Source: Telluria beijingensis (GTDB taxonomy: Bacteria; Pseudomonadota; Gammaproteobacteria; Burkholderiales; Burkholderiaceae_D). Taken from it: a stretch of 32,403 bases of DNA. Location of the stretch: positions 5,796,307 through 5,828,709 of the forward strand of contig NZ_CP132480.1 in assembly GCF_030770395.1 (NCBI RefSeq), written 5' to 3'. Below the pieces are notes generated by a model that did no database searches, was not told where the DNA came from, and saw only the letters and a program-made list of their open reading frames with translations. The position numbers and the translations under genes are program-made. Below are positions 1 to 32,403 of the stretch, piece by piece; the first letter of the stretch is position 1, and each line of letters begins with the position of its first letter.

Positions 1-325
1 GGTGGCGGCGATGACCGACATGATGCTGACCGGACGCGTGCTGTCGGCCGCCGAAGGCCACCAGCTCGGCGTCACCCAGTATCTGGTGGGCGAGGAAGAA
101 GGGCTGGCGCAGGCGCTGCAGCTGGCCGAGCGCATCGCCGGCAATGCACCGATGACCAGCTTCGGCGTCATGCACGTGCTGCCGCGCATCGCCGACCAGT
201 CGATCCAGGACGGGATGATGACCGAGGCCCTGATGGCGGCGGTCGCGGCCAGCGATCCGGATACCCGTGACCGGCTGGCAGCCTTCCTCGATGCCAAGGC
301 GGGCAAGGTGCGCTCGAACGGCTGA
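1..325 (+). CDS. Enoyl-CoA hydratase/isomerase (crotonase) family protein, C-terminal part
   Basis: The left window edge cuts this gene; only about 107 C-terminal residues are present, so the GTG at position 2 is not a credible start. The visible part carries the usual end of a crotonase fold: a glycine after a hydrophobic helix (HQLGVTQYLV), a helix with LAERIAGNAP, and a C-terminal helix rich in aspartate and alanine ending in DRLAAFLDAKAGK. Crotonases hydrate or cleave acyl-CoA thioesters. The catalytic glutamates lie upstream of the window, so the substrate cannot be read. The gene ends 40 bp before an exported hydrolase and is followed by pobA, so a role in hydroxycinnamoyl-CoA (feruloyl- or p-coumaroyl-CoA) side-chain shortening is plausible, but this is inferred from neighbours only. 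Confidence 0.75.
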   Translation, partial: VAAMTDMMLTGRVLSAAEGHQLGVTQYLVGEEEGLAQALQLAERIAGNAPMTSFGVMHVLPRIADQSIQDGMMTEALMAAVAASDPDTRDRLAAFLDAKAGKVRSNG

Positions 326-365
326 ATTCTTCCGACGCTTTGTTAAAACCACAATGAGAGACACG

Positions 366-2596
<2,231 letters not shown>

Positions 2597-2602
2597 TGGG
2601 TC

Positions 2603-2633
2603 GCCGGCGACGCGGTCTTTAATCGTCGCCGGC
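2603..2633. terminator. Bidirectional intrinsic-terminator-like hairpin between convergent genes
   Basis: Perfect 10-bp stem GCCGGCGACG (2603-2612) with CGTCGCCGGC (2624-2633) and an 11-nt loop containing TTTAAT. It lies just after the pobA stop and overlaps the last codons of the convergent HDOD gene, whose TAA stop (2621-2619) falls in the loop. There is no long T-run, so efficiency is uncertain. Confidence 0.5.
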
Positions 2634-3590
2634 CAACTGATCGTATATCTGCCTGGCTTCGTGTGGCAGCGCCTGTGCCGCGCGCACGAATACCGGCTGG
2701 CCGCCGCTGGCGAGCATGTGCAGCTTGGCCAGGCGGTCGGCATCGCCCAGCGCCAGCGGCAGCGCCACGGCCTCGGGATCGCCCAGCCGCGCCAGCGCGT
2801 GGCCGATCGCCGGCGGCAGTTCCCACTGGCCGGCGATGGCCCCCGAGACGAGGCGCGCGGCCTGCACCAGGCGCGCGCCGAAGGCGTCGCTGTCGGGCAT
2901 GCCGCCCGCCGGCACCAGTTGCTCGATGACGCGGAACGCCACCACCAGCCCAACGTTGTGCATCAGTCCTGCAAGATAGGCCTCGAAGGGATCGGCGCCG
3001 TGGCGCGGCGCCAGCAGGCCGGCGGCCTGCGCGCACAGTTCGGACTGGCGCCACAGCGGCGGCGCCACCAGCCGCGCCAGCGGGCCGGCCTGCTGGCTGA
3101 TGATGGGGCGGAAGGCGACCCGGGCCAGCAGCATGCGCAGGCCATTCTGGCCGAGCAGCAGCACGGCGCCTTCCAGGTTGCGGATCGGGGACGCGGGCTG
3201 GTAGTACGGGCTGTTCACCTCGCGGATTACCTCGGCCACCAGCACCGGGTCCTGCGCCACCTGCCGCGCCAGGTCGCCGGCGCCGCTATCCTGCGCGCGC
3301 AGGCTGCGCAGCAGTTGCGGGATCACGGCCGGGACCCGCGGCACCAGGGCCGCCGCGTCCTGCGGGTCGTGCGCCAGGCGCGCCAGTTCGTCGAGGATCG
3401 GGCCGTCGGCGGCGGGCAGGCCGGTGACGTGCGGGGCGATCAGCCAGTGGAAGAAGGCGAGGTCGAGGTCCGGGCAGGGAGGTTCAATGACTTCTTCCGC
3501 CGCGGGTGGATGGGCCTGGGGCGCGGTAGCGGTAACAGAGGGATCGAGCGCCTCGCGCGCGCCGAACAGCCGTGCGAACCAGCGCTTCAT
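2619..3590 (-). CDS. HDOD domain-containing protein
   Basis: Protein of 323 residues from the ATG at 3590 (MKRWFARLFGA). The frame is open for 26 more codons upstream, but those residues look non-coding and no clear ribosome site decides the start. The N-terminal 50 residues are a low-complexity linker (Ala/Pro/Glu). The HDOD domain follows: LLRSLRAQDSGAGDLARQVA, then DPVLVAEVIREVNSPYY, then NLEGAVLLLGQNGLRMLLARVAF, and a helical second half with YLAGLMHNVGLVVAF. HDOD domains are non-enzymatic relatives of HD phosphohydrolases and are usually linked to signalling and motility, often near cyclic di-GMP genes as here, with the cyclase/phosphodiesterase operon 1 kb upstream on the same strand. 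The specific role is unknown. Confidence 0.88.
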   Translation of the reverse strand: MKRWFARLFGAREALDPSVTATAPQAHPPAAEEVIEPPCPDLDLAFFHWLIAPHVTGLPAADGPILDELARLAHDPQDAAALVPRVPAVIPQLLRSLRAQDSGAGDLARQVAQDPVLVAEVIREVNSPYYQPASPIRNLEGAVLLLGQNGLRMLLARVAFRPIISQQAGPLARLVAPPLWRQSELCAQAAGLLAPRHGADPFEAYLAGLMHNVGLVVAFRVIEQLVPAGGMPDSDAFGARLVQAARLVSGAIAGQWELPPAIGHALARLGDPEAVALPLALGDADRLAKLHMLASGGQPVFVRAAQALPHEARQIYDQLAGDD

Positions 3591-3687
3591 GGGCAGGCGG
3601 GAAGGAAAGAGAGTGCGGAAAGCAAGGGCATGAAGCAATTCTACCCTGCGCACAGGCCAGGCAGGCACGCACGAATGCTAATGTGCG

Positions 3688-3797
3688 CACCGTCGTTCCC
3701 GCGGAGGCGGCAACCCAAGTCGCAAGCGCTGCCACTGCTTCCAATGCAGCGGCGGTGCGAAGAAACTTGGGTTCCCGCCTTCGCGGGAACGACGGTG
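3688..3797. repeat. Inverted-repeat element (REP doublet / MITE-like), copy 1
   Basis: Two 30-bp arms, 3691-3720 and 3765-3794, are inverted copies with two mismatches, and the symmetry extends by CAC/GTG to 3688 and 3797. The core is 104 bp with a 44-bp centre. Each arm is itself a small hairpin (TTCCCGCG..AGGCGG type). It lies just beyond the 3' end of the first small lipoprotein gene. A second copy of the same family and the same 104-bp length is at 13954-14057. Confidence 0.9.
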
Positions 3798-3804
3798 CGG
3801 TGGC

Positions 3805-4065
3805 TTACTGGCCGTTGTTCGAACCAGTCGTGGTGTGACCGGTATTGGTCGGGGTGCTGGCGCTGCCAGTGGCATTGGCCGGGCCGGTGTTCTGCGCGTC
3901 GTTCGGGTTGAGGCCCATCTGCGCGTCGACGGTCGGGTTGCCGGTCGAGCCGGCGGCGGTGGCGCCCATCGACGACGAGCCGCTGGTGGTGTCGGTGGTG
4001 TTACAGGCAGCCAGGGCGAACGCCATCATGCCGCCCAGCACTACAGTGTAGAGCTTCTTCATCAT
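3805..4065 (-). CDS. Small Ser/Thr/Asn/Gly-rich lipoprotein (paralogue 1)
   Basis: Protein of 86 residues (85 if the second ATG at 4062 is used; GAGGAG lies 4 nt before the first and 7 nt before the second, so the second is better spaced). The N-terminus MMKKLYTVVLGGMMAFALAAC is a lipoprotein signal peptide with an LAAC lipobox at Cys21. The mature part is low-complexity and probably disordered (NTTDTTSGSSS, then Asn/Thr/Gly-rich to the end). No aspartate follows the lipidated cysteine at +2 (it is Asn), so outer-membrane sorting is expected. The next gene upstream on the strand (4190-4453) starts its mature part with the same CNTTDTT, so the two are paralogues. Function is unknown. Confidence 0.85.
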   Translation of the reverse strand: MMKKLYTVVLGGMMAFALAACNTTDTTSGSSSMGATAAGSTGNPTVDAQMGLNPNDAQNTGPANATGSASTPTNTGHTTTGSNNGQ

Positions 4066-4110
4066 GTTTCTCCTCGATTGTGGGGTGGGCTCATCATGCG
4101 AGCCCGGCCG

Positions 4111-4150
4111 GACACGTGAAATAGGAAGAACTCGTCAATACCTGTAGGAG
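4111..4150 (-). promoter_or_regulatory. Upstream element of lipoprotein paralogue 1
   Basis: Read on the minus strand this contains CTCCTACAG, then about 12 bases, then TTCTTCCTAT, ending 56 bp before the start codon. The same two blocks at the same spacing precede the second lipoprotein gene (4501-4540). The blocks do not resemble a standard -35/-10 pair, although TTGAC occurs between them in this copy. It is probably a promoter or activator site of an alternative system; the assignment is by phylogenetic-footprint logic only. Confidence 0.5.
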
Positions 4151-4180
4151 GTGGCCGACATACTCATCGGCCTTCCTCCT
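4146..4180. other. Hairpin between the two lipoprotein genes
   Basis: A6-bp outer stem (AGGAGG with CCTCCT) and a 6-bp inner stem (GGCCGA with TCGGCC) are separated by a small asymmetric bulge, with an 8-nt loop at 4159-4166. On the plus strand it is followed by TTTT, but no plus-strand gene ends here; on the minus strand it lies 10 bp beyond the stop of the second lipoprotein gene and has no T-run. It may act as an mRNA 3' end or boundary. Confidence 0.4.
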
Positions 4181-4189
4181 TTTGCGGGA

Positions 4190-4453
4190 TTAGCGGCTGA
4201 CCGGCATGTCGGTCGTCGGTTCGTTATTGCTGGTGGTGCCCGATGCGGCATTCACGCCGCTGGCGCCGTTCGCGCCGGAATTCCAGCTCGAGGTGCCGCC
4301 GGTGGTACTGGGCGTCTGCACGCCGCTGCCGATGGTCGAACCGGTGGCGCTCGAACCGCTCATCGTGTCGGTGGTGGTGTCGGTGGTGTTGCAGGCGGCC
4401 AGGCCGAAAGCCATCATGGCGGCGAGAACTGCGCTGTGAACGGTGCGTTTCAT
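4190..4453 (-). CDS. Small Ser/Thr/Gly-rich lipoprotein (paralogue 2)
   Basis: Protein of 87 residues starting at the ATG at 4453, 7 nt after a GAGGAG ribosome site. The signal peptide MKRTVHSAVLAAMMAFGLAAC ends in an LAAC lipobox at Cys21. The mature chain CNTTDTTTDTMSGSS is followed by a Ser/Gly/Thr/Asn-rich tail with no recognisable fold. It closely resembles the lipoprotein encoded at 3805-4065 in the signal peptide, in the first mature residues, in length and in composition, and both genes carry the same upstream block. They are transcribed separately, to judge from the hairpin and the second copy of the upstream element between them. Function is unknown; small lipoproteins of this style are often envelope-stress or stationary-phase products, which is only an analogy. 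Confidence 0.85.
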   Translation of the reverse strand: MKRTVHSAVLAAMMAFGLAACNTTDTTTDTMSGSSATGSTIGSGVQTPSTTGGTSSWNSGANGASGVNAASGTTSNNEPTTDMPVSR

Positions 4454-4500
4454 GGTCTGCTCCTCGGTTTGTGTATGTCTCCATCTTCGTCGCCAGCGCC

Positions 4501-4540
4501 GAGCACGAGAATAGGAACAATTCCGTTACCGCTGTAGGAG
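4501..4540 (-). promoter_or_regulatory. Upstream element of lipoprotein paralogue 2
   Basis: On the minus strand it reads CTCCTACAG, spacer, TTGTTCCTAT, ending 58 bp before the start codon. It aligns without gaps to 4111-4150: 9 of 10 bases match in each of the two end blocks while the middle and the flanks are poorly conserved. Such a pattern is expected for a two-part promoter or a dyad of protein contacts. Confidence 0.5.
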
Positions 4541-4557
4541 CACTTCCCTGAAACGCG

Positions 4558-6324
4558 TCAGCCCGCCACCGTTTCCCTGGCATGCAGCCAGTCGAGCAAC
4601 TCGTCGGCAGGCAGTGGCCGGCTGAAGAAATACCCCTGCACCTTGTCGCAGCGCTGGGCCCGGACCACGTCGAGCTGCGACCGGGTCTCGATGCCCTCGG
4701 CCACGGTCTTCATGCCCAGGCTTTGCGCGACCTTGACAGTGGCTTCGATCAAGACCCGGTGGTGGGGGCTGGTATCGGCCTGGCACACGAAGGAGCGGTC
4801 GATCTTGACCGTGTCCACCGGCAGCAGGTGCAGGCTCGAGAGCGAGGAGTATCCAGTGCCGAAATCGTCCAGCGCAAGCTGGATGCCCAGCGCCTTCAGG
4901 CCGTGCAGCCGCGCCTGGATGTCCTGGTCCTGGGCAGCCAGGCTCTCGGTGACTTCGAGCTGCAGGCAGGCCGGCGGCATGCCGCTGTCGTCCAGCACGC
5001 CTTCGACGACGTCGATCCAGCCGGCCTGGCCGAGCTGGGCGCGCGACAGGTTGACCGCCATCAGGCGCGGCGCGCGCGGTCCCAGGCGCCGGCGCCAGTC
5101 GACGAAGTCGCGGCAGGCGCGCGCCAGCACGAAGTCGCCTACCGCCCCGATCAGGCCGCACTCCTCGGCCACCTGGATGAATTCGCCCGGCGGCACGATG
5201 CCGCGCTGCGGATGGCGCCAGCGTACCAGCGCCTCGACCCCGGCCGCGTGGTCGACGCCAACGTCCGGCAACAAGCCCACCACCGGCTGGTACACCACGA
5301 ACAGCTGTTCCTCGACCAGGGCCTGGCGTAGCTCGGCCTCGATGCCGGCGCGGCGTGCGGCGCGCTCGCGCATGGCCGGCTCGAACACCACGCAGCGGTT
5401 GCCGCCGGCGCGCTTGGCCTCGACCATGGCGATGCTGGCGTCGTGCAGCACGTCGTCCGGGTCGTGCTGGCCGAGGGCAGCGACGTCCTGCCCCCAGGCG
5501 AGGCCCATGCTGGCGCCGCACACGATCTCGTGGCCGCCGATCGTGTAGGGACGCGCGACCGCGTCCAGCAGGCGCAGCGCGACCCGTTCGGCGTCGGCGC
5601 GCGAGCGCATGCCGTCCAGGATCACGACGAATTCGTCGGCGCCGATGCGCGCGGCCAGTTGGCCGCTGCGCGCGCCCGCCTCGATCAGGCTGGTGGGCGG
5701 GCGCAGGGCGCCACGCAGTCGGTCGGCCAGGTGCAGCAGCAGCTGGTCGCCGCCGGCCTGGCCCAGGCTGTCGTTGAGCTGGCGGAAGCGGTCGCAGTTC
5801 AGGGTCAGCACGGCGTAATCATGGGCCGCCGCCGGTTGCGCCAGCAGCCGCAGCAACTCGTCGCGCACCGCTTCGCGGTTCGGCATCCGGGTCAGGGCGT
5901 CGGTGCGCGCAGCATTGCGCAGGCGCCGCGACAGGGTCTCCTGCTCGCGCTGGACCTCGAAGGTGGCGTCGGCCAGGGTCGCCATCAGGCGCTCGGGGTC
6001 GAGCTTCATGAGGTTGAGCGACAGCACCTGCAGCATGCCGCTGGCCGGATGGTGCACGCCTACCGGCAACCGCAGCCCTTCGCAGATCATGCCGGACGGC
6101 TCGATGAAGGCTGCCACCATGGCGGGCAGTTGCGGCGCGACCGGCGCCAGCACCTCGAACAGGTTGTCCAGGCCGTGGCTAGTGGCGAGCGGCATCAGCA
6201 GGCTGGAGGCCATCGGGTTGAGCATCTCCACCGCGCCATCCAGGCCAGTCTGGGCCAGGCCGATCGGGGCGCGGTACAGGAACTGCATCAGCGCTTCCTG
6301 GGCGTCGCCTGTTTCATGCTGCAT
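4558..6324 (-). CDS. PAS-like / degenerate GGDEF / EAL protein, probable cyclic di-GMP phosphodiesterase
   Basis: Protein of 588 residues from the ATG at 6324, which is 7 nt after AGGAG; the in-frame ATG at 6330 is too close to that site. Domain order (numbered from 6330): an N-terminal sensory domain at 10-125 shared with the cyclase encoded just upstream (EALMQFLYRAPIGLAQ), a GGDEF-like domain at 140-320 and an EAL domain at 330-585. The GGDEF signature reads GADEF (230-234), so cyclase activity is doubtful. The EAL domain keeps EAL (366-368), NLS, EVTES, DDFGTG (488-493), KID and EGIE, the residues needed for metal binding and hydrolysis. Its start lies inside the cyclase gene (overlap of 11 bp), so the two are coupled. 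It should hydrolyse cyclic di-GMP at the cytoplasmic face; no membrane segment is visible. The degenerate GADEF domain may bind GTP as a regulator, as in some composite proteins. Confidence 0.92.
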   Translation of the reverse strand: MQHETGDAQEALMQFLYRAPIGLAQTGLDGAVEMLNPMASSLLMPLATSHGLDNLFEVLAPVAPQLPAMVAAFIEPSGMICEGLRLPVGVHHPASGMLQVLSLNLMKLDPERLMATLADATFEVQREQETLSRRLRNAARTDALTRMPNREAVRDELLRLLAQPAAAHDYAVLTLNCDRFRQLNDSLGQAGGDQLLLHLADRLRGALRPPTSLIEAGARSGQLAARIGADEFVVILDGMRSRADAERVALRLLDAVARPYTIGGHEIVCGASMGLAWGQDVAALGQHDPDDVLHDASIAMVEAKRAGGNRCVVFEPAMRERAARRAGIEAELRQALVEEQLFVVYQPVVGLLPDVGVDHAAGVEALVRWRHPQRGIVPPGEFIQVAEECGLIGAVGDFVLARACRDFVDWRRRLGPRAPRLMAVNLSRAQLGQAGWIDVVEGVLDDSGMPPACLQLEVTESLAAQDQDIQARLHGLKALGIQLALDDFGTGYSSLSSLHLLPVDTVKIDRSFVCQADTSPHHRVLIEATVKVAQSLGMKTVAEGIETRSQLDVVRAQRCDKVQGYFFSRPLPADELLDWLHARETVAG

Positions 6325-7660
6325 CGGCATTCTCCTGCTGTCGCCCGGCGTGGGCGTCTAGTTCGGAGCGCCAATGGTCGACCCGGTTGCGGCCGGCGCG
6401 CTTGGCGGCATATAGCGCGCGGTCGGCCTGGGCCAGCAGCCGGTCGATGCCGCCGTCGCCATCATGGGCAATCGCGATCCCGGTGCTGACCGTGTAATGC
6501 ACCGGCTGCCCGGCCAGCATGACGGGGTGGGCCGCCACGCTGGCGCGCAGGCGCTCGGCCACCGGCAGCGCGCGCGCCAGGTCGGTCGAGGGCAGCAGCA
6601 CGGCGAATTCCTCGCCGCCGATGCGCGCAATGACGTCGACCTCGCGGAAGCTCTCGCCGAGCACGCCCGCCAGGTGGCGCAGGACGACGTCGCCCCCAGG
6701 ATGGCCATGGCGGTCATTGATGGCCTTGAAGTGGTCGGCGTCGATCACCAGCAGGGCGGTCGGGCGTGGCGCGATGCTGCTGCGGCCCAGTTCGCGCTCG
6801 GCCGCCTCGAACAGGGCGCGCCGGTTGGCCAGGCCGGTCAGGTGGTCGCGCACGGCGTCGTCGTGGCGCCGCTCGGCCAGGCCGTACTGGTCGCCGATGT
6901 CGCGCAGGATCAGGCAATAGGCGGCGCCGCCGCTCTCGCCGGGCAGCGGCTCGCGGTCAGGCAGCGGCGCGATGAGGGCGCTGCCCCAGTACATACTGCC
7001 GTCGGCGCGGCAGCGCCGCCCTTCGTCGAGCGACCAGCCATTGGCGTCCGCCTCACGCAGGCGGTCGTGGCGGTGCTCGAGCGTCATCGCATCCGGCGGG
7101 TAGAACGCCGTGTAGGGCTGGCCGACGATGTCCGGGCCGAAGCCGGTCACGCGTCCGATGCTCGGATTCCAGTCGCTCACACGCCCGTGCAGGTCGAGGC
7201 TCACCAGCGCATAGTCCTTGACCCCGGCCAGGATGGCGTTCAGCCAGGCGTCGTTCTGGCGCAGACGACGCTCGCGCCGCACCTGCTCGGTGATATCGCC
7301 GATGACCGCCATCATGCGGCCGGGGTCGAGCTTGAGCAGCGTGAGCGCGAGAATCTGCGGCACCCGCTTGCCGTCCTGGCCTGCGCTCAGGTACACATGC
7401 AGGCCGTCGCAGACCTTGCCGGACGGCTCGGCATGGTGGGCGACAAGGTTGCGCAATTCGGGCGCGACACCTTCGAGCGCCACGAACAGGTTGTCCAGGC
7501 CCCCATTGCGCGATAGGGGCATGAGCAACTGGGCCGCGACCGGGTTCATCATGGCGACCTCGCCATGGATGTCGGCCTGCACCAGGCCGATCGGCGCCAG
7601 GTACAGGAACTGCATCAGCGCCTCGTGCTCGGCGCCGAGCTGGGCCAGGTCGAGGGTCAC
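6314..7660 (-). CDS. PAS-PAS-GGDEF diguanylate cyclase
   Basis: Protein of 448 residues. The start is the GTG at 7660, which overlaps the stop of the PYP-like gene (GTGA), indicating translational coupling; no separate ribosome site is seen. Domain order: an N-terminal sensory domain at 10-125 closely matching that of the phosphodiesterase downstream (EALMQFLYLAPIGLVQ, GLDNLF, VAPEL, EPSGKVCDGL, LKLDPGRMMAV), a PAS domain at about 135-255 (NAILAGVKDYALVSLD, WNPSIGRVTGF), and a GGDEF domain at 270-435. The active site GGEEF (348-352) is intact, and RxxD (339-342) sits exactly five residues before it, the position of the inhibitory site for product feedback. It should make cyclic di-GMP from two GTP. 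No transmembrane segment is visible, so it is probably cytosolic and takes its input from the PAS domains. Confidence 0.93.
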   Translation of the reverse strand: MTLDLAQLGAEHEALMQFLYLAPIGLVQADIHGEVAMMNPVAAQLLMPLSRNGGLDNLFVALEGVAPELRNLVAHHAEPSGKVCDGLHVYLSAGQDGKRVPQILALTLLKLDPGRMMAVIGDITEQVRRERRLRQNDAWLNAILAGVKDYALVSLDLHGRVSDWNPSIGRVTGFGPDIVGQPYTAFYPPDAMTLEHRHDRLREADANGWSLDEGRRCRADGSMYWGSALIAPLPDREPLPGESGGAAYCLILRDIGDQYGLAERRHDDAVRDHLTGLANRRALFEAAERELGRSSIAPRPTALLVIDADHFKAINDRHGHPGGDVVLRHLAGVLGESFREVDVIARIGGEEFAVLLPSTDLARALPVAERLRASVAAHPVMLAGQPVHYTVSTGIAIAHDGDGGIDRLLAQADRALYAAKRAGRNRVDHWRSELDAHAGRQQENADAA

Positions 7661-8049
7661 CGCGGCTGGCGCTGGACCAGGACGTAGCGGGTGGCGGCGT
7701 CGGGCGCCGCCAGCAGCCGCAGGGCGACCTTGACCGGGCGCATGCGCAAGGTCAGCACGTAATCGATGGTGACGTCGAGCACGCTTCGCTCATCGTGGGC
7801 GTCTTCGAAGCGCTGGGCCACCATGAAATTGTTCATGCACGGCGCGACATTGGTGAACAGCGGCTGGCCCAGCACCCGCTGCGGCGACAGGCCGGCCGCC
7901 TGCGATTCGAAGGCGTTGTACTGCGTGACCTGGGTGTCGGCGCCGAAGCCGATCACGCCGAAGTCGAGCGTGTCGAGCTGTTCGGGCGTGCATTGTGCCA
8001 GGTGCGCGGCCAGGTCGGGAGCGTCGAACGCGATAGCGGTAGCGGTCAT
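7657..8049 (-). CDS. Photoactive yellow protein-like PAS protein
   Basis: Protein of 130 residues from the ATG at 8049, close to the 125 of Halorhodospira PYP. The frame stays open to ATGs at 8097 and 8142, but an intrinsic terminator occupies 8102-8131, so those starts are less likely. The chain follows PYP: LDTLDFGVIGFGADTQVTQY matches its FGAIQLDGDGNILQY, and FTNVAPC matches its FKDVAPC. With a constant offset of two residues, Cys71, Tyr44 and Glu48 correspond to the chromophore cysteine 69, Tyr42 and Glu46 of PYP; Thr50 and Arg52 are replaced by Ala52 and Leu54. The end (TIDYVLTLRMRPVKVAL) matches the last PYP strands with a two-residue insertion. In PYP the cysteine holds p-coumaric acid and the protein is a blue-light sensor. 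The gene leads an operon with a cyclase and a phosphodiesterase. Chromophore binding is unproven; it could be a non-photoactive PAS relative. Confidence 0.8.
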   Translation of the reverse strand: MTATAIAFDAPDLAAHLAQCTPEQLDTLDFGVIGFGADTQVTQYNAFESQAAGLSPQRVLGQPLFTNVAPCMNNFMVAQRFEDAHDERSVLDVTIDYVLTLRMRPVKVALRLLAAPDAATRYVLVQRQPR

Positions 8050-8074
8050 GGTGTCGAAAGCGGTAAGCTGTTGA

Positions 8075-8102
8075 GTATTAGAAATGGATGTTGGCATGTG
8101 AA
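8075..8102 (-). promoter_or_regulatory. Weak promoter candidate for the PYP-like operon
   Basis: On the minus strand TTCACA (8102-8097) is followed after 16 bp by TAATAC (8080-8075). The predicted start of transcription near 8068 would give a leader of about 20 nt before the ATG at 8049. The -10 match is poor, so this is only the best candidate in the short space left after the upstream terminator. Confidence 0.25.
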
Positions 8103-8131
8103 AAGGCGCGGTGTCAATTGTGCGCGCCTTT
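8102..8131 (-). terminator. Rho-independent terminator of the DUF1428 genes
   Basis: Perfect 9-bp stem AAAGGCGCG (8102-8110) with CGCGCCTTT (8123-8131) and a 12-nt loop. Read on the minus strand the stem ends in CGCGCCTTTTC, giving a short T-run, about 50 nt after the stop of the DUF1428 gene at 8180. It separates that gene from the PYP-like operon downstream. Confidence 0.7.
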
Positions 8132-8179
8132 CCATGTGACATTTTTTTATGCCGCGTGGCATTCCGGCACAGCAGGCGG

Positions 8180-8539
8180 TTACAGATCGACCAGGTTGTC
8201 GAATCCGCCGAAGAACATGCGCTTGCCGTCGAACGGGACGCCGCCCGGTTTCATCATGTCGGCCAGGCGCGGATCCTGCATGACTTTTTTGAGCACTGCG
8301 TCGCGGTGGCTGCGCGACTCGTAGACCGCCCAGGCCAGGATCACCGTTTCGCCGTCTTCCAGCTTGACGCTCTGCGGGAACGAGGTATGTTCGCCGGGCT
8401 TGACGTCGTCCGCGATCCACTCGCGGTATTCGAGCGCGCCATGCTCGCGCCAGACCTGGCCGGCGAGCGAGGCCTGGGCGCGGTATTCATCGAGTTTCGA
8501 GGTGGGGAGGGGAAGCACAAAACCGTCGCAATACGCCAT
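8180..8539 (-). CDS. DUF1428 family protein (copy 1)
   Basis: Protein of 119 residues, start ATG at 8539 with AGGAG 7 nt before it. The family is recognised from MAYCDGFVLPLPTSKLDEYR, EHGALEYREWIADDVKPG, TSFPQSVKLEDGETVILAW and the end MKPGGVPFDGKRMFFGGFD. DUF1428 (the YbaA group) is a small ferredoxin-like alpha/beta-barrel domain of the dimeric type; no enzymatic function is established. The gene directly upstream on the strand (8602-8961) is a paralogue of the same length, so this is a tandem duplication, followed by a good terminator. Cytosolic: no signal peptide. Confidence 0.92.
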   Translation of the reverse strand: MAYCDGFVLPLPTSKLDEYRAQASLAGQVWREHGALEYREWIADDVKPGEHTSFPQSVKLEDGETVILAWAVYESRSHRDAVLKKVMQDPRLADMMKPGGVPFDGKRMFFGGFDNLVDL

Positions 8540-8601
8540 GATGTTTCTCCTGAAGTGAGTGGTGCGCCTGTATTGACCGGAAAGCGGACGGACAAGTTTC
8601 T

Positions 8602-8961
8602 TCAGCGGTCAAGGAACATCTCGAAGCCGCCATAGATCAGGCGCTTGCCATCGAACGGCATGGCGCCCGGCTTCATCATGTCGGCCATGCGCGGGTCCTG
8701 CTCGACCTTGCGGTTGACTTCGTCACGCTTCTCGCGCGACTCATAGACGATCCACGAGAACACCACCGTTTCGCCTTCCTCCAGGTTGACGCTCTGGGGG
8801 AAGGAAGTGAGCTTGCCGGGCTTGACGTCGTCAGCGACGCATTCGCGGTATTCGAGGGCGCCGTATTCGCGCCAGATGTCGGCGCACTTGTTGCTCATCT
8901 CGCGGTATTCTTCGAGTTTCGACGTGGGAATGGGCAGCACAAAACCGTCTACGTAGGGCAT
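8602..8961 (-). CDS. DUF1428 family protein (copy 2)
   Basis: Protein of 119 residues from the ATG at 8961, behind GAGGAG. The frame continues upstream for 180 codons, but those residues belong to the non-coding frame of the PBP1A gene. The sequence MPYVDGFVLPIPTSKLEEYR, ALEYRECVADDVKPG, TSFPQSVNLEEGETVVFSW and PFDGKRLIYGGF matches copy 1 along its whole length, about two thirds identical by eye. The two copies differ mainly in the helix at residues 20-33, where this one has MSNKCADIW. It lies 62 bp upstream of copy 1, probably in one transcript. Function unknown. Confidence 0.92.
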   Translation of the reverse strand: MPYVDGFVLPIPTSKLEEYREMSNKCADIWREYGALEYRECVADDVKPGKLTSFPQSVNLEEGETVVFSWIVYESREKRDEVNRKVEQDPRMADMMKPGAMPFDGKRLIYGGFEMFLDR

Positions 8962-9026
8962 GGAAGTCTCCTCGGTAAGGTTGGACGCGCAAACCGCGTT
9001 CGTACTGACCAGCGGCATTCCGCGAG

Positions 9027-9050
9027 GTTCCCGGGGAGCGTCCCGGGAAC
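9027..9050 (-). terminator. Terminator-like hairpin after the PBP1A gene
   Basis: GTTCCCGGG (9027-9035) pairs with CCCGGGAAC (9042-9050), a 9-bp stem with a six-base loop, eight bases beyond the PBP1A stop codon. There is no T-run on either side, so it may stabilise the 3' end rather than terminate by itself. Confidence 0.45.
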
Positions 9051-9058
9051 TGCGCAGA

Positions 9059-11512
9059 TTACCACAGCGGGTTGGGGGCGGGCTGGTTTGCCGGCGGCGG
9101 CGCAGGAGGGGGCACAGGCGCGGGCGGCGCCACCTGCGGCAAGGCCTCGATGGCCGGGCGCTCGTCGAACGTGGAGGCATCGGGCGGCACTTCCTGGCTG
9201 CCGGGCGGCAGGTCGGGCGGCTGTTCCACGTGCGCCTGCTCGATGTCGATCGTGCGCTCTTCGACCGCATCGATGAACTCGGGATAGATCCAGTCCTGGC
9301 CGTCGTGCACCACGTCGTCGGGCGGCGTGCGCTCGACCGGCGGCGTCCTGGCCAGCGCCACCCGCATGTAGTCGATCCAGATCGGCATCGCCAGGGTCGA
9401 GCCGAATTCGCGCCCGCCCAGCGAACGCGGCTCGTCGTAGCCCATCCAAGACACGGCCACCACATTGCCCGCATAGCCGGCGAACCAGCCGTCGATCGCA
9501 TCGTTGGTGGTGCCGGTCTTGCCGGCCAGGTCCTGCCGTCCCAGCTGCTTGGTGGCCGCCGCGGCGGTGCCGAAGCGTGTCACGTCGCGCAGCATGCTAT
9601 CGACCACGAAGGCGTTGCGCGCGGTGACGGCGCGCCTGGCCTCGTCCTTCGCCGGCGGCGGCTGCGCTTCGAAGATGACGGCGCCATTGCCGTCCTGGAT
9701 GCGCGCGATCAGGTAGGGCTTCACGCGGTAGCCGCCGTTCGCGAACACGGCATAGGCGCCGGCCAACTGCAGCGGAGTGACGGCGCCGGTGCCGAGCGCC
9801 ATCGTGTAGTTCTGCGGATGGCGCGCCAGGTCGAAGCCGAAGTGTTCCAGGTACTGGTGGGCGAACGGCACCGACACCGCGCGCAGCACGCGCACCGTCG
9901 GCACGTTCTTCGATTTCACCAGCGCCTGGCGCAGCGTGACTTCGCCGTCGAACACGCCGTCGTCGTTCTGCGGCGTCCATGGCGCCTCAAGCGTGGCGCC
10001 CGGCAGCTCGATCGGTGCGTCCAGGATGCGGGTGGTCGGCCCATATCCCTTCTCGAGCGCGGCCGAATACACGAAGGGCTTGATGCTCGATCCCGGCTGG
10101 CGCCAGGCCTGGGTCACGTGGTTGAACTTCTGCAGGTTATAGTCGAAGCCGCCCACCAGCGCGTGGTAGGCGCCGCTGTCGGCGTCGATCGCGACGAAGG
10201 CCGCCGCCACCTCGGGCACCTGGGTGATGGACCAGGCGCCGTCCTTTCCCTGGCTGATGCGCACCACGGCGCCCGGGGCGATCCTGATGCCCTCGCGCGC
10301 CTTGGGCGACAGGGCGGCAGCCACGAATTTCAGGCCGGCGCCCTTGATGACGATGTCCTCGCCCGACAGGGTATCGACCAGCACTTCCTGGGCGCTGGCC
10401 TCGAGCACCATGGCCGGCAGCAGGCCATCGCTGCTGGGCCGTTTCTGCAGCGCCTCGACGATCGCTTCCTCTCGCTCGTCAAGGTCGGCCGGCAGTTCGA
10501 TGCGCGCTTCGGGCCCGCGGTAGCCGTGGCGACCATCGTACGCCAGCACATTGCGCCGCACCGAGTCATACGCGGCATCCTGCTCGGCCGCCAGGATGGT
10601 GGTGGTGACGACGATCCCGCGCGTGTACGACTCTTCGCCGAACTGCTGGTACACGGTCTGGCGCGCCAGTTCGGCCACGTACTCGGCGCGGGTGGCGTAG
10701 GACTGGCCGGCATCGCGCTTGACGCGCAGGGGTTCGGCCAGCGCTCGGCGGTACTGCGCCTCGTCGATCTCGCCCAGTTCGCGCAGGCGCTTGAGGATGG
10801 CGTGCTGGCGCGCCTGCGCGCGCTTGGGGTTCGATACCGGATTGGTGCGCGCCGGGTTTTGCGGCAGGCCGGCCAGCATCGCCGTCTCGGCCAGGGTCAA
10901 CTGGTCGAGGGTCTTGCCGAAATAGCTGCGCGCCGCACTCGAGAAGCCGTAGGAACGCTGGCCCAGGAAGATCTGGTTCATGTACAGCTCGAGGATCTGG
11001 TCCTTGGTCAGCGAATCCTCGATCTTGTAGGCCAGCGCGATCTCGGTCAGCTTGCGGGTAATGGTCTTCTCGTTGGTCAGGAAGATGTTGCGCGCCACCT
11101 GCATTGTGATGGTCGAGGCGCCCTGGCGGAAGCCGCCGCGCAGGTTGGCGCGCGCCGCGCCCAGCGCGCGGATGAAGTCGATGCCGCCGTGTTCATAGAA
11201 ACGCGTGTCTTCGATCGCCAGCACAGCGCTCTTCATCATGGCCGGGATCTTTGCGATCGGCACGAAGTCGCGGTGCTCGACCCCGAACTGGCCGATCAGC
11301 ACATTGTCGGCAGTGTAGATGCGCAGCGGGATCTTGGGACGGTAGTCGGTGACGGCGTCGATCGGCGGCACCTTGGGCAGGATCGCGGTCATGATATACA
11401 CGGCGGCGCCAGCCACGGGCAGCAGCAGTGCGGCGCAGGCGATCAGGATGAAGGCGTGGATGCGCTTCATGCCGAACAGCGTCTTGCCCGACTTCTTGTT
11501 GGTATCGCTCAC
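9059..11512 (-). CDS. mrcA: Penicillin-binding protein 1A (bifunctional transglycosylase/transpeptidase)
   Basis: Protein of 817 residues taking the GTG at 11512 (GTG AGC GAT ACC), which follows GAGAG at 7 nt. ATGs at 11470 and 11548 are alternatives; the open frame further upstream overlaps the divergent transporter and is not coding. Order: a short basic cytoplasmic tail, a membrane anchor at about 18-42 (AFILIACAALLLPVAGAAVYI), the GT51 transglycosylase with EDTRFYEHGGIDF (Glu101) and QGASTITMQVARN, an OB-like insert, and the transpeptidase with SSIK (Ser475), SKN, and KTGTT (Lys665). The tail after the KTG box is long and proline-rich (APVPPPAPPP). It polymerises and cross-links peptidoglycan in the periplasm. 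It stands alone here and is divergent from the OPT transporter, with about 150 bp between them holding a symmetrical TATAAT. Confidence 0.95.
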   Translation of the reverse strand: MSDTNKKSGKTLFGMKRIHAFILIACAALLLPVAGAAVYIMTAILPKVPPIDAVTDYRPKIPLRIYTADNVLIGQFGVEHRDFVPIAKIPAMMKSAVLAIEDTRFYEHGGIDFIRALGAARANLRGGFRQGASTITMQVARNIFLTNEKTITRKLTEIALAYKIEDSLTKDQILELYMNQIFLGQRSYGFSSAARSYFGKTLDQLTLAETAMLAGLPQNPARTNPVSNPKRAQARQHAILKRLRELGEIDEAQYRRALAEPLRVKRDAGQSYATRAEYVAELARQTVYQQFGEESYTRGIVVTTTILAAEQDAAYDSVRRNVLAYDGRHGYRGPEARIELPADLDEREEAIVEALQKRPSSDGLLPAMVLEASAQEVLVDTLSGEDIVIKGAGLKFVAAALSPKAREGIRIAPGAVVRISQGKDGAWSITQVPEVAAAFVAIDADSGAYHALVGGFDYNLQKFNHVTQAWRQPGSSIKPFVYSAALEKGYGPTTRILDAPIELPGATLEAPWTPQNDDGVFDGEVTLRQALVKSKNVPTVRVLRAVSVPFAHQYLEHFGFDLARHPQNYTMALGTGAVTPLQLAGAYAVFANGGYRVKPYLIARIQDGNGAVIFEAQPPPAKDEARRAVTARNAFVVDSMLRDVTRFGTAAAATKQLGRQDLAGKTGTTNDAIDGWFAGYAGNVVAVSWMGYDEPRSLGGREFGSTLAMPIWIDYMRVALARTPPVERTPPDDVVHDGQDWIYPEFIDAVEERTIDIEQAHVEQPPDLPPGSQEVPPDASTFDERPAIEALPQVAPPAPVPPPAPPPANQPAPNPLW

Positions 11513-11666
11513 TGCTGAACTCTCGCTGTTGGGCCAGGCCATGGCCATGAGCGGGCGATTATAATCCGCTTTCGACTGACACTTTCTTTCCGTTCGTGCA
11601 TGTGCGATATTCTCGCTTTGGGCTCGCCGGCGCCAGGGCGCGCCATGCCCGTCACGAAGGAAACGC

Positions 11667-13937
11667 ATGCCACTCGATTCGAATCCGGCCGGCTTCAAGC
11701 CGTATATCCCGGCCACCGCCCAACTGCCCGAAATGACGCCACGCGCGCTGATCATGGGCGTCATCCTGGGCATGATCTTCGGCGCTTCGTCGCTGTACCT
11801 GGTCTTGAAAGTGGGCCTGACGGTCAGCGCCTCGATCCCGGTGGCGGTGATCGCGATCACCCTGTTCGGCATGGCGAAACAGCTCGGCGCGCGCGAATCG
11901 ACGATCCTCGAGAACAGCGTGGCGCAGACCGCCGGCTCGGCCGGCGAATCGCTGGCCTTCGGCCTGGGCGTGACCATGCCGGCCATCATGATCCTCGGCT
12001 TCGACCTGGAGATCTCGCGCGTGATGCTGGTGGGCGTGCTGGGCGGCCTGCTCGGCATCCTGATGATGATCCCTCTGCGCCGCACCCTGATCGTCGACCA
12101 GCACCGTGAGCTCAAGTACCCGGAAGGCACGGCCTGCGCCGAGGTGCTCAAGGCCGCCGCCACCGACGCCTCTCGCCAGGCCGCGGGCGAGGTGCGCGAC
12201 GAGGGTACCGCGGAAGGCAGCGAAGCCATGAGGACGGCGAAACGCCGCGCGATGCTGATCTTCGGCGGCTTCGGCGTCGGCATCCTCTATAAAACCCTCA
12301 GCGTGTCCTTCAAGGGCTGGCGCGATACCGTCAATTTCGAATTCGGCGCGCCGCTCAAGACCGGCAGCATCGGGGCCGAGATCTCGCCCGAGCTGGTCGG
12401 CGTCGGCTACATCATCGGCCCGCGCATCGCCTTCACGATGGCGGCCGGCGGCGTGCTGGCTTCGCTGCTGCTGGTCCCGATGATCAAGTTCTTCGGCGAG
12501 CTGGCGACCGTGCCGCTGTCGCCCGCGACCATCCCGATCCGCGACATGACGGGCGACGACATCCGCGCCGCCTATATTCTTTACATCGGCGCCGGCGCGG
12601 TGGCGGCGGGCGGCCTGATCTCGCTGGCGCGTTCGCTGCCGACGATCTGGAATGGCCTGCGCGGCGGCCTGGCCGGCATGAAGCAAGGCTCGACCGGCGA
12701 CCAGTCGCTGCGCACCGACCGCGACATCCCGATGAAGTGGGTGGTGATCGGCTCCCTGGCCATCATCGCCATCATCTCGCTGGCGACGCCGCTGCACATG
12801 AACGTGCTGGGCGCCTTGCTGATCCTGGTGTTCGGCTTCCTGTTCGCCACCGTGTCCTCGCGCCTGACCGGCGAGATCGGCTCGTCGTCGAACCCGATCT
12901 CGGGCATGGCGGTGGCGACCCTGCTGTTCACCTGCCTGATTTTCCTGGTGATGGGCTGGACCGGCGGCCAGTACTACGTGACCGCGCTGTCGGTCGGCGC
13001 GATCGTCTGCATCGCCGCCAGCAATGCAGGCACCACCTCGCAAGACCTCAAGACAGGCTACCTGGTCGGCTCGACCCCGCGCATGCAGCAGTACGCGATC
13101 CTGTGCGGCGCCTTCGCGTCGGCGCTGATCCTGGGCCCGATCCTGTTGAAACTGAACGAGGCCGGCACCGTGTACGTGCCGGCGGCCCAGGTGGCGCCGG
13201 GCCTGGCGGTCGATGCCTCGAAGCTCGTCGATACCGCGCAGCTGCAAGGGCCGCAGGCCAGGGACGACGCCAACACGTATAAAGTCTGGCACAAGACCGA
13301 TACCGTGGGTGGCCCGGCCGGCAAGTACTTCGTCGACGACGCCGGCAAGGCGATCTACCTGGTCGACCCGGGCATCAACGGCCACCACAACACCCGTCCT
13401 GACGGCACCGAGGTCAAGAAATACGATGCGCCGAAGGCTGTTTTGATGTCATACATCATCAAGGGCATCCTGGACCAGGAACTGCCGTGGACCCTGGTGC
13501 TGTTCGGCGTGATGATCGCCATCGTGCTGGAAATGGCGGGCATTGCCTCGCTGGCGTTCTCGGTGGGCGTCTACCTGCCGCTGGTGGCGACCTTGCCGAT
13601 CGCGATCGGCGGCACCGTGCGCTGGCTGGCCGACCGCCGCAACAACAAGCTGCCGCAGAATGCGCACCTGAATGAAGAAGAACGCCAGGCCGCGGGCGAC
13701 CGCAGCCAGGGTGTACTACTGGCGTCGGGCTATATCGCCGGCGGCGCGCTGGCGGGCATCATCATCGCCATCACGGCCGGGGTGTTCACCGACTTCGATG
13801 CCGCGGTCGGACGCTGGGCGGAGGCGTCGAATCCGTTCTTCGCGGGGGCGGTGGCGAACTGGCTGAGCATGATTCCGTATGCCGCCATCGTGGTGCTGCT
13901 GTACTGGGTGGCGCGCGAGAAGGCGAAGAAGGCGTAA
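11667..13937 (+). CDS. OPT family oligopeptide transporter
   Basis: Membrane protein of 756 residues, starting at the ATG at 11667 behind AAGGAAA. It begins with a short hydrophilic segment (YIPATAQLPEMTPRALIMG), then many hydrophobic segments: LGMIFGASSLYLVLKVGLTV, ASIPVAVIAITLFGM, and the conserved ENSVAQTAGSAGESLAFG that marks prokaryotic OPT proteins. Other family features are YPEGTACAEVL, GRIAFTMAAG-like helices and NPISGMAVATLLFTC. A hydrophilic insert at about 510-590 (KYFVDDAGKAIYLVDPG) lies between late helices and probably faces the periplasm. OPT carriers move small peptides or metal chelates using the proton gradient. The substrate is not readable. No partner genes flank it; a REP-like element follows 16 bp after the stop. 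Confidence 0.93.
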   Translation: MPLDSNPAGFKPYIPATAQLPEMTPRALIMGVILGMIFGASSLYLVLKVGLTVSASIPVAVIAITLFGMAKQLGARESTILENSVAQTAGSAGESLAFGLGVTMPAIMILGFDLEISRVMLVGVLGGLLGILMMIPLRRTLIVDQHRELKYPEGTACAEVLKAAATDASRQAAGEVRDEGTAEGSEAMRTAKRRAMLIFGGFGVGILYKTLSVSFKGWRDTVNFEFGAPLKTGSIGAEISPELVGVGYIIGPRIAFTMAAGGVLASLLLVPMIKFFGELATVPLSPATIPIRDMTGDDIRAAYILYIGAGAVAAGGLISLARSLPTIWNGLRGGLAGMKQGSTGDQSLRTDRDIPMKWVVIGSLAIIAIISLATPLHMNVLGALLILVFGFLFATVSSRLTGEIGSSSNPISGMAVATLLFTCLIFLVMGWTGGQYYVTALSVGAIVCIAASNAGTTSQDLKTGYLVGSTPRMQQYAILCGAFASALILGPILLKLNEAGTVYVPAAQVAPGLAVDASKLVDTAQLQGPQARDDANTYKVWHKTDTVGGPAGKYFVDDAGKAIYLVDPGINGHHNTRPDGTEVKKYDAPKAVLMSYIIKGILDQELPWTLVLFGVMIAIVLEMAGIASLAFSVGVYLPLVATLPIAIGGTVRWLADRRNNKLPQNAHLNEEERQAAGDRSQGVLLASGYIAGGALAGIIIAITAGVFTDFDAAVGRWAEASNPFFAGAVANWLSMIPYAAIVVLLYWVAREKAKKA

Positions 13938-13953
13938 GCCTTAGCCCAAGAAT

Positions 13954-14057
13954 CGTCGTCCCCGCGCAGGCGGGGACCCAAGTCCCACGCGAACCATGAT
14001 CGCTGGCTCCAGCGGCTGCGCGAGCAAACTTGGGTCCCCGCCTGCGCGGGGACGACG
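13954..14057. repeat. Inverted-repeat element (REP doublet / MITE-like), copy 2
   Basis: Two 30-bp arms (13954-13983 and 14028-14057) are perfect inverted copies around a 44-bp centre, 104 bp in all. Each arm contains its own hairpin, TCCCCGC-GCAG-GCGGGGA. The arms match copy 1 (3691-3794) at most positions, mainly with C/T and G/A changes that keep the pairing (compensatory between arms). It lies between the OPT transporter stop and the 3' end of the convergent epimerase gene. Confidence 0.92.
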
Positions 14058-14083
14058 TGCTTATCTTGCGGTGTCGTTTGGCG

Positions 14084-14995
14084 CTATATATGCGCGAGAT
14101 CGTGCTGGCGGATCGCGCTGTCGATCCAGTCGTCGATATGGCTGAACTGGTAGCCCAGTGCTTTGGCGCGCGAGGTATCGAGCACCAATGGCGTGAGCAA
14201 ATCGAACGGCGATGCGCCGCCTGTCGCCACCTTGCGCGTGCGCGCCGGTGCCTGCAGCGCCGCCGCCACGCGGCCGTGCAGCTCGTAGGCCGACAGCGCG
14301 CCGTCGGCCGCCGCGTTCACCGGACCGGTAAATTCCTGGCTACCCGCCCAGGCCAGAAAATCGGCCGCTTCGCGCGCCTCGATGAATGAAGTGCGCGCCC
14401 TGGCGCTGGTGTACGGCAGGACGGCGCCCAACCGCACCTGGTCGACATAATGCGCCAGGCGACCCGTGTAATCGTCGACCCCGCCCAGCACGTGGGCCAT
14501 GCGCACGCTGACCACCGGCATGCCGCCGGCGCGGTACAGATAAGCCTCGGCCTGGACCTTGCCCGCGACCTGGCTGTCGCCGGCGCGCGCCGGGTCATGC
14601 CAGGGAAAACCGGTATCGATTGGCTGGGCGTCGACATGCAGCGACTCCTCGTCGAAGGGCTGCGACTGCGGTTCCAGGGCGCGATAGACGTCGACCGTCG
14701 AGGTCATGATGTAACGCCCTACATTGCCCTTGAAGACGCGGCTCGAAATGGCCGCATCGAGCGGCGAATGGCACATCTGGTCATAGACGATATCGAATCG
14801 CTTGCCGCCGAATGCGGCCTGCATGGCCTGCTCATTGCGGCGGTCGACCCGCACCCGCTCGATGCGTGCGCCGAAGGGGTCCGGGGCGTAGTTGCGGGTG
14901 GCGATGGTGACGTGGTGGCCGGCCCGGACCAGGCGCTGCACCAGCAGCTTGCCGAAAAACCGGGTTCCACCGATCACGAGAATATTCTTTGGCAT
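14084..14995 (-). CDS. NAD(P)-dependent epimerase/dehydratase (extended SDR)
   Basis: Protein of 303 residues from the ATG at 14995, with AAGGA 7 nt before it. The frame continues upstream through the divergent LysR gene, which is not coding in this frame. The N-terminus MPKNILVIGGTRFFGKLLVQ is an extended-SDR Rossmann motif (GGTRFFG for GxxGxxG). ATRNYAPDPFGARIERVRVD gives the second strand and VDRRN the acidic end. MTSTVDVYRALEPQSQPFDEE is the catalytic Ser/Thr strand, though the canonical YxxxK is replaced by a weaker GKVQAEAYL-type helix. It resembles the NAD-dependent epimerases whose genes are often next to LysR regulators. Sugar-nucleotide or other substrate unknown. It is divergent from the LysR gene with a 105-bp gap, so that regulator probably controls it. 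Confidence 0.85.
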   Translation of the reverse strand: MPKNILVIGGTRFFGKLLVQRLVRAGHHVTIATRNYAPDPFGARIERVRVDRRNEQAMQAAFGGKRFDIVYDQMCHSPLDAAISSRVFKGNVGRYIMTSTVDVYRALEPQSQPFDEESLHVDAQPIDTGFPWHDPARAGDSQVAGKVQAEAYLYRAGGMPVVSVRMAHVLGGVDDYTGRLAHYVDQVRLGAVLPYTSARARTSFIEAREAADFLAWAGSQEFTGPVNAAADGALSAYELHGRVAAALQAPARTRKVATGGASPFDLLTPLVLDTSRAKALGYQFSHIDDWIDSAIRQHDLAHI

Positions 14996-15041
14996 AGCGC
15001 TTCCTTGTATGATCGCCACCATTTTCCTAGCCGCAGTACAA

Positions 15042-15056
15042 TTCTTCAAACGAGAA
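15042..15056. promoter_or_regulatory. Candidate LysR-type operator (T-N11-A)
   Basis: TTCT-N7-AGAA, a 15-bp imperfect dyad with T-N11-A spacing, in the gap between the divergent epimerase and LysR genes. LysR regulators normally bind such a site between themselves and a divergent target. The short arms make chance occurrence quite possible. Confidence 0.3.
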
Positions 15057-15100
15057 AAAGTAATGACAATGAATAAGAAAAACTTAGTCATGGAGCCTGC

Positions 15101-16000
15101 ATGAAGGCCTTGCGCAGCCTGTCCGGCCTGATCGACTTCGAGTGCGCCGCGCGCTGGGGCAGCTTCAAGCTGGCCGCGCACGAGCTGCACAAGACGCCGG
15201 CGGCGGTCAGCCTCCAGGTCAAGCAGCTGGAGGAAACCATTGGTTTTTCCTTGTTCGTGCGGCATCCGCGCCACATCGCGCTTACCGAGAAAGGGCAGGA
15301 ACTGGCGATCGCCACCGCCCGCATGTTGGGCGAGCTGCGCGCCAAGGTCACAGCCCTGCAGAGCGGCGACGAAGAGGCCGTGCTGCGCATCGCCACCACC
15401 CATTCATTCGCGATCAAGTGGCTGGTGCCGCGCATGCACCGCTTCACCAAGCTGTATCCCGAACTCGACATCCGGCTCGATTCGAACGACGCGCCGGTCG
15501 ACCTGCAGGCCGACAGCACCGACGTCGCGATCCGTTATGGGCCGGTGACGGAGGGCGATCCGACGGTGCTGTTTCGCGAGCGGCTGGTGCCGGCCTACAG
15601 CCCCGACTTGCTGGCCCCTGGCCAGGCCTCGCTGACCCTGGCCGACCTGGACCAGCATCGTTTGCTGATCGTGCATTCGCCGGAAGCCTGGCTGCAGCTG
15701 CTCAACGAGAACCGCGCGCTCAAGGGCGACTACGATTTCTCGCGCGCCTACAGTCACTGGGGCGTGCTGGTGCAGGCGGCGGTGGCGGGGCAGGGCGTGG
15801 CCCTGGTGCCCTACGGGATCGCGTTCCAGGACATCGCCGCCGGCGCCCTGCGCCTGATCCCCTGCCGCAGCGTGCCGTTCGCGAACGGCTATCGCTTCCT
15901 GGCCAATCCGCACAAGGAGCATATGCTCAAGGTGCGCCGCTTCCGCGACTGGATGGTGGCCGAGATGGCGGCCATGAGCGCGCATCTCGATCATCGCTGA
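15101..16000 (+). CDS. LysR family transcriptional regulator
   Basis: Protein of 299 residues, ATG at 15101 with GGAG 5 nt before it. The N-terminal winged helix-turn-helix covers residues 5-64 (LIDFECAARWGSFKLAAHEL, TPAAVSLQVKQLEETIGFSLF, ALTEKGQEL). The remainder is a periplasmic-binding-like co-inducer domain in two lobes with VLRIATTHSFAIKWLVPRM at the start, which resembles the GcvA-like group (FAIKWLVPRL is common there). It is divergent from the epimerase gene. A short upstream frame of 13 codons (15063-15104) ends in ATGA overlapping this start. Its inducer and targets are unknown; the epimerase is the natural candidate target. Confidence 0.93.
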   Translation: MKALRSLSGLIDFECAARWGSFKLAAHELHKTPAAVSLQVKQLEETIGFSLFVRHPRHIALTEKGQELAIATARMLGELRAKVTALQSGDEEAVLRIATTHSFAIKWLVPRMHRFTKLYPELDIRLDSNDAPVDLQADSTDVAIRYGPVTEGDPTVLFRERLVPAYSPDLLAPGQASLTLADLDQHRLLIVHSPEAWLQLLNENRALKGDYDFSRAYSHWGVLVQAAVAGQGVALVPYGIAFQDIAAGALRLIPCRSVPFANGYRFLANPHKEHMLKVRRFRDWMVAEMAAMSAHLDHR

Positions 16001-16096
16001 CCTGGCGCCAAACGAAAAGGCGCTGTTCGCGTTATTTCGGTGAACTCCCTGATCAGTCTGCTTTGACGGCTGCAGCTAGCAATTGTGCCGGAGTAA

Positions 16097-17167
16097 TCAG
16101 GCGGCGCGCATCGAGGACCCGCCGCCAGCCTGAGTAATGGCCGGAGCCGGGGCCTCGTCGGCCCGCGGCATGCTCTGGCCCGGCAGGCGCAGGCTGCCCT
16201 TGCCCGACAGCGGGCTGGCGCGGCGCGCATTGCCCACCGGAGCGCGCGGCGCGTCGCCGGCCAGGCGGCCGGTCGCCGCGCCGGTCACTTGCGTGCCCTT
16301 CTCGATCGTGAAGCGGGCGCCGGCATCCTTGCCCAGCACGCGCACCAGGTAGGGCATGACTTCGCGCAGGATCGGTTCGAGCGTGTACGGCGGGTTCAGG
16401 ATGAACATGCCGCTGCTGTGCAGGCCGGTGCCGTCCGGGGTCGGGGTATTGGTGGTCAGGGTGACATTCAGCCATTCCTTGGCCGGCAGGCGCTTGAGGC
16501 GGTCGGCGAACTGGCGCGATTCCATGCGCTGCAGCACCGGATACCAGATCGCATACATGCCGCTCGGGAACTTGGCCAGCGCTTCGTCGAGCGCATCGCG
16601 CACGCGCTTGTAGTCGTCCTTGATCTCGTAAGGCGGGTCGATCAGCACCAGCGCGCGGCGCGACGGCGGCGGCAGCAGCGCCTTCAGGCTATGGAAGCCG
16701 TCGCCATGCTCGATGATCACGCGGCGGCCGCGGGCGCGCACGCCCTGCTCGGCCTTGTGCGCATCGAGCTTGCGGAAATTATCGGCCAGGATCTTGCAGT
16801 CAGCCGGGTGCAACTCGAACAGGCGCAGGCGATCTTCTTCGCGCGACATCTGCTCGGCGACATAGGGCGAGCCGGGGTAGTAGCGCATCTTGCCGCTCGG
16901 ATTCATGCCCTTGATAAGGTCGAGGTATTCCTTCAGCGGCGCCGGGACATCGGTGCAATTCCACAATGGGCCGATGCCGGTATCGAATTCGGCGGTCTTG
17001 GTCGCCTGGAAACTGTCGAGCGCGTACACGCCGGCCCCCGAATGGGTGTCGATATAGGTATAGGCGGCGTCCTTCTGGTTCATGTACAGGTGCAGCTGTA
17101 CCTGAACAAAATGCTTGAGGACATCGGCGTGGTTACCCGCGTGGAAGGCGTGGCGGTAGCTCAACAT
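16097..17167 (-). CDS. rlmJ: 23S rRNA (adenine(2030)-N(6))-methyltransferase RlmJ
   Basis: Protein of 356 residues. The start MLSYRHAFHAGNHADVLKH is the conserved RlmJ beginning, and YIDTHSGAGVYAL is the SAM-binding motif I. VLIDPPYE is the catalytic DPPY motif that marks N6-adenine methylation, and KDDYKRVRDALDEAL and LHSSGMFILNPPY are family segments. The enzyme methylates A2030 of 23S rRNA. The Escherichia coli protein has 280 residues; here the catalytic part ends near residue 296 and about 60 extra C-terminal residues follow (Ala/Pro/Arg/Gly rich, ending TQAGGGSSMRAA), apparently disordered. Convergent with LysR with 96 bp between, and downstream of aceA across a strong terminator, so it has its own promoter. 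Confidence 0.95.
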   Translation of the reverse strand: MLSYRHAFHAGNHADVLKHFVQVQLHLYMNQKDAAYTYIDTHSGAGVYALDSFQATKTAEFDTGIGPLWNCTDVPAPLKEYLDLIKGMNPSGKMRYYPGSPYVAEQMSREEDRLRLFELHPADCKILADNFRKLDAHKAEQGVRARGRRVIIEHGDGFHSLKALLPPPSRRALVLIDPPYEIKDDYKRVRDALDEALAKFPSGMYAIWYPVLQRMESRQFADRLKRLPAKEWLNVTLTTNTPTPDGTGLHSSGMFILNPPYTLEPILREVMPYLVRVLGKDAGARFTIEKGTQVTGAATGRLAGDAPRAPVGNARRASPLSGKGSLRLPGQSMPRADEAPAPAITQAGGGSSMRAA

Positions 17168-17269
17168 AAGCTGGAATTCCTAAAAGAGGTTGCCGCAAAA
17201 AAGTTAGCGGCAGAATTAGGCGCCATTATCCACTACAACGCTCGGGGCGGGGAATGCGATGCGCCACGC

Positions 17270-17300
17270 AAAAAAGCCGCAGCCCTTGTGGGGCTGCGGC
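17270..17300 (-). terminator. Rho-independent terminator of aceA
   Basis: A 10-bp perfect stem GCCGCAGCCC (17276-17285) with GGGCTGCGGC (17291-17300) and a 5-nt loop. On the minus strand it is followed by six T residues (A-run at 17270-17275). It lies about 20 nt beyond the aceA stop codon. Confidence 0.92.
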
Positions 17301-17322
17301 CTGCAATTGGTGAAAGCGCCGT

Positions 17323-18621
17323 TTATGCGACTTTCTTCTCTTCGAAGAACTGTTCGTCCTCGGTCGAGCCATGCAATGCGGTGGTCGAGCTCTGGCCCTG
17401 CTGGATGGCCTGGGTCACGGCGTCGAAGTAGCCGGTGCCCACTTCGCGCTGGTGCTTGACGGCCGTGAAGCCTTTCTCGGCGGCGGTGAATTCGGCCTCT
17501 TGCAGCTCGACGAAGGCCGACATGCCGGTGCGGGCATAGCCGTGGGCAAGATTGAACATGCCGTAGTTGAGCGCGTGGAAGCCGGCCAGTGTGATGAACT
17601 GGAATTTGTAACCCATGGCGCCCAGCTCGCGCTGGAATTTGGCGATGGTGGCGTCGTCCAGGTTCTTTTTCCAGTTGAACGAGGGCGAGCAGTTATAGGC
17701 CAGCATCTTGCCCGGGAATTTCGCGTGGATGGCGTCGGCGAAGCGGCGTGCGAATTCGAGGTCGGGCTTGCCGGTCTCGCACCACACCAGGTCGGCGAAC
17801 GGCGCATAGGCCAGGCCGCGCGAGATCGCCTGTTCGATGCCGGGCTTGACGCGGAAGAAGCCCTCGACGGTGCGCTCGCCAGTGCAGAATTCCTTGTCGT
17901 TGGCGTCGACGTCGGACGTGAGCAGGTCGGCCGCCTCGGCATCGGTGCGGGCGATGACCAGGGTCGACGTGCCCATCACGTCGGCGGCCAGGCGCGCGGC
18001 GTTGAGCTTCTCGACCGCCTCGCGGCTCGGCACCAGCACCTTGCCGCCCATGTGGCCGCATTTCTTGACCGAAGCCAGCTGGTCTTCGAAGTGCACGCCG
18101 GCGGCGCCGGCCTCGATCATCGACTTCATCAGCTCGTAGGCATTGAGCACGCCGCCGAAGCCGGCTTCGGCATCGGCCACGATCGGGGCGAAGTAATCGA
18201 TGTCGTCCTTGCCTTCCGACCACTGGATCTGGTCGGCGCGCTGGAAGGTGTTGTTGATGCGGCGCACCACCAGCGGCACCGAGTTGGCCGGGTACAGCGA
18301 CTGGTCGGGATACATCTCGCCGGCGGCATTGGCGTCGCCCGCCACCTGCCAGCCCGACAGGTAGATGGCCTTCAGGCCGGCCTTCACCTGCTGCATGGCC
18401 TGGTTGCCGGTGAGCGCGCCGAGGGCGTTCACATAGGGCTCGTCATGGACCAGCTTCCACAGCTTGTCGGCGCCGCGCTTGGCCAGCGTGTGCTCGATTG
18501 CCACCGAACCGCGCAGGCGGACGACGTCGGCCGCGGTGTAGTTGCGGACCACGCCTTTCCAGCGCGGGTTGGTGTCCCAGTCCTGCTGCAGGTCGGCGAT
18601 TTGCTGTTCACGGCTTGTCAT
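17323..18621 (-). CDS. aceA: Isocitrate lyase
   Basis: Protein of 432 residues (E. coli AceA has 434), start ATG at 18621 with AGGAG 7 nt before it; the open frame before it is not conserved in style. Isocitrate lyase splits isocitrate to glyoxylate and succinate, the first step of the glyoxylate bypass, needed on acetate or fatty acids. The active-site loop [13 protein letters not shown] lies at 186-198 with catalytic Cys188. Other family segments are [34 protein letters not shown], and [15 protein letters not shown]-terminal residues [11 protein letters not shown] look family-like. The gene stands alone; malate synthase is not in the window. Two palindromic sites upstream (18690-18708 and 18769-18792) suggest regulated transcription. 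Confidence 0.97.
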
Positions 18622-18678
18622 GATGTCTCTCCTGATAGTAAGTGATGCAATGGTGAGTAGTGCGAATCCGTTGAACAA

Positions 18679-18708
18679 ATGATAGACCGGATTGTGCGCA
18701 GCACAATC
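18679..18708 (-). promoter_or_regulatory. aceA promoter region with a palindromic operator
   Basis: A perfect 19-bp palindrome, GATTGTGC-TGC-GCACAATC at 18690-18708, lies about 70 bp upstream of the aceA start. On the minus strand it overlaps a promoter candidate with -35 TTGTGC (18706-18701), a 16-bp spacer and -10 TATCAT (18684-18679). A TATATA (18719-18714) on its upstream edge is an alternative -10. A repressor at this site would block transcription. The regulator is not identified. Confidence 0.6.
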
Positions 18709-18768
18709 ACTCTTATATAAGACAGAGTAGTGAAATTTTCCTCATTGTTTTCAATGGCTTGCCACCTT

Positions 18769-18792
18769 AATTTCGGTATGCGAAACGAAATT
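18769..18792. promoter_or_regulatory. Second inverted repeat upstream of aceA
   Basis: AATTTCG (18769-18775), ten bases, then CGAAATT (18786-18792), a 7-bp inverted repeat with an overall length of 24 bp. It lies about 150 bp upstream of aceA and could be an activator or repressor site. The 348-bp gap (18622-18969) that contains both sites has no gene; the rest of it holds only the clpB terminator and A/T-rich sequence. Confidence 0.4.
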
Positions 18793-18920
18793 TCTTACGA
18801 TGAGAACAGCTTCGCGTTATGCTTTGCTGCATTTCCCACATGGCAGGATGATCATTTCGCATCCTGAAAAATCGCGTCTTAATTCCTGTCAAGAAACATA
18901 CTGGAGTGGATGCGTAAACG

Positions 18921-18952
18921 GCAAAGGGCGCGGCAGATGCCGCGCCCTTTGC
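18921..18952 (-). terminator. Intrinsic terminator of clpB
   Basis: A 14-bp perfect stem GCAAAGGGCGCGGC (18921-18934) with its complement at 18939-18952, loop AGAT, 17 bp beyond the clpB stop. The stem ends in CCCTTT on either strand, but the U-tract is short. Confidence 0.8.
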
Positions 18953-18969
18953 ATGACGACCGCCCGCGC

Positions 18970-21579
<2,610 letters not shown>

Positions 21580-21617
21580 GGTGTTGCTCCCTAGAGGTTG
21601 TTCTTAGCTTGAAGGCA

Positions 21618-21645
21618 AGATAGGGATGAGCGGCGGCTTTTCAAG
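21618..21645 (-). promoter_or_regulatory. Sigma-32 (heat-shock) promoter of clpB
   Basis: On the minus strand CTTGAAA (21645-21639), 13 bp, then CCCTATCT (21625-21618). The -35 is identical to the heat-shock consensus CTTGAAA and the -10 matches CCCCATNT at all but one fixed position. It is 38 bp upstream of the clpB start codon, as expected. Confidence 0.85.
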
Positions 21646-21741
21646 ATGCGCAACGCCCGTAGATGCCGGTCAGCTCATCGGCTGGCGCTGGGCGCGGCCT
21701 CCCTGCCCGGACAAACCCGTTCCTGCCCCTGAACTATCCCG

Positions 21742-21747
21742 TACAAT
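21742..21747 (+). promoter_or_regulatory. Possible -10 element before the glycosyltransferase operon
   Basis: TACAAT lies 27 bp upstream of the first glycosyltransferase start. The matching -35 (TTCCTG, 21720-21725) is weak, with a 16-bp spacer. No ribosome site is seen before the start at 21775. Confidence 0.25.
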
Positions 21748-21774
21748 CCCTTCACAACGATTTCTTCGTCATCA

Positions 21775-22917
21775 ATGAACCTGTTCAGCATCCTCATCGC
21801 CGACCAGCCGCTTGCCGACCCGGCGGCGCTGCCCCCGGCGATCGCGCGCAATCTCGCGTCGCTGCGCGAACACCATCCCGGCCTGCCGCACCGCCTGTAC
21901 GACCAGCCGGCGATCCGCGACTTCCTGCGCACGCACATGGAGGCCGACGTGGCCTGGGCCTACGAACAGCTGCTGCCGTATGCCTACCGCGCCGACCTGG
22001 CGCGCCTGTGCCTGCTGCACGAATTCGGTGGGCTGTACGCCGACCTCTCGGTGTTCTTCCATGCCGGGCTGCCGCTCGACGCGGGCAAGATGATCGTGTT
22101 CCGCGACCGCGCCGTGGTCGCGCCCTGGATCGTCAGCAATACCATCCTCGGTGCGCCGGCGCGGGCGCCGGCGCTGGAGGCGGCGATCCGGATGATCGTC
22201 GCCAACTGCCGCAGCCGCTACCGCGGCGCCTCGTCGCTGTGCCCGACCGGGCCGGTCCTGCTCGGCAAGGCGATCGCCCTGCACTGCGAGCCCGGCCAGA
22301 TCCACCTGGGCGAAGTGAGCAACCTGGCGCAGCGCAGCGACACCGAGTCGCTGGCCTTCATCGATGCCACCGACGGCCGCCTGGTCGGCTACCGCGCCAA
22401 GCGCGCCGCCGGCCTGCAGGAACTGGGGCTGGAACGGGGCGTCAACGACTACAACGATTTCTATTACGCCCACCTGAGCTACGCGGCCGACTACCCGGTG
22501 CTGGTTGGCGCCGACTACCTGGCGCGCCATGGGCGCACCGCGGCAGCGCTCGAGGACGGCCAGCTGGCCTATCCGGGCGCGCCGGCCCGGGGCGGCGACA
22601 CGCTCGACACCGTGGCGTTGTGCCACCTGCCGATCCCGTTCGCCGCAGGTCGCTACCGGGTGCTGCTCGAGCTGACCGACGCAGCCCCCGGCGCCGCGCT
22701 CACCCTGGTGGCGCTGGAGAACGGCTCCGGCCAGGCGCTGGCGCGCGCCGACCACTGGCTGGCCGGCGGCGCCGCGCAGCCGGCCCTGGCGCTCGACATC
22801 GCCAGCAGCCGCAAGGACATCGTGATCGGCGTATTGAGCGCGAGCGCCGCGCCGCTGCGCATCGCCAGCCTGCGCATCGAGCGTCCGCAGCAAGACAACG
22901 AATGGGCACCGGCATGA
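21775..22917 (+). CDS. GT32-like glycosyltransferase with a C-terminal beta domain
   Basis: Protein of 380 residues. Residues 1-230 form a GT-A sugar-transferase domain of the capsule/OCH1 type: LPHRLYDQPAIRDFLR and then YRADLARLCLLHEFGGLYADLSVFF at about 71-95. In this family GGxYxDxD supplies the metal-binding DXD; here the motif reads DLS, so the second aspartate is missing. WIVSNTILGAP and SLCPTGPVLLG follow. From about residue 280 a C-terminal region (LPIPFAAGRYRVLLELTDAAPGAALTLVALENGSG) looks like a beta-sandwich, perhaps a carbohydrate-binding or scaffold part. The stop overlaps the next gene by ATGA, so four glycosyltransferases form one unit. Without the usual DXD the enzyme may use another metal ligand or be inactive. 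Substrate unknown. Confidence 0.78.
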   Translation: MNLFSILIADQPLADPAALPPAIARNLASLREHHPGLPHRLYDQPAIRDFLRTHMEADVAWAYEQLLPYAYRADLARLCLLHEFGGLYADLSVFFHAGLPLDAGKMIVFRDRAVVAPWIVSNTILGAPARAPALEAAIRMIVANCRSRYRGASSLCPTGPVLLGKAIALHCEPGQIHLGEVSNLAQRSDTESLAFIDATDGRLVGYRAKRAAGLQELGLERGVNDYNDFYYAHLSYAADYPVLVGADYLARHGRTAAALEDGQLAYPGAPARGGDTLDTVALCHLPIPFAAGRYRVLLELTDAAPGAALTLVALENGSGQALARADHWLAGGAAQPALALDIASSRKDIVIGVLSASAAPLRIASLRIERPQQDNEWAPA

Positions 22918-24128
22918 GCATCAAGTACATCTCCTATGGCGACACCACCGGCTATGGCCTGTCCGGCCTGGCCTACCTGCGCGGCCTGCTGAACCTGGGC
23001 CTGGACGTCCACTGGCAACCCGTGTTCTGGGGGCCGCAGGGCCTGCAGTTCTGGACGCCCGCGATGGCGCCGCAGCTGCTCGAATGCATGCGCGCGGCGA
23101 CGGCCGATCCCGCGCTGCGCGACCTGCCCGCCATCCTGGCGCGCACCGCCGCGCCGCGCGACTGCGAGGTGGTGGTCACGCACCTGGTGCCCGAATACCT
23201 GGAAGCCTGCCTGGAGCCGGGCAAGCGTAACTATGCCTACTGCACCTGGGAGTCCGACCGCCTTCCCTCCCATTGGCCGGCCATCCTGAACCGCTTCGAG
23301 GCGGTGCTGGTGCCATCGACCTTCAATGCCGAGGTGTTCCGCGCCGGCGGCGTGACGGTGCCGGTGCATGTGGTGCCGCACATCCGGCGCCATGCCATCG
23401 ACGAGGTCACCCCAGGACTGCGCGCCGACCTGCGCGCGCGGCTCGGCATCCCGCCCGGCCACCACGTGTTCTACACGATCGGCGCCTGGATGCTGCGCAA
23501 GGACTTGCCGCGCCTGATCGATGCCTTCTTCCAAGAATTCTCGGCCGACGAGCCGGCCGCCCTGTGCATCAAGACCTCGGCCCGGCCCGTGCATCACCCT
23601 TTGCCGCACGAGCAGGGCAAGACCTCGCTCGAACTGGTGCGCGAGGTGACGCAGGCCTTCGCTGCCCGCAGCGGACGCGCGCAGCTGCCGCCGGTGGGCG
23701 TGCTGGCCGGCGACGGCGTCGAGGGCGCCTGGATCGACGCCGTCCACGGCATCGGCGACACCTATGTGTCCCTGAGCCGCGCCGAAGGCTGGGGCATGGG
23801 CGCCTTCGAGGCCGCCGCGCTCGGGCGGCCGGTATTGATGACCGGCTGGAGCGGCCAACTGGACTACCTCGGGCGCGACCATCCGGGCCTGGTCGGCGGC
23901 CGCCTGGAAGCGATCGACTGGCCCGGCACGACCTATGCGCCGGACCAGCGCTGGGCGGTGGCCGACGTGGCGGACGCGCGCGCCAAGATGCGCTACCGCT
24001 TCGCACACCGCCATGCGCCCGATCCCCACGCGCGGCGCCTGAGCGAGACCATCGCCAACCGCTACGCCGAAGGCGCGGTCATGCGCGGCTTCGCGCGCGC
24101 GATCGGCATCCTGGAGGGCCAGCCGTGA
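22914..24128 (+). CDS. GT4-family glycosyltransferase
   Basis: Protein of 404 residues starting at the ATG at 22914 that overlaps the previous stop (ATGA); an ATG at 22902 in frame is possible. It is a GT-B glycosyltransferase: the N-terminal part has ISYGDTTGYGLSGLAYLRGL, a donor-like loop, and NYAYCTWESDRLPSHWPAIL. The C-terminal lobe has FYTIGAWMLRKDLPRLIDAF, then DTYVSLSRAEGWGMGAFEAAALGRPVLMTGWSGQLDYL (about 280-320) with the E-x7-E-type signature of GT4 (EGWGMGAFEAAALG). It transfers a sugar from a nucleotide donor, cytosolic. It lies between two GT32-like genes and overlaps the next by GTGA, so their products probably act in sequence on the same acceptor. Confidence 0.88.
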   Translation: MSIKYISYGDTTGYGLSGLAYLRGLLNLGLDVHWQPVFWGPQGLQFWTPAMAPQLLECMRAATADPALRDLPAILARTAAPRDCEVVVTHLVPEYLEACLEPGKRNYAYCTWESDRLPSHWPAILNRFEAVLVPSTFNAEVFRAGGVTVPVHVVPHIRRHAIDEVTPGLRADLRARLGIPPGHHVFYTIGAWMLRKDLPRLIDAFFQEFSADEPAALCIKTSARPVHHPLPHEQGKTSLELVREVTQAFAARSGRAQLPPVGVLAGDGVEGAWIDAVHGIGDTYVSLSRAEGWGMGAFEAAALGRPVLMTGWSGQLDYLGRDHPGLVGGRLEAIDWPGTTYAPDQRWAVADVADARAKMRYRFAHRHAPDPHARRLSETIANRYAEGAVMRGFARAIGILEGQP

Positions 24129-24952
24129 TTCCGCAAGTCTTCCACTTCATCTTCGGCCTGCGGGTGCAGGACGAGCCGTTCCACCTGGCGCACTACCTGT
24201 GCCTCGAATCCTGCCGCCGGCTCAACCCCGGCCATGCGATCTGGTTCCACCACGACCACGAACCGTGGGGGCCGCTGTGGGAGCGCATCAAGCCGCACCT
24301 GGTGCTGAAGAAGGTCCAGCGCGAAACGCTGCCGCAGGCCGCCTACCAGGCTTCGAGCGAAGGCCGCCTGATCGCCGCCGCCGGCTGGAGCTATGCCCAC
24401 GAGGCCGACTTCATCCGCCTGCGCATCCTGGCCGAGCATGGCGGCGTCTACGCCGACATCGACACCCTGTTCGTGGCGTCGATGCCCGAGCACTTGTACG
24501 ACAACGATTGCGTGCTGGGCGACGAAGGCGCCCTGCCCGACGCGGGCGGCATCCTGCGCCCGTCGCTGTGCAACGCCCTGATCGCGGCCCGGCCCGGCGC
24601 GCCCTTCGTCGCGCGCTGGCTGGAAGACTCGTACGACGCCTTCGACGGCAAGTGGACCAGCCACTCGTGCCAGCTGGCGACGCGCCTGTGGGAAGCGCAT
24701 CCGGAACTGGTGCACGTGGTGCCGCGCCAGTATTTCTATCGCCATCCATGGACGCCGGAAGGCATGCGCAACCTGTTCGAGCGGGTCGATCCCGACCTGC
24801 GCGACGTGTTCAGCCTGCACCTGTGCAGCCACTTGTGGTGGGACGCCGCGCGCACCGACTTCACCACTTTCCACGCCGGCCTGCTGACCGAGGACTGGGT
24901 GCGCGCCGGCGGCTCGACCTATGCGCTGCTGGCGCGTCCCTACCTACCGTGA
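24125..24952 (+). CDS. GT32-family glycosyltransferase
   Basis: Protein of 275 residues starting at the GTG at 24125 (GTGA overlaps the preceding stop), 7 nt after GGAGG. The beginning MIPQVFHFIFG and the block SYAHEADFIRLRILAEHGGVYADIDTLF (about 90-115) are those of bacterial GT32 sugar transferases; DID is the DXD metal motif. CQLATRLWEAHPELVHVVP and HLCSHLWW complete the family-like end. Compared with the paralogue-like protein at 21775-22917, it retains DXD and lacks the C-terminal beta domain. Part of the four-gene unit. Donor and acceptor are not readable. Confidence 0.87.
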   Translation: MIPQVFHFIFGLRVQDEPFHLAHYLCLESCRRLNPGHAIWFHHDHEPWGPLWERIKPHLVLKKVQRETLPQAAYQASSEGRLIAAAGWSYAHEADFIRLRILAEHGGVYADIDTLFVASMPEHLYDNDCVLGDEGALPDAGGILRPSLCNALIAARPGAPFVARWLEDSYDAFDGKWTSHSCQLATRLWEAHPELVHVVPRQYFYRHPWTPEGMRNLFERVDPDLRDVFSLHLCSHLWWDAARTDFTTFHAGLLTEDWVRAGGSTYALLARPYLP

Positions 24953-24959
24953 TGCATCC

Positions 24960-25805
24960 ATGAGCGAACGTCCGGATTTCACCGATTTCCTGCCAGCCCC
25001 CGGGCGCGGCGCCGGCTTCAAACTGGGCCAGGACGGCGCGCTGGTGCTGCAGGGCGTATTGCAGCACCTGGCCTGGCCCGGCGCCCAGCCGCTGGTCTCG
25101 TGCCTGATGGTCACGCGCGGGCGCCTGTTCCCGGCGCGCTTCGCGGTCGACTGCTTCCGCGCCCAGCGCTGGGCCGAGCGCGAACTGGTGCTGGTGTGCG
25201 ACGCACCCGGCACCGAGATCGAGGCCTATTGCAGGCAGCTCGGCGATCCGCGCATCCGCCTGGTGTTCCCGGCCACGCCCGCGTCCAGCCTGGGCGAGCT
25301 GCGCAACCTGTCCCTCGCGTCCGCGCGCGGCGACTGGATCTGCCAGTGGGACGACGACGACCTGTACCACCCCGACCGCATCGCGCTGGGGATGCAGGGC
25401 CTGCAGGCATTGCAGGCCGACGCCATGTTCCTGCAGCGCTGGATGCTATGGACGCCGGGCGCGCGCCGGCTGGGCGTGTCCGGCGCGCGCGAATGGGAAG
25501 GATCGATGCTGGCGCGCCGCGCCAGCGTGCCGCCCTACCCGGCCCTGGCGCGCGGCGAGGACACCGCCGTGATGCACGCGATGCTGGGACGCGGGCGGGT
25601 GCTGCTGCTCGATGCGCCGTGGGCCTACACCTATGTGCAGACCGGGGCGAACACCTGGACGGCGCAGCATTTCGAGGCGATCTGGGCGGCGGCGAGTTTC
25701 GAGCAGCCGTCGGAGGGGTACGAGGCGGCGCTGGCGGCCCTGGGTAAGCATGGGCCGCATGCGGCGTATGCCGCCGCGCTGGCAGGAATGCGGCGGGAAC
25801 CGTAG
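24960..25805 (+). CDS. GT2-family glycosyltransferase
   Basis: Protein of 281 residues from the ATG at 24960, 7 bp after the preceding stop. It is a GT-A glycosyltransferase: QPLVSCLMVTRGR at residue 43 starts the fold, NLSLASARGDWICQWDDDDLYHPDRI (about 118-142) holds the DDDD metal-binding motif, and the region around GEDTAVMHAML supplies the later catalytic acid block (ED). It is the last of the four co-oriented glycosyltransferases. Its TAG stop lies inside a repeat: the base run GTAGGGTGG of the 98-bp element at 25802 provides it. The end of the coding sequence may therefore have been set by the repeat insertion. Confidence 0.88.
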   Translation: MSERPDFTDFLPAPGRGAGFKLGQDGALVLQGVLQHLAWPGAQPLVSCLMVTRGRLFPARFAVDCFRAQRWAERELVLVCDAPGTEIEAYCRQLGDPRIRLVFPATPASSLGELRNLSLASARGDWICQWDDDDLYHPDRIALGMQGLQALQADAMFLQRWMLWTPGARRLGVSGAREWEGSMLARRASVPPYPALARGEDTAVMHAMLGRGRVLLLDAPWAYTYVQTGANTWTAQHFEAIWAAASFEQPSEGYEAALAALGKHGPHAAYAAALAGMRREP

Positions 25806-25899
25806 GGTGGACGGCTTTGCCGTCCACGCGTCCAGCCAGAGCGTAAGTGGATGTTTCAGCGTGATTTGAACGCGTGGACGGCGTAGCCGTCCACCCTAC
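25802..25899. repeat. 98-bp double-hairpin inverted repeat
   Basis: Two 30-bp arms (25802-25831 and 25870-25899) are inverted copies except for the three bases at the tip (TTT in one, GTA in the other). Each arm folds on itself: GTGGACGGC-NNN-GCCGTCCAC. The ends read GTAGGG and CCCTAC. The left end supplies the stop codon of the GT2 gene. This is a different family from the 104-bp elements. Confidence 0.9.
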
Positions 25900-25903
25900 C
25901 GAC

Positions 25904-26317
25904 TCACGGCGCCGGTAGTCGGCGGTAGATGGCCGGGTTCAGTTGCAGTCGGCCCTCCCCTTCGTTGCCACGAAAAAGATCGATCCGCACCGGAGCATTG
26001 ACCGGCAAGGCGGCACCCTCCAGCGCCACGATGAAGGTCATCTCGGGATCGAACAGGCGATTGGTGCGCATCACCTTGAGCACCGTGACCGTCGCTCCCA
26101 TGGGAACCGGCATCCGGAAATCGACTTCCGGACCATCCACCCCAGGTGGGGGAATCAGCGTGACGTGCTCGACTGGCGCTTGCGGATCCTGCCGGACTCC
26201 ATAGGCATCCAGCGGCCCGACCACGACGTAGCGGGCGCCGAGCGCATTCCTGGAATGCGGTTCTGCGCTGGCATCGTGGTGACGTTCACGCATGTCGCAA
26301 CCGAGCAGGAGATGCAT
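25904..26317 (-). CDS. Hypothetical protein
   Basis: About 137 residues if it starts at the ATG at 26317; the frame is open to an ATG at 26443, which would give 179. No ribosome site decides between them. I do not recognise the family. The C-terminal 110 residues look like a real folded, beta-rich domain: ARYVVVGPLDAYGV, HVTLIPPPG, TVTVLKVMRTNRLF, MTFIVALEGAALPVN and VRIDLFRGNEG. The segment LLLGCD near the start resembles a lipobox but has no charged n-region ahead of it. The gene lies between the 98-bp repeat and the mazEF promoter on the opposite strand, with base use less extreme than the surrounding genes, suggesting an acquired or degenerating gene. Confidence 0.55.
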   Translation of the reverse strand: MHLLLGCDMRERHHDASAEPHSRNALGARYVVVGPLDAYGVRQDPQAPVEHVTLIPPPGVDGPEVDFRMPVPMGATVTVLKVMRTNRLFDPEMTFIVALEGAALPVNAPVRIDLFRGNEGEGRLQLNPAIYRRLPAP

Positions 26318-26459
26318 TGCGCAGGATCGACAGGATTCGGAAAGAATTGGCCGTATTCGAGCAACGTCATGCTGGATGAGGCGAGAAATCGGCGCAATGA
26401 AACAGATACCGGGAAAACGAGGCGGCGCTTGCCGGGACGCCATAGCATGGGGCGATCAT

Positions 26460-26518
26460 ATCTACATTGTAGATACAACTTGCCTTCCTCAAACGTGAGT
26501 TATACAATGTATCTACAT
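26460..26518 (+). promoter_or_regulatory. Autoregulatory operator/promoter of mazEF
   Basis: Two palindromes lie before mazE: ATCTACA-T-TGTAGAT (26460-26474) and ATACA-A-TGTAT (26502-26512). ATCTACAT recurs as a direct repeat at 26511-26518. A -10 candidate TATACA (26501-26506) with TTGCCT at 26480-26485 (15-bp spacer) puts the promoter between the two sites. The layout fits the self-repression by the MazE-MazF complex known for this family. Confidence 0.6.
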
Positions 26519-26532
26519 GAGGAGGCAATGCC

Positions 26533-26784
26533 ATGGAACTGTCGATTCAAAAATGGGGCAATAGTGCCGCGCTGCGCTTGCCCAGCGCACTGTTAAGTCA
26601 GCTTGGCGTGGAGCTTGGAGACAAGCTGGAGGCCAATATGCGTCCCGAGGGGCTGGTATTGCGTCCTGCCCGCAAGACCTATTCGCTCGCGGAGCTGATG
26701 GCGCAGTGTGACCTTAGCGTGGCGCCGCCAGCGGACGTAACCGAGTGGGACATCGCCAAGCCGGTGGGCCACGAAGTATGGTGA
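26533..26784 (+). CDS. mazE: MazE-family antitoxin (AbrB/SpoVT fold)
   Basis: Protein of 83 residues, ATG at 26533, 7 nt after GGAGG. The N-terminus MELSIQKWGNSAALRLPSAL is the swapped-hairpin AbrB/MazE DNA-binding motif; LGVELGDKLEANMRPEGLVLRP completes it. The C-terminal tail (YSLAELMAQCDLSVAPPADV) is the flexible part that wraps the toxin. It binds and neutralises MazF and represses the operon through the palindromes upstream. Its last 7 bp overlap mazF, so the pair is co-translated. The length is the family norm. Confidence 0.95.
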   Translation: MELSIQKWGNSAALRLPSALLSQLGVELGDKLEANMRPEGLVLRPARKTYSLAELMAQCDLSVAPPADVTEWDIAKPVGHEVW

Positions 26785-27128
26785 AGCGCACGCTGTTCAA
26801 CCGCGGCGATATCGTTCGCGTCAACCTCAACCCGGTCGTGGGCCGGGAACAGCAGGGCGATTTCCGTCCTGCCCTGGTATTGTCACCAGCCGCTTTCAAT
26901 CTCATGGGCGTGGCTTTGGTGGCGCCCATTACCCAGGGTGGGGATTTCGCCCGCTATACGGGTTTCGCTGTTCCTTTGAGCGGTTCGGGAGCCGAGACGC
27001 AGGGCGTTGCACTCGTTAATATGGTCCGAACGATGGACCTGGCGGCCAGGGGCGCCAAAAAAATCGAGTCCGTGCCCGACTTCGTGGTCGAAGACGCACT
27101 CGCCCGATTACGCGCGATCCTCGACTGA
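26778..27128 (+). CDS. mazF: MazF-family endoribonuclease toxin
   Basis: Protein of 116 residues starting at the ATG at 26778 inside the end of mazE. RGDIVRVNLNPVVGREQQG and FRPALVLSPAAFN are the MazF/ChpB beginning, with the catalytic arginine in RPALVLS and the threonine in APITQGG. GVALVNMVRTMDL is the later conserved strand. MazF cuts mRNA at short sequence motifs and halts growth unless MazE is bound. The full-length domain and both active-site residues suggest an active toxin. The gene is convergent with the glycosyltransferase at 27159, with a hairpin in the 30-bp gap. Confidence 0.95.
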   Translation: MVKRTLFNRGDIVRVNLNPVVGREQQGDFRPALVLSPAAFNLMGVALVAPITQGGDFARYTGFAVPLSGSGAETQGVALVNMVRTMDLAARGAKKIESVPDFVVEDALARLRAILD

Positions 27129-27156
27129 GCGGCCGCCTGCGACCGATATCGGCCGC
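27129..27156. terminator. Hairpin between mazF and the convergent glycosyltransferase gene
   Basis: GCGGCCG (27129-27135) pairs with CGGCCGC (27150-27156) around a 14-nt loop and fills the entire gap between the two stop codons. It may serve as terminator for both directions; no T-run is present. Confidence 0.4.
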
Positions 27157-27158
27157 GC

Positions 27159-27929
27159 CTAACGGCTCGACTCGACCTTGGCCGCCACTTCCACCTCGAC
27201 CCCGCGCGACCGCATGAACGCCACCCGAGTCGCGTGCATCGCATCCTTCGGATCGAGCGCCATGCACACGCTGGCCACGCCGGTGCAGCCATGCGGCTCC
27301 TTGCGCAGCTGTTCGAACACCAGCCGGTCCTCGCCGTCGCCGCCGGAGAACGCGGCGCACGACCACAGGTGCACGATATGCAGCAGCTGCAGCTTGTCGA
27401 TCGCCAGCCCGCTCGGGCGCACGAAGCCGCCGAAGCGCTCGGCGTAGATGCCGCGGCCCACGCCGACGCTCTCGATCTCGTCCACGCACAGTTCCTGGCC
27501 GGTATTGCCGTCGGCGTAGACAGAATACGAGAACGCCCACTTCCTGCCTTCGATCGCGCCCAACACCTGCGCGCAATGGTCTTCCTTGAACCAGTCGTCG
27601 TCGTCCAGGTAGACCACCACCCGGCTGTCGGCCAGCAGGGTCAGCGCCGAGCGCAGCGAGCCGCCATAGAACGAGGCGTGCACCCCGCCGTGGCGCCGCG
27701 ACGTGGAGTAACCGAGGTCGATCAGGCTGAGCGTCACGTGCGGCGGGCATGCCGGCACCAGCTCCGCCAGCAGCGCGTCCAGCTGCCCCTGCGGATCGCA
27801 GTCGACGCCGATCAGGATCTGGATGCGGCCGTCGATGCGCTGGCGATAGACCGACCGCACGGCGCGCGCCAGCGACAGGCGGCAGGTGGTGACGATCGCC
27901 ACCGCGACGGCATGGCTCCCGGAGTTCAT
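27159..27929 (-). CDS. GT2-family glycosyltransferase
   Basis: Protein of 256 residues starting at the ATG at 27929 that overlaps the stop of the gene upstream (ATGA, 27926-27929). The fold is a GT-A domain: VAVAIVTTCRLSLARAVRSV opens it, ILIGVDCDP is the second strand, and ADSRVVVYLDDDDWFKEDH (about 100-118) holds the DDDD metal-binding motif. SGGDGEDRLVFEQL fits the general-base acidic block. It transfers a sugar from a nucleotide donor in the cytoplasm. Co-transcribed with the GT25-like gene and located downstream of the autotransporter gene on the same strand. Substrate unknown. Confidence 0.85.
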   Translation of the reverse strand: MNSGSHAVAVAIVTTCRLSLARAVRSVYRQRIDGRIQILIGVDCDPQGQLDALLAELVPACPPHVTLSLIDLGYSTSRRHGGVHASFYGGSLRSALTLLADSRVVVYLDDDDWFKEDHCAQVLGAIEGRKWAFSYSVYADGNTGQELCVDEIESVGVGRGIYAERFGGFVRPSGLAIDKLQLLHIVHLWSCAAFSGGDGEDRLVFEQLRKEPHGCTGVASVCMALDPKDAMHATRVAFMRSRGVEVEVAAKVESSR

Positions 27930-28675
27930 GGCCGCGCCACCGCGAAGGGATAGCCGCCCTTCTCCGCCAGGATGCGCTGGCGCAGCTGCTGCGCCGCCAG
28001 CGCGCCCGGGCGATGGTGGGTGGCGTCGCGCTGCGGCGCATGGGTCGACGCCAGCGCGACGTCGTCGTAGAAGTACGGCACCGTCGCCGTATAGCAGATG
28101 CTGCGCCGGTACAGCAGGTGGTCGGCGACCAGCTTGCCCCAGGCGTAGACCCCCGACAGGTCGAGCCCCACGCCGTCCGGGCTGTAGCGCGCCAGCAGCG
28201 CTTCCAGCGCGCCGCGCCGGGCGACCCAGGCGCCGGCCGAATAGCAGACCGGTTCCCACTCGTGCCACAGGATACCGTGGCGCAGGTAGAGTTCGCCCAG
28301 CTCGGCCACCACCGGCGCGTGGCTCACGTGCAGCTGCAGGATTTCCCAGTCGGGCGGGGCCGACGCCAGCAGCGCCGCGCCGTCGTAGCGGTGGTGGGCG
28401 CGCACGTCGTCTTCCATGATCACGGCCGCCCCGCTGCCATCCAGGTCGGCAGCGAGCGCGGCGCCGGCGGCGCGCAGGTGCGAGGCGAAGATGGACAGCT
28501 CGGGCAACGAGTTGGCGAACGGTTCGCGCACGCTGGCCGTCGGCAGCGTGTCGGGCGTGACCGCCTCCACGCGCGCGTGCGCGACGCCGGCGGCGTCGAA
28601 CGCCTGCTGCGCCAGCAGGCGGCGCTGGGCGTCGGCGGCGCGGTTGATCCAGAAATGGGGCAGTCCTTCGAGCAT
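27926..28675 (-). CDS. GT25-family (LPS-type) glycosyltransferase
   Basis: Protein of 249 residues from the ATG at 28675 (MLEGLPHFWINRAADAQRR). An ATG at 28702 is in frame but lies within a terminator hairpin (28700-28724), so the downstream start is favoured. LPHFWINRAADAQRRLLAQQ is the beginning of GT25 proteins (usually VINLxRxxxR). GAAVIMEDDVRAHHRYD (about 80-97) is their acidic EDD block, and the region SAGAWVARRGALEALL matches the usual GAYxVSxxGAxKLL block. These enzymes typically add sugars to LPS or to glycoproteins. The stop overlaps the GT2 gene downstream. Confidence 0.82.
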   Translation of the reverse strand: MLEGLPHFWINRAADAQRRLLAQQAFDAAGVAHARVEAVTPDTLPTASVREPFANSLPELSIFASHLRAAGAALAADLDGSGAAVIMEDDVRAHHRYDGAALLASAPPDWEILQLHVSHAPVVAELGELYLRHGILWHEWEPVCYSAGAWVARRGALEALLARYSPDGVGLDLSGVYAWGKLVADHLLYRRSICYTATVPYFYDDVALASTHAPQRDATHHRPGALAAQQLRQRILAEKGGYPFAVARP

Positions 28676-28699
28676 GGCGTCCAGTCTAGCGTAAAACGA

Positions 28700-28724
28700 C
28701 ATGGGCCGGCAGTGCCGGCCCATG
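28700..28724 (-). terminator. Intrinsic terminator after the autotransporter gene
   Basis: A 25-bp palindrome: CATGGGCCGGCA (28700-28711), one base, TGCCGGCCCATG (28713-28724). It lies 27 bp beyond the autotransporter stop codon. On the minus strand it is followed by TCGTTTTACG, giving a short T-run. Read-through could still link the two glycosyltransferases to the autotransporter. Confidence 0.7.
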
Positions 28725-28751
28725 CAGGGATTGCAGCCTACGGCGACCGGA

Positions 28752-31700
28752 TCAGAACACCCCGCGCAGGCCGGCGTTGCCGCCCACCGTGCGGTAGTCG
28801 CTGCGCGCTTCGCCGTTCACGCCGAAGTAGAGGTAGGCCCCCTTCTTCAGCTGCACGGTGCCGGTGACGCTACCCTCGACGAAGCCGCGGCCCACATCCG
28901 GCGCGCCGATGCCGAAGCGGGCGCCGGCCAGGGTGGCCGTCACTTCGGGACGCAGCAGCTCGCCGCCGTCGACGCCGGCGCCGACCTTGAAGCGCCAGGT
29001 CGAGGCCTGCAGCGGATCGACGTTGCGCGAAGCGCCGGCCAGGCCCGCCACCACGCGGGTGCCGGTGGCCGACCAGTCGTCCAGCGCCAGCGCCGCCGCC
29101 GAGGTCGAGGCTTCCAGCAGTGCGTCGCGCTCGACGCGCTGCAGCGTCACCCGGGCGAACGGCGCCAGGGTGGCGTCGCCCATCGGCTTCGGCAGGCTCG
29201 CGCCGAAGCCCAGCAGCGCGCTATTGCCGGCGCCGCGCGTGGCCAGGCCGGCGGACCCGCCCAGCGGATCGGCGCGCCGGCTTTCGGTCTTGTCGCGGCC
29301 ATAGGCGCCCTGCAGGTCGAACACCACGCTGCCCGCGGCCGCCTCGCCATAGGCGAACACCTTGTTCTGGCGCAGCTTGCCGCTGCCGGCCTGCGCGTCG
29401 AGGTCGGTGCTGGCGTGGCTGGCGCCGAAGCCCAGGCGCATGCCAGGTCCCTGCAGCAGGTCGAAGCCCACCGTCACCTGCACGCGGTCGGCGTCAAAGC
29501 CCGATGCGACATCGCCGTCCTTCCACTTGGCGCGGCCGGCGCCGAGGTCGATCCACAGCGCGCGCCCGTCCTGGCTATCCGCGCGCTGCAGCAGCGTGCG
29601 CTGCAATTCCCAGCCGGCCTGCGGCAGGGCCGCCGCCAGCGCGCCGTGCACCTCGCCCGACAGGCCCTGCAGCACGCCGCCCAGTTGCTGCGCATTGCGC
29701 GAACCGGTCTCGTAGCTCAGCGTGGTCTGGGTCGCGCTGCCCTTGCCGGCCTGGTCGAGGTCGACGATGCGGTCGAGCGCGCCGCCCACGGCCTGCGCGT
29801 TGGCGCCCTCCTCTTGCGCCCAGGTGGCGTAGGAGGCCGGCAGCACCTTCAGCTCGATGCTGTCGTTGCCGCCGTAGTCGTAGAAGGCCGCCAGGCGGGT
29901 GTTCGGGGCCAGTCCCTGCGGCTGCGCCAGGGTGTCGAAGCGGCCGTCGATGCCGCCTTGCGCCGTCAGGATGCGGAAGTTCTGACCCAGCTCCGGCACG
30001 TACGCCGCCGAACCGTAGCCAGCCTGGCCAGGCGTGTACAGGTTCGCCAGCGCCGGCGCCAGGGTGGCGCCGGCCTCGATCGTGAAGCGCTTGCCGTTGA
30101 CCACGTGCAGGAAGGAGTAGTGGCCGACCGCGCCGACCGGCGTGTTCGCGCTGGCCTGCACCGCGCCGCCGATGTCCTGCTTGTAGGTACTGCCGGCGGC
30201 CATCGTGATGTTCGCGTCGGCGCTCAGCATGCCCGGCGAATTACCCGGCGACAGGGTGCCGTGGACCACCACGTCGCCCTGCACGGTGCCGGCGCCGCCC
30301 AGGGTCGCGCCCTTGGCCACCGTGACCTTGCTGGCGAACACGCCGTTGGCCAGCAGCTTGCCTTCCAGGACACAGGTGGCGTCGATGCGCGCCGCGCCGA
30401 GCACGTTCAGGGTGCCGAGGCCGGTCTTGTTGAAGCAGCCGTCGCCGCTGCCGGTCGAGATCAGGCCGCCCGTCAGCGAGGTGGTGGTGCCGGCATCGAC
30501 GTTGATGTCGGTCTGGCGGCCCATATTGATGTCCTGGCCGGTCAGGATGTCGACCGTGGCGTGGATGGTGCCCGAATTGAAGGTCATCACGCTGCCCCAG
30601 CCCAGGCCCCAGGAATTGGTCACCTTGACCAGGCCCGAGTTGATGGTCAGGCCGCCGGTCCAGCCGTCGCCCGGCCGGTTGGCGCCGAGCCGGCCGCCGG
30701 CATTGTCGCCGGCCAGCACCAGCGTGCCCGCGCCGTCCTTGACGATGCGGCCGGCGCCGCTGATATTGCCGTCCAGGGTGACGACGCTGTCGGCGCCGTC
30801 GGTGCTGATCTGGCCATTGTTCGCCGTGACCTCGATCGCGCGCGCCGAGTCGAGCGTGCCGGTGGTGTGCAGGCGGCCGCCGTCGAGCACCAGGCCGTTG
30901 CCGGCCGCACCCAGGTTGGTGTCACGCTCGATGCGCAGGGTGGCGCCGGAGCCGATCGTGGTGTCGCCGGTATAGGTATTGTCGGCGCCGAGCGCCAGGG
31001 TGCCGCCTTTCACCTGCAGGCCGCTACCGTTGGCCAGCACGCCGTCCAGGATCGCGGTGCCCGCTCCCTGCTTGACCAGCGTGCCGCTGCCGGCCACCGT
31101 GCCCGTCTCGTGCAGGGTGGTTGCGGCAGCCACGTCGAGCGTGCCGACGCCGGCCAGCAGCAGGCCACGGTCGTGGTCCAGGCTGGCGCCGGTCTGCCAG
31201 GTGGCGTCGCGCAGTTCCAGCGCGCTGCGTCCGCGGCCCAGGTTGGCGGCGGCATCCGTGCGCAGGGTGGCGTTCGACACCACGGTCTTGCCGGTATAGG
31301 TATTGTCGCCATTCAGCGCCAGCGTGCCGCCGTTCAGGTTCAGGCCGCCGCTGCCCGCGAAGGTGCCGTCGAAAGCGCCGCTGCCGTGGGCCAGGTCCAG
31401 CGTGTTCGCGCCCAGCAGGACAGTGCCGGCGCCGTGCAACTCCGCCACCCTCACCGCGCCGGCCGCGCCGGCGATGTCGAACACGCCGTACACGCCCAGC
31501 GCGCTGTTGGCGACGCCGCCCTTGCCTGCCAGGACCAGGCTGGCGCCCTTGGCAATGTCGGTGGCGCCCGTATACTCCTGGGCCGCGCTCAGGGTCAGCT
31601 TGCCGCCGGCAAGCTCGAGGCCGCCGGCGCCGCCGATGGTGCCGCCGAAGGTGTCGTCGGCCTCGGTCAGGCTCAGGGTCTGGCTGCCGAGGCGCACCGT

Positions 31701-32403
31701 GCCGGCGCCCTTCAGGCCCTTGAGCGCGACCTTGCCGCTGCTGGCGGCGATGTCGAAGCTGCCGTCGACCTCGAGCCGGCTGTTGGCGATGCTGCCCTTG
31801 CCCGTCAGGATCAGCGTAGCGCCGTCGGCGATGGTGGTGCCGCCACTGTAGGTGTTGACGCCGCTCAGCGTTTCGCTGCCGGCCTCCACGCTCAAGCCGC
31901 CGGCGCCGCCGATGACGCCCGCGAAATTGCCGGCCGCCTGAGTCAGGACCAGGCTATTGCTGCCAAGCTGCACGTCGCCGTTGCCGGACAGCGACTTGAT
32001 GCGCGCGCTGTCGGCGCCGCTGGCGTCGAACACGCCGTCCACGTCCAGCGCGCTGGCGGCGATAGCGCCCTTGCCGGCCAGGACCAGGCTGGCGCCATCG
32101 GCGATCGTGGTGGCGCCCGTATACTCCTGGGCCGCGCTCAGGGTCAGCTTGCCGCCGGCGATGTCGAGACCGCCGGCGCCGCCGATGGTGCCGCCGAAGG
32201 TGTCGGCGGCCTCGGTCAGGCTCAGGGTCTGGCTGCCGAGGCGCACCGCGCCGTCACCGAGCAGGCTCTTGATCGCGGCCTTGCCGCTGCTGGCCGCGAT
32301 GTCGAGCACGCCGTCGACTTCGACCCGGCTGTCGGCGATGCTGCCCTTGCCCGCCAGCGCCAGCGTGGCGCCCTCGGCGACCGTGGTGCGGCCGCGATAG
32401 GTG
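28752..32403 (-). CDS. Autotransporter with a passenger of beta-strand repeats (N-terminus beyond the window)
   Basis: The open frame runs uninterrupted from the stop at 28752 through the right edge, more than 1200 residues, so the signal peptide and the first part of the passenger are outside. The passenger holds tandem autotransporter-associated beta-strand repeats (YTGATTIADGASLVLAGKG, GGAGGL, LSAAQE/LSGVNT), then a diverged region, an unlinked stalk (GTVQGDVVVHGTLSPGNSPG is the usual marker before the barrel) and a C-terminal beta-barrel of about 270 residues starting near WIDLGAGRAKW. The final residue is phenylalanine (GGNAGLRGVF), the signature for assembly by the BAM complex. Type V secretion; the passenger is likely surface-exposed and adhesive, forming a long beta-helix. 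Two glycosyltransferase genes follow downstream. Passenger function is not readable. Confidence 0.93.
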   Translation of the reverse strand, partial: TYRGRTTVAEGATLALAGKGSIADSRVEVDGVLDIAASSGKAAIKSLLGDGAVRLGSQTLSLTEAADTFGGTIGGAGGLDIAGGKLTLSAAQEYTGATTIADGASLVLAGKGAIAASALDVDGVFDASGADSARIKSLSGNGDVQLGSNSLVLTQAAGNFAGVIGGAGGLSVEAGSETLSGVNTYSGGTTIADGATLILTGKGSIANSRLEVDGSFDIAASSGKVALKGLKGAGTVRLGSQTLSLTEADDTFGGTIGGAGGLELAGGKLTLSAAQEYTGATDIAKGASLVLAGKGGVANSALGVYGVFDIAGAAGAVRVAELHGAGTVLLGANTLDLAHGSGAFDGTFAGSGGLNLNGGTLALNGDNTYTGKTVVSNATLRTDAAANLGRGRSALELRDATWQTGASLDHDRGLLLAGVGTLDVAAATTLHETGTVAGSGTLVKQGAGTAILDGVLANGSGLQVKGGTLALGADNTYTGDTTIGSGATLRIERDTNLGAAGNGLVLDGGRLHTTGTLDSARAIEVTANNGQISTDGADSVVTLDGNISGAGRIVKDGAGTLVLAGDNAGGRLGANRPGDGWTGGLTINSGLVKVTNSWGLGWGSVMTFNSGTIHATVDILTGQDINMGRQTDINVDAGTTTSLTGGLISTGSGDGCFNKTGLGTLNVLGAARIDATCVLEGKLLANGVFASKVTVAKGATLGGAGTVQGDVVVHGTLSPGNSPGMLSADANITMAAGSTYKQDIGGAVQASANTPVGAVGHYSFLHVVNGKRFTIEAGATLAPALANLYTPGQAGYGSAAYVPELGQNFRILTAQGGIDGRFDTLAQPQGLAPNTRLAAFYDYGGNDSIELKVLPASYATWAQEEGANAQAVGGALDRIVDLDQAGKGSATQTTLSYETGSRNAQQLGGVLQGLSGEVHGALAAALPQAGWELQRTLLQRADSQDGRALWIDLGAGRAKWKDGDVASGFDADRVQVTVGFDLLQGPGMRLGFGASHASTDLDAQAGSGKLRQNKVFAYGEAAAGSVVFDLQGAYGRDKTESRRADPLGGSAGLATRGAGNSALLGFGASLPKPMGDATLAPFARVTLQRVERDALLEASTSAAALALDDWSATGTRVVAGLAGASRNVDPLQASTWRFKVGAGVDGGELLRPEVTATLAGARFGIGAPDVGRGFVEGSVTGTVQLKKGAYLYFGVNGEARSDYRTVGGNAGLRGVF
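31299..32399 (-). repeat. Tandem passenger repeats: four units in two dimers
   Basis: Four units of 91-92 codons, at 32399-32124, 32123-31851, 31850-31575 and 31574-31299. Units 1 and 3 match each other more closely than their neighbours (both end GGKLTLSAAQE), as do the starts of units 2 and 4 (ASLVLAGKG), so the true period is a dimer of 183 codons, 549 bp. The same DNA block around GTGGCGCCCG TATACTCCTG recurs 549 bp apart (31561 and 32110). The array probably continues past the right edge. Confidence 0.88.

What the first reader, a model, noticed from the sequence alone, without database searches (positions are those of the whole stretch)
4558..8049. PYP-like protein, diguanylate cyclase and phosphodiesterase in one overlapping operon
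Three genes share an operon and overlap by 4 and 11 bp: a 130-residue PAS protein that matches photoactive yellow protein, including the equivalents of Cys69, Tyr42 and Glu46 at a constant offset; a cyclase with intact GGEEF; and a phosphodiesterase with intact EAL. Both enzymes carry the same unusual N-terminal domain (EALMQFLY.APIGL), which could be the docking site for the PYP-like protein. This would be a discrete three-protein blue-light or ligand switch for cyclic di-GMP. The sequence match is direct; the light response is inference.
Basis: partly seen in the sequence, partly recalled or inferred. Interest (0 to 1): 0.78.

Follow-up and report, generated by a model that had tools for sequence, protein, structure and literature searches.

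The report
Photoreceptor-like operon with possible docking domain
A Massilia-type bacterium carries a relative of a well-known blue-light receptor beside two enzymes that make and destroy a signalling molecule, and comparison with relatives suggests that the extra front domain shared by both enzymes is where the receptor binds, although whether this strain's receptor senses light is unproven.

Summary
At 4558-8049 (minus strand) a 130-aa PYP homologue, an NTD-PAS-GGDEF cyclase and an NTD-GGDEF-EAL phosphodiesterase overlap, in a Massilia-type genome. The PYP keeps the Tyr42/Glu46/Cys69 equivalents but scores 76 bits against the TIGR02373 cut-off of 143; its features fit 'clade C' PYP (Xing 2022), whose GGDEF neighbourhood is published. 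New here: the shared ~120-aa N-terminal domain (NTD), with no Pfam match, is a predicted PAS fold that tracks clade-C PYP. Of 294 family genomes 59 have both, 1 NTD only, 0 PYP only; 79 of 79 named NTD loci (the best of 171) and 11 of 11 NTD plasmids have PYP beside it. The NTD carries GGDEF, GGDEF-EAL, histidine kinase or no enzyme: what stays with PYP is the NTD. I read it as a PYP-docking PAS. Against: the modelled pair is unresolved (pTM 0.56), no coevolution was detected, one plasmid has PYP without NTD, one genome NTD without PYP. This genome lacks the PYP-type coumarate-CoA ligase and a tyrosine ammonia-lyase, so light sensing here is open.

The parts
7657..8049 (-). clade-C-type photoactive yellow protein homologue, 130 aa; Tyr44/Glu48/Cys71 = Hhal Tyr42/Glu46/Cys69
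   Evidence: Y/E/C present in 104 of 104 distinct clade-C PYPs parsed from relatives
6314..7660 (-). diguanylate cyclase NTD-PAS-GGDEF, 448 aa, GTG start, 4-bp overlap with the PYP gene
7277..7660 (-). NTD of the cyclase (residues 1-128): proposed PYP-docking PAS domain, no Pfam match
6887..7207 (-). PAS domain of the cyclase behind the NTD (residues 152-258)
   Evidence: PF08448, 23.4 bits, cut-off 23.1
6383..6856 (-). GGDEF domain with GGEEF and RxxD (residues 269-426)
4558..6330 (-). c-di-GMP phosphodiesterase NTD-GGDEF-EAL, 590 aa (588 aa from the second ATG at 6324)
5947..6330 (-). NTD of the phosphodiesterase: second copy of the proposed docking PAS
5395..5907 (-). GGDEF domain of the phosphodiesterase, motif GADEF (probably not a cyclase; inference)
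   Evidence: motif read in the translation
4615..5337 (-). EAL domain of the phosphodiesterase, EALVRW and DDFGTG present
   Evidence: translation
8074..8102 (-). sigma-70-like promoter match (TTCACA-17-AATACT) 25 bp before the PYP start; consensus match only
8050..8179 (.). 130-bp gap between PYP and a DUF1428 gene; in many Massilia relatives a divergent coumarate-CoA ligase gene sits here

Best explanation
This is a three-protein c-di-GMP switch built round a clade-C PYP. Shown by sequence: PYP family homology with the chromophore-pocket triad intact, overlapping genes for a GGEEF cyclase and an EAL phosphodiesterase, and a shared NTD predicted to be a PAS domain. Inferred: PYP binds the NTD (PAS on PAS) of each enzyme, and its change of state passes through the NTD's C-terminal helix to cyclase and phosphodiesterase, probably in opposite senses, so that one receptor sets c-di-GMP. 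Inferred and least certain: the input is blue light through p-coumarate on Cys71, the chromophore being loaded in this lineage without the dedicated ligase (for instance by another aryl-CoA ligase and imported coumarate).
For: Phylogenetic profile: PYP in 59 of 294 family genomes, NTD in 60 of 294; both in 59, NTD only in 1 (G072), PYP only in 0. Order sample of 399: strong NTD hits (E<1e-20) in the same 11 genomes as clade-C PYP (6 of them in the family); G415, with four PYPs of another type, has none. All 79 named NTD loci returned (best of 171 matches) carry clade-C PYP; all 11 plasmid records with NTD have PYP directly before it, among them Rhizobium, Methylobacterium, Sphingomonas and Polymorphobacter. 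140 of 141 PYP genes parsed have an NTD gene next, 42 with a 4-bp overlap; the 141st (L079) has one too, missed by start choice; some genomes are in the set twice. The output changes while the NTD stays: histidine kinase in 4 loci of two other families, fused NTD-PAS-NTD-GGDEF-EAL (L063, L074), NTD-PAS without GGDEF in M. timonae, M. arenae and HP4, bare 125-aa NTD in L091. NTD models as PAS (pLDDT 88). A PYP-type coumarate-CoA ligase occurs in 36 of 59 PYP genomes against 1 of 235 others. PYP dN/dS is 0.11-0.28 among this genome, HP4, M. arenae and M. timonae.
Against: AlphaFold on a PYP-NTD pair: each half well modelled, but pTM 0.56, so no confident contact, and two-PAS matches in the PDB fit only at about 14-23 A. 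Coevolution scores do not exceed re-pairings within close clusters (102 pairs, 30 re-pairings). One plasmid PYP (H1, CP099603.1) has no NTD near it and one genome has NTD without PYP (L120). Inheritance of the operon as a block could give much of the profile, and few independent events lie behind it. No TAL and no PYP-type ligase in this genome.
Confidence: 0.55

Rival explanations
1. The module works through the same PYP-NTD contact, but in this lineage it no longer senses light with p-coumarate: PYP acts as an apo-protein or senses another ligand or redox state through Cys71.
For: No TIGR02372 ligase and no TAL in this complete genome; 23 of 59 PYP genomes of the family sample lack the ligase yet keep the gene.
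Against: All 104 distinct clade-C PYPs parsed from relatives, ligase-less ones included, keep Y42, E46 and C69, the positions that matter for coumarate; one ligase of this genome scores 369 bits against the benzoate-CoA ligase family (cut-off 375) and might substitute.
Confidence: 0.25
2. The NTD does not bind PYP; it is an ordinary sensory or dimerising PAS, and NTD enzymes travel with PYP only because the operon is inherited as a block.
For: No confident pair model, no coevolution detected; cyclase-, phosphodiesterase- and kinase-type NTDs need only 3 label changes on the tree, so few independent events.
Against: Catalytic domains are lost or replaced while the NTD stays with PYP; the eight stretches with only the other PYP type (L080-L087) have no NTD.
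Confidence: 0.15
3. In this strain the module is a decaying remnant: ligase lost, cyclase domain already lost in close relatives.
For: HP4 and M. arenae lack the GGDEF domain and the ligase; M. timonae lacks the GGDEF domain and has no ligase at this locus (its whole genome was not searched).
Against: All three window ORFs are intact with the catalytic motifs named above; PYP dN/dS 0.19-0.28 against these relatives.
Confidence: 0.05

Closest known systems
Clade C photoactive yellow proteins next to GGDEF proteins (Xing, Gumerov, Zhulin 2022, PMC9664959)
   Same: Burkholderiales single-domain PYP with Y42/E46/C69, without F92, F96 and W119 but with M100, beside cyclase genes; this window is of that kind.
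   Different: The Results and Discussion that I read name GGDEF/EAL neighbours, not a shared N-terminal domain, nor kinases carrying it. Figures and data sets were not seen.
Predicted pyp operons with GGDEF/EAL (Dohmen 2025, PMC12826048)
   Same: GGDEF in 29, pCL in 42 and TAL in 7 pyp operons (Table 2); c-di-GMP proposed as output.
   Different: No docking domain in the parts read (abstract, sections 3 part 1, 4, 5, 6, 8, 10); Massilia is not named in the main text.
Idiomarina loihiensis PYP with GGDEF protein (as told in PMC9664959 and PMC12826048; original not read)
   Same: Single-domain PYP thought to act on an adjacent cyclase; blue light lowers biofilm formation.
   Different: Clade A PYP; whether its cyclase has an NTD was not tested.
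Ppd of Thermochromatium tepidum (PYP-phytochrome-GGDEF-EAL; as told in the same papers)
   Same: PYP input to c-di-GMP enzymes.
   Different: Covalent fusion with phytochrome; here separate proteins.
Rhodobacter capsulatus PYP-binding protein (Kim 2021; seen only as a reference)
   Same: A named binding partner of a PYP.

Membership tests
PYP family (Cys69-containing homologues, Xing 2022) | Cys69 with Tyr42 and Glu46 | tested here: met
   Cys71/Tyr44/Glu48 align
PYP family (Cys69-containing homologues, Xing 2022) | sequence and predicted fold of PYP | tested here: met
   E 1e-14 to PDB PYPs; the PYP half modelled for a relative (L048) fits 2qj7, rmsd 1.7, TMt 0.90. The authors' PAS_PYP HMM was not available
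TIGR02373 photo_yellow equivalog | score over 143.05 bits | tested here: not met
   76.1 bits; Xing 2022 states that this model covers about 20% of PYP homologues
PYP clade C | F92, F96 and W119 not conserved, M100 kept, mostly Burkholderiales, GGDEF neighbour | tested here: met
   I, L, Y and M at these positions in the alignment; neighbours. No tree with the authors' clades was made
Functional PYP photoreceptor | p-coumarate thioester and photocycle | not testable with these tools
   needs protein; dedicated ligase and TAL not found
Diguanylate cyclase | GGDEF domain over cut-off with GG[DE]EF | tested here: met
   activity not tested
EAL phosphodiesterase | EAL domain over cut-off with EAL and DDFGTG motifs | tested here: met
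   activity not tested
PAS domain (NTD) | Pfam PAS model match | tested here: not met
   window NTD no match at E<=1; of 26 NTDs one matches PAS_4 at E 0.003
PAS domain (NTD) | predicted PAS fold | tested here: met
   (NifL, FixL, DosP, LOV, PYP; best E 6e-5, TM about 0.4-0.6)

The most novel reading that the evidence does not exclude
The NTD is the dedicated receiver domain of clade-C PYPs: a PAS adaptor without a Pfam model that spread among a cyclase, a phosphodiesterase and a histidine kinase, so that one small diffusible receptor can drive any enzyme bearing it. It would be the first defined PYP partner domain that works across output types.
Probability: 0.55. Interest if true: 0.78.

Novelty: new variant of a known kind. 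Interest (0 to 1): 0.6.

Why it matters
How PYPs pass on their signal is called an important gap in the abstract of PMC12826048 (2025), and Xing 2022 states that no clade C member had been thoroughly characterised. A 120-residue domain that tracks clade-C PYP in alpha- and betaproteobacteria and sits on three kinds of output gives a concrete, cheap binding test, and a possible plug-in module for optogenetics. The Massilia lineage without the chromophore ligase also gives a natural test of whether PYP can work without dedicated loading.

Tried and rejected
Residue coevolution between PYP and NTD: mutual information with APC on 102 distinct pairs. Top scores (0.22) lie within the range of 30 re-pairings inside clusters at 0.7 identity (mean of the top 0.23). 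Against looser clusters (0.6) ranks 2 to 5 exceed every re-pairing, which kinship may explain. No claim is made from it, nor from the distance-matrix correlation of 0.77 in the same call.

Pair structure: in loci where the PYP stop lies in frame with the next gene I modelled both as one chain; pTM 0.56, no contact claimed.

TAL in this genome: the single PF00221 hit is HutH beside hutU, hutG and hutI. Other ligases of this genome that touch TIGR02372: acetate, two long-chain fatty acid, one exosortase-linked, one benzoate-CoA-like; one stretch (L034) gave no named family at the limit used, and further weak places were not examined.

The Fisher values ignore kinship and are not used as probabilities.

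Rows set aside: hits of E 1e-3 to 1e-5 (24 of 36, 4 of 15 and 3 of 5 genomes with a match) were taken as general PAS similarity for short coverage or low score; a judgement, not tested one by one. Limits: NTD searches scored only the best 10 or 14 candidates per genome, another the best 10, the ligase search the best 6; and, for this genome, one search scored all. The search for related loci kept 80 of 171 matches (79 loci), the closest ones. L040-L139 and L140-L218 overlap in genomes. In the NTD tree 4 of 13 added rows (L255, L271, L276, L277) were cut at the protein start because the motif was not found, and the phosphodiesterase group is one clade in only 62% of bootstrap trees. Of six NTD genes away from PYP, L127 lies at a contig edge.
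Full report
What is there. The window lies in a complete 6.0-Mb, one-contig genome. On the minus strand three genes overlap: PYP-like 7657-8049, cyclase 6314-7660, phosphodiesterase 4558-6330. Pfam: cyclase PAS (152-258) and GGDEF (269-426); phosphodiesterase GGDEF (142-312) and EAL (332-572); nothing in the first ~130 residues of either. These first residues are 49% identical between the two enzymes over 122 positions.

The PYP. It matches solved PYPs at E 1e-14 over nearly its full length and the NCBI PYP equivalog at 76 bits, below the 143-bit cut-off. Xing et al. 2022 (PMC9664959; abstract, Results and Discussion read) say that this model covers about 20% of PYP homologues and define the family by Cys69. 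Cys71, Tyr44 and Glu48 here equal Cys69, Tyr42 and Glu46. The changes at F92, F96 and W119 with M100 kept are those they give for clade C. Dohmen et al. 2025 (PMC12826048; abstract and sections 3 part 1, 4, 5, 6, 8, 10 read) report GGDEF in 29 pyp operons, with 113 operons analysed, and give Ser47, Leu49, Ala50, Leu52 and Thr97 as family consensus; this PYP has Ser, Ala, Ala, Leu and Thr there (alignment).

Conservation of the set. In the family sample 59 of 294 genomes have PYP, 24 of 27 in the genus. Of 60 stretches fetched, 52 hold the clade-C PYP, and an NTD protein follows it in all 52. By my count: 35 have the full set PYP, NTD-PAS-GGDEF, NTD-GGDEF-EAL; 10 have the cyclase without an NTD phosphodiesterase beside it; 2 only the phosphodiesterase; 2 a fusion; 2 NTD-PAS plus phosphodiesterase; 1 a bare NTD. 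The other eight stretches (L080-L087) hold the other PYP type, about 30% identical, next to coumarate-CoA ligase and in two cases a HAL/TAL-family lyase, without NTD. In L071 and L137 both types sit side by side. Methyloversatilis has lyase, ligase, PYP, cyclase, phosphodiesterase in a row (L192, L199, L202, L204; whether the lyase is a TAL was not tested). Plasmids of Methylobacterium, Sphingomonas and Rhizobium have PYP-cyclase-AMP-binding ligase; that of Indioceanicola has pyp-pcl-lyase-PYP-cyclase.

The NTD. A 26-row alignment has invariant F18, Y20, G33, N39, L45-P48, N57 and others. The window NTD has no Pfam match and the best among 26 is E 0.003; no PDB sequence matches the profile at E<=10. 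AlphaFold gives a PAS arrangement between an N-terminal and a C-terminal helix (pLDDT 88, pTM 0.76); Foldseek finds PAS domains (NifL, FixL, DosP, LOV, PYP) at modest scores. A profile comparison of NTD with PYP is weak (probability 5%), so the NTD is not simply another PYP.

Co-occurrence. NTD and PYP: 59 both, 1 NTD only, 0 PYP only, 234 neither, of 294. The NTD-only genome G072 has an NTD-PAS-GGDEF gene with, upstream, a frame that reads like a TetR regulator (label by eye). In the order sample of 399 the 11 genomes with strong NTD are the 11 with clade-C PYP, and G415, with four PYPs of the other kind, has no NTD. In a phylum sample of 309, strong NTD hits occur only in two genomes, both of the own genus. 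No phage record matched. Of 72,556 plasmid records 13 have a PYP match and 11 an NTD match; in all 11 PYP lies directly before the NTD; the two others are CP099603.1 (clade-C-like PYP, 64% identical, no NTD near) and Niveispirillum (30% identity).

What varies. The part behind the NTD changes: PAS-GGDEF; GGDEF-EAL; HisKA-HATPase in L250, L251, L252 and L255, the kinases of L251 and L252 being near-identical; fused NTD-PAS-NTD-GGDEF-EAL in L063 and L074; NTD-PAS without GGDEF in HP4, M. arenae and M. timonae (272-276 aa); bare NTD in L091. L089 also has a short ORF, but there the GGDEF lies in another frame right behind, so it looks like a frameshift. In the tree of 89 NTDs the output types need 3 label changes in all, with many unresolved forks and a midpoint root: an old duplication onto different outputs is the simplest reading, its direction unknown. 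Six NTD genes lie away from PYP (L121, L123-L127; L127 at a contig edge) in genomes that still have PYP elsewhere, as expected for a diffusible receptor. Motifs are mostly kept: GG[DE]EF in 92 of 96 distinct cyclases over 380 aa, RxxD as well in 90; E[AV]L in 90 of 90 distinct phosphodiesterases.

Chromophore. A PYP-type coumarate-CoA ligase (over 250 bits; the next group is at or below 130) occurs in 36 of 59 PYP genomes and 1 of 235 others, G125, where it lies at a contig edge. In the genus 18 of 24 PYP genomes have it; this genome, HP4 (G263), M. arenae (G286) and three more do not. Yet all 104 distinct clade-C PYPs parsed keep the pocket triad, and PYP dN/dS among the window, HP4, M. arenae and M. 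timonae is 0.11-0.28. So the gene looks selected without the dedicated ligase; how, or whether, the chromophore is loaded is unknown.

Mechanism. Shown: gene order, domains, motifs, co-occurrence, changing outputs. Inferred: PYP binds NTD; the signal passes down the C-terminal helix; the two enzymes respond in opposite senses. The pair model did not settle the contact and coevolution was negative. My confidence in the whole explanation is 0.55.

Novelty. The PYP-GGDEF/EAL link in clade C is in print. Seven literature searches of open-licence PMC papers, by title and abstract listing, and the sections read of two papers plus passages of a third (PMC13250908), showed no mention of the shared domain. 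Figures, supplements and subscription papers (among them the 2012 PYP family study and the R. capsulatus partner paper) were not seen, so it may be described there.

Noticed in passing
L249 (G415) 6636-11023, minus strand: Four PYP paralogues of another type in two pairs, two with C-terminal extensions, around a coumarate-CoA-ligase-like gene, beside a gene that reads like a BLUF protein (label by eye).
   Followed up: partly
L040, L041, L142 cyclase genes: Three Massilia relatives of the window have lost the GGDEF domain of the cyclase while keeping NTD-PAS next to the phosphodiesterase.
   Followed up: partly
L091 7551-8314: PYP followed by a free-standing 125-aa NTD with no enzyme.
   Followed up: partly
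window 8180-8539 and about 8602-8970, minus strand: Two tandem DUF1428-type genes upstream of PYP (the first by Pfam; the second by eye); DUF1428 genes also lie upstream in many relatives, with the ligase gene between them and PYP.
   Followed up: no
window 1412-2596, plus strand: A gene that reads like 4-hydroxybenzoate hydroxylase (pobA, label by eye): the strain may handle coumarate-derived aromatics.
   Followed up: no
window 2619-3668, minus strand: HDOD protein downstream of the phosphodiesterase (108 bits), found downstream in 18 of 23 fetched same-genus stretches (L040-L062).
   Followed up: no
L165: A PYP-cyclase-phosphodiesterase set on a contig labelled Gemmatimonadaceae MAG; its NTDs fall among those of betaproteobacteria, so perhaps misbinned.
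   Followed up: no
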